Shown here: positions 1 through 64,000 of the stretch, in pieces
How positions within the stretch are numbered: position 1 is the stretch's first letter
Layout: the number at the start of each line of letters is the position of its first letter
Source of the DNA: an uncultured Acidimicrobiales bacterium
GTDB lineage: Bacteria > Actinomycetota > Acidimicrobiia > Acidimicrobiales > SZUA-35
DNA: 64,000 nucleotides
Reading direction: 5' to 3'
Assembly (NCBI GenBank): GCA_938021675.1
Contig: CALIFY010000030.1
Span: 1-64,000 of the forward strand
Translations under genes and position numbers: made by a program
Notes under the pieces: model-generated
Databases searched by the model: none
The model's input: only the letters and a program-made list of their open reading frames with translations
What the model was told of the DNA's origin: nothing

Positions 1-1280
1 GCCGGCTCAAGTTCAATTTTGGAACGCCGCAACGTCCACGCCGTTACCTCATCGTCGGTCGGGGGTCGCCGGTCGAGCGCCCGGTGGACCAATGTCAGTT
101 CGGTACGCGTGCCCGTCCTCCGCCGAAGTTCGTCGCTCTCGGAGAACGACACCACGATGTCGCCTCGCGACAACTCACCCGCTTCCAGTCGATCGAGCCA
201 ATACCGCTTTCCTTTGGCGTCCGGTGAACGGCCCAGCACACCGCGATACAAGTGGTCGAGGAAGGTGGAGAAGGTCTCGCCTCCGTAACGGCGCTTGAAC
301 TCCGACGATTGAGCAAACAACTCGCCGACGTCCTCAAGACGTTCGCCCCGTGCGACGGCATCAACCCAGTAGTCCCATCCGTCGGAGTCTGGACTCCGCT
401 GAAACACCGCGAAATACAGACGTTCGATGCTGGCCGCCGTCGGATTGTCTTGCAGTTGGAGAGCCAGCCCCGCCGCCAGTCCGTCGTCGGTTATCGCCTC
501 CCGCAGCTCGGCCCGTTCGATACTGGTGGGCACGCCGCCTTCCAACCGGTGGTGAACGTCATCGATCGTTCCATCGTGTTCGTGACTGTTCGAGTTGGCG
601 ATGGCGGCTGCCGCGGCGTCGACGAACGGCGTCGGATTCACCGCCACGACACCACCCCGGCCCGTCGGTCGGTACACCTCGAAATGGAGGTGAGCTCCCG
701 ACCGTTCAGCGTTGCCGCTATCACCGAGGAAGGCGATGACTTCGCCGGCTTCGATCCGGACACCCTTTCGGAGATTGCCGCCATCGAGGCTGTCGCACAG
801 CTTGGCCGAAAGGGCCTGACGGCACGACGCCCGACCATCGTCGGTTCCGGGCCTGTCGTTGTTTATGTGTATGTACTGGTACTCCCACCCAGCATCGTCG
901 CGGAAGCGGACGATACTGCCCCGCCCGTTACTGAAACGCCCCCACGTGATCTCGCCATCGGCAACGGCCACGAGTGGCGTCATCTTTGGCCCCAACAAAT
1001 CGACCCCGATGTGACCCCGACTCCGACCGCGAGCAGCGCCCCATGTGTCGGTCCAGCGGAGCTGATCTATGGCCGTCGGATCGACGGGAAACAAGATGAC
1101 ATGCCCGGATTCTTCGGATGCATCAACTGGATCGGTGTCCGAGACACCCAGCGCAGCGGCCGCTACGACCGCAACCGAAATGGCGGTAACCATAGATCTG
1201 GCGCGACGAAGACGAGAGCTACGAGCGACGTCTATGCCTGTCGCTGCTTGCGGGATTCCCTGTGGGATTCGTGATCTCAT
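1..1280 (-). CDS. Secreted or membrane-anchored M23 metallopeptidase with DUF4214-type repeats (3' end cut by window edge)
   Basis: Read on the minus strand from an ATG at 1280; the frame stays open to base 1, so the C-terminus lies outside the window. After a basic N-terminus there is a hydrophobic segment (residues about 30-45, M-V-T-A-I-S-V-A-V-V-A-A-A-A-L-G), taken as a signal anchor. The M23 (LytM) zinc peptidase domain follows, with the H-I-G-V-D metal motif at about residue 93 and H-L-H-F-E at about residue 198; these supply the zinc ligands and the catalytic His. The segment after it (about 255-420) contains two copies of the pattern 'L-Y-F-A-V-F-Q-R-S-P-D-S-D-G-W-D-Y-W' / 'L-Y-R-G-V-L-G-R-S-P-D', typical of DUF4214. 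Inferred role: cleavage of peptidoglycan cross-links outside the cell. A second ATG at 1193 would begin directly at the hydrophobic segment; neither start has a clear ribosome site. Confidence 0.85.
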   Translation of the reverse strand, partial: MRSRIPQGIPQAATGIDVARSSRLRRARSMVTAISVAVVAAAALGVSDTDPVDASEESGHVILFPVDPTAIDQLRWTDTWGAARGRSRGHIGVDLLGPKMTPLVAVADGEITWGRFSNGRGSIVRFRDDAGWEYQYIHINNDRPGTDDGRASCRQALSAKLCDSLDGGNLRKGVRIEAGEVIAFLGDSGNAERSGAHLHFEVYRPTGRGGVVAVNPTPFVDAAAAAIANSNSHEHDGTIDDVHHRLEGGVPTSIERAELREAITDDGLAAGLALQLQDNPTAASIERLYFAVFQRSPDSDGWDYWVDAVARGERLEDVGELFAQSSEFKRRYGGETFSTFLDHLYRGVLGRSPDAKGKRYWLDRLEAGELSRGDIVVSFSESDELRRRTGTRTELTLVHRALDRRPPTDDEVTAWTLRRSKIELEP

Positions 1281-1331
1281 AAGAAGGGGGATAGCGCCCT
1301 ATGTACCCGGCAACGACACCGTAGCGGCGAC

Positions 1332-1493
1332 CTAAACGACATGGGGTGATACCCTGTTTGGCTTCGCTTGGCCATCCATTCCCCCGGGCACACGCAACTT
1401 GGAACGTATTTCTTCCAGCTCCAAATCGCTGACCTGACGATTCCGCTCGCCATGGATTTCGCGACGTTGGACCAACAACCCGGCTGGGAGCAC
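1332..1493 (-). CDS. Possible small protein of unknown function
   Basis: In the gap between the M23 gene and the DUF2236 gene one minus-strand frame is open from about 1560 to a TAG at 1332-1334. It has a protein-like composition: V-L-P-A-G-L-L-V-Q-R-R-E-I-H, then R-N-R-Q-V-S-D-L-E-L-E-E-I-R-S-K-L, a plausible amphipathic helix. The first usable start I see is GTG at 1493 (53 residues), but the frame remains coding-like upstream of it, where no ATG, GTG or TTG occurs, so the true start is unresolved. I recognise no family. The call rests only on composition and may be wrong. Confidence 0.3.
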   Translation of the reverse strand: MLPAGLLVQRREIHGERNRQVSDLELEEIRSKLRVPGGMDGQAKPNRVSPHVV

Positions 1494-1570
1494 GATCGGC
1501 CGAACCCCGATCCGTCGCTCCTTCCACCCGTCTCCTACCGTTGAGGTGTGACCATCAGTGACGTTACGCA

Positions 1571-2467
1571 GTGATAGTCGGCGAAGCGGTATCGGTGCTG
1601 AGGAGCCGAGGGGGACGGTTCCTGCGGAAAACCATCTCCGGCGATGACGGTCTTCAACCGTCGGAGCTGGCCTCCGCCAACGATCACGGCCTGTTCGGGC
1701 CGGCGAGTTCAGCGTGGCGAATCCATCGCGACTCCTCGATGTTTATCGGCGGCCTTCGTGCCCTGATCATTCAGACGCTCCACCCTCTGGCCATGGCCGG
1801 CGTTGCCGACCACTCCGACTACCGGCACGACCCGTGGGGTCGACTACACCGCACCAGCCGATTCATCGGCACCACGACGTTCGGCAACACATCTGCAGCG
1901 GAACAGATGATCGCCGTGGTGAAAAGGATCCATGAACAGGTGGAAGGAACCGCCCCAGACGGACGGAACTACGCCGCGACCGACCCCCATCTGCTGCTCT
2001 GGGTGCATGCCACCGAAGTCGACAGCTTCCTCACCGCATACGAGCGATACGGCACGGGACGGCTCACCGACGCCGAGAAGGACCGCTACGTCTCGGAAAT
2101 GGCGGAGATCGGGGTTCGACTGGGCTGCGAACCGGAGCTAACCCCGACGACGAGGGCCGAACTCGCCACATGCATCGAGGGCTTTCGGGACGAATGCCAG
2201 CTTGGAGATCAGGCCCGCGATGGCCTCCGGTTCTTGATCAATCCCCCGGTAGCACTCCAGGTTCGTGGAGCGTACGGATTGATCAGCGCCGCAGCATTCG
2301 GAACGCTGCCCCCATGGGCGCAACGAATGATCGCCATTCCCCTCCCACCGCTCGTAGACCCCCTGGCCATTAGACCGGCGGCCAAAGCGCTCACCAAAAC
2401 GATCGGGTGGCTTATGAACAGCGAACGATCGACCGTCCTCGAAGATCGACTCCTGTCGTCTTCGTGA
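1571..2467 (+). CDS. DUF2236 / MpaB-type oxygenase family protein
   Basis: A 298-residue protein from a GTG start. It shows the DUF2236 pattern common in actinobacteria: S-S-A-W-R-I-H-R-D near residue 50, then G-G-L-R-A-L-I-I-Q-T-L-H-P-L-A-M and the D-P-W-G-R-L-x-R-T block, followed by an 'F-G' strand near residue 95 and an H-A-T-E motif near residue 138. The family (rubber-oxygenase Lcp and MpaB-like proteins) contains heme-binding members that act as oxygenases on hydrophobic substrates. The specific substrate here is unknown. No signal peptide is seen, so it is probably cytoplasmic. Its stop lies 15 bases from the end of the convergent asd gene. Confidence 0.88.
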   Translation: MIVGEAVSVLRSRGGRFLRKTISGDDGLQPSELASANDHGLFGPASSAWRIHRDSSMFIGGLRALIIQTLHPLAMAGVADHSDYRHDPWGRLHRTSRFIGTTTFGNTSAAEQMIAVVKRIHEQVEGTAPDGRNYAATDPHLLLWVHATEVDSFLTAYERYGTGRLTDAEKDRYVSEMAEIGVRLGCEPELTPTTRAELATCIEGFRDECQLGDQARDGLRFLINPPVALQVRGAYGLISAAAFGTLPPWAQRMIAIPLPPLVDPLAIRPAAKALTKTIGWLMNSERSTVLEDRLLSSS

Positions 2468-2482
2468 GGTCGACCTAGACCC

Positions 2483-3547
<1,065 letters not shown>

Positions 3548-4777
3548 TTAACGGTCGTCGAGTCCGAAGGCGGTGTGGAGGTACTGAACCGCCTCTTCGG
3601 CTCTATCTGCGGCGACGACGCAGCTGATACGGATCGCTGAGGTGGAAATCATGTCGATGTTGATGCCGTTGTTGGCCAAGGTTTCGAACATCGTGGCGGC
3701 CACGCCGGGATTGGACTTCATTGCGGCCCCGATCACAGAGACCCGCCCAATTTTCGGGTTGATCCCGATCGTCCGAGCCCCGAGTTCGGTGATCACACCG
3801 GATCGCATCGCTTCCTCGGCCCGTTCGAGATGCTCGGTCGGCACGGTGAACGAGATGTTGGTCCGTCCCTCTTCCGATGCGTTCTGAACGATCATGTCGA
3901 CATCGATCCCCCGGTCGGCAAGCGACCGGAACAGGCTGGCCGACACCCCAGGCTTGTCCGGCACGTCGACAACGGTCACCTTCGACTCGGACATATCGTG
4001 GGTCACGGCCCGGATGATCGGTTGTTCCACGGAAGACTCACTTTCGATTGCTTGGACCACCAGCGTTCCCGGCTCCCAGGTGAAGGCGGATCGGACATGG
4101 AGCGGCACTTGATGGTTGTGGGCCACCTCAACCGACCGCATCGCCGGCTTCGGGCACCCGGTCGCCGTCATCTCCAGCAGCTCATCGAAGCTGATCTCGG
4201 ACATCTTGCGGGCCGACGGCGCAACCCTCGGGTCGGCGGAAAATACGCCGCTCACATCGGTGTATAGCTCGCACATCTGAGCGTTGAGGGCTTTGGCCAA
4301 CGCCACCGCGGTCGTGTCGCTTCCACCGCGACCGAGGAACGTGACGTCCCGTTCGGTCGACACACCTTGAGAGCCGGCGACAACGGGGACGATTCCCGAG
4401 TCCAGTGATTCCGATACTCGATCTGGATTTACCTCGAGGATCTTGGCGTTCCGATGATTGGTGTCGGTAAGAAATCCGGCCTGACTTCCGGTAAAGGATC
4501 GGGCCGGGACACCGAGTTCTTCAAGCGCCATGCATATCAAGGCGATCGCCTTGCGTTCACCAGCGGTGATCAGCATGTCCATTTCACGGCCGGACGGTAC
4601 GGCCGACACCTGGGCCGCCAAGTGGAGGAGTTCGTCGGTCTCCTTGCCCATCGCTGAGACGACAAGGGTCACGTCATCTCCACGTCGACGGCATCGAGCG
4701 ACGTGGTCAGCCACTGTGCGCATCCGGTCCGGATCGGCCACCGAAGTGCCTCCGAATTTCTGAACTACGAGAGCCAC
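3548..4777 (-). CDS. ask: Aspartate kinase
   Basis: Phosphorylates aspartate, the committed step of the aspartate family pathway. The start is taken as GTG at 4777, so that the protein opens with the family N-terminus V-A-L-V-V-Q-K-F-G-G-T-S and has 409 residues; the open frame extends further upstream but that part overlaps the divergent cyclophilin gene and is not family-like. The amino-acid kinase domain (1 to about 250) has K-F-G-G-T-S and G-R-G-G-S-D-T-T. Two ACT domains follow: 'V-D-V-P-D-K-P-G-V-S-A' and 'S-N-P-G-V-A-A-T-M-F'. The tandem ACT layout suggests allosteric feedback by lysine and/or threonine as in other actinobacteria. asd follows directly. Confidence 0.96.
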   Translation of the reverse strand: MALVVQKFGGTSVADPDRMRTVADHVARCRRRGDDVTLVVSAMGKETDELLHLAAQVSAVPSGREMDMLITAGERKAIALICMALEELGVPARSFTGSQAGFLTDTNHRNAKILEVNPDRVSESLDSGIVPVVAGSQGVSTERDVTFLGRGGSDTTAVALAKALNAQMCELYTDVSGVFSADPRVAPSARKMSEISFDELLEMTATGCPKPAMRSVEVAHNHQVPLHVRSAFTWEPGTLVVQAIESESSVEQPIIRAVTHDMSESKVTVVDVPDKPGVSASLFRSLADRGIDVDMIVQNASEEGRTNISFTVPTEHLERAEEAMRSGVITELGARTIGINPKIGRVSVIGAAMKSNPGVAATMFETLANNGINIDMISTSAIRISCVVAADRAEEAVQYLHTAFGLDDR

Positions 4778-4826
4778 GACAGTAACGCTACCGTTTTTCC
4801 CCGGTCTGGCGGATAGCTTTTTGGAC

Positions 4827-5699
4827 GTGGCCACCCAGAAACGAGAGCGACAGAAGGCGAATCGGCAACAGAAGCTCGAAATGGAGCGCAAGGCCGAGAA
4901 GCGGGACAAGGTGCAGCAGTACGCGTTTATTGGCGCGTTGATCGCCGTCGCCATCATCGGCGTCCTCGTGATTGTCAACGTGTCGAGCGGAGGCGGTGAA
5001 GACAGCGAAGCTGCCACCGACGATGTCGGCACCATCGACGATGCGGTCGATCTGGCCGAGAATGGCCCGGACGGCGAGCCGTCCGAAGACGGTGAAGAAG
5101 ACGGTGCAAGCGAGGAGAGCGACTCCGACGAGGCAGAGGCCATCGAATGCCCGGCCGAAGACGGCTCATCCGAGCGGACCCTCGAATTCGCTGCCGCCCC
5201 ACCAACCTGCATCGATGAGTCGGCAACCTACGTCGCCACCTTCGATACGAACCTCGGTGAGATCACGGCCGAACTCGATGCCTCCGCTGCGCCGGTCACC
5301 GTGAACAACTTTGTCTTTCTCGCTAGGTACCACTACTACGACGACACATCTTTTCACCGGATCATCGAGGATTTCGTAATCCAGGGTGGAGACCCGAACG
5401 GTGACCCTGCCGGGACCGGCAATCCCGGGTACTTCATCGACGAGGAACCCCCGGCCGACGGCACCTACGCCCTCGGCGACCTGGCGATGGCGAAGCAAAC
5501 GGCGGCCGGAACCACCGGAGGCCAGTTCTTTATCATTACCGGCCCGGAGGGTGAAGCGCTGCCGCCTCAGTATTCCAAGTTCGGCACGGTCACCGCAGGC
5601 CTCGACGTGGTAGAGGAAATCGGCACCCTGCCGACCGACGAGAGCGACTTCCCAACCTCGGAAATCGTGGTCAACTCGATCACGATCTCGGAGAGCTAG
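4827..5699 (+). CDS. Membrane-anchored cyclophilin-type peptidyl-prolyl isomerase
   Basis: GTG at 4827 (V-A-T-Q-K-R-E-R-Q-K) is preferred to TTG at 4821. A highly charged coiled N-terminus (residues 1-30) precedes one membrane helix (about 33-53, A-F-I-G-A-L-I-A-V-A-I-I-G-V-L-V-I-V). Next comes an acidic, probably disordered linker rich in Glu, Asp and Ser (about 55-110). The cyclophilin domain fills the C-terminal half, with S-F-H-R-I-I (catalytic Arg), Q-G-G-D-P and G-Q-F-F-I-I. It should face the outside of the membrane and speed proline isomerisation in secreted proteins. It is divergent from ask with only 49 bases between starts, so the promoters overlap. Its last four bases overlap the end of the convergent gene. 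Confidence 0.93.
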   Translation: MATQKRERQKANRQQKLEMERKAEKRDKVQQYAFIGALIAVAIIGVLVIVNVSSGGGEDSEAATDDVGTIDDAVDLAENGPDGEPSEDGEEDGASEESDSDEAEAIECPAEDGSSERTLEFAAAPPTCIDESATYVATFDTNLGEITAELDASAAPVTVNNFVFLARYHYYDDTSFHRIIEDFVIQGGDPNGDPAGTGNPGYFIDEEPPADGTYALGDLAMAKQTAAGTTGGQFFIITGPEGEALPPQYSKFGTVTAGLDVVEEIGTLPTDESDFPTSEIVVNSITISES

Positions 5700-6298
5700 C
5701 TCCGGGCAGTGCTATCACCGGTAGACGGCGGGTCGATCGGTTCGGCCCGCCCCCACACATAGCTGCGAAGAGACACCGGCCCGAGGCCGATGCGATCGAG
5801 GTCGCCAACGATGAGCCCAGATGCTCGGATCGCCGAGGGAACATCGCGAGAAAACTCGTAGCCGAATCGGGCCCGGGACCACTTCCGGCCCAACACGTGG
5901 GACGCCTGACGCCACCCGACATCGGCGGTTGGCTCCACGAAGAACAACACTCGACCGGGATTCAGCCGTTCGGCCAACTCATCGACAGCACTCTGGGGCC
6001 AAGACCACAACAACAACTCCGCGATCACACACGCGGTGTGATCGGCGATGACGTCGAGAGGCCGGGAAGCCGCGCCGTCGAGTGTTACGACGGTGCCCGG
6101 CCTATCGATATCGCCTCCGGCGGCGACCTCAGCGGCTGCGTGGCGGAGCCGAACCCCCACCGACGCCAAATCCGGCAGGGCCCGGTGATCGGTCAACCCG
6201 AGGCCGATTTCGGGCCCAGATCGACCCTGCCGGCCACTGGTTGGAGACGTTGGAGAACCGTTCGATGGAGATGAAGGACTATCGGGCATCGCCGACAC
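5696..6298 (-). CDS. Methyltransferase-like protein (probably lacking the N-terminal SAM-binding half)
   Basis: 200 residues. The N-terminus (1-30) is Ser/Pro/Gly-rich. The middle resembles the second half of a class I SAM-dependent methyltransferase: V-I-A-D-H-T-A-C-V-I-A-E-L-L-L-W-S-W-P, then E-R-L-N-P-G-R-V-L-F-F-V-E-P, like the strand after motif III in Methyltransf_11 proteins, and a C-terminal pair of strands. No glycine-rich SAM motif (D-x-G-x-G) is visible, so catalytic activity is doubtful. It could be a degraded methyltransferase or a non-catalytic relative. It is divergent from aat and overlaps the end of the cyclophilin gene by four bases. Confidence 0.65.
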   Translation of the reverse strand: MSAMPDSPSSPSNGSPTSPTSGRQGRSGPEIGLGLTDHRALPDLASVGVRLRHAAAEVAAGGDIDRPGTVVTLDGAASRPLDVIADHTACVIAELLLWSWPQSAVDELAERLNPGRVLFFVEPTADVGWRQASHVLGRKWSRARFGYEFSRDVPSAIRASGLIVGDLDRIGLGPVSLRSYVWGRAEPIDPPSTGDSTARS

Positions 6299-6315
6299 AA
6301 GCTAGCTTGAAGTCT

Positions 6316-7005
6316 GTGCACCGAGCAGTCGATCGCCCGATCGTGCCAGCCCCGACCGAGTGGGGCTTCCCCCACTACAGCGAATTGGAGCCAGGCGCCG
6401 ACCTGGTGGCTACCGGTGCCGATCTCAAACCCGGCACGTTGCTGGCCGCCTACGCGTCCGGTTGTTTCCCCATGCCGATCAATCGGAAAAGGATCGGCTG
6501 GTTCAGTCCAGATCCCCGCGGCGTGCTCATTCCTGACCGTTTACGGGTGAGCCGCTCGCTGCGCCGCTCGGTCCGTCGCTATGAGGTCACGGTAAACGAG
6601 GCATTTGATCAGGTCATCGCCGGCTGTGCCGACCCGGCGCGGCCGATGGGGTGGATCGACCAGAGAATCGCCCGGGCGTACACCCAACTCCACAAGATGG
6701 GGTGGGTCCATTCGGTCGAGGTCTGGGATGAGGAGGGGCTGGCGGGCGGCCTCTACGGAGTGGCCATCGGCGGCCTGTTCGCCGGCGAGTCGATGTTTCA
6801 CCGCCGGCGAGACGCCTCAAAAGTAGCCCTCGTTCATCTAGCAGAAATCGTGGGAGCAGAAACCCCCAGTTTCATCGACGTCCAATGGGTCACCCCCCAC
6901 CTGGCAAGCCTCGGAGCTGAAGAGATCCCCCGCGCCGACTACATCGAGCTGGTTCAAACCGCCCTGATACACGGTCCGGCACCCAAGATCACTACCGCTC
7001 ACTAA
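6316..7005 (+). CDS. aat: Leucyl/phenylalanyl-tRNA--protein transferase
   Basis: Transfers Leu or Phe from tRNA to N-terminal Arg/Lys of proteins, making N-degrons for ClpS-ClpAP/ClpCP. Family blocks are all present: Y-A-S-G-C-F-P-M-P, W-F-S-P-D-P-R-G-V-L, then G-G-L-Y-G-V-A-I-G-G-L-F-A-G-E-S-M-F and W-V-T-P-H-L-A-S-L-G-A. I chose GTG at 6316 (229 residues, V-H-R-A-V-D-R-P), which gives the usual length and avoids overlapping the divergent gene. An ATG at 6265 in the same frame is the alternative and would overlap that gene's start. The 10-base palindrome AAGCTAGCTT (6299-6308) lies between the two starts. Confidence 0.93.
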   Translation: MHRAVDRPIVPAPTEWGFPHYSELEPGADLVATGADLKPGTLLAAYASGCFPMPINRKRIGWFSPDPRGVLIPDRLRVSRSLRRSVRRYEVTVNEAFDQVIAGCADPARPMGWIDQRIARAYTQLHKMGWVHSVEVWDEEGLAGGLYGVAIGGLFAGESMFHRRRDASKVALVHLAEIVGAETPSFIDVQWVTPHLASLGAEEIPRADYIELVQTALIHGPAPKITTAH

Positions 7006-7040
7006 CCGTCACCGCCGGGTAAGCTTCACTTCAGTCGTGC

Positions 7041-7967
7041 GTGGTCGATCCCGATATAGCTTTCGAGGTATCGAGTCGGGCGACGCCCGTCGAGCCATAC
7101 CAGCCCGCCGATGATCTTCTTCTTTCACCCACCCGTGCTACCACCACCCCACCTCCGGTTTTCTCCCCCACCGAGGATTCGGTGAGCTGGCGGCTGGCGT
7201 TACCTGGCCTCGCTGCCGGTGCGTTGGGTTTGCTGGCGGGTTTGGTTGGATACGGCCTCGACACCCCAATCTTTGGCGCCGTGGCCGGCGTGTTGGCCTT
7301 AGCGGCCGGAGTCGCCGGACTTCGGGTAGCCCAACAGCTAGCCGAGCAAGGAGCGCTTCAGCTGCTGGTCGAAGATGAACTTCGATCGGTTCGCACCGAA
7401 GCGACCAAGACCGAAGCCGAACTTCGAGAAGAGCTGGAGTCGGCCGCTTCGGGTCTCAGCGAATCGTCGGAGTACCACGGTGATGCCATGGCCGATGATC
7501 CATTGACCGATCCCGGGACCGGGCTATTTAGCGAGAGTTTCTTCATCGTTGCGCTCGAATCGAGGATCGCCGCGGCCCGACGGCATCTCCGACCCGTGGC
7601 GGTGATCCTGGTCGAAGTTGTTGCTGATCTACCGACGGGCAAACCGGTGGCCGCAGAGGAATTGTTGGTGGCGGAAGCCATTACCGACACGCTGCGGGAA
7701 GCGGACACCGCCTGCAGGTTGACGACCGGCCAATTTGCCCTACTTTTGGAAGACACCCCCGAAAACGGCGCAATATGGACCGTCGAGCGGCTTCGACGGT
7801 GTCTCAACGGCGACCGCTCGGACCTGACCGTGTGGGCTGGGATTGCCTGCTACCCGTCCCATGCGTTGGGGACGAACGAAATTCTCGGTGGCGCGGCCGA
7901 TGCCCTCTCCGCCGCCAGGGAGTGGCACCAGGACCGCATCGAGGTTGCCGTGGCTGCCCCCGATTGA
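7041..7967 (+). CDS. Membrane protein with a degenerate GGDEF domain
   Basis: 308 residues from GTG. A Pro/Thr-rich N-terminus (1-48) leads into two close hydrophobic helices (about 52-95, L-P-G-L-A-A-G-A-L-G-L-L-A-G and G-A-V-A-G-V-L-A-L-A-A-G-V-A-G), then an acidic coiled coil (about 100-150). The C-terminal domain starts with D-P-L-T-D-P-G-T-G-L-F, like the D-x-L-T-x-L-x-N-R-R start of diguanylate cyclases. The signature GGDEF is replaced by T-T-G-Q-F in the context C-R-L-T-T-G-Q-F-A-L-L-L. With both metal- and substrate-binding residues gone it cannot be a normal cyclase; a sensor or scaffold role is inferred. It stands 35 bases downstream of aat. Confidence 0.75.
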   Translation: MVDPDIAFEVSSRATPVEPYQPADDLLLSPTRATTTPPPVFSPTEDSVSWRLALPGLAAGALGLLAGLVGYGLDTPIFGAVAGVLALAAGVAGLRVAQQLAEQGALQLLVEDELRSVRTEATKTEAELREELESAASGLSESSEYHGDAMADDPLTDPGTGLFSESFFIVALESRIAAARRHLRPVAVILVEVVADLPTGKPVAAEELLVAEAITDTLREADTACRLTTGQFALLLEDTPENGAIWTVERLRRCLNGDRSDLTVWAGIACYPSHALGTNEILGGAADALSAAREWHQDRIEVAVAAPD

Positions 7968-7999
7968 CACCGACATGAGGAGCGCCGGTTTCGGCCACT

Positions 8000-8563
8000 A
8001 TGACTCGGCGATACACCCATCACCGGAACGACGGAACGGCGGTCATGCGGACGCATCTGACGTTCGATGTCACCCCCGACATGTTGGCCGTCGGCGTTGC
8101 CCTGGCGGCCCTTGACCGTGGCTTTCGTCCACCGGACGGCCCGGCACGACAGGAGCGACTCTGGACCGAAGACGACATTACCCGGGCCATGACGTCCGCT
8201 GGCCGCCTGGGACGGGGCCTTCTCATGACCACCATTCGAGCAACGCTGTCGGAGTCGGGCTCCCGGGCATTCAACCAAGCGGCCGCCGAACGGGTATTTG
8301 GCCGCTTCCCCGAGACGATCGCTCGTCGACGAGCGTTCGAACTGTGGCCGTTGATGAATCCCGACCGGGGCGAAAATCCCTTCGCTCCCGCCGCAGCCGT
8401 TGAGGACACTGTTGAGGACACTGTTGAGAACACCGCCACCCCACCGATCGACAGCTCCGAAACCCGGGCCCACGATGACGACGATGAACGGGGTATTCGA
8501 CGGTTCGTGACCAACCTCTTCGACCGGGGCGCCCGACCGACGGAACCAACGAACCGGCGCTAA
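8000..8563 (+). CDS. Hypothetical protein
   Basis: 187 residues; I do not recognise a family. It has no signal peptide or membrane helix. The first 110 residues look globular and helical (D-M-L-A-V-G-V-A-L-A-A-L-D-R-G-F, then R-R-R-A-F-E-L-W-P-L-M-N-P). A short tandem repeat (E-D-T-V, E-D-T-V, E-N-T-A) and an acidic D-D-D-D-E stretch follow, ending in a basic tail. Codon use, strongly GC-rich at third positions, fits a real gene. An in-frame ATG at 8045, preceded by a purine-rich stretch, is an alternative start. It sits tail to tail with the ABC exporter genes. Confidence 0.6.
   Translation: MTRRYTHHRNDGTAVMRTHLTFDVTPDMLAVGVALAALDRGFRPPDGPARQERLWTEDDITRAMTSAGRLGRGLLMTTIRATLSESGSRAFNQAAAERVFGRFPETIARRRAFELWPLMNPDRGENPFAPAAAVEDTVEDTVENTATPPIDSSETRAHDDDDERGIRRFVTNLFDRGARPTEPTNRR
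8402..8434. repeat. 12-bp tandem repeat inside the 8000-8563 gene
   Basis: Two exact copies of GAGGACACTGTT followed by a partial diverged third copy; encodes E-D-T-V units. Confidence 0.9.
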
Positions 8564-8578
8564 ACCCCAGTGAGTCCG

Positions 8579-9358
8579 TCAGCCGGTTGCCACCCGTTTT
8601 TGGAGCGAACGGAAGGCCATGGTAAAGGTGACGAGAGCAATGCCGACCACGGCAGCCACCGCCCGGAGGAGGTCCTCGGCTACCCATCCTTCGGTAATGA
8701 GGGAACGGAGCCCTTCGAGCAGGTAGGTCACCGGGTTCCACCGGGCAACGGTCCGCAACCAGCTGGTAAGGGCCTCCAACGGCAAAAAGGAAGACGTTAA
8801 GAACGCGAACGGGAAAAAGATGAGGAACGACGAGTTGACGGCGGCCGGGTTCCCGGTTCGGAGGGCGATGGTGTAAGGAAAGCCGGTAAAGGCCAGACCC
8901 CATCCGGCGGCGATGATCAAGAACGCCAGAACGCCGAGCGGTCCACTTTCGAATCGCACGCCGACGATGAAGCCCAGGCCGACGACCATCAGCGACAGCC
9001 CGAATACCAACACGAAATCAGCGATCATCATCCCCAGTAACAGGGCGGAGCGCCGAATCGGGGTGATGAGCAGTTTGTCGAGGTAACCGGTCTGGATGTC
9101 GGTCACCACCACGTTGGCCCGAGACACACCGGTCACGGCAAAGATGATGGCCACCGGGAGCTGGAATGCCTTGAAGTCGATATCGCCCGGCAATTGCTCG
9201 GCCACGTCCTGAAGCGAGCCGATGTTGATGGCATAAAAGAAGACCGGGATCACCAGCGCGGGAATGATGGCTTCCGGCTCGCGCAGCAGGGATCGGATCG
9301 CTCTGGTAGCTACCGAAATAACATCGGTAGCGAAACCGCTCGGCTTGGCCAGGCTCAT
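8579..9358 (-). CDS. ABC-2 type transporter permease (DrrB-like)
   Basis: 259 residues with about six membrane helices, including F-Y-A-I-N-I-G-S, L-L-L-G-M-M-I-A-D-F-V-L-V-F-G, and the C-terminal pair around L-R-A-V-A-A-V-V-G-I-A-L-V. The Y-L-D-K-L-L-I-T-P-I-R-R block and the late N-P-V-T-Y-L-L-E-G-L-R motif are typical of the ABC-2/daunorubicin-resistance permease family. Such permeases export lipids, drugs or other amphipathic compounds; the substrate is unknown here. Its ATG overlaps the stop of the ATPase gene by four bases (ATGA), indicating translational coupling. Confidence 0.92.
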   Translation of the reverse strand: MSLAKPSGFATDVISVATRAIRSLLREPEAIIPALVIPVFFYAINIGSLQDVAEQLPGDIDFKAFQLPVAIIFAVTGVSRANVVVTDIQTGYLDKLLITPIRRSALLLGMMIADFVLVFGLSLMVVGLGFIVGVRFESGPLGVLAFLIIAAGWGLAFTGFPYTIALRTGNPAAVNSSFLIFFPFAFLTSSFLPLEALTSWLRTVARWNPVTYLLEGLRSLITEGWVAEDLLRAVAAVVGIALVTFTMAFRSLQKRVATG

Positions 9359-10347
9359 CGCTCCACCTCCTCGGTGTCGGTGTCGATCGGCTGTTCGCCG
9401 GTTGGATCCTCGCCCGGTTCGATTCGGTGTCCGGTGGCGGCCAAGAACACATCGTCGAGGCTCGGTGTTCGAAGGGTAAGGCTCTCGATCGGCACGTCGA
9501 CGTCGGCCAGCGCCACCACCAGTCCGCTGACCAACCCGGCACCATCGGAGCTTGACACGCTCAGTTCTTGACCGTGAAGCGATGCCCCGGTTACCCCGGG
9601 AACGCCCTTGATGACGTCGAGTGGAACGTCTGAAATTTGACCGAGTTCCACCACGATGAGGTCGTTGCCGACCTCGCGCTTGAGCTGTTCCGGCGTGCCT
9701 TCGGCAACCAGCCGACCGGAGTCGATGATGCCAACCCGGTCAGCGAGCACGTCCGCCTCTTCCAGATACTGGGTGGTAAGGAAAATCGTCACCCCGAGAT
9801 CCTCATTGAGGCGTTTGACCTCTTCCCACACCTTGGCCCGGCTGACCGGATCGAGGCCGGTCGTCGGCTCATCGAGAAACAACACTTCGGGCTCGTGGAG
9901 CAGCGAACTGGCGAGATCTACCCGACGCTTCATGCCCCCCGAATACGTCCCTACCCGACGGTCGATGGCGTCACCGATGTCGATGAACTGCAACACGGTG
10001 TCGATTCGTTCGGCGAGCACCGTGCCCTTCATCCCGTAGAGACGCCCCTGAAGCTCCAGAATTTCACGGCCTGTCTGTTTCTCATCCAGTGCTGCTTCCT
10101 GGAGGGCGACGCCGATGCGGAGCCGGACCTCCGCTGCGGCGTCGACAACGTCGAGGCCGAGGACAGATGCCGACCCTGACGTTGGGCCGAGCAGCGTGCA
10201 CAGCATGCGGACGGTGGTCGACTTGCCGGCCCCGTTTGGCCCGAGAAACCCGTAGATCTCTCCGTCTTGCACCGCGAGGTCGACGCCGGCCACCGCGTGT
10301 TCTTCCCCAAAGCTTCTGCAAAGATCGTTGGTCGTGATAGCGGTCAC
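9355..10347 (-). CDS. ABC transporter ATP-binding protein (DrrA-like)
   Basis: ATPase partner of the following permease. Walker A is G-P-N-G-A-G-K-S-T, the signature is Y-S-G-G-M-K-R-R, Walker B is V-L-F-L-D-E-P-T-T-G-L-D, and the switch region L-T-T-Q-Y-L-E-E-A-D is the form seen in DrrA-type exporters. A C-terminal extension of about 90 residues after the nucleotide domain contains the family's L-E-D-V-F-like end (here S-L-D-D-V-F-L-A-A-T-G). I chose GTG at 10347 because DrrA proteins usually start just before the A-I-x-x-x-x-L-x-x-x-F-G strand; ATG at 10401 in frame is the alternative. Confidence 0.93.
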   Translation of the reverse strand: MTAITTNDLCRSFGEEHAVAGVDLAVQDGEIYGFLGPNGAGKSTTVRMLCTLLGPTSGSASVLGLDVVDAAAEVRLRIGVALQEAALDEKQTGREILELQGRLYGMKGTVLAERIDTVLQFIDIGDAIDRRVGTYSGGMKRRVDLASSLLHEPEVLFLDEPTTGLDPVSRAKVWEEVKRLNEDLGVTIFLTTQYLEEADVLADRVGIIDSGRLVAEGTPEQLKREVGNDLIVVELGQISDVPLDVIKGVPGVTGASLHGQELSVSSSDGAGLVSGLVVALADVDVPIESLTLRTPSLDDVFLAATGHRIEPGEDPTGEQPIDTDTEEVER

Positions 10348-10434
10348 GGCGGGCAGCTTAACGCTCGTTTCGCCGTCAGAGAGGACCGGCGACGACAACA
10401 CTCCAACCCGGGTCTACCGGTAGACTGATCGACA

Positions 10435-11058
10435 GTGACCAGTTCAGCTTCGTCGGGAATTACCCCGACCGATGCGCCGAACCCAACTCCTGCCATCGCT
10501 CCGGCCGTGGCGTTGTATCGGCCGTTGGTGCAGCTGCTGGTCGCCGCGCTCGGGGCGCTTATCACCCATCAACTGGCCTATTTGGCGGCCAATTCGCTGG
10601 CCGGCTTTGATCCGTCCAGCGGCCCAGACCATGGCCACCTTCCATTGCAGTGGACCCTGGTCACACCGTTGGCAGTCGGCGGTGCCGGCTGCTTCATCGT
10701 CTGGCAGCTCCGTCAGCTCGGTTTCCAGTCGCTCATTTCCCCCCGAAAGCTCAGCGCCCTCGTCGTCGCCTTTTTTGCCATCCAGGAACTAGCTGAAGGC
10801 CTTTTCGATGGCCGGAGCGCGCTTTCGACCATCACCAGCCCAGCCGTGCTGCTCGGTTTTGGTATCGCTCCTGCCGTCGCGTGGCTCCTCACCCGGCTCC
10901 TTCGGAGCGTGACCGAACTGGTCGCCGCTCTATTGTCCGGGGGCCGCATCCACCCGCCCGCCGCGGGCCCTCTCGTTCCTCTCCCGGTCCATTGGACCAG
11001 TGCGTCGTCGGTTTCGACGGCTCGGCCTCGGGCTCCTCCCCGTCTCTTTCAGTACTAG
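10435..11058 (+). CDS. Hypothetical integral membrane protein
   Basis: 207 residues from GTG. After a Ser/Thr/Pro-rich start there are about four hydrophobic segments: L-V-Q-L-L-V-A-A-L-G-A-L-I-T, T-L-V-T-P-L-A-V-G-G-A-G-C-F-I-V-W, K-L-S-A-L-V-V-A-F-F-A-I-Q, and P-A-V-L-L-G-F-G-I-A-P-A-V-A-W-L-L. An E-L-A-E-G motif sits between helices 3 and 4. The tail is Pro/Ser/Arg-rich and probably disordered. No family recognised. It is divergent from the ABC ATPase gene and lies 75 bases upstream of the lipoprotein gene. Confidence 0.65.
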   Translation: MTSSASSGITPTDAPNPTPAIAPAVALYRPLVQLLVAALGALITHQLAYLAANSLAGFDPSSGPDHGHLPLQWTLVTPLAVGGAGCFIVWQLRQLGFQSLISPRKLSALVVAFFAIQELAEGLFDGRSALSTITSPAVLLGFGIAPAVAWLLTRLLRSVTELVAALLSGGRIHPPAAGPLVPLPVHWTSASSVSTARPRAPPRLFQY

Positions 11059-11133
11059 GCCGAACACGTATCTGAAGAGACGAACCGACGCGCCTCGACC
11101 TGCACGGTCGGCGCTCGGGAAGGAAGGACCGAC

Positions 11134-12552
11134 ATGAAACGCAAGACCTGGCCGTTGCTGGCCACCATATGTTCACTGTCGCTGCTCGCAGCGGCCTGTT
11201 CAAACGATGACACCTCGACCACCGATGCCGCCGACAGCGACGCGGTCGCCGTCACTTCGGACGGCGACGGAGAGTCGGAAGACATGCCCGACGACGGCAT
11301 GGAAGACATGGAAGACGACGCCATGGAAGGCGACATGGAAGACATGGCCGATGGCGGCCATGGTCACGATGGCGCCGTGATCGATGTGCCGGAGGGTATG
11401 GCGGTACCGGCCGTGGCCGTTACCGCCGAGGCCGACAGCGTGTCCGGCCACAATCTTTTCGTCGAGCTCACCGATTTCACCCTCGCTCCAGAGAATGCAA
11501 GCACAGATCCGGTCGATGGCGAAGGCCATCTCCACCTCTACGTCGATGGAGAGCGGACCACCCGTTTCTACAATGAGGCCGTCCACGTGACAGGGCTTGC
11601 GCCGGGCGAACACGAACTGATGGTCGAGGTAAGCGCCAACAACCATTCGGCCTACGCGGTCGATGGGGCCCCCATCCGGGCCATGACGACGATCACGGTG
11701 GACGACGAGGCCGCTGGGCACGGCGGCCACGACGATACGGCGCTGTTCGAACCCGAATCGGCCCCAACGGCAACCGTGACCGCCACGAAAGATCCCCTGT
11801 CGGGATGGAACCTGTTCGTCGATGTAACCGACTTTGAGTTCACGCCCGAAACCGTCGGCGGTACCGCGGCGGAGGGGCACGGGCACCTTCACCTTCTGGT
11901 CAATGACGAGAAGGCCACCCGGCTCTATGGCTCTTGGTGGCACCTGGCATCGCTCCCGGCGGGGGCGAACGAAATCGCGGTCGAAGTCGTGGCCGACGAT
12001 CACGCAGTTTTCGGTGTCGACGGCGAACCGATCGTCGCCTCGACCACCATCGAGGTCACCGAAGAAGAAGCAGCGGCCAACGACGGCCATGACAACGGTG
12101 ACAACGGCGACAACCACGGCGACGACGAGAGCCACGACGGCGACGACGAGAGCCACGACGCCGACGACGAGAGCCACGACGCCGACGGCGATGCCGAAGA
12201 GAGCCACGGTGCAGACAGTGATACCGAAGAGGGCCACGGCGACCATGGCGGCGGCGAAATGGCCGACATAGATCCGGCCGACGCGGATGTTGTCGTCGAA
12301 GCCACGGTCACCGCCGAAGGTGTCGACGTCGAAAGCCGTCGGATCGATGTCTCGACCGGTCAGACCGTCGGGGTCATCGTCGAGGCCGAGGAGTCCGAAC
12401 TGGTTCACGTTCACGGCTACGACCTCCTCGACGAGGTCGGCGACGGCCAGCCGGCCGAGATCGCATTTCTCGCCGATAGTCCTGGCGTGTTCGAAGTCGA
12501 ACTAGAAAACTCCGGTCGGTTCCTGTTCGAATTCGAAGTCAGCGACTCATAG
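11134..12552 (+). CDS. Met/His/Asp-rich lipoprotein with two repeated beta domains and a cupredoxin-like domain
   Basis: 472 residues with a type II signal peptide; lipobox L-A-A-A-C, lipid-carrying Cys at residue 22. A strong ribosome site (GGAAGGAAGG, 11118-11127) precedes the ATG. Layout: a Met/Asp-rich segment (about 50-85, D-G-M-E-D-M-E-D-D-A-M) ending in G-H-G-H-D; two homologous domains of about 95 residues, each with G-H-L-H-L and V-D-G-x-P-I; a linker with three D-E-S-H-D repeats and many His; and a final domain (about 380-472) with E-L-V-H-V-H-G-Y-D and G-V-F-E-V-E-L, like cupredoxin-fold proteins. The chemistry suggests metal (copper?) binding at the outer face of the membrane; that is inference. 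The next gene starts four bases after the stop and is almost certainly co-transcribed. Confidence 0.85.
   Translation: MKRKTWPLLATICSLSLLAAACSNDDTSTTDAADSDAVAVTSDGDGESEDMPDDGMEDMEDDAMEGDMEDMADGGHGHDGAVIDVPEGMAVPAVAVTAEADSVSGHNLFVELTDFTLAPENASTDPVDGEGHLHLYVDGERTTRFYNEAVHVTGLAPGEHELMVEVSANNHSAYAVDGAPIRAMTTITVDDEAAGHGGHDDTALFEPESAPTATVTATKDPLSGWNLFVDVTDFEFTPETVGGTAAEGHGHLHLLVNDEKATRLYGSWWHLASLPAGANEIAVEVVADDHAVFGVDGEPIVASTTIEVTEEEAAANDGHDNGDNGDNHGDDESHDGDDESHDADDESHDADGDAEESHGADSDTEEGHGDHGGGEMADIDPADADVVVEATVTAEGVDVESRRIDVSTGQTVGVIVEAEESELVHVHGYDLLDEVGDGQPAEIAFLADSPGVFEVELENSGRFLFEFEVSDS
12127..12189. repeat. 21-bp tandem repeat, three copies, in the lipoprotein gene
   Basis: Units begin GAGAGCCACGACG and encode E-S-H-D-x-D-D; copies two and three are nearly identical. 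They build a His/Asp-rich linker. Confidence 0.92.
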
Positions 12553-12556
12553 CATC

Positions 12557-13906
<1,350 letters not shown>

Positions 13907-13999
13907 CCACCGACCACTCCCGACCACCGGCGGAGCTACATCTCAACACCTGGACCGAAGTGCCGATGGGCGTTCGGTCCAGTAAGCAACGAGGTGTGT

Positions 14000-15463
14000 A
14001 TGGCTGAGAATACGATCGAGTCCCGAGCGAGAAGTTTCCGAAGCTTCTTCTCATTCGTCTTCATCTTGATAGTGATGGCCATTTCGGTGACGTCGCTCAT
14101 ACAGCAGGGAGGCGAGAGCGACGTCGACCTCACCGACCTCGGCGACGTCGCAGTACTCGACGAGTTCTGGGTGCTGATATCGGCCGCTCTCGTGTTCTTC
14201 ATGCAGGCCGGTTTCCTCTGTTACGAGGTCGGCCTCGCCAGACCGGAGCACACCACGCCGGTGGCGTTGAAGAACATCGTCGACTGGGCCATCTCAACCT
14301 GCGCCTTCGTCCTCATCGGGTTCGCCCTGATGTTCGGGACGTCGAGCACCGGGTTCTTCGGTACCTCGTTCTTCGCTCTCGATGGTCTGTTCGAAGCGGC
14401 GACCACCGTGACCGGCCCAACCTTCTTCCTGTTCCAGCTTGCCTTCGCCGGTACCGCCATCACCCTGGTGTCCGGGTCTCTCGTGGAGCGAACAACACTC
14501 CTCGCCTACTCCGGTATCGCCGTCTCCCTCGGACTGGTCATCTACCCGGTCTACGGTCACTGGGTGTGGGGCGACCTGCTCGTCGAAGGCAATGAGCCAT
14601 GGCTTGCCGCCACCGGATTCCACGACTTCGCCGGCGGCACCGTCGTCCACCTCCTCGGGGCAACGGTCGCCATCGTCGGAATCAAGATGATCGGCCCCCG
14701 CATCGGCCGCTTCGGACCCGATGGCGAGCCTCGGGAGATGGAGCCATCCAGCATCGGCCTCTCGCTCCTCGGCACCATCATCCTTTGGTTCGGCTGGTGG
14801 GGATTCAACGGCGGCAGCTTCCTGGTGTTCGACGGTCGAGTCATCGATGCCATCATCCTCACCAACGTGGCCGCCGTCGCCGGTCTCATCGGCGCCGCGC
14901 TATTCGGTTACCTGTTCCAGAATCGGTTCATGCTCAGCTCCAAGATGGTGGGCGGCGCCCTCGGTGGCCTGGTAGCTATAACCCCTGGGGCCGATGTCAT
15001 GACCCTACGGGGCACGTTGGCCACCGGCCTCCTGGCCGGCATCGCCGTCAGCTGGACCAACGACTTCCTGCTCCGCCGCCGTATCGACGATGCCCTGGGC
15101 GTGATCCCTATCCACGGTACGGCCGCCGTGGTCGGCACCATCACCTTGGCCCTCTTCGCCCGACCGGGGACCCTCGACAACAGCCTCGGCACACAGGTGC
15201 TGGTCCAGGCTGCCGGCGTCGGTGTCTGCATCGCCTGGGCTGGCGGCGTCTCGTTCCCCATCTACTGGACGATTCGACGGGTCATCGGCCTCCGGGTCGA
15301 TCCGACCACCGAGCTGCAGGGCGCAACCCTTGACAACAACGAATGGCCATACGCCATCACCGCCGTGGCCGATAAAGACACGGTGTCCGAAGACGGCGCT
15401 GAGCGCGAACGCACAACGACATCGGGCGGCGTGCTCGTAGGAGCCGAACGTGACCGAGATTGA
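14000..15463 (+). CDS. amt: Ammonium transporter
   Basis: 487 residues with about eleven membrane helices. The ATG at 14000 is favoured over GTG at 13994 because GAGG (13991-13994) lies five bases before it. It shows the Amt signature D-F-A-G-G-T-V-V-H, with the first pore histidine, and a second His in the I-P-I-H-G-T segment. Also present are Q-A-G-F-L-C-Y-E-V-G, G-F-A-L-M-F-G, and W-F-G-W-W-G-F-N-G-G. It moves ammonium/ammonia into the cell for assimilation. The cytoplasmic tail (about 60 residues) is unusually polar and its last codons overlap the next gene. No glnK/glnB lies beside it. Confidence 0.96.
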   Translation: MAENTIESRARSFRSFFSFVFILIVMAISVTSLIQQGGESDVDLTDLGDVAVLDEFWVLISAALVFFMQAGFLCYEVGLARPEHTTPVALKNIVDWAISTCAFVLIGFALMFGTSSTGFFGTSFFALDGLFEAATTVTGPTFFLFQLAFAGTAITLVSGSLVERTTLLAYSGIAVSLGLVIYPVYGHWVWGDLLVEGNEPWLAATGFHDFAGGTVVHLLGATVAIVGIKMIGPRIGRFGPDGEPREMEPSSIGLSLLGTIILWFGWWGFNGGSFLVFDGRVIDAIILTNVAAVAGLIGAALFGYLFQNRFMLSSKMVGGALGGLVAITPGADVMTLRGTLATGLLAGIAVSWTNDFLLRRRIDDALGVIPIHGTAAVVGTITLALFARPGTLDNSLGTQVLVQAAGVGVCIAWAGGVSFPIYWTIRRVIGLRVDPTTELQGATLDNNEWPYAITAVADKDTVSEDGAERERTTTSGGVLVGAERDRD

Positions 15464-16037
15464 TCAAATAGTCATCCAACGGGTCGGCGGCTGGGTGCTG
15501 GTCTCCGAGGGCGAGTGGCTCCGGATGTCGGAAGCCGACCGAGAGGAATTGCTGAACCAACAAGCGGTCCAGTTCTTCGCTCACGGCGAGGTAATCGACC
15601 CAGAAACAGCGGCCGGTCAACTCGATCCGGCGATGTCACGTCGATCGAGTGACCCCGGCCAGGCCGCGGTGGCCAAGGTCGAACTCCAAGCGGTCGAACT
15701 CTTGCCTGCCGTGTACCGGCGAGTTGTCATCGACGGCCCATCCTGGCAGGTACAGCGAGAGTTGGCCGGCGAGGACAGCATCCCATTCGCTCCTATCCGG
15801 GGCCGGGCCGCAGACGCCTACGACCTCGACACCGAGGCAGGAGGCAAACTACTCGTCGCCGACCTCGTCACCGATTCGTTCGGCATTCAAGACGTGACGA
15901 TGCTCTCGGCCGATGCGGTCGAACAACTCCATGATCAGCTCTTCGAATCAGCGCTCGGCGACCGTTTCTGGGAAATCGAAGCGGAAGAGATTCGGGCTCA
16001 GGTCGAAGAGAGCGCAGTCGTCCGGGTCGTGAAGTAG
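15450..16037 (+). CDS. Hypothetical protein overlapping the end of amt
   Basis: 195 residues from GTG at 15450, with GGAG at 15439-15442 as ribosome site. It overlaps the amt coding region by 14 bases, so translation is probably coupled. It is acidic, without signal peptide or membrane helix. The N-terminus (V-I-Q-R-V-G-G-W-V-L-V-S-E-G-E-W) and the later repeat-like segments L-L-V-A-D-L-V-T-D-S-F-G-I-Q-D and E-A-E-E-I-R-A-Q-V-E-E look like a compact alpha/beta fold. No known family recognised. The coupling suggests a regulator or partner of the ammonium transporter, standing where other bacteria have glnK; it has no P-II T-loop signature. Confidence 0.7.
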   Translation: MTEIDQIVIQRVGGWVLVSEGEWLRMSEADREELLNQQAVQFFAHGEVIDPETAAGQLDPAMSRRSSDPGQAAVAKVELQAVELLPAVYRRVVIDGPSWQVQRELAGEDSIPFAPIRGRAADAYDLDTEAGGKLLVADLVTDSFGIQDVTMLSADAVEQLHDQLFESALGDRFWEIEAEEIRAQVEESAVVRVVK

Positions 16038-16081
16038 CCGGTCGGGCCTCGACGGCATTCTGGGGTTAGTCTGCCAGCACC

Positions 16082-16843
16082 GTGAGAGCCGAACAGCCAC
16101 GAACGTACGACGCTGACTGCCCGATCGAGGTGGATCGGGCAGTCATGATCCATCGCTGGGATCAACTGACCTTTCTCCATTGGCCGTACGAGCCGGAGAT
16201 AGTCCAGGCCCTGCTTCCCGATGGCTTGTCGGTTGAAACCTACGGCGGCAACGCATGGGTCGGTCTTGTGCCGTTCCGGATGGAGGTTCGCTTGCCCCGA
16301 GCTCCCGCCGCCCCATGGCTCTCCCACTTTCCCGAGACCAACGTACGCACCTACGTCACCGCCCCCGATGGCACCACTGGCGTCTGGTTCCTTTCGCTCG
16401 ACGCCGCTCGCCTTCCGGCCGTCGTCGGCGCCCGCGCCACCTACCGTTTGCCGTACTTCTGGTCGGCCATGTCACTCGACGGCGATCACCACCGCATGTC
16501 ATATCGTTGTGTTCGACGGTGGCCCGGGCCTCGACGGGCCGGTTCAACTGCCGAGATTGCGATAGGTCAGCCGTACCAACCGGACGAGTTGACCGATTTC
16601 GACCACTACCTCACCGCCCGATGGCGGCTCTACAGCGAGATGCGCCGTGGTGGGTTGCGGTCGGCTCTCGCCCAACACGATCCGTGGCTCCTTCATCGGG
16701 CCGAAGTCATCAAACTGGACGACGACCTCGTGCGAGCCAGTGGGCTCCCGGCACCGAAACAACGGCCCATCGTTCACTGGTCACCGGGAGTAGAAGTTCG
16801 GATTGGGCTCCCGGGTGCGGTATCGGGACGGTCCATCGAATAG
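16082..16843 (+). CDS. DUF2071 (YqjF-like) protein
   Basis: 253 residues from GTG. Characteristic blocks: H-R-W-D-Q-L-T-F-L-H-W-P-Y at residue 24, V-Q-A-L-L-P-D-G-L-S-V-E-T-Y-G-G, A-W-V-G-L-V-P-F-R-M, F-P-E-T-N-V-R-T-Y-V, and G-V-W-F-L-S-L-D-A, then a C-terminal H-W-S-P-G-V-E-V-R-I-G. The family has an acetoacetate-decarboxylase-like fold and no agreed function. The gene for YaaA begins ten bases after its stop. Confidence 0.9.
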   Translation: MRAEQPRTYDADCPIEVDRAVMIHRWDQLTFLHWPYEPEIVQALLPDGLSVETYGGNAWVGLVPFRMEVRLPRAPAAPWLSHFPETNVRTYVTAPDGTTGVWFLSLDAARLPAVVGARATYRLPYFWSAMSLDGDHHRMSYRCVRRWPGPRRAGSTAEIAIGQPYQPDELTDFDHYLTARWRLYSEMRRGGLRSALAQHDPWLLHRAEVIKLDDDLVRASGLPAPKQRPIVHWSPGVEVRIGLPGAVSGRSIE

Positions 16844-16853
16844 ATTGGGACGG

Positions 16854-17636
16854 GTGTTAGTCGTACTTTCCCCGGCCAAGTCCCTCGACTACGAGACCCC
16901 GCCCCGTACCGACAAGTTCACCGAGCCGGCGCTGCTCGAACATTCGGCTGAGCTTGTGGAGATTATGGCCCAAAAGTCGCCTCGTCAGCTGCAAAACCTG
17001 ATGGGGATCTCGGCCCCGCTGGCTGAGCTGAACGTCGAGCGGTTTCGCTCCTGGGACCTCCCGTTTACCCCAGAGACGGCCCGCCAAGCTATTCTCGCCT
17101 TCACCGGCGATGTGTACCAAGGTCTCGACGTCGCAACGTTCTCCTCTCGAGACTTCACCAGAGCTCAGCGTTCGATCCGAATCCTGTCCGGCCTGTACGG
17201 GGTGTTAGCGCCGCTCGACCTGATGATGCCGTACCGCCTAGAGATGGGGACCAAACTCAAGACCGGTCGGGGCAACACGTTGTACGAATTCTGGGGTGAG
17301 CGAGTCACCGGAGAGATCAACGTCGCCGTTCGCCAAAGCCCAGGGCGGAAGGTGTTGATCAATCTCGCATCGAACGAGTACTTCAAAGCGGTCAAGGTCG
17401 ACAAGCTCGACGCACCGGTGGTCACCCCAGCGTTTCTCGATGCCAAAGGTGCCGGCGACTACAAAACCGTAAGCTTTTTCGCAAAACGAGCCCGGGGGGC
17501 CATGGCGGCTTGGATGGTCAAGAACCGGGCCGGTTCACCCGATGAACTGATGGAGTTCGACGGCCTTGGGTACGCGTTCAGCGCCGACCGTTCAACCGAT
17601 GACCGTCTGGTCTTCACCCGCCGCAACTCTTCCTAG
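16854..17636 (+). CDS. yaaA: Peroxide stress protein YaaA
   Basis: 260 residues from GTG at 16854, chosen because the family begins directly with the strand V-L-V-V-L-S-P-A-K-S-L-D. Further blocks are L-M-G-I-S-x-x-L-A-x-L-N, F-x-G-D-V-Y-Q-G-L-D, and L-S-G-L-Y-G-V-L-x-P-L-D-L-M-M-P-Y-R. Also N-L-A-S-N-E-Y-F-K-A and F-x-A-K-R-A-R-G all occur. In E. coli YaaA lowers free iron and protects DNA from hydrogen peroxide. It ends 48 bases from the convergent carboxylase epsilon gene. Confidence 0.95.
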   Translation: MLVVLSPAKSLDYETPPRTDKFTEPALLEHSAELVEIMAQKSPRQLQNLMGISAPLAELNVERFRSWDLPFTPETARQAILAFTGDVYQGLDVATFSSRDFTRAQRSIRILSGLYGVLAPLDLMMPYRLEMGTKLKTGRGNTLYEFWGERVTGEINVAVRQSPGRKVLINLASNEYFKAVKVDKLDAPVVTPAFLDAKGAGDYKTVSFFAKRARGAMAAWMVKNRAGSPDELMEFDGLGYAFSADRSTDDRLVFTRRNSS

Positions 17637-17684
17637 CGCCGCTTAGCAACTCTTCGCCCTGCCGGGGCGCCGACCGTCGGCCGG

Positions 17685-17867
17685 TCAGCGTCGCCAGGTC
17701 GGTGGTCGCCAGTCGTTTCGGGACCACCATCGACCGCTGAAACGCCATCGCGTATCGACCATTTCCGGCTCGGGGGCCGAAGCCGGTTGGGGCCACAGCG
17801 ACACGAGAGCGGTGGCGATGGCCGTCGCCTCGTCATCGGTCGGAGCCGGAGTGATCTTATGTTCCAT
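17685..17867 (-). CDS. Acyl-CoA carboxylase epsilon-like subunit
   Basis: A 60-residue protein lying 32 bases downstream of the carboxyltransferase gene on the same strand, exactly where actinobacteria place their small epsilon subunit. Sequence features agree: an N-terminal helix starting D-D-E-A-T-A-I-A-T-A-L (epsilon proteins start P-x-x-E-E-L-A-A-L), a Pro/Ala linker, and the C-terminal R-F-S-G-R-W-W motif. In Streptomyces and Mycobacterium epsilon bridges and activates the alpha and beta subunits. The call depends on position and these weak motifs, as the family is poorly conserved. Confidence 0.75.
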   Translation of the reverse strand: MEHKITPAPTDDEATAIATALVSLWPQPASAPEPEMVDTRWRFSGRWWSRNDWRPPTWRR

Positions 17868-17899
17868 CAGGACACCAGCCCGTCGTCCATCCGACCAGC

Positions 17900-19450
17900 C
17901 TAAAGCGGCACATTGCCATGCTTGCGCTGCGGAAGGTCCTCTTGTTTGGAGGCCAGCATGTTCAACCCGGCGATGATTTTCGATCGAGTTTCCGCTGGCT
18001 CGATCACATCGTCGATGTACCCTCGTTCGGCGGCAACCCAGGGATTGGCGAACTGCTCCTTGTATGACTCGATCAGCTCCGCCCGCCGAGCCACCGGATC
18101 GGCTGCCGATTGAATCTCTCGGCGGTGAACGATGTCGGTCGCCCCCTCCGGGCCCATGACCGCTAACTCGGCCGACGGCCAGGCCAACGACAGGTCCGAG
18201 CCGGTTCCCTTGGAATCCATCACGACGTAGGCACCGCCATAGGCCTTCCGGGTGATGATCTGGATACGGGGAACGGTCGCTTCACAGTATGCGTACAGCA
18301 GCTTGGCTCCATGGCGGATGATGCCGCCATGCTCCTGATCGACTCCTGGCAGGAACCCGGGGACGTCGACGAACGTGAGGATCGGGACGTTGAATGCGTC
18401 GCAGGTCCGCACAAATCGGGCACCCTTCGAGGCGCTCTCGATATCGAGCACACCGGCCAACACCATCGGTTGGTTGGCCACGATGCCGACGGTGCGACCG
18501 TTCATTCTGGCGAACCCGCAGACGAGGGACCGGGCCCAGTTGGCGTGGTACTCCATGAACTCGCCGCCATCGACCACTTCGGTGATCACCTGCGTCATGT
18601 CGTATGGCATGTTTGAGCTTGGCGGCATGAGGTCGACCAGTCCGGTGCATGCCCGTTCTGGGTCGTCGGTGCACTCGATGGCGGGGCCGGGCTCCATATT
18701 GTTGCTCGGGAGGAAAGACAGCAGATAGCGGACGTCGTCCATCACCGCTTTTTCGTCGTCGGCAACGAATGTCGCCACCCCCGAACGCGACGAGTGGCTC
18801 CCGGCACCACCCAGCTCTTCCAACGTGACCTCTTCACCGGTCACCGTCTTCACCACATCGGGCCCGGTGATAAACATGTGCGACGTTTCCTTCACCATGA
18901 AGATGAAGTCGGTCATAGCCGGGCTGTAGACGGCACCGCCGGCGCACGGCCCCATGATCACGCTGATCTGAGGGATAACCCCCGATGCCTGGACGTTCCG
19001 GTAAAAGATGCCGCCGTAACCGTCGAGACTGACAACTCCTTCGGTTATGCGGGCACCGGCGCCGTCGTTCAAACCGATGCAAGGTGCCCCGACCGCGAGG
19101 GCGAGGTCCATCAGTTTGTGGACCTTCTCGGCGAATACTTCGCCTAACGAACCTCCGTTGATGGTGAAGTCTTGGCTGTAGACAAAGATCTTTCGGCCGT
19201 CGACCGTGCCCCACCCGGTAATGATGCCGTCGGTATATGGACGGGTTTTGGCGTCCGGGTGCCGGGTCCGGGCCAGCATGTCGAGTTCATGGAACGACCC
19301 GTCGTCTAGCAGATAGTCGAGCCGCTCACGGGCCAGCATCTTGCCTTTGTCGTGCTGACGTTTGACCGCCCGTTCCGGACCGGCGTTGCGAGCCTCGTCC
19401 TTTCGGCGCTCCAGTTCGGCGATCCGCTCGGTAAGGGAGTGTTCGACCAC
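17900..19450 (-). CDS. Acyl-CoA (propionyl-CoA) carboxylase beta subunit
   Basis: Carboxyltransferase subunit that moves CO2 from biotin to acetyl-, propionyl- or longer acyl-CoA. GTG at 19450 gives 516 residues, the family's length. Key blocks: R-I-A-E-L-E-R-R-K near the N-terminus, R-E-R-L-D-Y-L-L-D-D-G-S-F, and Y-S-Q-D-F-T-I-N-G-G-S-L-G-E. The acyl-CoA oxyanion motif is D-G-A-G-A-R-I-T-E-G, and M-G-P-C-A-G-G-A-V-Y-S-P-A comes before the biotin-site glycines in the second half (G-G-A-Y-V-V-M). The biotin-carrying alpha subunit is not in the window. The upstream in-frame extension to 19534 is not family-like. Confidence 0.95.
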   Translation of the reverse strand: MVEHSLTERIAELERRKDEARNAGPERAVKRQHDKGKMLARERLDYLLDDGSFHELDMLARTRHPDAKTRPYTDGIITGWGTVDGRKIFVYSQDFTINGGSLGEVFAEKVHKLMDLALAVGAPCIGLNDGAGARITEGVVSLDGYGGIFYRNVQASGVIPQISVIMGPCAGGAVYSPAMTDFIFMVKETSHMFITGPDVVKTVTGEEVTLEELGGAGSHSSRSGVATFVADDEKAVMDDVRYLLSFLPSNNMEPGPAIECTDDPERACTGLVDLMPPSSNMPYDMTQVITEVVDGGEFMEYHANWARSLVCGFARMNGRTVGIVANQPMVLAGVLDIESASKGARFVRTCDAFNVPILTFVDVPGFLPGVDQEHGGIIRHGAKLLYAYCEATVPRIQIITRKAYGGAYVVMDSKGTGSDLSLAWPSAELAVMGPEGATDIVHRREIQSAADPVARRAELIESYKEQFANPWVAAERGYIDDVIEPAETRSKIIAGLNMLASKQEDLPQRKHGNVPL

Positions 19451-19584
19451 CCGAGCAGCGTATCGGCCGTGTCGGCACGACGATGACAATCGGTGCCCGC
19501 GACGAGTCTGGCCGGCCACACCCATGAACCTCATCGGTAGTTCGAAGCCCTGGTGAACCCGGCCGGTCGTCTACTGTAGGGCCG

Positions 19585-20652
19585 ATGGATCTGCCGGTGA
19601 ATCCACCTGTGAAGCCGATGTTGGCCAAAGCGGTCCAAGGCCTGCCAGACCGAGATGACCTCATCTTTGAACCAAAGTGGGATGGCTTCCGCTGCATCGT
19701 GTTCCGCAACGGCGATGAGGTAGTGCTCGGGTCACGAAACGAACGACCGTTGACCCGCTACTTTCCCGAGATCCTCGACCCGATCCGATCCGCTACCCCA
19801 ACGCGATGTGTACTCGACGGCGAGCTGATCGTAGCCACAGAAAACCACCTCGATTTCGAGGCGCTTCAGCAACGAATCCACCCCGCAGAGTCCCGGGTCA
19901 ACATGCTGGCGGAGAAGACACCAGCGTCGTTCGTGGCCTTCGATTTGCTGGCGGTCGGCGACGACGATCTGCGTCAACTACCTTTTGGCGAGCGCCGAAT
20001 TCGGCTGGCGGAAGCGTTGGCCGGTGCGAAGCCACCGGTGCATCTGACGAGGACAACCACCGATCATGATGAGGCGGCGGAATGGTTCCGCCGGTTCGAG
20101 GGTGCCGGGCTCGACGGACTCATCGCAAAACCCACAAACGATCCGTACGTCGAAGACAAACGAACCCAACTGAAGGTGAAACACGTACGTTCGGCCGACG
20201 CCGTCGTCGCCGGGTACCGCTGGCATAAGGACGGCGCCGGGGTCGGATCGCTCCTCCTTGGCCTGTACGACGGTGACCGGCTACACCACGTCGGGGTGGC
20301 GGCCAGCTTCACAAAGAAGCGGCGGGCCGAGCTGGTCGACGAGCTCGCTCCGCTAACCGATCATGCCCTCGACGAGCATCCGTGGCGGGATTGGGCCGAA
20401 GCCGAGGCTCATGCCAGACAGGAGGGTCGGATGCCTGGTGCCCCGAACCGGTGGAGTGCCAAGAAAGACAACAGCTGGGTTCCGCTTCGGATAGAGCGGG
20501 TAGTCGAAGTTAAATATGGGAGCACGCTACATGGGCGGTTCCGAGAGGTGACCAAGGTACTTCGGTGGCGGCCGGACAAAGCTCCGACGGCATGCGACTT
20601 CGACCAACTCGACGAGCCGGAACCGGTCGGTCTCGATCAAGTTCTGATCTGA
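19585..20652 (+). CDS. ligC: ATP-dependent DNA ligase, LigC type
   Basis: 355 residues. Adenylation motif I is E-P-K-W-D-G-F-R with the AMP-accepting Lys at about residue 31; motif III F-V-A-F-D-L-L, motif IV D-G-L-I-A-K, and motif V Q-L-K-V-K-H are present. The OB domain follows with G-S-L-L-L-G-L-Y-D-G. A final block V-V-E-V-K-Y ends the catalytic core. LigC enzymes work in backup repair of gapped or broken DNA in actinobacteria. The primase-polymerase gene starts 33 bases downstream, the classic LigC/Prim-PolC pairing. Confidence 0.94.
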   Translation: MDLPVNPPVKPMLAKAVQGLPDRDDLIFEPKWDGFRCIVFRNGDEVVLGSRNERPLTRYFPEILDPIRSATPTRCVLDGELIVATENHLDFEALQQRIHPAESRVNMLAEKTPASFVAFDLLAVGDDDLRQLPFGERRIRLAEALAGAKPPVHLTRTTTDHDEAAEWFRRFEGAGLDGLIAKPTNDPYVEDKRTQLKVKHVRSADAVVAGYRWHKDGAGVGSLLLGLYDGDRLHHVGVAASFTKKRRAELVDELAPLTDHALDEHPWRDWAEAEAHARQEGRMPGAPNRWSAKKDNSWVPLRIERVVEVKYGSTLHGRFREVTKVLRWRPDKAPTACDFDQLDEPEPVGLDQVLI

Positions 20653-20685
20653 GCTCAGGCCAGCCTCGACGGAAGTTGCACAACT

Positions 20686-21696
20686 ATGGCGACCGAAAAG
20701 ATCACGAGAGACATCGCGGGACGAACCGTCGGTATCTCGAACCCCAACAAGATCTTTTTTACCCGAGCCAGTCAGACCAAACTCGACCTGATCGATTACT
20801 ACGACGCGGTGGCCGAACCGTTGCTGGCCACTATGGGCGGGCGACCGGTGCTGATGCAGCGATTCCCCGATGGGGCGTCAGGCAAATCGTTCTTTCAGAA
20901 GCGGGTCCCGAAAGGTGCCCCCGAATGGCTCACGACGACAACGGTCTCCACTCCCAACGGCACCACATCGAACGCGCTGGTCGCCGTCGACTTGGCCCAC
21001 CTGGTGTGGGCCGTCAACATGGGTTGCCTGGGTTTTCACCTCTGGCCGTACCGAGCCGATACGCCGGCATTCACCGACGAGCTGCGTATCGACCTCGACC
21101 CGTCGGCCGGCGTCGACTTCGACGACATCCGGTTTGCCGCCATCCAAGTTCGCGACCTGCTGACCGAATTCGGGCTTTCTTCGTTTCCAAAGACGACCGG
21201 CAGCCGCGGCATCCACATCTATGCACGACTCGAATCCCGTTGGGACAGCTATCAGGTCAGAGCGGCAGCCGTGGCCTTGGCTCGCGAGTTGGAACGACGC
21301 CACCCCGACCGGTTAACCGCGGCGTGGTGGAAGGAAGATCGAGGTCGGCGGGTCTTTATCGACTTCAACCAGAACGCGCCCCACAAAACCGTCTTCGGGC
21401 CGTGGAGCGTGCGAGCACGGGTCGGCGCCCAAGTCAGTACCCCGTTCCGGTGGGACGAGCTCGACACGATCACGCCTGACGAGCTGACGATGGACGTCGT
21501 CCCGGCCAAGCTGACCGCCGAGGGCGACCCGTGGGCCGACATGTACGACGACCTGAACTCGCTTGAGCCGCTGCTCGACGCCTGGGACCGCGACTTGGCC
21601 AACGGATTGATGGACGCGCCGTGGCCACCCGTCTACCCGAAACAGCCGAACGAACCGCCACGCGTCGCCCCCAGCCGGGCCAAAACCGCCGACTGA
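20686..21696 (+). CDS. LigD-type primase-polymerase (Prim-PolC-like)
   Basis: 336 residues of the archaeo-eukaryotic primase fold used in bacterial end joining and gap filling. Motifs: L-R-I-D-L-D-P with the metal-binding aspartates (about residue 140), K-T-T-G-S-R-G-I-H-I-Y (S-x-G-x-H motif, about 168), and F-I-D-F-N-Q-N (third acidic residue, about 224). The R-V-P-K-G-A-P-E-W and H-L-W-P-Y-R blocks are also typical of LigD polymerase domains. It should add ribo- or deoxynucleotides in gaps, with the neighbouring LigC sealing the nick. No Ku gene lies in the window. Confidence 0.94.
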   Translation: MATEKITRDIAGRTVGISNPNKIFFTRASQTKLDLIDYYDAVAEPLLATMGGRPVLMQRFPDGASGKSFFQKRVPKGAPEWLTTTTVSTPNGTTSNALVAVDLAHLVWAVNMGCLGFHLWPYRADTPAFTDELRIDLDPSAGVDFDDIRFAAIQVRDLLTEFGLSSFPKTTGSRGIHIYARLESRWDSYQVRAAAVALARELERRHPDRLTAAWWKEDRGRRVFIDFNQNAPHKTVFGPWSVRARVGAQVSTPFRWDELDTITPDELTMDVVPAKLTAEGDPWADMYDDLNSLEPLLDAWDRDLANGLMDAPWPPVYPKQPNEPPRVAPSRAKTAD

Positions 21697-21783
21697 TCGC
21701 CGGCGCCGCTGCTGATCTCACCGACCCGGTTCACCGATCCGTGGTGATGCTCAACCGGTTGTCGAAACAGCCGATAAGAAGGG

Positions 21784-23664
21784 ATGGCAGAGCCCAACGA
21801 ACTGCCATCCGAGCAGCTCGGGTTTGGTGGGTCGAGCGATCGTCTGACCATACCGATCGCTCTTCTCGACGACCTGGGACAGGCCTGCTCTCTCGACGAG
21901 CTGATGACCACATTCGCAAAATGGGTTCCTCACCTCACCGGAGCCGATCAAGCGAGCATTGCCCTCGTGACCGACAACGGCGCCAACGTCGAGCTGGTCA
22001 AACTTGCGGGCCCAACCACCGCCCCGGTCGGCACCAACGTGGTCCTCGAAGGGACCCTGATCGGAACGGCCATCACCGAGCAGCGAGTCGTGGTGGTCGA
22101 TGACCGATCCGAGCTCCGATCGATAGAAGCAACCGTGTGGGCCGTAAGCGGATCGCAGTCGGCCGTCAGCATTCCAATGCTCGGCGCCAAACGATGCCTT
22201 GGCGCCGTCAATCTGGCGTATTCTCTACCGGGCTATCTCTCCGAGGAACGCTTGGGAGAGGCAACAGGCCTTGTCCGGCTGATCACCTCACACGTGGCGA
22301 TGCATCTCGGGGTGACCAAGCAGCGTCGGTTGGCCGCAACCGATGGGCTGACCGGAGTCCTCAGTCGAGACGCCATCCTCAGCGCCCTCCGCCGGGTTAT
22401 CGACACCAGCTCCAATCAAAGCACCGCGGTTCTGTACATCGACCTCGATGGGTTCAAGTCGATCAACGACACCTATGGGCATGCTGCAGGCGATCAGCTA
22501 CTCAAGGAAACCGCGTGCCGCTTCGTCGGCACGCTCAGGTCCGGAGACGCTATCGGCCGTCTCGGTGGCGATGAGTTCCTCGTCGTGCTGGAACCGGGAA
22601 GTGATGACGATGCGGCGTTGGCTGCTGCGTCGCGCCTCCACACGGTGTGTACCGAACCGATCGATCTTGGCCTCTATTCGGTCACGGCTCGAGCCAGTAT
22701 CGGCGCCGCGACTACGGCCGGCAGGCTATCGAACGCCGACGATCTACTGCTCCAAGCTGATCTGGCTATGTATCAGGCCAAACGGTCCGCCACACCGATA
22801 GTTGTTGCCGACGAGACGATCAGTCGCCGGGCCGGACTGATCGCTACCGTCGACCGGGAGCTGGAGGATGCTCTCACCAACGGTGACATCAGCTACCACT
22901 ACCAACCGGTCCGGCGATTGACCGACATGGTCGTACTGGGGGCTGAAGCACTCCTGCGGTGGAACCACCCGGTCCAGGGCTACATCCCTCCACTCCTTAT
23001 CATCGAGCGGATCGAGACGACCGGCCGCCTCGCTCAATTCACCAACTGGACACTTGAAACTGCGGCCAGGGATCTCCGTGAGCTGAGGCGACAGGTACCG
23101 GAATACGCCGACAAAGCGATCGCTATCAACCTGACACCGGCGCAACTGGGGTGGGCGGGGTATGTCGAGGCACACGTCAATGCCCTGAGTCGGCACGGCC
23201 TTCGGCCCGTCGATCTCATCGTCGAGGTGGTGGAGTCCGGCCTTGTCGAGGCCGGGACGTCAGCCGAAGACAACTTGCGGGCCCTCGCTGACCTGCCAAC
23301 GACGGTGGCGCTCGATGACTTCGGGAGCGGCCACAATGTGCTCGGTTACTTCGCCCAGTTCCCGGTCGGGGCCATCAAGTTCGACCGGCACCTCATCGAA
23401 ACAGCCGTGACCAGCGCACGGGTCAGAGCCATCATCCGTGGTCTGTCTCAGGTGGCGAGCGAACTCGACATACACCCAGTGGCTGAAGGCATCGAGAGGC
23501 GAGAACATATTGATCTGTGCCTCGAGCTTGGTATCGAAAAGGGTCAAGGATTCCTCCTCGGCCGACCGATGCCGCTCGAATCACTCGTGGCGCTATTTGT
23601 TCATGATTCCGCCACGGCGGCACATCCGGCGTCGTCGCCGTCTACCGGGACAGGTCCTTGGTAA
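21784..23664 (+). CDS. GAF-GGDEF-EAL c-di-GMP signalling protein
   Basis: 626 residues, soluble. A GAF domain (about 25-185) is followed by a GGDEF domain (about 190-340) with A-A-T-D-G-L-T-G-V-L-S-R and the intact signature G-R-L-G-G-D-E-F. The EAL domain (about 355-610) keeps E-A-L-L-R-W, I-N-L-T-P-A-Q-L, A-L-D-D-F-G-S-G, K-F-D-R, A-E-G-I-E and Q-G-F-L-L-G-R-P-M. Both halves therefore could be active: cyclic di-GMP synthesis and breakdown, controlled by a small molecule or redox change sensed by GAF. The stop overlaps the convergent GNAT gene by 23 bases. Confidence 0.93.
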   Translation: MAEPNELPSEQLGFGGSSDRLTIPIALLDDLGQACSLDELMTTFAKWVPHLTGADQASIALVTDNGANVELVKLAGPTTAPVGTNVVLEGTLIGTAITEQRVVVVDDRSELRSIEATVWAVSGSQSAVSIPMLGAKRCLGAVNLAYSLPGYLSEERLGEATGLVRLITSHVAMHLGVTKQRRLAATDGLTGVLSRDAILSALRRVIDTSSNQSTAVLYIDLDGFKSINDTYGHAAGDQLLKETACRFVGTLRSGDAIGRLGGDEFLVVLEPGSDDDAALAAASRLHTVCTEPIDLGLYSVTARASIGAATTAGRLSNADDLLLQADLAMYQAKRSATPIVVADETISRRAGLIATVDRELEDALTNGDISYHYQPVRRLTDMVVLGAEALLRWNHPVQGYIPPLLIIERIETTGRLAQFTNWTLETAARDLRELRRQVPEYADKAIAINLTPAQLGWAGYVEAHVNALSRHGLRPVDLIVEVVESGLVEAGTSAEDNLRALADLPTTVALDDFGSGHNVLGYFAQFPVGAIKFDRHLIETAVTSARVRAIIRGLSQVASELDIHPVAEGIERREHIDLCLELGIEKGQGFLLGRPMPLESLVALFVHDSATAAHPASSPSTGTGPW

Positions 23665-24133
23665 GCATCATCACCCGATACTCTGGCGAACCGGTCGGTT
23701 CGAAGTGTTCGATCGAGTCGAAGCCAAAAATCTCATGGAATCGAAGCGACCTCGGGTTCGGCGGCTCTACGTTTACTTCGGCACAGAGCACTGGTCGACC
23801 GATTTCTTTGGCCCACCGCTCAACGTCTCGGTAGAGGGCGGGTCCCCAGCCGTCACCTCGTTGGGCTTCGGCAACCGCCACCCTGTCGACATAGGCAAAC
23901 GACGAATGCCGCTCGGCAAACCACCCAAAGTTCGGGCTGGAGTACGGCGACTGTTCGGTCAGGCCAACCAGAAATCCAACGATGGCATCGCCGACGTCGA
24001 CCACTCGAACGTAGGGGGCCCACTCGACGAACGCCGCCAGCTTGTCGCCGTCCATCGGGCCGACTTCGGGAACGCAGGCCGCGTTGAGTGCGAGAACGTC
24101 GGCTTTGTCGTCGTCGGCGTATGGCCTGATCAC
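23642..24133 (-). CDS. GNAT-family N-acetyltransferase
   Basis: 163 residues. N-terminal R-P-Y-A-D-D-D-K-A-D-V-L-A-L-N, then Y-V-D-R-V-A-V strand 4 and the acetyl-CoA loop in an altered form (A-E-A-Q-R-G-D-G-W-G-P-A-L-Y instead of R-x-x-G-x-G). The late motif R-S-L-R-F-H-E-I-F-G-F is typical. Substrate unknown. Its start overlaps the stop of the exonuclease gene upstream by four bases, so the two are translationally coupled. Confidence 0.85.
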   Translation of the reverse strand: MIRPYADDDKADVLALNAACVPEVGPMDGDKLAAFVEWAPYVRVVDVGDAIVGFLVGLTEQSPYSSPNFGWFAERHSSFAYVDRVAVAEAQRGDGWGPALYRDVERWAKEIGRPVLCAEVNVEPPNPRSLRFHEIFGFDSIEHFEPTGSPEYRVMMLTKDLSR

Positions 24134-25032
24134 GCGACGCCCCCACGCTGTACCGCCAGTTTGGCTGTCCGCTTTGGCAAGTCAGGTGCATCGAACATCG
24201 CCGCCGCTTTCTCGATATTTGGCCCGGGGCCGTCCCAGCGGAGTTCATCGATCCCCGCTACCGTCGGCGCGTCGCGCGCTAGCGTCGCCAGGCGTCGGAA
24301 CAGCAGGGCATCTTCGAGCTGGTCGGCCAGGGTCTTGGCCAGCTTGGCCCCACCTCGGACTGTTATGTCCCACTGGCCGGCGGCCAGGGGGATCGAGTCG
24401 ATATGTCCGTATCGGCTCAGCACGATGGCCGACGATTTCGCTCCCCATCCGGGGAGGCCGGGGAAACCGTCTGCGCTGTCGCCGACCAGAGCCAACCAAT
24501 CCGGGATCGATTCCGGCGGCACGCCATACTTGGCCACCACGTCTTCAACGTCGAGGATCTTCTCGTTCCGTCGGTCGAACTGGAGAACTCGGCCTGCGGT
24601 TACGCACTGGGCGAGATCTTTGTCTGGCGTGCACAGGAGGATGCGCTCGACCCGTTCGTCGGCCTCCGCCACTGCCGCCAGCGATGCCATGCCGTCGTCG
24701 GCCTCGTATTCGACCATTGGGAACGTGGCGATTCCGAGGGCTCGTAGTCCGTCCTCAAGGGGCTGGAATTGACGTTCGATTGCTGGGTCGATGCCCGAAC
24801 CGTCCTTGTACCCGTCGTACAGATCGTTGCGAAACGACTCGATCACGTGGTCGGTGGCCACCCCGATGTGGGTTGCGCCGTCCTCCAAGAGTGTGAGCAT
24901 GCTTCGCAGCACTCCGCGGGCACCACCCACATCGAGCCCATCGTCGTTGAGGTGGGTCGGTCTGGCGAAGAACTGCCGAAACAGCTCGTAGGTGCCATCC
25001 ACGATGTGAACGGTCTTGGGTATGGTGACCAC
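24130..25032 (-). CDS. Stand-alone 5'-3' exonuclease / flap-endonuclease domain protein
   Basis: 300 residues, equal to the N-terminal nuclease domain of DNA polymerase I and without a polymerase part. Metal-binding residues appear in order: H-I-V-D-G-T-Y, V-E-Y-E-A-D-D-G-M-A, and L-L-C-T-P-D-K-D-L. The helix-hairpin-helix block is V-G-D-S-A-D-G-F-P-G-L-P-G-W-G-A-K-S. GTG start. It probably trims flaps or RNA primers in DNA repair or replication, like ExoIX/FenA relatives. The GNAT gene follows with a four-base overlap. Confidence 0.93.
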   Translation of the reverse strand: MVTIPKTVHIVDGTYELFRQFFARPTHLNDDGLDVGGARGVLRSMLTLLEDGATHIGVATDHVIESFRNDLYDGYKDGSGIDPAIERQFQPLEDGLRALGIATFPMVEYEADDGMASLAAVAEADERVERILLCTPDKDLAQCVTAGRVLQFDRRNEKILDVEDVVAKYGVPPESIPDWLALVGDSADGFPGLPGWGAKSSAIVLSRYGHIDSIPLAAGQWDITVRGGAKLAKTLADQLEDALLFRRLATLARDAPTVAGIDELRWDGPGPNIEKAAAMFDAPDLPKRTAKLAVQRGGVA

Positions 25033-25162
25033 AGCTGCTGACTATACCCACCGTGGTTCGGCCTTCCCGGCGAGGTGGAGCGTCGGCCACCGTTCTCATC
25101 GGCCCGCATCTACTATTGGGTTTTATGCTTACGGGTTTCATGACTACTTTGTGTTCGGCACC

Positions 25163-25642
25163 ATGACCGCCAACGTTGCGACCGAAAACCTTGTGGGTCG
25201 AGACGACCTGTTGGCGTTCGTCCGGCCCCGGCATCAGTGGGTGATGACGACGCTACGACGCGATGGCCGACCGCAGGTTTCACCGGTCACCGGTGGTGTG
25301 AACTCCGGGGGACAGCTGGTGGTTGCCACCTATCCAATGCGTGACAAGGTCTACAACCTCCGACGCGACTCACGCGTGACCGTCTGTGTCATGAGCGACC
25401 ATTTCGGCGGTGCGTGGGTACAGGTTGATGGACAGGCCACGATCACCGATGTGCCTGACGCCGTCGACGGGATGGTCGAGTACTTCCAGGCGGTGTCTGG
25501 CCAGCATCCGGATTGGGATGAATATCGCAAGGCCATGGTCAGGCAAGGTAAGTGCCTGATTTCAATCGACGTCGACCGTTGGGGTCCGATCGCTACGGGA
25601 GGCTTTCCCGCCGCGGTCATTCCGTTATTGTCCGACGATTAA
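25163..25642 (+). CDS. PPOX-class F420-dependent flavin-fold enzyme
   Basis: 159 residues from ATG at 25163. The split-barrel fold shows as L-L-A-F-V-R-P-R-H-Q-W-V-M-T-T-L-R-R-D-G, R-P-Q-V-S-P-V-T, and the K-V-Y-N-L-R-R-D-S-R-V-T-V-C-V-M block, then W-V-Q-V-D-G-Q-A-T-I. Actinobacterial members of this pyridoxamine-oxidase-like family use coenzyme F420 to reduce assorted substrates. The longer upstream frame overlaps the divergent exonuclease start and has no family similarity, so it was not used. Confidence 0.88.
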   Translation: MTANVATENLVGRDDLLAFVRPRHQWVMTTLRRDGRPQVSPVTGGVNSGGQLVVATYPMRDKVYNLRRDSRVTVCVMSDHFGGAWVQVDGQATITDVPDAVDGMVEYFQAVSGQHPDWDEYRKAMVRQGKCLISIDVDRWGPIATGGFPAAVIPLLSDD

Positions 25643-25755
25643 CCCTCCCACCAGGTCGTCGCCGCCATCGACGCCGGTTCAGTTCCCAATGCAGACGCCT
25701 TGGCGGCCGCACACGTCATCTTCTCGTCATGTTTCGTGGGCTACTAGTCCTAGTG

Positions 25756-27228
25756 ATGAAAAACACAAAACATCCCCTATCTAAAAGGTCTTCGGTAGTG
25801 CGTCGACGGCGGGCGACTTTAGTCGCGGTTGGTGCCCTGTTGGTCGCCGCTTTTGGCCTCACGTTCACTGCTATGGCTTCGGCCCACAACGACTCACTCC
25901 GAGTTCGCACCGGTTCGATCGGTGAAGATCAAAGTATCGATGCCCTGGCGGTCCAGGACCAAGAGGGAACGGTCGACGATTGGGACAACTACGTCGAGTT
26001 CATTCCAGAGGACGGCACCCGTCACGATTCGGTGATGCGAATCGAACCGCAGGGAACCGGGGGTGCGTCGCTGACCGCCGACGTCAACTTCAGGGGCCCC
26101 GAAGGCGACGAGAACCTTTGGACGGTGTCGGTGCGCGATATCGAAGCCAGAGCATGGGTCGAGGTGTTCAGCAATGAGGACACCGAAAGCTGGGTGTGGT
26201 CCTCAGCCTCAACCACGCTCGACGATTCTGCTCGGTTCGTTAACTCCCGCGGATCGGTGTGGGTGCGGTATCAATCTGCAAACGACTTCGACGTCAGCCA
26301 ACTGGACTATGTCGGCCTGACTTTGAGTGGTGACCACCCGGATCCGACCGTCCCAACGACGATCGCTCCGACCACCACCACCATGGACGATACGACGACC
26401 ACCACCGTGGACGATACGACGACCACCACCATGGACGATACGACCACCACCACCATGGACGATACGACCACCACGACCAGTGGTGACGGTGGAGGCGGCG
26501 ACGTTCAACTGCCTCCGAGCAACGCCGGTTTCGACTACCAGATCGGTGGGGCATACGAGGTCCCGTCCGATGCTGGCGTCGTGTCCCGTGACTGGGAGGC
26601 CGAGGCCGCCCCTGGCGTCTACAACGTGTGTTACATCAACGCCTTCCAGACTCAGGGCAACTATGGCGGCACCCGTCCAGACGAGTCTCAGAACTGGCCG
26701 TCGTCGGTCGTCCTAAGAAGTTCTGAAGACCCGAACTGGCCCGGTGAGTTCCTCATCGACATCAGCACGACCGAGAAGCAGGAGACGGCGGCAGCTCACT
26801 TGCAGCAGCTGATCGACATCTGCGCCGATAAGGGTTTCGACGCTATCGAATACGACAACCTCGACTCCTGGACCCGTCTTCCGAACCTTCCGTTCGACCA
26901 AAGGGACACCGTGTCGTACGCCACCATGATCACCGAGCGTGCTCATGATGCCGGCCTTGCGGTAGCGCACAAAAACACGACTGACCTGATCGCCTCCGGT
27001 GATCACGAGACCATCGGCTTCGACTTCGCTATCGCCGAAGAGTGCGGTCAGTGGGACGAGTGTGATGTCTTCGTCTCCGGATACGGCTCGCTCGTTATGG
27101 CGGTCGAGTACTCCACTGAAGGGTTCGCCAAGGCGTGCAGCGAATATGGCGACCAGATCTCGATCATTCGACGCAACGTTGACGTCAGCTCTCCATCATC
27201 GGGTGGGTACGTTCGAGAGACCTGCTAG
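25756..27228 (+). CDS. Secreted GH114-type endo-alpha-1,4-polygalactosaminidase-like protein
   Basis: 490 residues. Start at ATG 25756, giving a signal peptide with basic start (K-N-T-K-H-P, R-R-R-R) and core T-L-V-A-V-G-A-L-L-V-A-A-F-G-L-T. Residues about 45-200 form a domain I do not recognise. A Thr/Asp linker with four T-T-T-T-M-D-D units (about 206-245) follows. The C-terminal GH114 barrel has Y-Q-I-G-G-A-Y, N-V-C-Y-I-N-A-F, F-D-A-I-E-Y-D-N-L-D, A-V-A-H-K-N and F-A-I-A-E-E-C. GH114 enzymes cut galactosamine polymers of extracellular polysaccharide. A strong terminator follows. Confidence 0.92.
   Translation: MKNTKHPLSKRSSVVRRRRATLVAVGALLVAAFGLTFTAMASAHNDSLRVRTGSIGEDQSIDALAVQDQEGTVDDWDNYVEFIPEDGTRHDSVMRIEPQGTGGASLTADVNFRGPEGDENLWTVSVRDIEARAWVEVFSNEDTESWVWSSASTTLDDSARFVNSRGSVWVRYQSANDFDVSQLDYVGLTLSGDHPDPTVPTTIAPTTTTMDDTTTTTVDDTTTTTMDDTTTTTMDDTTTTTSGDGGGGDVQLPPSNAGFDYQIGGAYEVPSDAGVVSRDWEAEAAPGVYNVCYINAFQTQGNYGGTRPDESQNWPSSVVLRSSEDPNWPGEFLIDISTTEKQETAAAHLQQLIDICADKGFDAIEYDNLDSWTRLPNLPFDQRDTVSYATMITERAHDAGLAVAHKNTTDLIASGDHETIGFDFAIAEECGQWDECDVFVSGYGSLVMAVEYSTEGFAKACSEYGDQISIIRRNVDVSSPSSGGYVRETC
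26371..26477. repeat. 24-bp tandem repeat in the GH114 linker
   Basis: About four copies of a unit with core ATGGACGATACGAC separated by ACC runs; encodes T-T-T-T-M-D-D-T linker units, one copy with GTG in place of ATG. Confidence 0.93.
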
Positions 27229-27253
27229 CGCACCTCTCGGATAATGGGTAAAG

Positions 27254-27306
27254 CGCACCCGGGTTGGACCAGAATCGGTTCCAACCCGGGTGCGTTGCTA
27301 ATTTTT
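27254..27306 (+). terminator. Rho-independent terminator after the GH114 gene
   Basis: A perfect 15-bp inverted repeat: left arm 27254-27268 (CGCACCCGGGTTGGA) and right arm 27280-27294, with an 11-base loop, followed by ATTTTT at 27301-27306. It lies 25 bases after the stop codon. The convergent VOC gene ends about 40 bases further on, so the hairpin may also work from that side. Confidence 0.9.
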
Positions 27307-27347
27307 GGCCCCGTCACCAGCGGGCAGAACGCTAGGGCGAGGATCGT

Positions 27348-27839
27348 TCAGAGTTCTCGGACCGGGTTTGTGCCATCCCAATCGAGAGCCGCCGCCTCCA
27401 CCATGGCGGCGAAGTCACGCATCCGCGGCCCCGTCTCGTAAACCTCGACCCGATGGCCAAGGTCGGCCCTGGCATCGTGAAACGCGAAGGGTCGTCCACC
27501 GACTCGTCCGGCGAGCACGGTTGGCCAACCGCGAGCAATAAGGATTGACGAAGCGGCCTCGAACGAAGCGACCTCGTAGCCAAGGTGATGGAGGCCCATG
27601 GCCGCCATCTGCACTGGATGGTGGACGGTGATGAGTTCAACCATCATCTTTCCCCACCACCCGAAGGCCGATGAGTGGTCGAAATCTCCCGGTACTCCTC
27701 GGATGGTCACCTCGTCGACCGGAATATTGTCGCGGACGAAAAAGGGGCCTGCTCCAAACGAAATCCATCTCTTGGCAGCCTGCCGGATATCAGGCACGCC
27801 GTAGGCCACCTGAACGGGGCCGCCGCCCAATACCGACAT
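27348..27839 (-). CDS. VOC (glyoxalase/bleomycin-resistance fold) family protein
   Basis: 163 residues. V-A-Y-G-V-P-D-I-R-Q-A-A-K-R-W near the N-terminus is the usual opening of a Glyoxalase_4 type domain; L-H-H-L-G-Y-E-V-A-S-F carries a probable metal-binding His pair, and H-R-V-E-V-Y-E an acidic ligand near the end. VOC enzymes bind a divalent metal and catalyse isomerisation, epimerisation or ring cleavage. The substrate cannot be told. It is 37 bases downstream of the DUF899 gene on the same strand. Confidence 0.87.
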   Translation of the reverse strand: MSVLGGGPVQVAYGVPDIRQAAKRWISFGAGPFFVRDNIPVDEVTIRGVPGDFDHSSAFGWWGKMMVELITVHHPVQMAAMGLHHLGYEVASFEAASSILIARGWPTVLAGRVGGRPFAFHDARADLGHRVEVYETGPRMRDFAAMVEAAALDWDGTNPVREL

Positions 27840-27876
27840 CAGCCGGTTGGGGCCTCAACCCGAAACTGCGCTGCCG

Positions 27877-28560
27877 TCATGTACCTGCTCCATACTCGTC
27901 GTGGCGACGGATCCAACCGTATGGTTCCGTCTGCGGCCACCCAGGAGGCGAATCCTCCCACTGTTCCTGTCGACCGAACACGGTCAGATCGAGATAGGTC
28001 CAATGACTGCCAAGGTGTTCGACGCCGCGGTCGACGGTCATGTAGGTGCGAAAGACGTCGTCGCCCCGCCGAAGAAATACGCTCAGGGCGTGAGATTCCT
28101 CACCGTCGACGGTCGCTCCCATGTCATCGTTGAAACTCGTTCGGCGTGATGAGTACCACGGGAGGTTCCACCCCATTCGGCTGCGATAGGCCTCAAGCTC
28201 GGCAACGGGAGCACGAGAGACGAGCACCAGCGAGGTATCGCGGGCAGCGAGATGGGCGGGGTGAGGCATGGCGTCGGCAACCCAGGAGCAACCGCTACAC
28301 CCCTCAACCCAGCCCGGGCCAAACATAAAGTGGTAGATGATCAATTGGCGGCGGCCGTCGAACAAGTCGAGCAGAGAGATCGCCCCATCGGGCCCATCGA
28401 ACTCGTATGGGGTGTCGATCTGCACCATTGGCAGTCGGCGACGTCGAGCCGCAAGAACGTCGAGTTGACGGGTTAGTTCCTTTTCGTGGAGGCGAAGCTC
28501 ATCGAGAGCCTCCCGCCAGTCGTCGAGACCGACGACTTCGGGGAACTCGGTACCGCTCAT
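27877..28560 (-). CDS. DUF899 thioredoxin-fold protein
   Basis: 227 residues. Family blocks: W-R-E-A-L-D-E-L-R-L-H-E-K-E-L-T-R near residue 15, Y-E-F-D-G-P-D-G, L-I-I-Y-H-F-M-F-G-P-G-W, and the C-S-G-C-S-W redox-like motif, followed by V-L-V-S-R-A-P and W-Y-S-S. DUF899 proteins have a thioredoxin-like fold; their substrate is unknown. The Cys pair is intact here, in contrast to the TGA-interrupted redox gene 1.1 kb away. Confidence 0.9.
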   Translation of the reverse strand: MSGTEFPEVVGLDDWREALDELRLHEKELTRQLDVLAARRRRLPMVQIDTPYEFDGPDGAISLLDLFDGRRQLIIYHFMFGPGWVEGCSGCSWVADAMPHPAHLAARDTSLVLVSRAPVAELEAYRSRMGWNLPWYSSRRTSFNDDMGATVDGEESHALSVFLRRGDDVFRTYMTVDRGVEHLGSHWTYLDLTVFGRQEQWEDSPPGWPQTEPYGWIRRHDEYGAGT

Positions 28561-28644
28561 CTTCCAACAGTACTACCGCCCGACGACACATACCTCGACG
28601 GCCTCGACCGGCCCCCGACAGGACCGGCCTCTTCCACCGCGGCG

Positions 28645-29559
28645 TTATCCACCGCAGCCACCACAGCCTCCACCACCACAGCCACCGCCGCCGCCGTCAC
28701 CGCCACCATCGCTACCGCTGTCACTTCCGCCGTCACTTCCGCTGTTCGAATCGTCATCGGAGGAGCCACCACCGAAGAGGCCAAGGCCCCACAACGCGGC
28801 GTCGCTCGAATCGGAACGCCGGCGATTGCCAGACGTCGTACCGCCAGACGCCTTGTCGAGACCACCGCGAACGATACGGAACGCGATGAAGGCCAACCCG
28901 CAGACGAGAGCGGCCAGCAACACCCATCCGATGCCACCGCTCCCCTCAGACTCGACCTGGGCGGCAAACAGACACCCGGTCAACCCGCTAGCCGACGCGC
29001 CGACCAAGACCGCGCGACCGGCGACCGACGGGCCAGGCTTTGGCACCACCCACCGGTGGGTGGTGTTGATCCTCACGTAGTTCGACGCCTCACCGAACCG
29101 AATCTCGGATCGAGGCCAAATGTCCGATGGCGGTTCGGTCCCGAACCACGCTCGGTAACTTGCCAGCGTTCGGGCGTACCAATCGTCGAACTTCGCCCCC
29201 TCGGCTGCCCCGCCCTCCGTCGGGCCGTGGTGGAACGGGCCACCGAGAATCCGGCTACAGAGATCGTCCCAGTACGAACGGGTATAGGTGAGGTGGAGAT
29301 GCCAGGCTTGATCGACCTCATCACTTGGTGTGACCGGGTGTCCGGCCACTTGTCCGAGAAACAGAAATCGTCGGTACTCCTCGACAACCCGAACCGAGAA
29401 GTTACGGCTCCAGCCATTGTCACGGGCGAGCCGAGCTTCGAACGGAAAAGTTACGTCGCCCCTATCGATGGCCAGCGTCTGAAGCTGATCCCACAACACG
29501 CGATGTTCCGGCGACAACTTCGCCGTTTCGGACAGATCAAACCTGCTGCTCCTCTGCAT
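28645..29559 (-). CDS. Membrane protein with glycine-rich-domain module and Cys/Gly-rich tail (TIGR04222-like)
   Basis: 304 residues from ATG at 29559. Residues 1-140 match the bacterial 'glycine-rich domain-containing' module: D-E-V-D-Q-A-W-H-L-H-L-T-Y-T-R-S-Y-W, G-P-F-H-H-G-P-T, then W-F-G-T-E-P-P-S-D-I-W-P. Two membrane helices follow (about 178-195 and 207-225). After a Ser/Asp-rich stretch the protein ends in glycine runs with three cysteines, the type of ending seen in TIGR04222 membrane proteins. Function is unknown; the tail may coordinate metal or be processed. It is divergent from the candidate selenoprotein gene, 84 bases between starts. An open frame upstream to 29832 overlaps that gene and was not used. 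Confidence 0.78.
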   Translation of the reverse strand: MQRSSRFDLSETAKLSPEHRVLWDQLQTLAIDRGDVTFPFEARLARDNGWSRNFSVRVVEEYRRFLFLGQVAGHPVTPSDEVDQAWHLHLTYTRSYWDDLCSRILGGPFHHGPTEGGAAEGAKFDDWYARTLASYRAWFGTEPPSDIWPRSEIRFGEASNYVRINTTHRWVVPKPGPSVAGRAVLVGASASGLTGCLFAAQVESEGSGGIGWVLLAALVCGLAFIAFRIVRGGLDKASGGTTSGNRRRSDSSDAALWGLGLFGGGSSDDDSNSGSDGGSDSGSDGGGDGGGGGCGGGGCGGCGG

Positions 29560-29643
29560 AGAGAAATCATATGGGGGAACGATCAACCCGTCGCCGCGGC
29601 CGTCGCTTTGACGAAGTCGGTGCTGTCGTGATGAAGTGCGGGG

Positions 29644-30339
29644 GTGAACACGGTCATCGATGACATCCGTTCGTTGCGACGATCCTCTGGGGCACTCATC
29701 CTCATCACTTACCGAGGCGACTGGTGACCATACTGTTGCGCTCAGCTCGTGCGGCTGGCAGCAGATAGGGAACGAATCAACAACGCTGGGGCCGAGGTCA
29801 TAGCGATTTCGGTCAACGACGACATCCGCCAAGCCGGTATGTCGCAGCGGTGGGGTCTTTCGTCAATCCGTCTGGTGAGCGATCCGGGCGGCACGCGCTT
29901 TTTGCAACCGCTCGGCCTCTACGACCCAGCCGAGCGGGGTGGTATAGCGTTGACCGGCCATCTAGTAATCGGCCAAGAGTCTATCGATGATGATGGCGTC
30001 GTCTATCGCTCGACCGGACGAGATTTTGCCGACCGTACGGCCGACGACCGCATGTACGAGGCCCTCGATGGGCTGAACTTGCCATCGATCTCCCCCGAGC
30101 CGGTCACCTACAGCGTTTCGGTCCCGGAGGATCTCACCGGGTTCTTCCGACCGCAAAACTTCGTGCCGTACTTTGGCGGAAACCGGTTCGCCGCCATCGC
30201 TATCGCCCGGAGGTTGCCGTCCAAAGAAACGGCGGCGGTCGCCCGACAGCACCGCATGATGGCAGAGGCCAGCCTGGAATCCTGGGATCGACATCAGCCC
30301 ACGATCGAACCAGCGGACGAACCGGAGACCGAGCGCTAG
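29644..30339 (+). CDS. Peroxiredoxin-like selenoprotein candidate (in-frame TGA read as selenocysteine, UxxC active site)
   Basis: From GTG at 29644 the frame runs to a TAG at 30337-30339 with one interruption, TGA at 29725-29727. Reading TGA as selenocysteine gives 231 residues with T-Y-R-G-D-W-U-P-Y-C at residues 22-31. The AhpC/TSA-like peroxiredoxin family has Y-R-G-D-W-C-P-Y-C there, so U28 replaces the first Cys of CxxC, the redox-active residue. Sequence before the TGA (S-S-G-A-L-I-L-I-T-Y) and after it (C-A-Q-L-V-R-L, G-A-E-V-I-A-I-S-V, R-L-V-S-D-P-G-G) both fit the thioredoxin fold. A SECIS-like hairpin follows at once. Without recoding, only a fragment from GTG 29749, lacking the active site, would be called. 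Alternatives: a nonsense mutation or a base error. selA, selB, selC and selD are not in the window. Confidence 0.82.
29733..29764 (+). promoter_or_regulatory. Putative bacterial SECIS hairpin
   Basis: Begins five bases after the TGA. Lower stem of seven pairs, 29733-29739 (CUGUUGC) with 29758-29764 (GCAGCAG), one G-U; a three-base 5' bulge (29740-29742); upper stem CAGC 29743-29746 with GCUG 29754-29757; loop 29747-29753 (UCGUGCG), which with a U-G closing pair becomes CGUGC, with G second. Loop distance (about 20 bases from UGA) and an apical-loop G agree with known bacterial SECIS rules. Folding was done by eye. Confidence 0.65.
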
Positions 30340-30614
30340 ATAGGTGACAAGAGAGAAATCTCGATAGGCGGCAACGATTCCTTCGGCCCCCACCGGCCAC
30401 CACCTCAAGGGCCTCCCTCTTCCTGCCGTTCACACCACTTACAAGCGGTGAACACGGCTGGCACTAGATGCTGGGCCGATGAACGGCTTGAGACGATTTC
30501 CCCCGAAGGACCGCCGACGAGGGTTCGAACCACCGTGACCATCACACCGGCCCCAGCCGCCCCCTATCTCGCAGACCTTCACAGACACCAGACCCCCTTT
30601 CTCCGGGAGCAGCG
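30340..30614. other. Non-coding gap before the TadZ/CpaF genes
   Basis: 275 bases with no convincing gene. Short inverted repeats such as GAGAGAAATCTC (30350-30361) are weak. A GGGTTCGAACC at about 30511-30521 looks like a tRNA T-loop, but flanking bases do not form a T stem. It presumably holds the promoter of the downstream pair. Confidence 0.5.
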
Positions 30615-31790
30615 ATGACCAGCATCGTGCTCGTCACCTCCGACGACAAGCTGCGTAGCTTCGCAGACGAGTGGCTTCCCGACGGACTCAACGTGTTTGT
30701 TCGCAATGCGGCGCCGGTCACGGCAGAGGTGGTCAATACCGTCGTGGCGTCCGGTTCGACCATCGCCGTGTTGGGTCCAGACCTTCCCGAACGCGTCCTC
30801 ATCGATGTGGTCAAGACATTGCAGACCTCGCGGCCAGAAATCGATTGTGTGGCATACCGAAACCCCGTCGCCCAGTTCTTGGTCAAGGGCATACATGCAG
30901 GGCTTCGTGATGTCATCGGCCCCCGAGACGGAGTGTCCGGACTAACCAATTCTCTGGTGGCGTTGAGCGAAGCCGCCGACCTTCGCCGAGCCAACCTGAC
31001 CGCCGACGTCGAGCCGGTGAGCCGAGGCTCGATTGTCTCGGTCATCGGCCCAAAGGGCGGCGTCGGGAAGACGACACTCGCCGTCAACCTCGCATACTCA
31101 TTGGCCCAATACGCGGCGAACGAGGTGGTACTGGTCGACCTCGATCTGGTGTGTGGCGGTATCGCAGATGCCCTCCAACTCGAACCGGTCAGCGACGTGG
31201 TGGCCGTGAGCCAAGGGCGGATCTATGAAGACCCGACGGCGCTGAAACTCAGTCTTACCACTCACTCCAGTGGCATGCTCATTCTTCCCGCACCGTCCAT
31301 ACTCAGCCATGCAGAGCACCTTCAGGCCGAAGATCTCACCGCGTTGCTCCGTCACCTAAGCACCCACTTCGCCCACATCGTGATCGATTCGGGCCCAGGG
31401 TCGACCGACGCCGCGCTGGCCGCCGCGGTCGAAGCGGATCACCTTTTTGTGGTCGTGACGCCAGAGATCGGTGGACTGAACGTCCTCAGCCGCCATCTCA
31501 ACGGGTACGACGCCATCGGCCTGACGGCGGTCGGCCGCCACTTGGTGTTCAACAAAGATGACCCACGGGCCGGTATCACGGTTGAGGAAGCCGAAAGCGC
31601 GCTGAGTGAACGGATGTCGTTCATCATCCCCGCCGAGCAACAAATCGTCGTTACCAGCAACCACGGCATCCCATATCTCGAAACAAAACCACGGGGTCCC
31701 GTCGCTGAGGCGTTCGAGTCGATGCTGGCCGTACTCCAAGACGAACAGACAGTCGGAGGTACCGAAGAGCCGAAACGGTGGTTCCGCTAG
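30615..31790 (+). CDS. TadZ/CpaE-like ParA-family ATPase
   Basis: 391 residues. An N-terminal receiver-like domain without a clear phosphorylation site (about 1-115) is followed by a ParA/MinD-type ATPase: deviant Walker A G-P-K-G-G-V-G-K-T-T (about residue 142), L-V-D-L-D-L-V-C-G-G, and I-V-I-D-S-G-P-G. This arrangement is that of CpaE/TadZ, which places tight-adherence (Flp) pilus machines at a cell pole. The CpaF gene overlaps its stop (TAGTG), so they are coupled. ATG preceded by GGGAG (30605-30609). Confidence 0.9.
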   Translation: MTSIVLVTSDDKLRSFADEWLPDGLNVFVRNAAPVTAEVVNTVVASGSTIAVLGPDLPERVLIDVVKTLQTSRPEIDCVAYRNPVAQFLVKGIHAGLRDVIGPRDGVSGLTNSLVALSEAADLRRANLTADVEPVSRGSIVSVIGPKGGVGKTTLAVNLAYSLAQYAANEVVLVDLDLVCGGIADALQLEPVSDVVAVSQGRIYEDPTALKLSLTTHSSGMLILPAPSILSHAEHLQAEDLTALLRHLSTHFAHIVIDSGPGSTDAALAAAVEADHLFVVVTPEIGGLNVLSRHLNGYDAIGLTAVGRHLVFNKDDPRAGITVEEAESALSERMSFIIPAEQQIVVTSNHGIPYLETKPRGPVAEAFESMLAVLQDEQTVGGTEEPKRWFR

Positions 31791-33802
31791 TGGCCGGCCT
31801 CAGCAGAGTCCTCGCCGAGATCGCCAAGCAAGACGCGGCGCTACACGGTCGGTTGACGGGCCAAACAGCACCGCGACGAAACGGAGCGGCCAACCCGACC
31901 TCATCTGTTCAAACGTTCACCGACCGGGTCAGAACCATGCTGATGGAATCCATCGGAACGACGGCCACCGCGGACGCCAAACTCGACTCTGGTGCGCTCC
32001 GTCGCCGAGTGGCCGACGAACTGGCCCGCATCATTCAGGCCGAACAGTTGCCACTAAACGACGTCGAACGCCACGCCATCGTGGGAACGGTTATGGACGA
32101 CGTGCTCGGATACGGGCCGATCGAACCGCTGCTCAGAGACCCGGAAATCAGCGAGATCATGGTCAACGGCACCGAGGCCGTGTATGTGGAGCGCAACGGA
32201 CGGATCGAGCTGTCGGACGCCCGTTTTCGGACCGAGGGCCAACTCAACCAAGTCATCAACCGAATCGTGTCGTCGGTCGGACGACGGGTCGATGAGTCGT
32301 CGCCGATGGTCGATGCTCGACTGGCCGACGGTTCTCGGGTCAATGCCATCATCGCACCGCTCGCAGTGGATGGGCCATCACTGACCATCCGCAAGTTCGG
32401 TCAGGATGGCATCACCGCCGAAGAGCTGGTCGAGATGGGAGCCCTCACCGATCAGTCGTTGGCCTTCCTGCGGGGGGCCATACAGGGAAAGCTCAACGTT
32501 GTTGTGTCCGGGGGAACCGGATCGGGGAAGACGACGTTTCTCAACGTCCTGTCGAGTTTCATTCCCGAGACGGAGCGGATCGTGACGATCGAGGATGCGG
32601 TCGAACTCCGGCTCCGGCAACGACATGTGATTCGGCTGGAGACCCGGCCATCCAACATCGAGGGCCGGGGTGAAGTGGGCATTCGGGAGCTGGTGAGGAA
32701 CAGTCTCCGCATGCGGCCCGACCGGATCATCGTCGGCGAATGTCGTGGGGCCGAAGCTCTCGACATGCTGCAAGCCATGAATACCGGGCATGACGGTTCA
32801 TTGACCACACTGCACGCCAACACACCCCCGGACGCAATCTCTCGTCTTGAGACGATGGTATTGCTCACCGGGTTCGAGATCCCTCAACGAGCGATTCGTG
32901 AACAGCTGGCCTCGGCCATCGACGTCATGGTCCAACTCGAACGGCTCCGGTCTGGCCGCAGAGTCGTAAGCAGCATCACCGAACTACACGGGTTGGTCGA
33001 CAACGAGCTGCAACTGAATGAGCTCTTCGCCCTCGACTACAACGAAAGCCGCACGACAGAGAAGGTTCGCCTCCGACCGACCGGAGCTCCAGCCGAATGC
33101 CTCACAAGGTTGACGAAACGGGGTGTCACCCTCGGCCATTGGGTGTTGGCCGACCCGATCGCTCGCCGTCCAAAGGTTCGAGCCGGCCATGGAGACCACA
33201 AGATTGGACTTCATACGACAGCGCTGGACGGGACCGATCGTTCAGGCCCGCCCCTGGTGCTCCAACCGATCGATCATCTCCCGAACCTCCGGCCAACACC
33301 AACTGCCGGCTCGTCGACCGCACCCGACCCATCCGAACCTCCATCGAACGTCGAGCCTTCCCAGCACTCGGGGCCGTCGGACCCTCTGTCACGCTCACGG
33401 ACCGAAGAGGTCGCCAAGCCGGAACCGGCCCGGGCCGAGATCCCGGTCGAGCGAGACGACGAACCGCTCGTCGACGACGAGCAACCGGACACCGACACAC
33501 CACCTCAAGACGAGACAACCGAACCGCGAGCCATAGCCAATCCATCGGAGCAGGTGGAGCAGGTGGACACCTCCAACCTGGCCCGGGCATTCGATCGAGC
33601 CGACCTGGCCCGGGCATTTGGCCACATCTCCCCCGACGACATCGCCCATTCAGCCGAAGAGGAAGAGCCGACAGAGGTCGCCGACCGACCTCGGCCCAAC
33701 AACCCCAAAGCGACAGCAGAACCCGACCCATCCGACGAAGGTGATGACGAAACCGATCAACCATCGGCGGCACCAGCGGGCTGGCTTTTTGGGGCCCGCT
33801 GA
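31790..33802 (+). CDS. CpaF/TadA-type secretion ATPase with a long disordered C-terminal extension
   Basis: 670 residues from GTG at 31790 (GTG at 31778 is also in frame). The core (about 60-425) is a type II/IV secretion ATPase: [13 protein letters not shown], Walker [11 protein letters not shown], the Asp box around [20 protein letters not shown] (Walker B) and [13 protein letters not shown]. CpaF proteins usually stop soon after this. Here about 230 residues follow, rich in Pro, Glu, Asp and Thr, with a small duplicated helix (N-L-A-R-A-F-D, D-L-A-R-A-F-G). No tadB, tadC or pilin gene is downstream. Confidence 0.9.
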
Positions 33803-33894
33803 CGTCCAAATCGAAGAGGACGGGGCACAGAGCTCGTGACTAAGCTTCGGGCGTCACGCGCTAACCAGATTCGACCGTAAGGATCCAAACCCCC

Positions 33895-36800
33895 GTGCCA
33901 TCCATCGATCCGTCCCTACTTTCCGAGATCCGGTATCGCTGTATTGGCCCAACCCGAGGCGGTCGGGTCGTCGCCGTTGCCGCCGACCCTCACCGGCCGG
34001 CCATCTTCTACTTCGGGGCCGTCGCAGGCGGCGTCTGGCGTTCGGAGGACGCCGGGTTGTACTGGGAAAACATCACCGATGGGCAGCTCAACACAGCCTC
34101 GATCGGAGCCCTGGCCGTCGCCCCATCAGACAGCAACGTGATATACGCCGGCACCGGTGAGACGGCGATCCGAATCGACGTAACCCACGGCGACGGCATG
34201 TACCGATCGACCGACGCCGGCCGGCACTGGACTCACCTCGGTTTGACCGAGACCCGACACATCGGCGAGATCAGAGTCCATCCCGACAACCCCGATCTGG
34301 TGTATGTCGCCGCCCTCGGCCATTCATCGAAAGACAACCCCGAACGTGGCGTCTACCGGTCATACGACGGTGGCGACACGTGGGAGCTCGTACTTCATGT
34401 GAGTGACCGGGCCGGCGCCGTCGACCTTTCGATGGACCCCGGCAATCCTCGCATCCTGTTCGCCACCATATGGCAAGCGAGACGCACGTTCTGGTCGATC
34501 GACTCCGGTGGACCAGACTGTGGACTTTGGCGCTCCCTCGACGGCGGCGACACGTGGCAGATCATCAGCAACAACCCAGGCTTCCCCACCGGCACCCTGG
34601 GCAAGATGGGGGTAGCCGCCTCCCCTGCACAATCCGGTCGGGTGTGGGCAATGGTCGAGGCCGAAGGCCGCACTCGGGGCCTCTACCGCTCGGACGACGT
34701 CGGCGACACCTGGACCAAGGCCTCATCAAAACCCGAGCTCGGTTGGCGGCCCTGGTACTACCAGCACGTCATAGCTCACCCAACCGAACCGGACACCGTT
34801 TTTGTGTTCAACATGTCGGCCTGGCGTTCGACAGACGGCGGCACGACCTTCGAAAAGTTTCACACCCCCCACGGTGACAACCACGCGCTATGGATCGACC
34901 CGATCGACCCAGACCGGATGATCGGCTGCGATGACGGCGGCGCATGGGTATCGCTGAACGGCGGCCACTCCTGGTCGACGATCTACAACCAACCGACCGC
35001 CCAGTTCTACCACGTGGCGGTAGACGACCAATACCCGTACCACGTCTACGGCTCACAACAGGACAACTCCAGCGTGGCAGTGCCAAGTCGCACCGGGACC
35101 GGCGCAATCAACTGGGGTGACTGCTACCCGGCTGGCACCGCAGAGAGCGGCTATGTCGCCACGAAGCCGGGGGACTCCAACATCGTCTTCGTGGGAGCGA
35201 TCGGTTCGTCGCCCGGTGGAGGCGACGCGCTCCAGCGATATGACCACACCACCAAGCAAATCCAGTTGATCAGTGTGTGGCCTGAGCTCGTTCACGACGG
35301 CAACTCGGCAGAGGTCCGCTTCCAATGGACGTACCCGATCGTGTTTTCTCCGCAAGACCCGAACGTGCTCTACGCCTGCGGAAATAAGGTCTTCCGTTCG
35401 GTCGACGAAGGTATGAGTTGGGAAGCCATAAGCCCCGACCTGACATACGCCGACCCCGAGACCATGGGCGTGTCCGGCCCGCTAACGATGGACACCGCCG
35501 GCGCTGAAATGTACGCCACCATCTTCTCCTTCGTTGCGTCGGCCCACCGAGACGGCGTGCTGATGGCCGGCTCGGACGACGGCCTCGTCCACGTCTTGAT
35601 CGATGGCGGCTGGCGCGACGCCACCCCACCCGACCTCCCGAGGTTCTCCCAGATCACGATGCTGTCCGAATCACCGCACCACGACGGCACCGTCTACCTA
35701 ACCGCCGCCCGCCACAAGATGGGTGACTACGGCCCATACGTGTATAAAACCACGGACTTCGGTGAACGTTGGACCAGAATCGATGACGGGCTCCCCTCCG
35801 ATGATTTTTGCCGCGTCATTCGAGAGGATCCGAATCGTCCCGACCTGCTCTATCTCGGCACCGAGCTCGGTCTCTTTCTATCGATCGACGGCGGCGACAG
35901 CTGGCAACCGCTGCAAGCCAACCTGCCCGTCTGCCCGGTCTACGACCTCGTCGTCAAAAACACCGACCTGGTGGTCGCAACCCACGGACGTTCGTTCTGG
36001 ATCCTCGATGACCTGACCCAGATTCACCAGCTGGCGGACCAGTCCATGGGCCAACCCGAACCGGGAACGACCGACCCTGTTGCGCCCGGCCACCTCTTCA
36101 CACCACGAGATACGGTGCGGGCCCCGACCCCGCTGTTCGGCGATGCCTGGAGTACGCCGGGCGGCAAGAACTATCACGTCACCCTCGGGCACAACGCCAC
36201 GTTCTACGCCCAGAAATCCGACACCGGGCATCTCAAGAAACAGATCATCGATGCCGGGGAAGACATCGAGCGCGGCGTTCGGTTCACCTACCGAATCGAT
36301 CACGACATGATCGATGGGGCACGAACGCCGATCGCCCTCACCGTTCTTTGGCCAGACGGGACCGAGATCGAGACATTCACCAGCGACATCCCAGCCGATG
36401 AGGACGATCGTCACGGCCTCTACCTCTCGGCCAACGACGGCATGAACAGCTTTCAGTGGCCGATGCGAGCCCCCGATGGGGTCCAGATGGTCGATACCGA
36501 TTTTCACAAGCGGCCCGGCGGTCCACTACTACCGCCCGGCCGCTACCAGGCTCGACTGACGATCGGAGCGTGGTCGATGACCACCGACTTTTCACTCGTC
36601 CGCGACCCTCGAATAACAACTTCAGACGAAGACTTCGCAAAACAGTTCGATCTACTGATCAACATTCGCGACACACTGACGGACATCGCCCTCGGAGTGA
36701 ATCGTTGCCGCGACCTAAAGAACCAATGGGCGGCATGGAAGACTCGCCTAACCGATGACCATGGTGCCGCAGACCTATTGGCGGGCGTCGATCGATTCGT

Positions 36801-37104
36801 CGAGCAGCTCGATGCCGTGGAGGCCGAACTTGTCCAAGCCGAATTGACCTCCGAAGGCGATTCCCTCAACCACCGGGAAAAGCTATTTGAGAAACTCGGG
36901 GCGCTTGCGCCGGTGGTCGCCAGCGCAGACACCGCCCCAACCGCTCAGTCATACCGGGTATACGACAAGTTGGCCGGCCAGGCGGCCCAACAACTGGCCG
37001 CCCTCGACGCGCTGTGCGACGGTGACCTCAACGCGCTCAACCAACAATTGGCACACCTCGGCGTTGCCATAGTCGGCACCGCTTCAGTGGCGTCGAGCCC
37101 CTGA
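33895..37104 (+). CDS. Large beta-propeller protein with BNR/sortilin-like repeats
   Basis: 1069 residues from GTG. Residues 1 to about 710 hold many BNR-type units of the pattern S-x-D-x-G-x-x-W (S-E-D-A-G-L-Y-W, S-T-D-A-G-R-H-W, S-Y-D-G-G-D-T-W, S-L-D-G-G-D-T-W, S-V-D-E-G-M-S-W, S-I-D-G-G-D-S-W), each preceded by a short strand such as G-V-Y-R or G-L-W-R. This is the VPS10/'glycosyl hydrolase' propeller family. The last 350 residues contain a beta domain, then a helical region with coiled-coil character (about 930-1040). No signal peptide is seen, which is odd since most relatives are secreted. Function unknown; ligand-binding or hydrolase roles are both possible. Confidence 0.85.
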   Translation: MPSIDPSLLSEIRYRCIGPTRGGRVVAVAADPHRPAIFYFGAVAGGVWRSEDAGLYWENITDGQLNTASIGALAVAPSDSNVIYAGTGETAIRIDVTHGDGMYRSTDAGRHWTHLGLTETRHIGEIRVHPDNPDLVYVAALGHSSKDNPERGVYRSYDGGDTWELVLHVSDRAGAVDLSMDPGNPRILFATIWQARRTFWSIDSGGPDCGLWRSLDGGDTWQIISNNPGFPTGTLGKMGVAASPAQSGRVWAMVEAEGRTRGLYRSDDVGDTWTKASSKPELGWRPWYYQHVIAHPTEPDTVFVFNMSAWRSTDGGTTFEKFHTPHGDNHALWIDPIDPDRMIGCDDGGAWVSLNGGHSWSTIYNQPTAQFYHVAVDDQYPYHVYGSQQDNSSVAVPSRTGTGAINWGDCYPAGTAESGYVATKPGDSNIVFVGAIGSSPGGGDALQRYDHTTKQIQLISVWPELVHDGNSAEVRFQWTYPIVFSPQDPNVLYACGNKVFRSVDEGMSWEAISPDLTYADPETMGVSGPLTMDTAGAEMYATIFSFVASAHRDGVLMAGSDDGLVHVLIDGGWRDATPPDLPRFSQITMLSESPHHDGTVYLTAARHKMGDYGPYVYKTTDFGERWTRIDDGLPSDDFCRVIREDPNRPDLLYLGTELGLFLSIDGGDSWQPLQANLPVCPVYDLVVKNTDLVVATHGRSFWILDDLTQIHQLADQSMGQPEPGTTDPVAPGHLFTPRDTVRAPTPLFGDAWSTPGGKNYHVTLGHNATFYAQKSDTGHLKKQIIDAGEDIERGVRFTYRIDHDMIDGARTPIALTVLWPDGTEIETFTSDIPADEDDRHGLYLSANDGMNSFQWPMRAPDGVQMVDTDFHKRPGGPLLPPGRYQARLTIGAWSMTTDFSLVRDPRITTSDEDFAKQFDLLINIRDTLTDIALGVNRCRDLKNQWAAWKTRLTDDHGAADLLAGVDRFVEQLDAVEAELVQAELTSEGDSLNHREKLFEKLGALAPVVASADTAPTAQSYRVYDKLAGQAAQQLAALDALCDGDLNALNQQLAHLGVAIVGTASVASSP

Positions 37105-37126
37105 AGCGGAATCGGGCCATCATCAC

Positions 37127-37846
37127 GTGGAGTTTCTGGCTGCTTTCGCCGTCCTCACCCTCGTCTACCTTTCGTTCACCGTGTCGGCATCGGCCGGCCT
37201 CGGTGGCTCGTTGTTTCTGGTGCCAACCCTCGTCATGTACCTTGGGCCCAAGGAAGGTGTGGCGTTGGCCGCACTACTGCTGGCAAGCAACAACGTGTTC
37301 AAGACGCTGGCCTACCGGCACACCCTCCCGTTCCGAGCGGTGGTGGGGATCGTCTTGTTGATCGTGCTGGGCGCTGCCCTCGGTTCAACGTTGCTCATCG
37401 GGGCGCCCGAACGGTTGGTTGGCGTCGGAGTCGTTGCAATGTTCGCCATGACCTTGGCCGCCGAACGCCTCAACATCGGATCGGTACGGACCGGCTTCGC
37501 TCCAATTCTGGCCTTCATTTCCGGCGCGACCAGCGGGTTCTCGGGAACCTCGGGACCGCTGAAAGGCGCGGCTATTCGCAACCTGAATCTCGACCGGCGA
37601 CACTTCGTCGGCGCAGCCTCGCTGGCGTCACTCGCCGGCGACGCGACCAAGACCGTCATCTTTGCCGAAGCCGAACTGCTCGGCCGACCCTCACTACTGG
37701 TGGCGTTCGCCGCCGTCCCGCTCATGACGGCCGGGACCTGGACCGGGTCGAACCTCAACCGTCGAGCCGGTGAGCGGGCGTTCGCCACCTTGTTCTGGGT
37801 GGTGATGGGCGGGTACAGCATCCGGCTCGGCTTTTTCTTGTTGTGA
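37127..37846 (+). CDS. TauE/SafE family sulfite/organosulfonate exporter-like permease
   Basis: 239 residues from GTG with about seven or eight membrane helices. Typical blocks are G-L-G-G-S-L-F-L-V-P-T-L-V (first half) and I-S-G-A-T-S-G-F-S-G-T-S-G-P (second half), the glycine-rich re-entrant motif of the TauE family. Members export or import sulfite, sulfoacetate or similar anions. It starts 22 bases after the propeller gene and may share its transcript. Confidence 0.88.
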   Translation: MEFLAAFAVLTLVYLSFTVSASAGLGGSLFLVPTLVMYLGPKEGVALAALLLASNNVFKTLAYRHTLPFRAVVGIVLLIVLGAALGSTLLIGAPERLVGVGVVAMFAMTLAAERLNIGSVRTGFAPILAFISGATSGFSGTSGPLKGAAIRNLNLDRRHFVGAASLASLAGDATKTVIFAEAELLGRPSLLVAFAAVPLMTAGTWTGSNLNRRAGERAFATLFWVVMGGYSIRLGFFLL

Positions 37847-37919
37847 CCGTCTTGATTGTTCGCCGAGCGCTCATCTGTGAGACTGAGGGGTGCGGCGGCC
37901 AATCGATGAGGGGAATGGA

Positions 37920-40538
37920 TTGTCCACACAAAACGGGAACCAGCCCGACGTCGATGTTGTCGTTGTGGGAGCGGGGTTCGCTGGGCTCTATCTGTTGCAG
38001 CGCCTACGGACGCTTGGCATTTCGGCCACCGGTATCGAGGCCGGCGGCGATATCGGCGGCACCTGGTACTGGAACCGCTACCCGGGAGCCCGATGCGACA
38101 TCCAGAGCATCGACTACTCCTACAGTTTCGATCCCGACATCGAGCGGAGCTGGGAGTGGAGCGAGAAATACGCAACGCAACCCGAGATCCTTCGCTACTT
38201 GGAGCATGTGGCAACGGCCCACAACCTCCGGCGCGACATTCGATTCAATACCAGCGTGACCAAGGCTCGATGGGATGATGACGGTCAACGTTGGCAAATC
38301 TCGACCGACCACGGTGACACCGTCAGCTGCCGATTTTACGTGATGGCGACCGGCTGCTTGTCGCAACCGAAGCAACTGGATATCGGCGGCGTTGACCGGT
38401 TCGACGGTGACGTGTACTTCACGAGCCGTTGGCCCCACGATGGGGTCGACTTCGCCGGTAAACGAGTTGGCGTCATCGGCACCGGCTCATCGGGGGTCCA
38501 ATCAATCCCGGTGATCGCTCGACAATGCGAGTCGATGACCGTCTTTCAACGAACGCCAAACTTCTCCATCCCGGCCGGCAACGGACCGATTCCCGAACAG
38601 AAACTCGCTTCGTACAGGGGCCAAGAAGAGGAGTACCGTCACCAGGCACGCCGATCCCGGGGCGGGGTCCCATCGAGAGAGTCGCTCGGATTGGCGTTCC
38701 TCGCCTCCCCCGAAGAACGAACCCAGCGGTATGAAGCGGCATGGGCCGCCGGCGATCTGATCGGGATCCTCAGCGTCTATGACGACATCGTCGTCAACCA
38801 AGCCTCGAACGACACGCTGGCCGACTTCGTCCGGGAAAAGATCCGCTCGACTGTCGACGACCCTGCAACGGCGGAACTTCTCTGTCCGAACGATCATCCG
38901 TTCGGGACCAAGCGGCCGTGTCTCGACAGCGGCTACTACGAGACGTTCAATTTGCCACACGTCGAGCTCGTCGACCTGCGGTCTGAACCGATCACTTCGG
39001 TCACCGAGACAGGGATCGAGACAGCCTCGGGTTGCCGCGAGTTTGACAGCATCGTCTTCGCTACCGGGTTTGACGCCATGACCGGCGCCATCGTCGCCGT
39101 CGATATCGAGGGCCGCGACGGCCTCGGTTTGGAAGAAAAATGGGCGACGGGACCGAAGACATATCTCGGCTTGACGGTGAGCGGATTCCCCAACTTCTTC
39201 ACCGTCACCGGCCCTGGTAGCCCGTCGGTGCTATCCAACATGGTGGTCTCGATCGAGCAACATGTTGCATGGATTGGCGACTGTCTCGCCTGGATGAGGG
39301 ATCACGATGTAACGGTCATTGAACCCTTGCCTGCTGCAGAGGACGCCTGGGTCCAGTACGTAAACGATGCCGCCGACATCACCTTGTACCCAAAAGCCAA
39401 TTCTTGGTACATGGGGTCGAACGTTCCAGACAAACCGAGGGTCTTTTTGCCGTTCGTCGGTGGGGTTGGGGCCTACCGTGAGGCCTGCGATGAGGTCGCA
39501 GCGCGGGAGTATCTCGGATTTCGGTTGACCGGTAACGGAACGGAGGTAAGCAACGAAGGCACCGTACGTCCCCTCCAGCCCGACGTCACCATGCTGCTCT
39601 CGATGCTGACACAGCTGGAAGTTCCGCCCATCGAGTCCCTCGGCGTCGATGGGGCGAGAGAGTTCATGACTCAGTTGGCAGTCTTGAGTCCGCCGGGCCC
39701 AAACGTCGGCGAGATCGTCGATGGCTCGTACCCGGCCGCCGGTGGCGATCTGAGCTACCGGCTGTACCGCCCGCCGACCGACGGCGCTCACCCGCTCGTC
39801 GTGTACTTTCACGGAGGTGGGTGGGTTCTCGGCGATCACACAGCCGATGACCCATTCTGCCGAGACCTCTGCCTGCGAGCCGATGCAGTCATTGTTTCCT
39901 GCGACTATCGCCATGCCCCCGAACATCGCTTCCCGGCAGCAGCCGACGACGCCATTGCCGCCATCTGGTGGGCAAGCGAAAATGCAGCAGAACTGGGGGC
40001 CATTCCGGGCCAGCTCGCGGTGGCCGGTTGGAGCGCGGGGGGAAATCTGGCCGCCGTCGCCTGTCAAGCAGCACGAGACGCTGCTGACCGAGATGGGTTA
40101 GGCCCCGAGATCGTCGGTCAGGTCTTGGTCACCCCGGTTACCGACCACGACCTCACTCGACCCTCGATGACGGAGAACGCCGAAGGCTACGTGTTGACCC
40201 AGTCGCTGCTTCGCTGGTTCTGGGATCACTACGCCGACGAAGCCGACCGAGCCAAGCCGGCCGCCTCGCCGCTCCGGGGCGATCTCGCAAACCTGCCGCC
40301 GGCCCTTATCGTCACCAGCGAATTCGATCCGCTTCGAGACGAGGGCCGAGCCTATGCCGCCGGGTTGTCTGCTGCCGGATGCGATGCCCAATACCTCGAA
40401 ATGCGGGGACAGATCCACACGTCGTTAACCGCGGTTGACGCTGTGGTCTCGGGGGCGCGAGCTCGGGTTGCGATGGCTGACGCCCTCAAAGGATTCTTCG
40501 GGGCGCGACTCCACGCCAGAGAGCCTCGGCATTCTTGA
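37920..40538 (+). CDS. Baeyer-Villiger monooxygenase fused to an alpha/beta-hydrolase (HSL-type esterase)
   Basis: TTG at 37920 with GAGGGG (37908-37913) six bases before it is preferred over GTG at 37890; 872 residues. First half (about 10-530): FAD motif [33 protein letters not shown] motif [12 protein letters not shown], and F-A-T-G-F-D. The fingerprint reads [12 protein letters not shown], with Phe where F-x-G-x-x-x-H-x-x-x-W-P has His. Second half (about 580-872): H-G-G-G oxyanion hole, nucleophile elbow [14 protein letters not shown], and G-Q-I-H-T for the catalytic His. Inferred: a ketone is oxidised to an ester and the ester hydrolysed by one polypeptide. Confidence 0.92.
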
Positions 40539-40590
40539 GGTCGGCGGCCCGAGGGCACAGAGCGCGAGACCCTTCGCAGCAGCGAAGACT

Positions 40591-40872
40591 CTACGAGATG
40601 CGATGCATCGGCAACACGCCCCGGTTGGCCGACTCGACCGGAGCCAACCGTTCGAACCGAGAATGGGAACCGCACATCATGCCAATAACATGCCCCTGGT
40701 CGGCATCACTGTGGCGGTGCATAATGTCTTCCGACGCGAAGGACACGTGACAGGTCCAACAATGCGGGACACCGTTGGCGTTTCCCGCGCTGTCACACGG
40801 CGGACAGAGGTAGTCGACGTCGACCACCTGAAGAGCTCTACACGGGCATGATGTGTTCTCTGGTGGGTCCAT
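40591..40872 (-). CDS. Small Cys/His-rich protein, probably zinc-binding
   Basis: 93 residues from ATG at 40872 (ATG at 40926 also possible). Ordered metal-ligand pairs suggest a real protein: C-P-C, C-P-P-C, H-C-W-T-C-H, H-R-H, then C-G-S-H. The C-W-T-C-H-V-S-F part resembles a classical zinc-finger strand. Third codon positions are less GC-rich than in neighbouring genes, so recent arrival or weak selection is possible. It stands alone between the monooxygenase fusion and a small membrane protein. No family recognised. Confidence 0.5.
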   Translation of the reverse strand: MDPPENTSCPCRALQVVDVDYLCPPCDSAGNANGVPHCWTCHVSFASEDIMHRHSDADQGHVIGMMCGSHSRFERLAPVESANRGVLPMHRIS

Positions 40873-41041
40873 CGAACCGGATTTATCGTACGACACATCA
40901 AATACGGCGGAGAGAAACGAAAACATGGGCCCAGCATGACAGCCAATCGATACCCATCCACTTCTCGTCGAAGGTTTTTTCGTCCCTTCACCAATTCTCG
41001 GCGACCGCAGCGGACGACCCGACAACTCAAGAGTGAATGCC

Positions 41042-41521
41042 ATGCACACCGATCAAGCTAACGACGAGGCAAAACGCAGCGGCATGGCGGCCCGAGCACT
41101 ACAATGGGTTGTCGCCGTCGTCGCCTTGGGGGTTTTGGGGTACGGCACCTTTTTTATCGTGTCGGCACTTATCGACGACCCTGACGGACAGCCATTCGAC
41201 GGACAACCATTCGACGGACAACCATTCGATGTACAAGCATTCGAGGATGGGGCAACGATGGTCGCCGACAATGGTGAACGATATCAGCTCACCAACGACG
41301 GTTTATGCATCGGTATCGACTCGGAGATCGGCCTGATCCGAACGTGCGCCACCGATGAGACGGCCACGTACCCGGTTGGTTCGGCACAGTTCGACCTTCT
41401 CGTCAGCACCGACCGCTCGGCGGTCTACGACGAGGAACGATGCGAACAACACACGCTGTTCGATCTTGACGACGGCGCGGCAATCGGCTCGTGGTGCTTG
41501 CTCGCCGAGGAGACCAAGTAG
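41042..41521 (+). CDS. Hypothetical single-pass membrane protein with a short tandem repeat
   Basis: 159 residues from ATG at 41042 (GTG at 41033 is in frame). One membrane helix (about residues 16-42, W-V-V-A-V-V-A-L-G-V-L-G-Y-G-T-F-F-I-V), then three D-G-Q-P-F units and a fourth diverged unit. The outer domain (about 65-159) has four cysteines that may form two disulfides. No family recognised. It is followed 31 bases later by bioA. Confidence 0.6.
   Translation: MHTDQANDEAKRSGMAARALQWVVAVVALGVLGYGTFFIVSALIDDPDGQPFDGQPFDGQPFDVQAFEDGATMVADNGERYQLTNDGLCIGIDSEIGLIRTCATDETATYPVGSAQFDLLVSTDRSAVYDEERCEQHTLFDLDDGAAIGSWCLLAEETK
41183..41242. repeat. 15-bp tandem repeat, four copies
   Basis: Three nearly identical GACGGACA(A/G)CCATTC units and one diverged copy; encodes D-G-Q-P-F beside the membrane helix of the 41042-41521 gene. 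Confidence 0.95.
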
Positions 41522-41552
41522 CAAACCGTGGTGTGGCCATTACCTTGGGGCT

Positions 41553-42833
41553 ATGCGCTCCGAGCAGCTCATGACGCTCGATCGGCGGCACGCCTGGCAC
41601 CCGTACGCCCCACTGCCTTCTTCGGTCTCGTCGGTGCCGGTGGTGGGCGCCGAAGGGGTGACGCTGGAGCTCGCTGACGGCCGGCAGGCCATCGACGGCA
41701 TGTCATCGTGGTGGGCGGCGATCCACGGGTACCGCCATCCGGTGCTCGATCAGGCGATTCGAGATCAATTGGATCACATGTCTCACGTCATGTTTGGCGG
41801 GATAACACACCCTCCTGCGGTGTCGCTCGTCCAATCCCTCGTAGACATCGCGCCAGAAGGGCTCGAACACGTATTTCTCGCAGATTCCGGCTCGGTCTCG
41901 GTCGAGGTTGCCATCAAAATGGCCCTCCAGTACTGCCGCGGCATCGGGGAATCGAAACGCACCCGACTGCTGACGGTGCGATCCGGATATCACGGCGACA
42001 CCCTCGCCTGCATGTCGGTCTGCGATCCAATAAACGGCATGCACTCGATGTTCAGCGAGGTGCTCCCTCCACAGCTCTTCGCCCCGGCACCGGAACCGCG
42101 CTTCGGGGAACCATTCACACCAGAACACATCGCCGAGTTCGAATCCACATTGGTCTCCCATCGCCAGAGCATCGCCGCGGTCATTCTTGAGCCGATCGTG
42201 CAAGGCGCGGGCGGCATGCGGTTCTACGCTCCCGACTACCTCCGCGCTGTTCGCCAACTGTGCGATGAGCATCGGGTCCCGCTAATCGTCGATGAGATCG
42301 CTACCGGATTCGGCCGAACCGGGATGCTCTTTGCCTGCGAACACGCTGGCATTAGCCCGGATATCATGTGTGTCGGGAAGGCACTCACCGGCGGCTACCT
42401 CTCGATGGCCGCTACCCTCTGCACACCGGAGATAGCCGCTGGTGTGAACGCGGCAGAGTCCGGTGCGCTGATGCACGGCCCGACATTCATGGGCAATCCG
42501 CTCGCCAGCGCAGTTGCGTTGGCATCGATCCAGCTTCTCTTGTCACGACCGTGGCAGGCTGAGGTTGCCGCCATCAGCCGCCGGCTCGACGAGGGCCTCA
42601 CCCCGCTCTTGGACCACCGGGCGGTTCGAGACGTACGGATCCTCGGAGCGATCGGGGTGGTAGAGACGGTCGACGAGGTCCCTCTCGAGTCGACCCAACG
42701 TCTTCTTCTCGAACGCGGCGTGTGGCTCCGACCGTTCGGGAAATTGCTGTACACGATGCCGCCATTCGTCAGCTCCGAACACGACATCACGACCATCACC
42801 TCAGCGATGGGCGACGCCTGTGAGGCGATGTAG
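41553..42833 (+). CDS. bioA: Adenosylmethionine-8-amino-7-oxononanoate aminotransferase
   Basis: 426 residues from ATG 41553, the normal BioA length. Makes 7,8-diaminopelargonate in biotin synthesis, using SAM as amino donor. Family features: H-A-W-H-P-Y-A near the start, M-S-S-W-W-A-A-I-H-G-Y, D-S-G-S-V-S-V-E-V-A-I-K, Y-H-G-D-T-L, D-E-I-A-T-G-F-G-R-T-G, and the PLP lysine in V-G-K-A-L-T-G-G-Y. The bioF GTG overlaps its stop codon (TAGTG). Confidence 0.96.
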   Translation: MRSEQLMTLDRRHAWHPYAPLPSSVSSVPVVGAEGVTLELADGRQAIDGMSSWWAAIHGYRHPVLDQAIRDQLDHMSHVMFGGITHPPAVSLVQSLVDIAPEGLEHVFLADSGSVSVEVAIKMALQYCRGIGESKRTRLLTVRSGYHGDTLACMSVCDPINGMHSMFSEVLPPQLFAPAPEPRFGEPFTPEHIAEFESTLVSHRQSIAAVILEPIVQGAGGMRFYAPDYLRAVRQLCDEHRVPLIVDEIATGFGRTGMLFACEHAGISPDIMCVGKALTGGYLSMAATLCTPEIAAGVNAAESGALMHGPTFMGNPLASAVALASIQLLLSRPWQAEVAAISRRLDEGLTPLLDHRAVRDVRILGAIGVVETVDEVPLESTQRLLLERGVWLRPFGKLLYTMPPFVSSEHDITTITSAMGDACEAM

Positions 42834-43990
42834 TGTCCAACGATCACGTCTCTGCCAGCTCCGGCGGGGACGGCTTCGGTCGATGGATCGACGGTCAGCT
42901 AACCGCCATACACGAAGCTGATCAATGGCGTTCCCTTCGCCCCTTCGACGCCTGCGGACCGACCGGTCAGGTCGGCGGGCGGACCGTCACCTCCTTCGCA
43001 TCGAATGACTACCTCGGCCTGTCGCACCACCCGGCCGTGCTACGATCCGCCCGTTCGGCGCTCGATCGGTGGGGATCGGGTGCCACCGCAAGTCGGCACG
43101 TCGTCGGAACTCGCCCCATCCACACCGAACTCGAAGAGTCGTTGGCGGCATGGAAGAACACCGACCACGCGGTGGTCTTCTCATCGGGTTTCGCGGCCAA
43201 CGTCGGTCTACTCAGCACGTTCGGCGGGCCGGACTGCCTGATCGTCAGTGATGAACTGAATCATGCGTCGATCATCGATGGCTGTCGGTTGAGTCGCTCG
43301 CCGGTGGCCGTCGCCCGCCACAACGACGTCGACCATATCGCCGACCTGCTGGACAGGAGGCAACAGCCGAGGGCGATCGTGGTGTCCGAGGCGGTGTTTT
43401 CGATGGACGGTGACGTGGCCCCGGTCGATGAGCTTGGCGATCTCTGTGCCCGCCGGGGAGCGCTGCTGGTCCTCGATGAAGCTCACTCGGTCATCGGGCC
43501 CGATCTTCGGTCGGTCGCCGACCGGCACGACCTGGAACTTCTTCGAGTCGTCACGCTGTCAAAGGCTCTTGGATCGATGGGGGGCGCAATTTGCGGTCGG
43601 ACCTCGCTCATCGACCTGCTGATCAACCGCTGTCGACCGCTGATCTTCTCCACCGCCCTCAGCCCGGCCGATACCGCGGCGGCAACGGCGGCGATCGGCA
43701 TCGTCCGGAGCGACGAGGGCACCGAACTCATCGATCGCCTCACCGCGCTCGTTCACCAGATACGGCCAGGACACGACTCTCCGATCGTGCCGGTCATGGT
43801 CGGAGACGAGGCCGCGGCTCTGCGGGCGGCCGACGCCCTTCTGGAACAAGGCGTGCTCATCCCGGCGATCCGTCCCCCAACCGTTGCTCCCGGTACCGCT
43901 CGACTTCGTATCGCCGTCAGCACCGACCACACCACCGACGACATCGCCACCCTCAAAGCGGTCATCGGGCAGCTCGGTCTTGAGCTGTGA
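42833..43990 (+). CDS. bioF: 8-amino-7-oxononanoate synthase
   Basis: 385 residues. PLP enzyme that condenses pimeloyl thioester with alanine. Motifs: F-A-S-N-D-Y-L-G-L-S, G-S-G-A-T-A-S-R-H-V-V-G, H-A-S-I-I-D-G, L-V-L-D-E-A-H-S-V, and the Schiff-base lysine in T-L-S-K-A-L-G-S-M-G-G. It overlaps bioA by one base and bioD by four, so the three genes are translated together. Confidence 0.95.
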   Translation: MSNDHVSASSGGDGFGRWIDGQLTAIHEADQWRSLRPFDACGPTGQVGGRTVTSFASNDYLGLSHHPAVLRSARSALDRWGSGATASRHVVGTRPIHTELEESLAAWKNTDHAVVFSSGFAANVGLLSTFGGPDCLIVSDELNHASIIDGCRLSRSPVAVARHNDVDHIADLLDRRQQPRAIVVSEAVFSMDGDVAPVDELGDLCARRGALLVLDEAHSVIGPDLRSVADRHDLELLRVVTLSKALGSMGGAICGRTSLIDLLINRCRPLIFSTALSPADTAAATAAIGIVRSDEGTELIDRLTALVHQIRPGHDSPIVPVMVGDEAAALRAADALLEQGVLIPAIRPPTVAPGTARLRIAVSTDHTTDDIATLKAVIGQLGLEL

Positions 43991-44703
43991 CCCCGATCGA
44001 CACCGGCGAAGAATCGCCAGCGGCTGACACCGAGCGACGGCCCGTCCACCTCGTGGCCGTGGCCGGCACCGCCACCGATATCGGCAAAACCTGGATCACC
44101 GCCGCGGTCGCCAGCCAGCTACGGATCAACGGCCGCACCGTGGCCATACGAAAGCCCGTCCAATCGTTCGATCCAACCGACCCGCACACCGATGCCGACG
44201 TGCTCGGCGACGCATCCGGCGAGCCACCGGAGACCGTGTGCCCAACCCACCGATGGTTGCCCGTTCCAATGGCTCCTCCGATGGCCACGGCCGCCCTCGG
44301 CCTTCCCCCGATCTCTCTGGACAACCTCATCGGTGAGCTCCGCTGGCCGATACCTCGTGCCGACATAGGGTTTGTGGAAATGGTCGGCGGTGTCCGCTCC
44401 CCTGTTGCCGATGACGGCGACAGTCGTGACTTCATACGACGGATCGAACCGGACGTCATCATCGTCGTGGCCGACGCCGCCCTCGGTGCCATCGACCGGA
44501 TTCGGCTGGCCACCGACGCGGTAGCGTCGATCGCCCGGCCATTGGTGGTTCTCAACCGCTTCGACGCCAACGATGGACTACACGCCCGCAACTTCGAGTG
44601 GCTCACGAACCGGGACGGGCTCGACGTGACCACCAGCGCATCAACCCTTGCCGAACGCATCGAACGCACGCTGTCCGACGAAGCCCAGATTGGCCACCGA
44701 TAA
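43987..44703 (+). CDS. bioD: ATP-dependent dethiobiotin synthetase
   Basis: 238 residues from GTG, overlapping bioF by four bases. Closes the ureido ring of dethiobiotin. P-loop A-G-T-A-T-D-I-G-K-T-W is at about residue 26, followed by K-P-V-Q-S and F-V-E-M-V-G-G-V-R-S-P. An N-terminal extension of about 18 residues precedes the first strand. Biotin synthase (bioB) and a pimeloyl-forming enzyme are not in the window. Confidence 0.93.
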   Translation: MTPIDTGEESPAADTERRPVHLVAVAGTATDIGKTWITAAVASQLRINGRTVAIRKPVQSFDPTDPHTDADVLGDASGEPPETVCPTHRWLPVPMAPPMATAALGLPPISLDNLIGELRWPIPRADIGFVEMVGGVRSPVADDGDSRDFIRRIEPDVIIVVADAALGAIDRIRLATDAVASIARPLVVLNRFDANDGLHARNFEWLTNRDGLDVTTSASTLAERIERTLSDEAQIGHR

Positions 44704-44791
44704 ATTCTCTTGGCGAGATATCGCCTCTTCACCCGGACCGAGATGACCCGAGGTGGCGTACCGGCACCGACTGCCGTCAATTCGCTAATGG

Positions 44792-45961
44792 ATGCGGCTA
44801 CAACCAGGGGTCGTGATCAAACCAACGGTGGACATTCGACACAGCCTCGAACCGGATAAGCGGGGCGATGACGGCCCACCACCCAGACCACGGTCGCTGG
44901 CCACTGCCGGCCGCGGCATGGTACTCGTCGGGTTGGTAGCCGCCGGCTGCGTCATGGCCGTCGTCGCCTGTTCATCTCGAACGACCGGCGGGGGTGACGA
45001 GGTCAACGCCGGGCCGTCGTGCAGCGCGGAACCGGTGGTCTGCCGAGGGCATTCCGGCTTCGTCACCGCCATCGCAATAACCCCCGAAGGTCGGATCGCT
45101 TCGGCAGACTCCGACGGGACGATCCTCGTCTGGGAACCAAACGAAACAGGAACCGAACCGAAACCCTTTCAAAGCGATGCAGACTTCATCGCCGCGGTTG
45201 CTCCACTTCCCGACGGAAAGATCGCCTTCGCCGCCGATGCTAATGCCGGCCAGGGAGCGGGGTCCGACGGCGGTGATGTCGTAGGCATCTGGGATACAAA
45301 CAGCTCCGGCGAGCCACAGCTGCTTACCGAGAGCGCCGGGTTCGTTACCGGCGCGCTGGCCGTCGACGACCACTTGGCAATCGTCGGAGAGCCGGTGGCC
45401 CTCCGAGTCTGGAATCCGGAGGACGGGTCCGAACCGTGGCGCCTGGCCGAGGTAGAGGAGCGGGACGCATCGGGCGTCACCCGGCTAGGTACCGGTGAAC
45501 TCGTGGTGGCCGAGTCGACCGATCAGGTCACGATCCGGGAGTTCCCTCCCACATCGAGCCCTCCTACCGTGCTGGACATCGGCTTCACGCCAACGTCGAT
45601 AGCGACGCTCTCCGATGGCCGTCTCGCCCTCGGCGGGCTCACCGGCGTCGTCGCCGTACTCGATACCGCCGCAACGAACCAAACGCCCACCGTCCTATCG
45701 GACCGACAACCGGGCGATCTGCCAACCGGCGATCCTGTCCTGGGAATCGCCGCGCTGCCCGACGGCACCTTCGTGACCGGGACCCGGGCCGGTGACCTAC
45801 AGCAATGGAATCCCGAGGTGCCTGGAGAACCGATCGCCACGGTCGTCGAAGATCGGCGATTCGTCGGTGAAGCGATGGCCGCTTTCCCCGACGGCAGATT
45901 GGCAACCGCTGGCGTCGACGGCGAAATCCACGTGTGGCGCCTAGAAGGCGGCGACTCCTAA
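44792..45961 (+). CDS. WD40-like beta-propeller lipoprotein
   Basis: 389 residues. A Pro/Arg-rich N-terminus leads to a hydrophobic segment ending in V-V-A-C-S, a plausible lipobox with Cys near residue 60. The signal peptide is unusually long, so a later start (GTG at 44813) is possible. The rest is a propeller with WD-like units: C-R-G-H-S-G-F-V-T-A-I-A, R-I-A-S-A-D-S-D-G-T-I-L-V-W, V-V-G-I-W-D-T, L-R-V-W-N-P-E-D-G, and a closing G-E-I-H-V-W-R. Likely an extracellular binding or sensing protein. No enzymatic motif is seen. Confidence 0.8.
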   Translation: MRLQPGVVIKPTVDIRHSLEPDKRGDDGPPPRPRSLATAGRGMVLVGLVAAGCVMAVVACSSRTTGGGDEVNAGPSCSAEPVVCRGHSGFVTAIAITPEGRIASADSDGTILVWEPNETGTEPKPFQSDADFIAAVAPLPDGKIAFAADANAGQGAGSDGGDVVGIWDTNSSGEPQLLTESAGFVTGALAVDDHLAIVGEPVALRVWNPEDGSEPWRLAEVEERDASGVTRLGTGELVVAESTDQVTIREFPPTSSPPTVLDIGFTPTSIATLSDGRLALGGLTGVVAVLDTAATNQTPTVLSDRQPGDLPTGDPVLGIAALPDGTFVTGTRAGDLQQWNPEVPGEPIATVVEDRRFVGEAMAAFPDGRLATAGVDGEIHVWRLEGGDS

Positions 45962-46056
45962 CTCGAACTCGATCGGTGCGACGCCCACGCTCCACCGAAG
46001 GCGGGGGAACCAGATCTATTCGGTGCACCACTCTGTACGCGGTCGTAGCCTTGGGC

Positions 46057-47715
46057 GTGGCCCACATTTCGGTGTCCAATCTCGAGTACTCGCACCCCGG
46101 AGGCGCTGTCCTGTTCAGCGGTGTCTCGTTCTCGGTTAGCCCTGGCGCTCACGGTGCGCTCATCGGAAACAACGGTGTCGGAAAGTCAACGCTGCTGAAG
46201 ATTCTGGCCGACGAGCTGACGGCCAGCGACGGTGACGCATCGATCGGAGGCCAGGTCCGCTACATGGCACAAGACGTCGGCGTGCGCACATCCGACGGCG
46301 CCATCGGCGAGATGACGGTTCGCCAGATGCTGATCGAATGCTCACCCGAACCGCTTCGGTCGGTCGGGCAACGCCTGATCGAAGCCGAACGGCAAGCCGA
46401 ATCGGGGAGTACCGACGCCGCGGTCCGCCTTGCCGAACTGATCGGCGAGTGGTCGGACTGCGGCGGCTACCAGGCCGAAGCCAGTTGGGACGCCACCCTG
46501 AGCCGCATCGCCAGAGCCAGTCTCGACGAGGCCGGCGACCGGCTTACCACGCAACTTTCGGGAGGCGAACGAAAGCAGATCGTGCTCGATCTACTGTTCA
46601 ACTCCGATGCCGACGTCCTCCTTCTCGATGAGCCGGACAACTACCTCGACGTGCCGGCCAAAAGGTGGCTGGAAGAGTTGCTCCGGTCGAGCCCGAAAAC
46701 CGTGCTGATGGTGTCGCACGACCGCCAGCTGCTCTCGGCGGCCACCAACCGAATCGTGACCCTCGAATCGTTTGGGGCGTGGGTCCACGGCGAGTCCTAT
46801 TCTTCATACCCCGACGCCCGGGCCGACCGGCAACGGCAGCTCGGAGACGCGTTGGACCGCTGGAAAGACGAAGAACGACGGCTCTTCCGCCACTTCAAGC
46901 TGATGAAGCAACGGGCTGCGATCAGCCCCGATATGGCAAACCGGGCTCGGGCCGCCGAATCACGCTGGCAGCGCTTCGTCGACGTCGGACCTCCCCCCGC
47001 TCCTGCCACCGACCAAGCGGTCAAGATGCGGCTCCAGGGAGGCGACTCCGGTCGACGAGTCGTCTCGCTCTCATCGGTAGAACTGCCGGATCTTCTGTTC
47101 GCCTGTACCGGCGAGGTGTTTTTCGGCGAGCGACTTGGACTCATCGGGCCCAACGGGTCGGGCAAGACCCATCTACTCCGACTTCTCGCCGGCCACACCA
47201 TCGAGCACAACGGCGTAGTCAAAATCGGAGCCCGTGTCGAGGCCGGGCTATTTACCCAAATAAATGACAACCCCGAGTTCGTTGGCCAGTCGACGATCGA
47301 CCCGGTCATCTCTCGTGTCGGTAATTACGAAAAGGCGATGCGGTCCCTTGGCCGCTATGGCCTGTCGACCAATGAGCGCCAGTCATACAACACGCTCTCG
47401 GGTGGCCAAAAGGCTCGCCTAGAGATCCTCTGCCTCGAATTGGACGGACACAACCTTCTGCTGCTCGATGAACCGACCGACAACCTCGACATCGATTCAG
47501 CCGAAGCCCTCGAAACCGCCTTGAACTCTTTCGAGGGCACGGTGATAGCGGTATCTCACGACCGTCAATTCCTGTCGGGATTCGACCGATTCTGGATGCT
47601 TGACCACGATGGATTCGCCTGGGCGCTACCCGATTGGGAGACCGGCCTGGCCGCCGTCGTCGCACCTGCACGGGTGGCCGACATCCGTTTGGCCAAAGCA
47701 CTAACCGACGACTGA
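46057..47715 (+). CDS. ABC-F family ATPase
   Basis: 552 residues from GTG at 46057. Two nucleotide-binding domains without membrane helices: Walker A G-N-N-G-V-G-K-S-T and G-P-N-G-S-G-K-T-H; signatures L-S-G-G-E-R-K-Q and L-S-G-G-Q-K-A-R; Walker B L-L-L-D-E-P-D-N-Y-L-D and L-L-L-D-E-P-T-D-N-L-D. A charged linker (about 255-320) corresponds to the P-site tRNA interaction motif. ABC-F proteins act on ribosomes, giving translational control or antibiotic protection. It is 95 bases after the WD40 lipoprotein gene; the upstream in-frame extension was not used. Confidence 0.93.
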   Translation: MAHISVSNLEYSHPGGAVLFSGVSFSVSPGAHGALIGNNGVGKSTLLKILADELTASDGDASIGGQVRYMAQDVGVRTSDGAIGEMTVRQMLIECSPEPLRSVGQRLIEAERQAESGSTDAAVRLAELIGEWSDCGGYQAEASWDATLSRIARASLDEAGDRLTTQLSGGERKQIVLDLLFNSDADVLLLDEPDNYLDVPAKRWLEELLRSSPKTVLMVSHDRQLLSAATNRIVTLESFGAWVHGESYSSYPDARADRQRQLGDALDRWKDEERRLFRHFKLMKQRAAISPDMANRARAAESRWQRFVDVGPPPAPATDQAVKMRLQGGDSGRRVVSLSSVELPDLLFACTGEVFFGERLGLIGPNGSGKTHLLRLLAGHTIEHNGVVKIGARVEAGLFTQINDNPEFVGQSTIDPVISRVGNYEKAMRSLGRYGLSTNERQSYNTLSGGQKARLEILCLELDGHNLLLLDEPTDNLDIDSAEALETALNSFEGTVIAVSHDRQFLSGFDRFWMLDHDGFAWALPDWETGLAAVVAPARVADIRLAKALTDD

Positions 47716-47868
47716 CCGAGTCGCTCCCAACCCGACAACAACCAACGGCGGCAACAAAACCCATTTGGCTAGTGCGGCGCTGCTTCGCTGCGCCTAACAT
47801 CTCCTGGGTGGAGCGACGTCCGGCCGCTCTGCTTGTTGCGGCTGAGGGGCCGCCGGAGGCGAGATCTG

Positions 47869-50160
47869 GTGGGAGCACTCGACAATATTCGTGTCATTGA
47901 CTTTGGCCACTATGTGGCCGGGCCGGTCACTGGGATGCTTCTCGCCGACCAGGGAGCGGACGTCATCAAGGTCGACCCTCCAACCGGTCCGGCGCTCGAC
48001 ATCCCAGCGAATCAAACCTGGAATCGGGGAAAGCGCAGCATCGCCCTCGACCTGAAAGCTTCAAAAGATGTAGCGGTGGCCAAAGATCTCGTGGCGTCGG
48101 CCGACGTTGTTATCGAGAATTTTCGGCCCGGGGTAATGGATCGGCTGGGCTTGGGCCCAACCGAGATGCGTTCGCACAACACCTCCCTGGTCTACGCGTC
48201 GATGCCCGGATTCGGTCCAGAGGACCCGCGAGCCTCATCGCCAGCGTGGGAAGGCGTTGTGTTAGCGGCCCTAGATGCCTTCCGCCCGGCGGTCGGCCAC
48301 CAGTCGATCCGCCGCCAACTGCACCGCCGTCCGGCAGACCGCGAAGGCGAACCGGTGTTCACCGCCGAACCAATCGCCTCGATGTTCGCTGCGTTGGTGT
48401 CCTCGATCGGCATTGCCTCCGCCCTCCATATCCGTGACCTGACCGGCATGGGCCAGCAGGTCCAGGTGCCGTTGTTCGACGCCTTTGCCCAGGCCATCGG
48501 TGTCTATGCCATGACGCCGCTTCCGTTCCGCCCGGTCACAGAGCCCCTCGGCAATCCGTGGGACCACCAGTATCGATGTGCTGATGGCCGTTGGATTCAC
48601 CTCGCGTGCGTCAGGTCCCGGCAGGCCGAACAGTTGGCCGAAGTACTCGACCGGCGGGATCTGATCGAACGGGGGTTGACCGCCGAGCGGTTGGCGACCA
48701 CCGGCGACCAGTTCCTGATCCACCGTGAGCTGTCCGAGGTGTTCGCTTCCAAGCCGGCTCTTCATTGGGAGGAGCTCATCATCTCAGAAGAGCTCCCGGG
48801 AGCAATCGTCCGCTCCGGGGCCGAGTGGTTACAGCACCCACAAGCCCGCCTAGGCGAGCTGTTCGTCGAGATCGACGATCCGACGCTCGGCCCAACCCGA
48901 CAACCGGCCCCGGTAGTCAAGTTGGAAGACTCGCCGAGCAAAATCAGTGGGCCGGCGCCACGCCACGATGGGGATCGCCGATCGATCCTGGCCGAGCTCA
49001 CCAAACCGGGTGGCCCCAGGCATTCGATCAGCAGGTTGATCTCGCCGGGCGTCGGTCCTCTCCATGGGCTTCGCGTGCTCGATCTTTGTGTCGAGGTTTC
49101 CGGTCCCACCTGTGCCAGGACCCTTGCTGAACTCGGTGCCGACATCATCAAGATCGATGATCCGAAGCGTGCTCCGGTCAGCAGCCATGACGACGTAAAC
49201 CGGGGGAAGCGAAGCATTCTGCTCGACCTCGACACCGCAGAAGGCCGTCGCATCTTCTGGGAGCTGGCATCGACCACCGATGTCATCGTCGAGAATTTCC
49301 GTTCCGGTGTGGTTGAAGATCTTGGGATCGACTATCCCTCGGTCAAACGCATCAAGCCCGACGTCATCTACGCCTCGATAAAGGCCTACGGCGATGAGGG
49401 CCCGTGGGCCGACCTGCCCGGCTATGAGACCACGATCGAGGCGCTCACCGGTATCCAAGCCCGCTATGGGGGAAGCGACCGACCGGCGGTCTGGCCCTAT
49501 GGGGCGATCGTCGGCTACGGCACCGGCTACGCCGCGGCCTATGGCGTACTTCTCGCCATCCTCGAACGAAACGTCACCGGGAAAGGTCAACTGGTTTCGG
49601 GCTCGTTGGCCAAGACGGCCGGGCTGCTCCAGTCGATGTTCCTACTCGACCATCAGGATCAAGACTGGTCTGAGCCCGCCGGCTCCGACGTCCGAGGATT
49701 CGGCGCTCACCAGTGCTTGTACGCCTGTCAAGATCGGTGGATTTTTGCCGGAGTGAGAACACTGGACCAGCTGAGCAGCGTTATCGGCAAGGTCGAAGAC
49801 GATGCAGACGCCCACCGACGATTCGTTGCGTGGTGTGGGCGACGCACCGCGGAGCGAGCCGTCGCTGCCTTACAACAACACGGGATTGGCGCCCAATCCA
49901 TCGAGTGGATCCACGATGCCTTAACCGATCCGATCGTCGTCCGGCGGGGGCTAAGTGTCATCCGGGCCCACGAACAAACCGGCATGTTCCGCACGACCGG
50001 TCCTGGCCCGTGGCTCTCTCACTCGAAAGTTGATGCCGGACGGCCCGCGCCTCGGATGGGGGCCGACGCCGACGTCATATTGCACGAGGTTCATCGGAGC
50101 GGCGAACTTCAACGGCTCGTCGAGGAGCAGGTCGTCGGGTCACCACCGCAGGGCCGCTAA
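47869..50160 (+). CDS. Tandem CaiB/BaiF (family III) CoA-transferase fusion
   Basis: 763 residues from GTG 47869, about twice the length of one family member. First copy (1-390): R-V-I-D-F-G-H-Y-V-A-G-P, D-V-I-K-V-D-P-P, N-R-G-K-R-S-I-A-L-D, and G-M-G-Q-Q-V-Q-V-P-L-F-D-A with the Asp expected for the acyl-aspartyl intermediate. Second copy (about 400-763): R-V-L-D-L-C-V-E-V-S-G-P, D-I-I-K-I-D-D-P, N-R-G-K-R-S-I-L-L-D, but G-K-G-Q-L-V-S-G-S-L-A-K-T-A, where that Asp is Lys. The family swaps CoA between carboxylic acids or racemises acyl-CoAs. Substrate unknown. Ends overlapping the convergent MFS gene by four bases. Confidence 0.92.
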   Translation: MGALDNIRVIDFGHYVAGPVTGMLLADQGADVIKVDPPTGPALDIPANQTWNRGKRSIALDLKASKDVAVAKDLVASADVVIENFRPGVMDRLGLGPTEMRSHNTSLVYASMPGFGPEDPRASSPAWEGVVLAALDAFRPAVGHQSIRRQLHRRPADREGEPVFTAEPIASMFAALVSSIGIASALHIRDLTGMGQQVQVPLFDAFAQAIGVYAMTPLPFRPVTEPLGNPWDHQYRCADGRWIHLACVRSRQAEQLAEVLDRRDLIERGLTAERLATTGDQFLIHRELSEVFASKPALHWEELIISEELPGAIVRSGAEWLQHPQARLGELFVEIDDPTLGPTRQPAPVVKLEDSPSKISGPAPRHDGDRRSILAELTKPGGPRHSISRLISPGVGPLHGLRVLDLCVEVSGPTCARTLAELGADIIKIDDPKRAPVSSHDDVNRGKRSILLDLDTAEGRRIFWELASTTDVIVENFRSGVVEDLGIDYPSVKRIKPDVIYASIKAYGDEGPWADLPGYETTIEALTGIQARYGGSDRPAVWPYGAIVGYGTGYAAAYGVLLAILERNVTGKGQLVSGSLAKTAGLLQSMFLLDHQDQDWSEPAGSDVRGFGAHQCLYACQDRWIFAGVRTLDQLSSVIGKVEDDADAHRRFVAWCGRRTAERAVAALQQHGIGAQSIEWIHDALTDPIVVRRGLSVIRAHEQTGMFRTTGPGPWLSHSKVDAGRPAPRMGADADVILHEVHRSGELQRLVEEQVVGSPPQGR

Positions 50161-51443
50161 TCGCCGACCTCGGGCTTCGGGCCGGCCTCGGCCGTTTGGC
50201 GAAGATCACTAAACCGATCGACTCGCCGCAGCGACGGGAACGCGATGAGCCACACACCGACGACGGCCAGCGTGCCTATCCCACCGAAGACAACCGAGGC
50301 GGCCAAACCTATCCAGGCGGCGGCGAGGCCAGATTCCAGGGTGCCAAGCTCGTTCGACCCGCCGATAAAGACATTCTCCACCGCGAGGACTCGGCCCCGC
50401 ATGTGTTCGGGGCTGGCCAACGGCACCATCGTGGCCCGAATGAACACGCTAACCGCATCGGCTGCGCTGAGAACGACGAGAGCCACAAGGGCCACCACAT
50501 AGGAACGGGTAACCCCGAGCACGATCGTGGCGAGACCGAAGACGGTAATTACGCCGAACAGTACCAACCCGACGTGGCGGCGGATCGGTCGGATCGACAG
50601 GACCGCAGCCGTGATCAACGCGCCGACTCCGATTGCTGAATACAGGAAACCGACCGCCGCCTCGTCGACCCCGAGGCGCCGTTCACCAATCGCTGGTAAC
50701 AGGGCGACGGCCCCACCGAACAAGACCGCGAACAGATCGAGGCTGATGGCGCCAAACAACACCGGTGTGCGACGGATGAAGCGAAGCCCACCGATGGCAT
50801 CCCGCACGGCCTGGCGCGGTCCGGCCACCGATTCAAGCCGGCGGACTCCGGTGGAGGGCACAAAGGCCAGGAGCGCGATCGATGCCAAGAAACCAACCAC
50901 CGACAGCAAGAAGGGCAGCGAGTGATTCACGCTGAACAGCAAGCCGGCCAGAATCGGACCGACAATCCCCGCAGACTGGAAGGCGATCGACCGAAGCGCC
51001 ACAACCCGCTCGACGATATGGGCTGGGGCCAGATCGATGGGGAGGGCACGGCTGGCGGGGGCGGTAAACGACCGAGCCGCGCCGAAAAGAAGAACGAAGG
51101 CAAAGACCGGCGCCACGCCATCCACACCGCGGAACGCAAGGGCGAAGAACCCAAGCCCGGCAATCACTTCCACCGCCAGACCGACGGCGTACACGACCCG
51201 GCGATCGTAACGATCTGAGGCTACGCCGCTGAACGGGGCGAGTAGAAAGATCGGCAGAAACTCGGCCAAGCCGAGAAGACCGAGATCGAGTTCACTCCCG
51301 GTGATACTGAATACGAACAACCCGAGAGCGACGAGTTGAGAGCGGTTCGCTATCGACGTGGTGAAGAGGGCCGCCAAGAGGATCCGAACCCCGGTCGGGG
51401 TTGTTCCCGAACCTTTGGTATCCAGATGCTTGTCGACCGTCAT
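50157..51443 (-). CDS. Major facilitator superfamily exporter (MFS_3/EntS-like)
   Basis: 428 residues, about twelve membrane helices. Loop 2-3 motif G-V-A-S-D-R-Y-D-R-R and a matching one in the second half (M-R-G-R-V-L-A-V-E-N) are typical of the subgroup with EntS and macrolide exporters. Blocks F-G-A-A-R-S-F-T-A-P-A and P-F-L-L-S-V-V-G-F also fit. It probably exports a small hydrophobic or siderophore-like compound by proton antiport. Confidence 0.9.
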   Translation of the reverse strand: MTVDKHLDTKGSGTTPTGVRILLAALFTTSIANRSQLVALGLFVFSITGSELDLGLLGLAEFLPIFLLAPFSGVASDRYDRRVVYAVGLAVEVIAGLGFFALAFRGVDGVAPVFAFVLLFGAARSFTAPASRALPIDLAPAHIVERVVALRSIAFQSAGIVGPILAGLLFSVNHSLPFLLSVVGFLASIALLAFVPSTGVRRLESVAGPRQAVRDAIGGLRFIRRTPVLFGAISLDLFAVLFGGAVALLPAIGERRLGVDEAAVGFLYSAIGVGALITAAVLSIRPIRRHVGLVLFGVITVFGLATIVLGVTRSYVVALVALVVLSAADAVSVFIRATMVPLASPEHMRGRVLAVENVFIGGSNELGTLESGLAAAWIGLAASVVFGGIGTLAVVGVWLIAFPSLRRVDRFSDLRQTAEAGPKPEVGD

Positions 51444-51557
51444 GACGAGCTAACCGTACCTGGGCAGCAGCAACCCAGAAAAAGCAAATGGATGGCGGGC
51501 GAACCCACCATCCATTTACAACCCACCAAGATGGGCACTACCCGATTTGTTAGAACG

Positions 51558-52133
51558 TCAGTCGCCTGGCCTCACGATTCGGCATCGGCCGTTGTCATCA
51601 CATTCGATGACCGGCCAAGGAACCGGTGCCGGCTCTGGCTCTGGCTCCGGAATCGGTTCAGGCAATGGCTCGGGGACTGGGAAGGGGTCAGGAACCGGTA
51701 TCGGCTCTGGTATCGGCTTGGGCTCGGGCTCCGGTATCGGCTCTGGCTCAGGTACCGGCTCAGGCTCGGGTACCGGCTCTGGCTCCGGTACCGGCTCAGG
51801 CTCGGGTGCCGGTGGAGGTGCTACCGGCCGTGACGGCTTCGGTGTCGGTTCGGGGGCCGGCATCGTGAGGATGGCTTCCGGCTCGATCAGAACGGCTGAA
51901 CGATCTGAACGAATCGGCTCATCAGCGCCTTTTTCAGCATCTTCATCAGCCGATGGGCCAACCGGGGCGGTCTGGACACGCTGAGACTCGAACGAATCGA
52001 GAGTTGGGGTATCGGAACGGTTGACAAGCAGCAGCAGTCCGACGGCGCCGACCAGCCCAACGCTGGCGATAGCCACGATCGAGTGGCGCAGCCGAGTGCT
52101 CAGCCGCAGATTACCAACAGAAACTGCCGTCAC
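51558..52133 (-). CDS. Single-pass membrane protein with Pro-Glu-Pro repeats
   Basis: 191 residues. Membrane helix at about 19-37 ([19 protein letters not shown]), an acidic outer segment, then about 75 residues of P-E-P-x-P repeats (about 105-178) like the rigid spacer of TonB, and a short C-terminus with C-D-D-N-G-R-C, possibly a disulfide loop. The opposite strand is also open here (Gly/Ser-rich product); the minus reading is chosen because it has a start, membrane helix and sensible C-terminus. Function unknown; it might span the cell wall. Confidence 0.65.
51620..51815. repeat. Degenerate 6/12-bp repeat tract encoding Pro-Glu units
   Basis: On the plus strand, repeated GGCTC(C/T/A)GG and GGTA(C/T)CGG words; codes for P-E-P-V/I-P on the minus strand. 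Confidence 0.85.
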
Positions 52134-52328
52134 CCTCTACATAACGGCGACGGTGCGAACATGTATACGGCCAAGGGAAATATTTCTCATACAGCCGAGA
52201 ACGACCGTTTCGGTGGGCGGCGATACGGGCCACTGAGATCTTTGGGCCAGACCAGCGCCGATAGGGCGATCTGCACCGGCCAACAAACCCTCCGATCGGC
52301 TGGTGCTCGCCTGCCATAGACTCTGGGG

Positions 52329-53900
52329 GTGGCCGTGACCGATACCAGCCGCCAGGAGACCGGCGGCAATACTGGCGCCCGCGATCCGGCCGACCCCCTT
52401 CCCGGTCGAAGCTGGTGGCATCGCACCATGGAGCCCGAGGAGCGGCGCCGGATCATGACCGATCTGGCCATTGTCCGGATCGAACACTGGACATACCGGT
52501 TCGCCATAATGCTGACCTTGTCGGTTGTCGTCGCGGTGATGGGCCTCAGCCTCAATTCTGCCGCTGTGGTCATCGGGGCAATGCTTCTGGCCCCCCTGAT
52601 GCAGCCGGTTCTGGCCTCCGGCGCTTGTTTGGCCATGGCCCTGTTCACCAAATCGCTCGTGGCGGTGGCCAAAGTGGCATTGGCCACAACGTGGTGCATC
52701 GCCATCGCCTACGCAATCTCATGGATATTGCCGGTACAAGAGCTAACGCCCGAAGTGCTGGCCCGGACCCAACCCGATCTGAAAGACCTCGTTGTGGCCT
52801 TGGCCGCCGGAGCGGCCGGCGCCTACGCCACCGTACGATCCGATGTATCATCGTCTCTACCCGGTGTGGCGGTAGCCGTGGCCCTCGTCCCGCCGTTGGC
52901 CTCGGTCGGCATTCTGCTGCAGCAAGGCTTCGAGACCCGGGCCCAAGGTGCCCTACTGCTTTATATAGCCAACCTGGCCGCCATCGTGGTCGCCAGCATC
53001 GTGGTGTTTATCACCACCGGCTTCGTGCCACCCCGGCGACTGTCGGACAACCTGGCCAGACTGACCCTGGCCTCGGTGGCGGTCGTCGCCGTTGTGGTCG
53101 TGATCGCCGTTCCGCTGTACCGCACCGCGCTGACCAACATCGAGCGTCAAGACGACGAGCAAGCCGCACGAGATATCGTGGCCAACTGGCTCGGCGACCT
53201 AAACGACGACCTCGATCCGGAGATCTCGGTCAGCCGAGACGCAATGCAAGTCGTCGTAGAGCTCCGTGGCTTTGAAGACCCACCGGACAAGGCATCTCTC
53301 GTCGAAGCGATGCGCCAGGAGTTCCCCGAGTTCGACGTTCCCGTCCAGTTTCTCAAATTCAACCAAGCGACAACGACGACGCTTCCTCCACCGGAGCCGA
53401 CCGAACGACTTCTAGCCGATATTCGAGTGACCGTTGAGCGCTGGCTAAACGAGCGCGATCTCGACCACCGTCTCGAAGATGTCACCCTCGATGGCGATCA
53501 GGTCCGCATCGAGGTGGCGAGTACTGATCAACCGCCCCCAATCGAAGAGTTAGTCACCCGCCTACAGGCCGTCAACCCGGCGCTCAGCCCAGAACTGGCT
53601 TGGTCGGAACTTCGGACGATCACCGAAGAAGCGGAACCATCGCCAGACGAAATAACGGCAGAATCGATGCGAACCCTCGTCGACCGCTGGGCCATCGACC
53701 GGAACTTGGTGATCACCGGTTTCGACTACGACGGCAACCGCGTGCTCATCGACGTGTCCGGCACCGAAGCCCCCGACTACCGCGAGCTTGAGGTTGCGTT
53801 GTGGGATGAGGCCGACCAAGCGGTTCCGGTACAGGTCTTCTTTACCGAACGAGCACTTGTCACCACCACCACGAGCCGGCCGACGGCGACGCCTCGCTGA
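52329..53900 (+). CDS. DUF389 membrane protein with three C-terminal ferredoxin-like repeats
   Basis: 523 residues from GTG. The DUF389 core (about 40-270) has A-V-V-I-G-A-M-L-L-A-P-L-M-Q-P, G-A-A-G-A-Y-A-T-V-R and V-A-V-A-L-V-P-P-L-A-S-V-G, with about six helices. The C-terminal 240 residues contain three segments of about 70 residues, each starting with a helix such as A-R-D-I-V-A-N-W-L, I-R-V-T-V-E-R-W-L or M-R-T-L-V-D-R-W-A and then a beta-alpha-beta run ending in V-P-V-Q-F/V. The family's function is unknown. The preceding 195-base gap (52134-52328) is shared with the divergent PEP-repeat gene and presumably carries both promoters. Confidence 0.88.
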   Translation: MAVTDTSRQETGGNTGARDPADPLPGRSWWHRTMEPEERRRIMTDLAIVRIEHWTYRFAIMLTLSVVVAVMGLSLNSAAVVIGAMLLAPLMQPVLASGACLAMALFTKSLVAVAKVALATTWCIAIAYAISWILPVQELTPEVLARTQPDLKDLVVALAAGAAGAYATVRSDVSSSLPGVAVAVALVPPLASVGILLQQGFETRAQGALLLYIANLAAIVVASIVVFITTGFVPPRRLSDNLARLTLASVAVVAVVVVIAVPLYRTALTNIERQDDEQAARDIVANWLGDLNDDLDPEISVSRDAMQVVVELRGFEDPPDKASLVEAMRQEFPEFDVPVQFLKFNQATTTTLPPPEPTERLLADIRVTVERWLNERDLDHRLEDVTLDGDQVRIEVASTDQPPPIEELVTRLQAVNPALSPELAWSELRTITEEAEPSPDEITAESMRTLVDRWAIDRNLVITGFDYDGNRVLIDVSGTEAPDYRELEVALWDEADQAVPVQVFFTERALVTTTTSRPTATPR

Positions 53901-53951
53901 GGCGAGCCTCGACGGCATCGCCAAATAGAACGAGCGCGGACCCAGGCCCGT

Positions 53952-54335
53952 TCACCCAATCATCGACGCAACGTCGGGGGTCGAATCGAGCGTGACCTCG
54001 ATCATCGGAGCCTCGGAAACCAGCCGATCAAGTTCGGTCTGCGTCTCATACCACGACGCGTCCGGGTGGGAAAAGACTGCCCGGCGACGAGCTTCATCGA
54101 CGACCGGGACGGCTCGGCCGGCATAGCTGTCATCACCGATGTGGACGATGACCGACGGATCGGCCCGCACATTGGCGTACCAATCGCGTTTACCCGGCGT
54201 GCCGGTGATAATGAAGCAGCCATCGATCAGAAACCACCAAATCTCGATCCTGGCCGGTCGGCCGCTCCACCGGCCGATGGTGGTGAAATCGATTGTTCGG
54301 TGAACGGCAAGCCGCTCCTGCGCTTCGTGTTCCAT
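53952..54335 (-). CDS. Ddn-like (F420-type nitroreductase/quinone reductase family) protein
   Basis: 127 residues. Features: I-D-F-T-T-I-G-R-W-S-G-R-P-A-R-I-E-I-W-W near the N-terminus, G-T-P-G-K-R-D-W-Y-A-N-V-R-A-D-P, and a beta strand V-I-V-H-I-G. These match the deazaflavin-dependent nitroreductase family of actinobacteria. It is short, containing only the split barrel. Probable F420H2-dependent reductase of unknown substrate. Confidence 0.85.
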   Translation of the reverse strand: MEHEAQERLAVHRTIDFTTIGRWSGRPARIEIWWFLIDGCFIITGTPGKRDWYANVRADPSVIVHIGDDSYAGRAVPVVDEARRRAVFSHPDASWYETQTELDRLVSEAPMIEVTLDSTPDVASMIG

Positions 54336-54363
54336 CGGTGTTCCAGACTACTGTCAATACCGT

Positions 54364-55860
54364 ATGGTCTTGAATCGGGTGGTCGAAGGAGCCAAGCGAC
54401 TCGTCTCACCGGATCGCCCGACGACATCGGGGGACCCGCTCCTTGACCAGCTCCGCGGCGCGCTCACCGCCGACCGGGTGCACCTCGACGGAGTGCAACG
54501 ATCGCTACTCAGCCACGACGCCTCGGTGTTCGAAGGCGGTGTTGCCGGCCCGGTCTGCTACCCGACGTCGGTCGATGAGGTTGTGGCCATCATGAAGATC
54601 GCCGACGAGCACGGCCGAGCGGTGGTTCCTCGCGGCGCCGGAACCGGTCTCGCTGGTGGAGCGATTCCCCTCGGCGCACCGATCGTTGTGGCGATGACCA
54701 AGATGAATCGGATCCTCGATCTCGATATCGACAATCGGATTGTTTGGGTTCAGCCTGGCGTCATCAACCTCGACCTCACCCGATATCTCCGACCGTTAGG
54801 GTACCACTTCGCCCCAGACCCCTCTTCGCAACAGGTATGCACGATCGGCGGGAACGTCGCCAACAACTCCGGCGGACCCCACTGCCTGGCTTACGGTGTC
54901 ACCAACGCTCATGTCGTGGCGATCGAGGCGGTCGTGCCATCGGGCGATGTGTTAGCGCTCGGAGGTCTCGACGCTGAGCCCCTCGGGTTCGATCTTCGTG
55001 GAATCTTCGTCGGCAGCGAAGGCACCCTGGGCATCGCCACCAAGGTGGCGGTCACCATCACCAAGAATCCCCCGTCGGTCCGCACCTTGTTGTTGTCGTT
55101 CGACTCGGTCCGCGATGCGGCAAATACGGTGAGCGGCGTTATCGCCGCCGGCGTCGTGCCGGCGGCGATGGAGGTCATGGATGCCAAGATCACCGCCGCG
55201 GTCGAGCACTACGTCGGCGCCGGCTATCCGTTGGATGCCGAGGCCGTACTGTTGGCCGAAGTCGACGGTTCGGAGGCGGGCATCGACATAGATGCCGACC
55301 GCATCGCCGACGTCGGCCGGGAACATAACGCCACCGAGGTTCGATTTGCTAAGAGTGAGGACGAGCGAGCCCTGTTGTGGAAGGGACGAAAAACAGCGTT
55401 TGGTGCTATCGCTCAAATCGCCCCTGACTATTACCTTCACGACACCGTTGTCCCCCGCTCCAAGTTGGCCGACGTGCTCGAAGAGGTCTACGCCATCGCC
55501 GAACGGCACGACCTGCTCGTCATGAACGTCTTCCACGCCGGAGACGGCAACCTGCACCCGCTGCTGATCTTCGATGGCCGAGAACCTGGGGTGCTGGCAC
55601 GGGTCCACGCCGCCGGAGACGAGATCATTTCCGCCTCGCTGGCTGCCGGCGGCGTCCTGTCGGGCGAGCACGGCATCGGCGTGGAAAAACAGAAGTTCAT
55701 GGACGACATGTTCAGCCATGCCGACCTCGATCACCAGAACCGGCTGCGGCGAGCCTTTGACCCAACCTGTCGGGCCAACCCCGGCAAGGTATTGCCCATG
55801 GGGCACAGCTGTGCCGATATCCAAGCGCTGCGGCGAGTCCCCTCCGGGGTCTGGGGCTGA
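54364..55860 (+). CDS. glcD: Glycolate oxidase subunit GlcD-like FAD enzyme
   Basis: 498 residues. FAD-binding type 4 domain: P-R-G-A-G-T-G-L-A-G-G-A (about residue 80), T-I-G-G-N-V-A-N-N-S-G-G, and G-S-E-G-T-L-G-I. The C-terminal cap has N-V-F-H-A-G-D-G-N-L-H-P and S-G-E-H-G-I-G-V-E-K, which bind substrate and flavin in the GlcD/D-lactate dehydrogenase family. It oxidises glycolate (or D-lactate) to the 2-oxo acid. glcE and glcF follow, so the three-subunit glycolate dehydrogenase is more likely than a stand-alone lactate enzyme. Confidence 0.94.
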   Translation: MVLNRVVEGAKRLVSPDRPTTSGDPLLDQLRGALTADRVHLDGVQRSLLSHDASVFEGGVAGPVCYPTSVDEVVAIMKIADEHGRAVVPRGAGTGLAGGAIPLGAPIVVAMTKMNRILDLDIDNRIVWVQPGVINLDLTRYLRPLGYHFAPDPSSQQVCTIGGNVANNSGGPHCLAYGVTNAHVVAIEAVVPSGDVLALGGLDAEPLGFDLRGIFVGSEGTLGIATKVAVTITKNPPSVRTLLLSFDSVRDAANTVSGVIAAGVVPAAMEVMDAKITAAVEHYVGAGYPLDAEAVLLAEVDGSEAGIDIDADRIADVGREHNATEVRFAKSEDERALLWKGRKTAFGAIAQIAPDYYLHDTVVPRSKLADVLEEVYAIAERHDLLVMNVFHAGDGNLHPLLIFDGREPGVLARVHAAGDEIISASLAAGGVLSGEHGIGVEKQKFMDDMFSHADLDHQNRLRRAFDPTCRANPGKVLPMGHSCADIQALRRVPSGVWG

Positions 55861-55864
55861 CGTT

Positions 55865-56854
55865 GTGGCCAAGATCGATGCCGATACGAAAATCGATCGG
55901 GCGCTGACCGAATTTGCCGAACGACTCGGAGCCGACGACCCGGTGGCCGTGGTCGGCGGACGCACGAAGTGGGAGGTCGGCGGCGCGCCGGCCGACGGCA
56001 CCCGGATGGTGGCGGCGCCAACCGGGATCGTCAGCTACCTCCCATCGGAGATGGTCGCCGTCGTACGGGCCGGCACGACCATCACGGAACTGCAGTCGGC
56101 GTTGGCCGATGCCGGCCAACGGTCGGCCCTCCCCTATTGGGGGAACGGATCGACCGTCGGTGGCGCGTTGGCGGTGGGCCAAAACTCGCTCGATGTACTT
56201 GGCCGGGGCCGGCTTCGAGCGTCTCTTCTCCAAGTCCGGTACGTCTCGGCTGACGGCCACATCATCACTGGAGGTGGGCCGACGGTGAAGAACGTCACCG
56301 GGTTCGATCTCCCCCGGCTGATGGTCGGCTCGTTGGGAACTCTCGGATCGTTGGCCGAAGTGATCCTCCGTACCAATCCGATCCCGGACACGATGCGTTG
56401 GCTTCGGGGCCAAGGTATCGATCCCTTCGCCGCCTTCGATGCACTCTTCCGTCCGTCCGCTGTGTTGTGGGACGGCAAGACGACGTGGATCAAAATCGAG
56501 GGACACCGGGTCGACGTGGATGCAGAACAGGCGGCCCTTGTCCGTCGGGTTGGCCCCGTCGAAGAGGTCGACGGTCCCCCCGAGCTTCCGGCCCACCGGT
56601 GGTCGTTGGCCCCCAGAGAACTCCGGCACCTCGATCAGCCCATCACCGATCGGCCCAAAACATCGAACCCGACCTATCCGGTCGGTCGGTACGTGGCCTC
56701 GATCGGGGTGGGTACGGTCTGGGCCTCAGAGCCACAACCGGCTCGCTCCGTGTCCGACGCCATCCGAACGGTAGCCGCCCGAATGAAAGCAGAGTTTGAC
56801 CCGACCGGCCGTCTCAACCCCGGCCGCGACCCATATACCACCGCTGGCATGTAA
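55865..56854 (+). CDS. glcE: Glycolate oxidase subunit GlcE-like FAD-binding protein
   Basis: 329 residues from GTG at 55865, four bases after the glcD stop. A second, smaller FAD-binding type 4 domain: V-V-G-G-R-T-K-W-E-V-G-G, N-G-S-T-V-G-G-A-L-A-V-G, and K-N-V-T-G-F-D-L-P-R-L-M-V-G-S-L-G-T-L-G. The C-terminus ends D-P-T-G-R-L-N-P-G-R, as in GlcE. Co-subunit of the membrane-associated glycolate dehydrogenase. Confidence 0.93.
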   Translation: MAKIDADTKIDRALTEFAERLGADDPVAVVGGRTKWEVGGAPADGTRMVAAPTGIVSYLPSEMVAVVRAGTTITELQSALADAGQRSALPYWGNGSTVGGALAVGQNSLDVLGRGRLRASLLQVRYVSADGHIITGGGPTVKNVTGFDLPRLMVGSLGTLGSLAEVILRTNPIPDTMRWLRGQGIDPFAAFDALFRPSAVLWDGKTTWIKIEGHRVDVDAEQAALVRRVGPVEEVDGPPELPAHRWSLAPRELRHLDQPITDRPKTSNPTYPVGRYVASIGVGTVWASEPQPARSVSDAIRTVAARMKAEFDPTGRLNPGRDPYTTAGM

Positions 56855-56907
56855 TCACGAAACCACGGATCGAGACGTCACCGAGTGTTTGAAACGAGGC
56901 AGCAGAG

Positions 56908-58074
56908 ATGGATCTGAGACTGGACCCCGATGACCTCAACAGTTGCGTCCAGTGCGGGCTTTGTTTGCCGCATTGCCCGACATTCCGTGTAACCGGCGAA
57001 GAATCGAAATCGCCTCGGGGCCGCATCGCCTTGATGCGGGCGGTACAAGACGAGGACGCTCCTATAACAACAGAGGTCGTAGATGCCTTCGCCACGTGTG
57101 TGCAGTGCCGGGGGTGCGAGCCGGCATGCCCCTCCGGCGTGCCCTATGGCCACCTCATGGAACAGACTCGGGAGACGTTAGCCGACGCCGGGGTACTCAC
57201 TCCCAAATGGCAGCGACTTGCCTTCAAACCACTGGCCAGCCCAACGATGCTCAACGTTGGATCGAAGGCGCTGGCGATCGCCCAACGAGCCAGACTGGTT
57301 CCAAAACGTCTCGGCATATCCGCCACGGTCCCGCTGCGCCAGCCATCGCTCGACGCATCCGGCCAAGACGTGCACCTCTTTACCGGGTGCATCATGGACG
57401 CCTGGCAGCGCGACATCCACCTGGCGGTCAAACGGGTGGTGGAAGCGGGTGGAATTGGGGTCATGCCAACCGGTGACACCGCCCCCTGTTGCGGCGCGCT
57501 CCACACCCATGCGGGGCTGACTGGGGAGAGCCGACGTTTGGCCGATCGAATGATCGACGCCCTCGACGATGGCAAGCCGATCCTCGTCGACTCAGCCGGA
57601 TGCGGCGCCGCCATGAAAGACTACGGCCATCTACTGGGCACGCCCGAGGCCGAAGCGTTCGCCAGCCGGGTCTACGACATCGCCGAATGGCTCGCCGGTT
57701 CCGACGAAGACCTCCCCACCGCCAAGCCGCTCGACATTCGGGTCGCGATCCAAGACCCGTGCCACCTCCGGCACGTGCAGCGAGTCCATCAAGCGACGCG
57801 AACCGTGCTCCGCCCGTACGTTCGTGAACTGGTCGAGCTAGACGATGATGGGTTGTGCTGTGGCGCCGGTGGCGCCTACTCGGTTCTGCAGCCCGAACTC
57901 GCCGGCCAGATCCGGGATCGCAAACTCGACGTCATCACCGCCACGAAACCCGATGTCGTCGTCTCGGCCAATCCCGGCTGTTCGATGTACTTGTCTCCGG
58001 AGCTAGATCGGCACGGCATCGAGACGATCCACCCGATGCAACTGATCGACCGAGCGCTGAACGGCCTCGGCTGA
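56908..58074 (+). CDS. glcF: Glycolate oxidase iron-sulfur subunit GlcF
   Basis: 388 residues. Two 4Fe-4S motifs at the N-terminus: C-V-Q-C-G-L-C-L-P-H-C-P (residue 13 on) and C-V-Q-C-R-G-C-E-P-A-C-P. Two CCG domains follow, with A-P-C-C-G-A-L-H and L-C-C-G-A-G-G-A-Y-S and the D-P-C-H-L-R-H segment. It carries electrons from the flavin subunits towards the quinone pool. Convergent with the histidine kinase gene, with 12 bases between stops. Confidence 0.95.
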   Translation: MDLRLDPDDLNSCVQCGLCLPHCPTFRVTGEESKSPRGRIALMRAVQDEDAPITTEVVDAFATCVQCRGCEPACPSGVPYGHLMEQTRETLADAGVLTPKWQRLAFKPLASPTMLNVGSKALAIAQRARLVPKRLGISATVPLRQPSLDASGQDVHLFTGCIMDAWQRDIHLAVKRVVEAGGIGVMPTGDTAPCCGALHTHAGLTGESRRLADRMIDALDDGKPILVDSAGCGAAMKDYGHLLGTPEAEAFASRVYDIAEWLAGSDEDLPTAKPLDIRVAIQDPCHLRHVQRVHQATRTVLRPYVRELVELDDDGLCCGAGGAYSVLQPELAGQIRDRKLDVITATKPDVVVSANPGCSMYLSPELDRHGIETIHPMQLIDRALNGLG

Positions 58075-58086
58075 ATCGAGGCCTGC

Positions 58087-59601
58087 TCAAAGTCGAACGG
58101 TAAACCGAGCGCCTCCCAACGGCGCCGATGTGCACGTCACCGTTCCACCGTGATCGGCAACGATCGAGGCGACGATAGCCAGCCCGAGCCCGCTGCCTCC
58201 GGTGTGTCGCGAGCGGTCATCGTCAAGTCTGACGAAGCGGTCAAAGATCCGCTTCCGGTCGGCGGGGGGAACACCCGGACCATCGTCGTCGACGATGATC
58301 ACGATCCGCCCATCTTGGACCTCGGCTCCGACCTCGACTCGTCGATCGGCGTGACGGAGTGCGTTGGCCAAAAGATTGTTCACCGCTCTGGCCAGTTGCA
58401 CCGGATTTGCCAGCCCGGTCGCCGGTGTCACCCGGCTCGTATCGACCGTCACCGCCGGTGTCGGCTGCTGGATCGCCAACACTTCGTCTTGCACCAAGTC
58501 GGCCAGGTCGACCTCCCGGCGTTCCAGCGGACCGCCGGCCGACGCCAGCCTCGTCAGGTCATCGAGCACCACCTCAAGCCGTTCTGCTCCTCGCCGTAAC
58601 GCGGCGAGGCTCGGCTCGGATTCAGGGGACAACGAGCCGTCGCTGGCTAGAAGTTCGGCCGCCCCTCGCACCGCGGTCAACGGAGACCGGAGCTCGTGCG
58701 ACGCGTCGGACACGAACTGTCGCTGGCGTATCAAGCCCGCATCGAGCCGGTCGAGCATGCCGTTGAGCGTCGCCGTTAGCTCGGCAATCTCGTCCCCGGA
58801 CTCCGGCACCGGCAGTCGATCGCCCGACGTCGATGGGGCGATCCGGTTTGCCTCTTCGGTGATTCGGTGAACCGGCACCAACGCGGTCCCGATGGCCATC
58901 CACAACGCAAACCCGCCGAGCGCGACCAGTAACGGCACGATGATCAGCATGGCGATGGCGAGACGATCCACCCCACTGCTCACCACCCCTACCGGCGAAA
59001 AAGCCACGAGGGTAAACCGTTCGTCGTCGGGCCCGGTCACCGTGCGACGGGTCTCGAACCAGTCACCGGCATCGACCGCCTCTTCCTCGTCGCCGAGGAC
59101 GAACCATTCTCCTATCAGTTCGTCCGGCAACGCCTGAACGTCGGCGACCGCGGTTCCATCGTCGGCGATCACCGTGCCATCGTCGGCGATCACCGTTCCA
59201 TCGTCGGCGATGACGAGCTCACCATCGACCAGCGGCGAACCCGGTGCCTGGGCTTCGAAGACGAGTACCTCATCTGGGTCATCCGAGAGGGGGACCAATG
59301 TTGTGTCATCACCGGGAAAGAACGCAGGAAAGGCGCTGGAGTTCACCAACAGGTCGTCGCTATCGAGGATCAAAAACTCGGTGCCATCGGCTCCGATGGG
59401 CACCAGTAACGTGTCGGCCCGTGCCCCACCGGAGATGGCGTTGGACAATGCATCCAGCACTTCCTCGTTTTGAGCGGTGATGTCGCTCCGCAAACCAGCG
59501 GCCACCGCCCGGACGGTAACCCACGCGCCAATGCCGAGGACGAGGGCGAGCGTCACGACGCCGACGACGGTAACCCTGGCTCGGAGCGACCGCGGAATCA
59601 T
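58087..59601 (-). CDS. Membrane sensor histidine kinase
   Basis: 504 residues. First helix (about 8-30, V-T-V-V-G-V-V-T-L-A-L-V-L-G-I), an outer sensor region to about 215, second helix (about 217-240, L-A-I-A-M-L-I-I-V-P-L-L-V-A-L), HAMP linker, HisKA with the phospho-His in S-D-A-S-H-E-L-R-S-P-L-T, and HATPase with N-L-L-A-N-A-L-R-H-A, D-D-G-P-G-V-P and G-S-G-L-G-L-A-I-V. The sensor region contains three tandem copies of V-I-A-D-D-G-T. The ATG overlaps the response-regulator stop by four bases. Signal unknown. Confidence 0.94.
   Translation of the reverse strand: MIPRSLRARVTVVGVVTLALVLGIGAWVTVRAVAAGLRSDITAQNEEVLDALSNAISGGARADTLLVPIGADGTEFLILDSDDLLVNSSAFPAFFPGDDTTLVPLSDDPDEVLVFEAQAPGSPLVDGELVIADDGTVIADDGTVIADDGTAVADVQALPDELIGEWFVLGDEEEAVDAGDWFETRRTVTGPDDERFTLVAFSPVGVVSSGVDRLAIAMLIIVPLLVALGGFALWMAIGTALVPVHRITEEANRIAPSTSGDRLPVPESGDEIAELTATLNGMLDRLDAGLIRQRQFVSDASHELRSPLTAVRGAAELLASDGSLSPESEPSLAALRRGAERLEVVLDDLTRLASAGGPLERREVDLADLVQDEVLAIQQPTPAVTVDTSRVTPATGLANPVQLARAVNNLLANALRHADRRVEVGAEVQDGRIVIIVDDDGPGVPPADRKRIFDRFVRLDDDRSRHTGGSGLGLAIVASIVADHGGTVTCTSAPLGGARFTVRL
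59150..59212. repeat. 21-bp tandem repeat, three copies, in the sensor domain
   Basis: Units contain CCATCGTCGGCGATC; encodes repeated V-I-A-D-D-G-T in the extracytoplasmic part of the histidine kinase. Copy number could vary by slippage. Confidence 0.95.
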
Positions 59602-60257
59602 GCTCGAATCCGATAGCCGACGCCCCGCACGTTCTCGATATGGTGGCGGCCGAGCTTCGATCGGAGATACCCGAGGTACACGTCCGCCACGTTCGAATCA
59701 CCGTCGAAATCCATACCCCACACATCGGCCACCAGATCCAACCGAGAGACCGGCGTGTCACCGGCACGTAGCAATGCCTCCAAGAGCTGCGCCTGGCGCC
59801 TGGTGAGATCCATTTCCACACCCTCGACCCAACAGCTTCGGGCCGCCGGGTCGAGGGTCACCGAACCTCGTGTCAGTGTCTCGGAAGCTTGTCGAATCGG
59901 CGGTCGACGGAGCAGTGCCTGAACCCGGGCCAACAGCACCGCGGGGGAGAACGGCTTGCGAAGATAGTCATCCGCACCGACCTCAAAGCCGTCGGTTTCG
60001 TCGTACTCACCGACCTTGGCGGTCAACATCAATATCGGCAACACGGCCCCCTCGGACCGCAGGGTCTCGCATACCTTGTAGCCGTTCATACCGGGGAGGA
60101 GAAGGTCGAGCACGATCAACCCGTAACTCCCTTCGCGAGCCATCCACAACCCGTCGAGACCGTCGGCTGCCCGATCGATGGTATGACCAGCGGGGGCAAG
60201 GCTCTGTTCGACGATCACTGCGATGTCATCGTCGTCCTCTACCAGCAGCAGGCGCAT
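59598..60257 (-). CDS. OmpR/PhoB-family response regulator
   Basis: 219 residues. Receiver domain with acidic pocket E-D-D-D-D, phosphoacceptor Asp in I-V-L-D-L-L-L-P-G-M-N-G (about residue 52), conserved Thr in M-L-T-A-K and Lys in Y-L-R-K-P-F. A winged-helix DNA-binding domain (about 125-219) ends G-V-G-Y-R-I-R. Partner of the kinase that overlaps its stop. It starts nine bases after the small lipoprotein gene with no good ribosome site of its own, so it may depend on coupling. Confidence 0.95.
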   Translation of the reverse strand: MRLLLVEDDDDIAVIVEQSLAPAGHTIDRAADGLDGLWMAREGSYGLIVLDLLLPGMNGYKVCETLRSEGAVLPILMLTAKVGEYDETDGFEVGADDYLRKPFSPAVLLARVQALLRRPPIRQASETLTRGSVTLDPAARSCWVEGVEMDLTRRQAQLLEALLRAGDTPVSRLDLVADVWGMDFDGDSNVADVYLGYLRSKLGRHHIENVRGVGYRIRA

Positions 60258-60266
60258 GACCGTACT

Positions 60267-60416
60267 CTAGGCTGACGGCCAAACGGCGTCGGCCGGGGCC
60301 GACGAACCGCAGCCGGCTACGAACAGTCCGGTAGCAAATAGTCCGGTGGCAAACAGTCCCGTCGACCGATGTTGATGGGACTGTTTACTTCTCCACCAAT
60401 CGAGGTTCAGGCTCAT
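60267..60416 (-). CDS. Small lipoprotein preceding the two-component genes
   Basis: 49 residues from ATG at 60416, with GGAAGAG about seven bases upstream as ribosome site. A basic, Trp-containing start (N-L-D-W-W-R-S-K) leads into T-G-L-F-A repeats (T-G-L-F-A, T-G-L-F-A, T-G-L-F-V) and a lipobox V-A-G-C at residues 33-36, then only 13 residues (G-S-S-A-P-A-D-A-V-W-P-S-A). The mature lipopeptide would thus be 14 residues. Nine bases separate it from the response-regulator start, making a three-gene operon. No homologue recognised; it may feed information to, or be sensed by, the kinase. Confidence 0.6.
   Translation of the reverse strand: MSLNLDWWRSKQSHQHRSTGLFATGLFATGLFVAGCGSSAPADAVWPSA
60315..60359. 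repeat. 15-bp tandem repeat, three copies, in the small lipoprotein gene
   Basis: Plus-strand units 60315-60329, 60330-60344 and 60345-60359 with consensus GG(C/T)(T/A/G)(A/G)C(A/G)AA(C/T)AGTCC; they encode the hydrophobic signal core T-G-L-F-A. Confidence 0.92.
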
Positions 60417-60530
60417 GGCGCTCTCTTCCACTCTGTCGGCGATACGCCGATCGGGTCTTGAGCTCCAGGTTGACCGACTGGTCCTGAGAGGAGTCTGAGA
60501 CTCCGGCCGGCCTACGGCAAAAAGGGAACG
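60417..60530 (-). promoter_or_regulatory. Probable promoter/operator region of the lipoprotein-regulator-kinase operon
   Basis: Contains the direct repeat CTGAGA at 60484-60489 and 60495-60500 (plus-strand reading), 11 bases apart, the helical phasing of OmpR/PhoB-family boxes. The second copy is part of the hairpin-like GGAGTC-TGA-GACTCC (60490-60504). A further inverted repeat TCGGCG-ATA-CGCCGA (60436-60450) lies close to the start. No clear -10/-35 was identified. Confidence 0.4.
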
Positions 60531-60590
60531 GCCCGGTGATGCCGGCTCAGACGAAACGTCGTTGGTTCGTCAGAGTCCGCATCACCGGGC
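60519..60590 (-). terminator. Long hairpin, probable minus-strand terminator
   Basis: Arms 60531-60555 and 60566-60590 pair over 25 positions with two mismatches and one G-T pair around a ten-base loop. On the minus strand a run of five T (60523-60519) follows after seven bases. It would end transcripts arriving from about 60700 and insulate the two-component operon. It could instead be a regulatory or mobile-element-derived palindrome. Confidence 0.45.
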
Positions 60591-60642
60591 CCGATACCGG
60601 CTCCAAAGGGAGAGCAAGCCGGCGTGGCCGCGAGGGGCGGGT

Positions 60643-60705
60643 TCAAAAAGCGATGACCGCTGCCAAAGCCAGTAGCAGATTCACAATGGCGATTCGCCAG
60701 TTCAT
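60643..60705 (-). CDS. Possible 20-residue membrane peptide
   Basis: ATG at 60705 to TGA at 60643-60645 encodes a peptide opening M-N-W-R-I-A-I-V-N followed by a Leu/Ala/Val-rich stretch, a single short membrane helix. It lies directly upstream of the strong hairpin/T-run on the same strand, consistent with a small independent transcript. The ribosome site is weak. Chance occurrence cannot be excluded for so short a frame. Confidence 0.3.
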   Translation of the reverse strand: MNWRIAIVNLLLALAAVIAF

Positions 60706-60855
60706 GCCACCAACCTACGACGATTCGACCGACTGGTGAATAGGGTCGGCCCCCTATATGTCGGCCATGATGTACACAGACTTTAGGGAGTGAAAATACC
60801 TATACAGTCTTATGGCGACGGTACTCGGTGCCCCTACATGCCGTAGGCTGGAGAT
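60706..60855. other. AT-richer intergenic segment upstream of the PASTA kinase
   Basis: Locally lower GC than the rest of the window. CCTATACAGTCTTAT at about 60798-60812 could contain a -10 element (TATACA or TACAGT) for the plus-strand kinase, and CTATATGTCGG (60751-60761) one for the minus strand. No gene seen. Confidence 0.35.
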
Positions 60856-63804
60856 GTGGATCTTGGTATCGACGGTCTGGGGCCGGCAACCGAGGTCGGG
60901 GCGGGTGCGTCGGCCATCGTATATAGATCCCGCCAGGTCGAACTCGACCGGGAGGTGGCGGTCAAAGTTCTTAGCGTTACCGACGAGGCCTTCGTGCGTC
61001 GATTCAGACGAGAAGCCAAAACGCTAGGAAAACTCAGCCAAAAGGCCGGCATCGTCACCGTCTACGACACCGGTATCAATGGGTCAGGGCACCCCTACCT
61101 GATCTTGGAGCTGTGCGAGGCATCGCTCTTGGATCAGCTCAAGACAGACGGCCCCTTCGAGCAACGCTCCGCATGTCGGATCATGGCCGAGGTTGCCGAA
61201 GCTGTCGCCGCCGCCCACGACGGAGGGGTCATCCATCGAGACCTCAAACCGGGCAATGTGCTGAGATCTTCGATGGGTAGATATATGGTCACCGACTTTG
61301 GGATTAGCACCGTCACCGGTGCCACCATGGGTCAGACCAACTCGGTCGGATTCACCGCCGGGTATGTGGCACCGGAAACCCTGACCGGCGAGGCTGCCCG
61401 AACCCCAGCCGACGTGTACGCGCTGGGCGCCACCTTGTTCCACATGATCTCGGGCAAGGCGCCGTTCATCGACCCGGAGAACAACTCCAATCTATTGGCC
61501 CTGGCCCAGCGGGTGATCAACGACTCAATCCCCGACTTACGCCCCGACGGTGTAGAGGACGGGATCTGCACGGTCATCGATCGGACCATGGCCAAGGATC
61601 CGTCACAACGGCCGACCGCCATAGAGCTGGCCGTTCTACTCCGAGCGGTTGCCGACGGGCAAACACCCGATCTCAATGCCATCGTCGGAGTCGGACCGGA
61701 AGCATCCGGCGATGACACAAACAGCAACAAGAGCAACGTCGACAACAACGCGGGCGACGCCGGCAACAACGTCAACAACAACGAGAGCGATGGCGGCGAG
61801 AACACGAGCCCCGCGGTCGGACCGTCACAGCACTCAGCGGCTGGAGACGACGATACCGCCACCCCCGGACTCCTCGAAGTCAGCTCGGCGGCCACAAACG
61901 CTTCTTCGGCACCGATGGTCGACGACGACCCCTCCAGCCGGTCGACCAATACATCGAAGCCTCGGTTCGTCTTCGGGCGGTCGAACGATGACGCCACCTC
62001 CTCGGTCGACCCACCGGTCGACAAGCCGATATTGGCCCCCGTCGCTGGCATCGAGGGCACCGACGTCACCGTGGTACACAGTTCGCCAAAGGTCGACGTC
62101 GCCACCGATGATCCATCCTCATCCGGCGGTGGATTTCTCGCCTCCGCAGCCACCATCGCCCCGCTCCAACCACCACAAGACTCACGCCGAGACCGTCGAT
62201 TCTCGTTCACCGAAGACGATTCACGCCGGGCCCCGGTCATCGTTGGCGCCGCCGTCGCCCTCGTGGTGGCCATCGCCGCCATCGGCCTCCTGCTGGCGTT
62301 GGGTGGCGACGACGGGACGGGCGACGAGGTCGTGGCCGGTCCAGACATCGAAGGAAACGGTGCAGAGGCGTTTCAACAAGAAGATGCCAATGGCCGGGGG
62401 TCTCTCGGCGACCGAGGCCCGCGTTCGCCGGTGCCGATACCCGACGTCGTCGGTTTGGGCGCTACCGAAGCCACCGCCCAACTGGAAGCGGCTGGTTTTG
62501 AGGTCAATCGGGTCGACGATGAAAGTTCCTCGGTCCCGATCGGTGACGTGATAGCCACCGATCCACCGGCGGGCGACATCGGGGAACCGGGTTCGACGGT
62601 CACGATGTTCGTTTCGTCCCAGCGAGCTGGCGAGACCGTCGAAGTCCCCTCCGTGGCCGGTGAAGATCCAGACGATGCTCAGGCCGTGCTCGAGGATGTT
62701 GGGCTCAGACCGACCATTGTTCAGCAGCCCTCATCGACGGTTGCCGATGGTGACGTGATCGGTACACAACCCGAGGCCGGCACGCTCGTCAACCTCGGTT
62801 CAACCGTGGAAGTTCTCGTGTCGACCGGCCCGATCTGTGCCGACCAAGTCGGGCTGTCCGAAGCAGCGGCGACGGCCAACCTCGAAGCAGCTGGAGCAGT
62901 TGTCGCCGTTACCGAGCAATCGAGTAGCTCGGTACCCGAAGGAGACGTCGTGAGTTGCACCCTCGACGGTGCCACCGCAACGCTCGTCGTTTCGTCCCCC
63001 GACGCCGACACCCCCTGTGCGGGGGCTGTCGGCCAATCGCTGGCCGCCGTTCAAGACGCATTGGAAGCCGACGGGTTCACCGTAGAAACGACCGGGGTGC
63101 AGGATTCGGCCCCAGTCGGCGAGGTGACGGCCTGCCAAGCATCGGTCTCCACCGTCACGCTGACGTTCTCAACCGGCTCCGAACCGACCTGCCCCGACGT
63201 GGCTGGCACTACCGCAGCATCGGCCCGTTCGGCCCTTGAGCAGGCAGGGTTTACCACGGTTACCGAAGAGACGAGGGCGAGCGAGACCGTGGCCACCGGC
63301 GCCGTGATCTCTTGCACTGCCAGTTCGGCCACGGCGGCCACGATCGTGGTGTCATCCGGGTCGGCACCGACCGAGGTACCGGACGTGATCGGCCTAGCGG
63401 TCGCCGCCGCGACCACACAGATCGAAGAAGCCGGCCTTACCGTTGGAGCGACGACCACCGTCGACAGCGAAGAGACCGCAGGCACCGTTCTCAGCACAAG
63501 CCCGACCGCCGGAAGCTCGGCCGAACCAGGATCGACAGTCGATCTAGAGGTCTCAGGCGGGCCCGCCACCGAGGTGACCGTGCCAAACGTGATCGGTAGC
63601 GCGGCGGCGGTCGCTCGGGCGACGATCGAAACAGCAGGTTTGACCGCTACGGTCGAAGAGCGGTCGGTCGGCCCCGGAGCATCCGGCCTGGTCATCAGCC
63701 AGACCCCCGCCGCAGGGACAGCCGCCGAACCGGGCTCGACGGTGAGCATCATCGTCGAGGTCGATGGTTCCACAACTACATCAACAGCAGCGGCGGCACC
63801 ATAG
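60856..63804 (+). CDS. Ser/Thr protein kinase with seven PASTA domains (PknB-like)
   Basis: 982 residues from GTG. Kinase domain (1 to about 265): G-A-G-A-S-A-I-V-Y, V-A-V-K-V-L, H-R-D-L-K-P-G-N-V-L, and V-T-D-F-G-I-S. An Asn/Ser/Asp-rich cytosolic linker (about 275-450) precedes one membrane helix (about 458-480, V-I-V-G-A-A-V-A-L-V-V-A-I-A). Seven PASTA repeats follow (about 525-970), beginning I-P-D-V-V-G-L, V-P-S-V-A-G, C-A-D-Q-V-G, C-A-G-A-V-G, C-P-D-V-A-G, V-P-D-V-I-G and V-P-N-V-I-G. Repeats 3, 4 and 5 each have two cysteines, at the start and in S-C-T/A-C-Q. PASTA domains sense peptidoglycan or muropeptides; the kinase should control growth and division. No PP2C phosphatase, FtsW or PBP gene is adjacent, unlike the canonical pknAB locus. 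Confidence 0.93.
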   Translation: MDLGIDGLGPATEVGAGASAIVYRSRQVELDREVAVKVLSVTDEAFVRRFRREAKTLGKLSQKAGIVTVYDTGINGSGHPYLILELCEASLLDQLKTDGPFEQRSACRIMAEVAEAVAAAHDGGVIHRDLKPGNVLRSSMGRYMVTDFGISTVTGATMGQTNSVGFTAGYVAPETLTGEAARTPADVYALGATLFHMISGKAPFIDPENNSNLLALAQRVINDSIPDLRPDGVEDGICTVIDRTMAKDPSQRPTAIELAVLLRAVADGQTPDLNAIVGVGPEASGDDTNSNKSNVDNNAGDAGNNVNNNESDGGENTSPAVGPSQHSAAGDDDTATPGLLEVSSAATNASSAPMVDDDPSSRSTNTSKPRFVFGRSNDDATSSVDPPVDKPILAPVAGIEGTDVTVVHSSPKVDVATDDPSSSGGGFLASAATIAPLQPPQDSRRDRRFSFTEDDSRRAPVIVGAAVALVVAIAAIGLLLALGGDDGTGDEVVAGPDIEGNGAEAFQQEDANGRGSLGDRGPRSPVPIPDVVGLGATEATAQLEAAGFEVNRVDDESSSVPIGDVIATDPPAGDIGEPGSTVTMFVSSQRAGETVEVPSVAGEDPDDAQAVLEDVGLRPTIVQQPSSTVADGDVIGTQPEAGTLVNLGSTVEVLVSTGPICADQVGLSEAAATANLEAAGAVVAVTEQSSSSVPEGDVVSCTLDGATATLVVSSPDADTPCAGAVGQSLAAVQDALEADGFTVETTGVQDSAPVGEVTACQASVSTVTLTFSTGSEPTCPDVAGTTAASARSALEQAGFTTVTEETRASETVATGAVISCTASSATAATIVVSSGSAPTEVPDVIGLAVAAATTQIEEAGLTVGATTTVDSEETAGTVLSTSPTAGSSAEPGSTVDLEVSGGPATEVTVPNVIGSAAAVARATIETAGLTATVEERSVGPGASGLVISQTPAAGTAAEPGSTVSIIVEVDGSTTTSTAAAAP

Positions 63805-63828
63805 CGCCGCGACGGCTCTTGGGGTTAG

Positions 63829-64000
63829 CTACCAGCCGACTCGTTGATCGACCTTGCCTTTCTCTATGTCTGCTCGTGCGTCGGAGACCGTCTGACGATT
63901 CGAAACCTCGGGGACACCGACCTCCCAGAAGCTGCCACCTTCGGTCCACGAATCGGCGTCGACCTTCATGACGATCACGTAAGTTCGGTCGGCGGACCGG
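63829..64000 (-). CDS. iolD: 3D-(3,5/4)-trihydroxycyclohexane-1,2-dione hydrolase, C-terminus only
   Basis: Minus-strand frame open from the right edge to a TAG at 63829-63831; 56 residues visible. The ending T-Y-V-I-V-M-K-V-D, W-T-E-G-G-S-F-W-E-V-G-V-P-E-V-S, and D-Q-R-V-G-W closely fits the C-terminus of thiamine-diphosphate IolD of inositol catabolism. The N-terminal remainder is outside the window, so the assignment rests on this tail alone. Other inositol genes would be expected to the right. Confidence 0.72.
   Translation of the reverse strand, partial: RSADRTYVIVMKVDADSWTEGGSFWEVGVPEVSNRQTVSDARADIEKGKVDQRVGW

What the first reader, a model, noticed from the sequence alone, without database searches (positions are those of the whole stretch)
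29644..30339. Candidate selenoprotein: peroxiredoxin-like gene with in-frame TGA at the first active-site cysteine
Seen: one continuous frame from GTG 29644 to TAG 30339 is broken only by TGA 29725-29727, in the context R-G-D-W-(TGA)-P-Y-C. Known: AhpC/TSA-like peroxiredoxin-fold proteins have R-G-D-W-C-P-Y-C, and selenocysteine usually replaces exactly such a catalytic Cys. Inferred: UGA is recoded, giving a UxxC redox centre. A random nonsense mutation would hit this codon only rarely, and both flanks remain well conserved and full of normal codons. Ordinary annotation would report a 196-residue protein from GTG 29749 with no active site.
Basis: partly seen in the sequence, partly recalled or inferred. 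Interest (0 to 1): 0.92.

Follow-up and report, generated by a model that had tools for sequence, protein, structure and literature searches.

The report
Selenocysteine-containing peroxiredoxin-like redox protein
This gene looks interrupted by a stop codon, but the codon is conserved in all close relatives found, sits at the active site and is followed by a conserved RNA hairpin, so it very probably encodes selenocysteine in a small redox enzyme that standard annotation would miss.

Summary
Observation confirmed: one frame, GTG 29644 to TAG 30339, broken only by TGA 29725-29727 in RGDW-TGA-PYCC. The selenocysteine reading is strongly supported. The genome has tRNA-Sec, selA, selB, and a selD with its own in-frame TGA. 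All 28 close orthologues examined, window included, have TGA at this column. Synonymous choice in codons +5 to +10 is strongly constrained; they form a hairpin paired in 168 of 168 cells, with compensatory changes, where a bacterial SECIS would lie. Of 15 outer relatives, 10 have TGA and 5 TGC at the column. Refinement: the codon aligns with the Thr of the peroxiredoxin TxxC motif; the peroxidatic Cys aligns with the second residue of UxxC. The clade lacks the usual N-terminal strands and has a C-terminal extension with two predicted helices and no Pfam match. It works like the known Prx-like UxxC selenoproteins (PF00578); no NCBIfam model reached its cut-off for the two members tested. Catalysis and partner are inferred; no experiment was possible. 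New member of a known kind.

The parts
29644..30339 (+). selenoprotein gene, 231 residues with TGA 29725 read as Sec, ends at TAG
   Evidence: PF00578 38.4 bits against cut-off 26
29725..29727 (+). Sec UGA codon, residue 28, first position of the UxxC motif
   Evidence: TGA in 28 of 28 close orthologues
29734..29739 (+). codons for Cys31-Cys32; Cys31 completes UxxC and aligns with the peroxidatic Cys of PrxQ-type peroxiredoxins
   Evidence: both invariant in A1 (8 of 8); motif alignment
29742..29758 (+). SECIS-like hairpin: consensus 6-bp stem 29742-29747 with 29753-29758, 5-nt loop CGUGC 29748-29752, loop 20 nt after the UGA. Folded alone, the window sequence pairs C29741 instead of U29742 with G29758
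   Evidence: fits the bacterial SECIS constraints quoted in PMC13188914 section 5
30151..30294 (+). C-terminal extension, two predicted helices (residues 170-188 and 194-217), no Pfam match

Best explanation
UGA 29725 is decoded as selenocysteine by the genome's own SelA/SelB/SelD/tRNA-Sec system, directed by a hairpin that occupies nt 15-31 after the UGA, inside the coding region. The product is a 231-residue peroxiredoxin-like selenoenzyme of thioredoxin fold whose centre is Sec-Pro-Tyr-Cys. Most likely the Sec attacks a disulfide or peroxide and Cys31 resolves the selenenyl intermediate, with re-reduction by a cellular thiol or thioredoxin system. Supported by comparison: recoding, machinery, fold, UxxC motif. 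Inferred: the catalytic cycle, the substrate and the electron donor.
For: Machinery: tRNA-Sec 67.3 bits, cut-off 47, and ARAGORN tRNA-SeC with anticodon tca; selA E 7.4e-100; selB 266 bits, cut-off 242.25, next to selA on contig C28; selD 373.2 bits, cut-off 125, with GAG-TGA-GCKL. Another gene of the same genome matches NF041054 (WAxxUGC_long) at 502 bits (cut-off 300) with TGA at the U. TGA in 26 of 26 close loci of the genome-contig scan plus the window and L014, 28 in all. SelA in 8 of 8 order genomes with an orthologue against 183 of 298 overall, and in 20 of 20 further orthologue-bearing genomes, one as a fragment at a contig end. Sec/Cys interchange in outer relatives, 10 TGA and 5 TGC of 15. 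Synonymous entropy for codons +5 to +11 is 0.42 of expectation against 0.82-0.98 in the other stretches. Hairpin paired in 168 of 168 cells, 4 cells with change on both sides and a covariation score that none of 500 shuffles reaches. Fold: peroxiredoxins, best Z 16.0 over 138 residues, rmsd 2.7.
Against: The hairpin of the window alone is no more stable than shuffles (z -0.10, -0.26 and -0.76, -0.99); the case rests on the comparison. In one search the number of further pair types is not above shuffles (226 of 500 reach it), and 10 of 500 reach the two pairs with change on both sides. The SelB wing-2 model PF09106 found nothing in the genome, although TIGR00475 matched SelB. No SECIS family was among the Rfam matches up to E 1. 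One orthologue (L016, the same contig as L074) is cut short after about 145 residues, by a frameshift or real decay. Of 9 outer Sec-form genomes searched, one (L086) has no SelA over the cut-off and one (L087) only a weak partial match; 3 of 5 outer Cys-form genomes also have SelA, so the machinery does not predict the form there. RNAalifold on 9 outer Sec forms gave no covarying hairpin. Nothing here shows that the protein is made.
Confidence: 0.93

Rival explanations
1. Same Sec recoding, but the protein is a peroxidase of peroxiredoxin type in which Cys31 is the peroxidatic residue and Sec28 the resolving partner, the reverse of the thioredoxin-like order.
For: Cys31 aligns with the peroxidatic Cys (or Sec) and Sec28 with the conserved Thr of TxxC in two peroxiredoxins of the same genome and in L035; best structural matches are PrxQ/BCP and AhpE.
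Against: With Sec at the Thr place the TxxC motif is lost; the first residue of an xPxC motif at a helix start is normally the nucleophile, and Sec is the better nucleophile (established knowledge, not tested here).
Confidence: 0.25
2. The TGA is a real stop: a nonsense mutation, a pseudogene or a sequencing error, with a 196-residue remnant from GTG 29749.
For: Ordinary gene calling gives this ORF; most records that carry the orthologue are metagenome assemblies.
Against: TGA at the same codon in 28 of 28 close orthologues on separate contigs; codon-position pattern of selection on both sides; SelA in all 28 orthologue-bearing genomes.
Confidence: 0.01
3. UGA is read as another residue, such as Trp or Cys by a suppressor tRNA or a changed code, not as Sec.
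For: In-frame TGA alone does not name the residue.
Against: TGA is also the apparent terminator in 11 of 24 orthologues (of L051-L076, L073 was not printed by that script and L074 is cut short, so both are left out), so the code is not changed as a whole; tRNA-Sec and SelA/B/D are present; the 5 outer relatives without TGA carry Cys, not Trp; a SECIS-like hairpin lies at the right distance.
Confidence: 0.03

Closest known systems
Prx-like thiol:disulfide oxidoreductase selenoproteins (PF00578, UxxC/UxxU; Table 1 of PMC13188914; 'Prx-like 1' of PMC2398784)
   Same: AhpC/TSA domain, UxxC motif, Cys-form relatives.
   Different: Lacks the first strands of the domain (profile entered at position 24), has a conserved Cys right after UxxC and a C-terminal extension with two predicted helices; the close clade is all Sec in what was examined. 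The reference protein WP_010940744.1 was not held, so direct kinship was not measured.
SelL-related redox proteins (NCBIfam NF040769)
   Same: Best NCBIfam match by E-value for the window protein; the matched stretch covers the active site.
   Different: 18.8 bits against a cut-off of 120; 27.6 bits for orthologue L052.
Sec peroxiredoxin, TxxU (PrxQ/BCP type; one copy in the same genome, L132)
   Same: Same fold and superfamily.
   Different: There U stands at the peroxidatic place (TPGU); here U stands at the Thr of that motif.
BcpB and AhpE of Mycobacterium tuberculosis (5epf; 4xih and other entries)
   Same: Among the best structural matches over residues 1-146 (5epf Z 16.0, 2.7 A over 138 residues; 4xih Z 15.4).
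   Different: About 20% identity; solved Cys enzymes without UxxC or the C-terminal extension (recalled, not checked here).

Membership tests
Bacterial selenoprotein | in-frame UGA at a column where homologues have UGA or Cys | tested here: met
   28 of 28 close orthologues TGA; of 15 outer relatives 10 TGA, 5 TGC
Bacterial selenoprotein | Sec machinery (selA, selB, selC, selD) in the genome | tested here: met
   PF09106 alone gave no hit
Bacterial selenoprotein | SECIS hairpin just after the UGA: loop 3-9 nt with G in its first two places, stem 4-16 bp, 16-37 nt from UGA, MFE at most -7.5 kcal/mol (PMC13188914 section 5) | tested here: met
   loop 5 nt with G second, consensus stem 6 bp, spacing 20 nt, -8.7 kcal/mol for the window hairpin; single-sequence z-scores not significant for the window; one of four hairpins folded, L054, is at -7.2
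Bacterial selenoprotein | Sec shown in the protein | not testable with these tools
   needs 75Se labelling or mass spectrometry
AhpC/TSA (PF00578) | profile score over the curated cut-off | tested here: met
   38.4 bits against 26; 8 of 8 members of A1 match at E up to 1, best 3.4e-15
Canonical peroxiredoxin | TxxC (or TxxU) with the peroxidatic residue three places after Thr | tested here: not met
   Thr replaced by U, giving UxxC
Prx-like thiol:disulfide oxidoreductase selenoprotein, PF00578 UxxC | PF00578 domain with UxxC | tested here: met
   definition from PMC13188914 Table 1
Prx-like thiol:disulfide oxidoreductase selenoprotein, PF00578 UxxC | sequence kinship with the reference protein WP_010940744.1 | not tested
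SelL-related redox protein NF040769 | score over cut-off 120 | tested here: not met
   18.8 bits

The most novel reading that the evidence does not exclude
A separate, Sec-fixed subfamily of this order (named relatives: Acidimicrobiales, Ilumatobacteraceae): a cut-down peroxiredoxin fold with a Sec-x-x-Cys-Cys centre, a helical C-terminal cap and a SECIS that constrains its codons, doing a redox job that no Cys form in the clade replaces.
Probability: 0.3. Interest if true: 0.6.

Novelty: new member of a known kind. Interest (0 to 1): 0.5.

Why it matters
Ordinary annotation would give this gene as an N-terminally cut protein without an active site, and no NCBIfam model reached its cut-off for the two members tested. 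In this order SelA is common (181 of 298 genomes over the cut-off), and the same genome holds at least five further genes with TGA at a redox position. These mostly uncultured bacteria may therefore have a sizeable and little described selenoproteome. The clade also gives a clear case of a SECIS made visible by constrained synonymous codons and compensatory changes.

Tried and rejected
Folding the window region alone for a SECIS gave no signal above shuffles; the alignment did. Rfam over 29560-30400 gave one match up to E 1, MIR2907 at 20.9 bits against a gathering score of 60, taken as chance. PF09106 as a marker of SelB failed; TIGR00475 succeeded. No relative was confirmed in viral contigs (25 stretches matched a pattern, none by tblastn). 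Among ORFs of 110 aa or more around 27 loci (L014 left out) no neighbour recurs in more than 3 loci, apart from the gene itself and its antisense ORFs, so context gives no partner. Consensus folding of 9 outer Sec forms (L077 not included) proposed a hairpin that takes in the UGA, without double changes, and was not used. The C-terminal extension was not folded or searched alone, so no claim is made about its fold. Rows not read: 36 of the 80 loci (short weak matches), and the weaker matches that got no locus.

Literature. Of PMC13188914 I saw the abstract and outline, passages, section 5 and part 1 of 3 of section 7; of PMC2398784, PMC5029168, PMC1794560 and PMC9312934 passages only. Searches for a description of this protein in its lineage: selenoprotein with Acidimicrobi (2 papers, seen in the listing only, unrelated by title), selenoprotein with Ilumatobacter (none), two or more of selenocysteine, Acidimicrobi and selenophosphate (428 papers, 10 listed, none of the 10 with Acidimicrobi, the rest not seen). 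The library holds open-licence papers only, so this is weak evidence of absence.

Full report
Observation. The window holds one frame from GTG 29644 to TAG 30339 with a single stop inside, TGA 29725-29727, in the context RGDW-TGA-PYCC. An in-frame TGA at 29632 closes the frame upstream. The plain ORF is 29749-30339, 196 aa. Read through, the protein matches PF00578 at 38.4 bits (cut-off 26, residues 15-111) and PF08534 at 35 bits (cut-off 26.6, residues 18-124).

Machinery. The genome (4.45 Mb, 99 contigs, 95.26% complete) has a tRNA-Sec at C28:43835-43926, 67.3 bits against a cut-off of 47, which ARAGORN also calls tRNA-SeC with anticodon tca. The Rfam model rings in all 14 control genomes (over the cut-off in 5), and the second match over the cut-off in this genome is a tRNA-Ser by ARAGORN, so the anticodon call is what counts. 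selA is at C28:9646-10695 (E 7.4e-100; the family rings in 2 of 14 controls). selB lies next to it (TIGR00475 266 bits, cut-off 242.25; over the cut-off in 2 of 14 controls). selD is at C65 (373.2 bits, cut-off 125; over the cut-off in 2 of 14 controls), itself with TGA in GAGUGCKL. The wing-2 model PF09106 gave no match in this genome.

Relatives. Among 298 genomes of the order, 64 match the protein at E up to 0.001. Eight, the own genome included, are close orthologues (E below 1e-45; 44-64% identity for the other seven) and each shows one TGA inside; the alignment, in which TGA is written C, puts it at the active-site column. All eight genomes have SelA, against 183 of 298 in all; my own arithmetic, (183/298) to the 8th power, gives about 0.02. 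Of the weaker matches I read the 22 loci L018-L039: other peroxiredoxin-like or thioredoxin-like proteins, with Cys, Thr or TGA at the corresponding place.

A scan of one genome for each of 84,980 species found 123 relatives and kept the best 80. I analysed 44 of these 80: L051-L092, L095 and L116. The 26 close ones, L051-L076, all have TGA: 25 by script and L073 by eye. With the window and L014 this makes 28 sequences, and the script asserts TGA in each. One scan pattern, GDWCPYC, as I read it asks for Cys codons at this column and the other, RDFADR[TP]xD, is blind to it, so Cys forms of the clade were not excluded by design; none was seen. Of 15 outer relatives (Rubrobacter, Chloroflexi and others), 10 have TGA (L077, L078, L079, L081-L087) and 5 TGC (L080, L088, L089, L090, L116). 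L091, L092 and L095 have Cys and are more distant. In a tree of 46 sequences (L074 left out, four outgroup rows added) the five Cys forms sit together (92/78 support) among Sec forms of Rubrobacter, which fits Sec-to-Cys replacement, although nearby forks are weak and the root is a midpoint.

SelA in the genomes behind the loci (34 genomes). Of 20 further genomes with a close orthologue, 20 have a match over the cut-off (one, L072's, a 53.7-bit fragment at a contig end). Of 9 outer Sec-form genomes, 7 have a strong match, one (L087) a weak partial one of 37.7 bits and one (L086) none over the cut-off. Of 5 Cys-form genomes, 3 have it and 2 do not. L083's genome was not held.

SECIS. On the 28 orthologues, the entropy of synonymous codon choice, against codon use elsewhere in the same genes, is 0.42 of expectation for codons +5 to +11 after the UGA and 0.82 to 0.98 in the other stretches tested; for each of codons +7 to +10 none of 5000 simulations was as low. 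The same codons form a 6-bp stem with a 5-nt loop CGUGC. 168 of 168 cells pair. Two pairs show changes on both sides (G-C to A-U in 3 sequences, C-G to U-A in 1; 10 of 500 shuffles reach two such pairs, none reach the 4 cells). The covariation score of 0.162 exceeds all 500 shuffles and the slid controls (at most 0.034); the number of further pair types does not stand out (226 of 500 reach it). RNAalifold finds the same helix unaided. Loop, stem, 20-nt spacing and the -8.7 kcal/mol of the window hairpin meet the published bacterial SECIS constraints (PMC13188914 section 5). In its own best fold the window pairs C29741, not U29742, with G29758. Of the four hairpins folded, three are at -8.7 to -10 and L054 at -7.2 kcal/mol, just short of the published limit. 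The structure came from these sequences, so the slid control leans its way, and the shuffles do not remove relatedness.

Selection. In eight pairs of orthologues third positions differ most, both before and after the TGA: for window against L051, position 1/2/3 differences of 4/2/8 in 17 codons upstream and 16/13/43 in 82 downstream. This is not a decaying downstream part. One of the 28 orthologues (L074, the same contig as L016) is cut short after about 145 residues.

Form and mechanism. AlphaFold2 on eight orthologues gives mean pLDDT 85.1 and pTM 0.84. Foldseek's top matches are peroxiredoxins (5ovq, E 1.9e-6). Residues 1-146 match peroxiredoxins by VIA-align 2 (5epf BcpB Z 16.0, 2.7 A over 138 residues; PrxQ Z 15.6; AhpE Z 15.4; tied within 1). 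Two helices, 170-188 and 194-217, follow. Among the 15 outer relatives, 11 carry a C-terminal stretch of similar kind and 4 (L081, L084, L085, L087) end before it; they have a fuller N-terminus. The U stands where two peroxiredoxins of the same genome and L035 have the Thr of TxxC, while Cys31 stands at their peroxidatic place. From this I infer a thioredoxin-like Sec-x-x-Cys centre, Sec attacking and Cys31 resolving. The reverse order, a peroxidase with Cys31 as peroxidatic residue, is not excluded.

Known kind. PMC13188914 Table 1 and PMC9312934 list Prx-like thiol:disulfide oxidoreductase selenoproteins, PF00578 with UxxC or UxxU. PMC2398784 counts 225 'Prx-like 1' UxxC sequences in ocean data. 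PMC1794560 lists the family and names Actinobacteria as rich in selenoprotein families. The window protein meets that definition by domain and motif. No NCBIfam model reaches its cut-off for the window protein or for orthologue L052. I therefore call it a new member of a known kind, perhaps a separate subfamily.

Noticed in passing
L132 1426-1899 (-), L136 973-2100 (-), L137 1060-1878 (+), L141 1360-2211 (-), L048 (selD), all in the window's genome: Further genes with TGA at a redox position: TPG-U (PrxQ type), WSPY-U-GC (NF041054, 502 bits), APW-U-TSC, GAH-U-GIC and SelD GAG-U-GC. With the window's gene that makes at least six candidate selenoprotein genes.
   Followed up: partly
L020, L021, L025, L027, L030 (RGHW-U-PYC); L039 (RGDW-U-PYC); L019 (RGGW-U-PFC); L031 (ATVW-U-PPC): Other peroxiredoxin-like or thioredoxin-like proteins of the same order with TGA at the corresponding codon; the two scanned, L025 and L039, reach no NCBIfam cut-off.
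   Followed up: partly
order of the window's genome, 298 genomes: SelA over the cut-off in 181 of 298 genomes: Sec use looks common in this order, while two narrow literature searches gave 2 unrelated papers and none.
   Followed up: partly
G000:C28 8466-9521 (-): SelB is found by TIGR00475 but the wing-2 model PF09106 finds nothing in the genome: perhaps a diverged SECIS-binding end matched to its own kind of SECIS.
   Followed up: no
window 27877-28560 (-): DUF899 protein (PF05988, 269.7 bits), about 1.1 kb upstream of the selenoprotein gene.
   Followed up: no
window 25552-27228 (+): ORF with a run of DDTTTTT repeats, like a linker between two parts.
   Followed up: no
L016 / L074 (same contig): Orthologue with TGA at the column but cut short after about 145 residues: frameshift in assembly or real decay.
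   Followed up: no
window 28645-29832 (-): The longest antisense ORF runs across the start of the selenoprotein gene; a later start near 29559 would leave the two genes divergent. The shorter form has no Pfam match up to E 0.001.
   Followed up: partly
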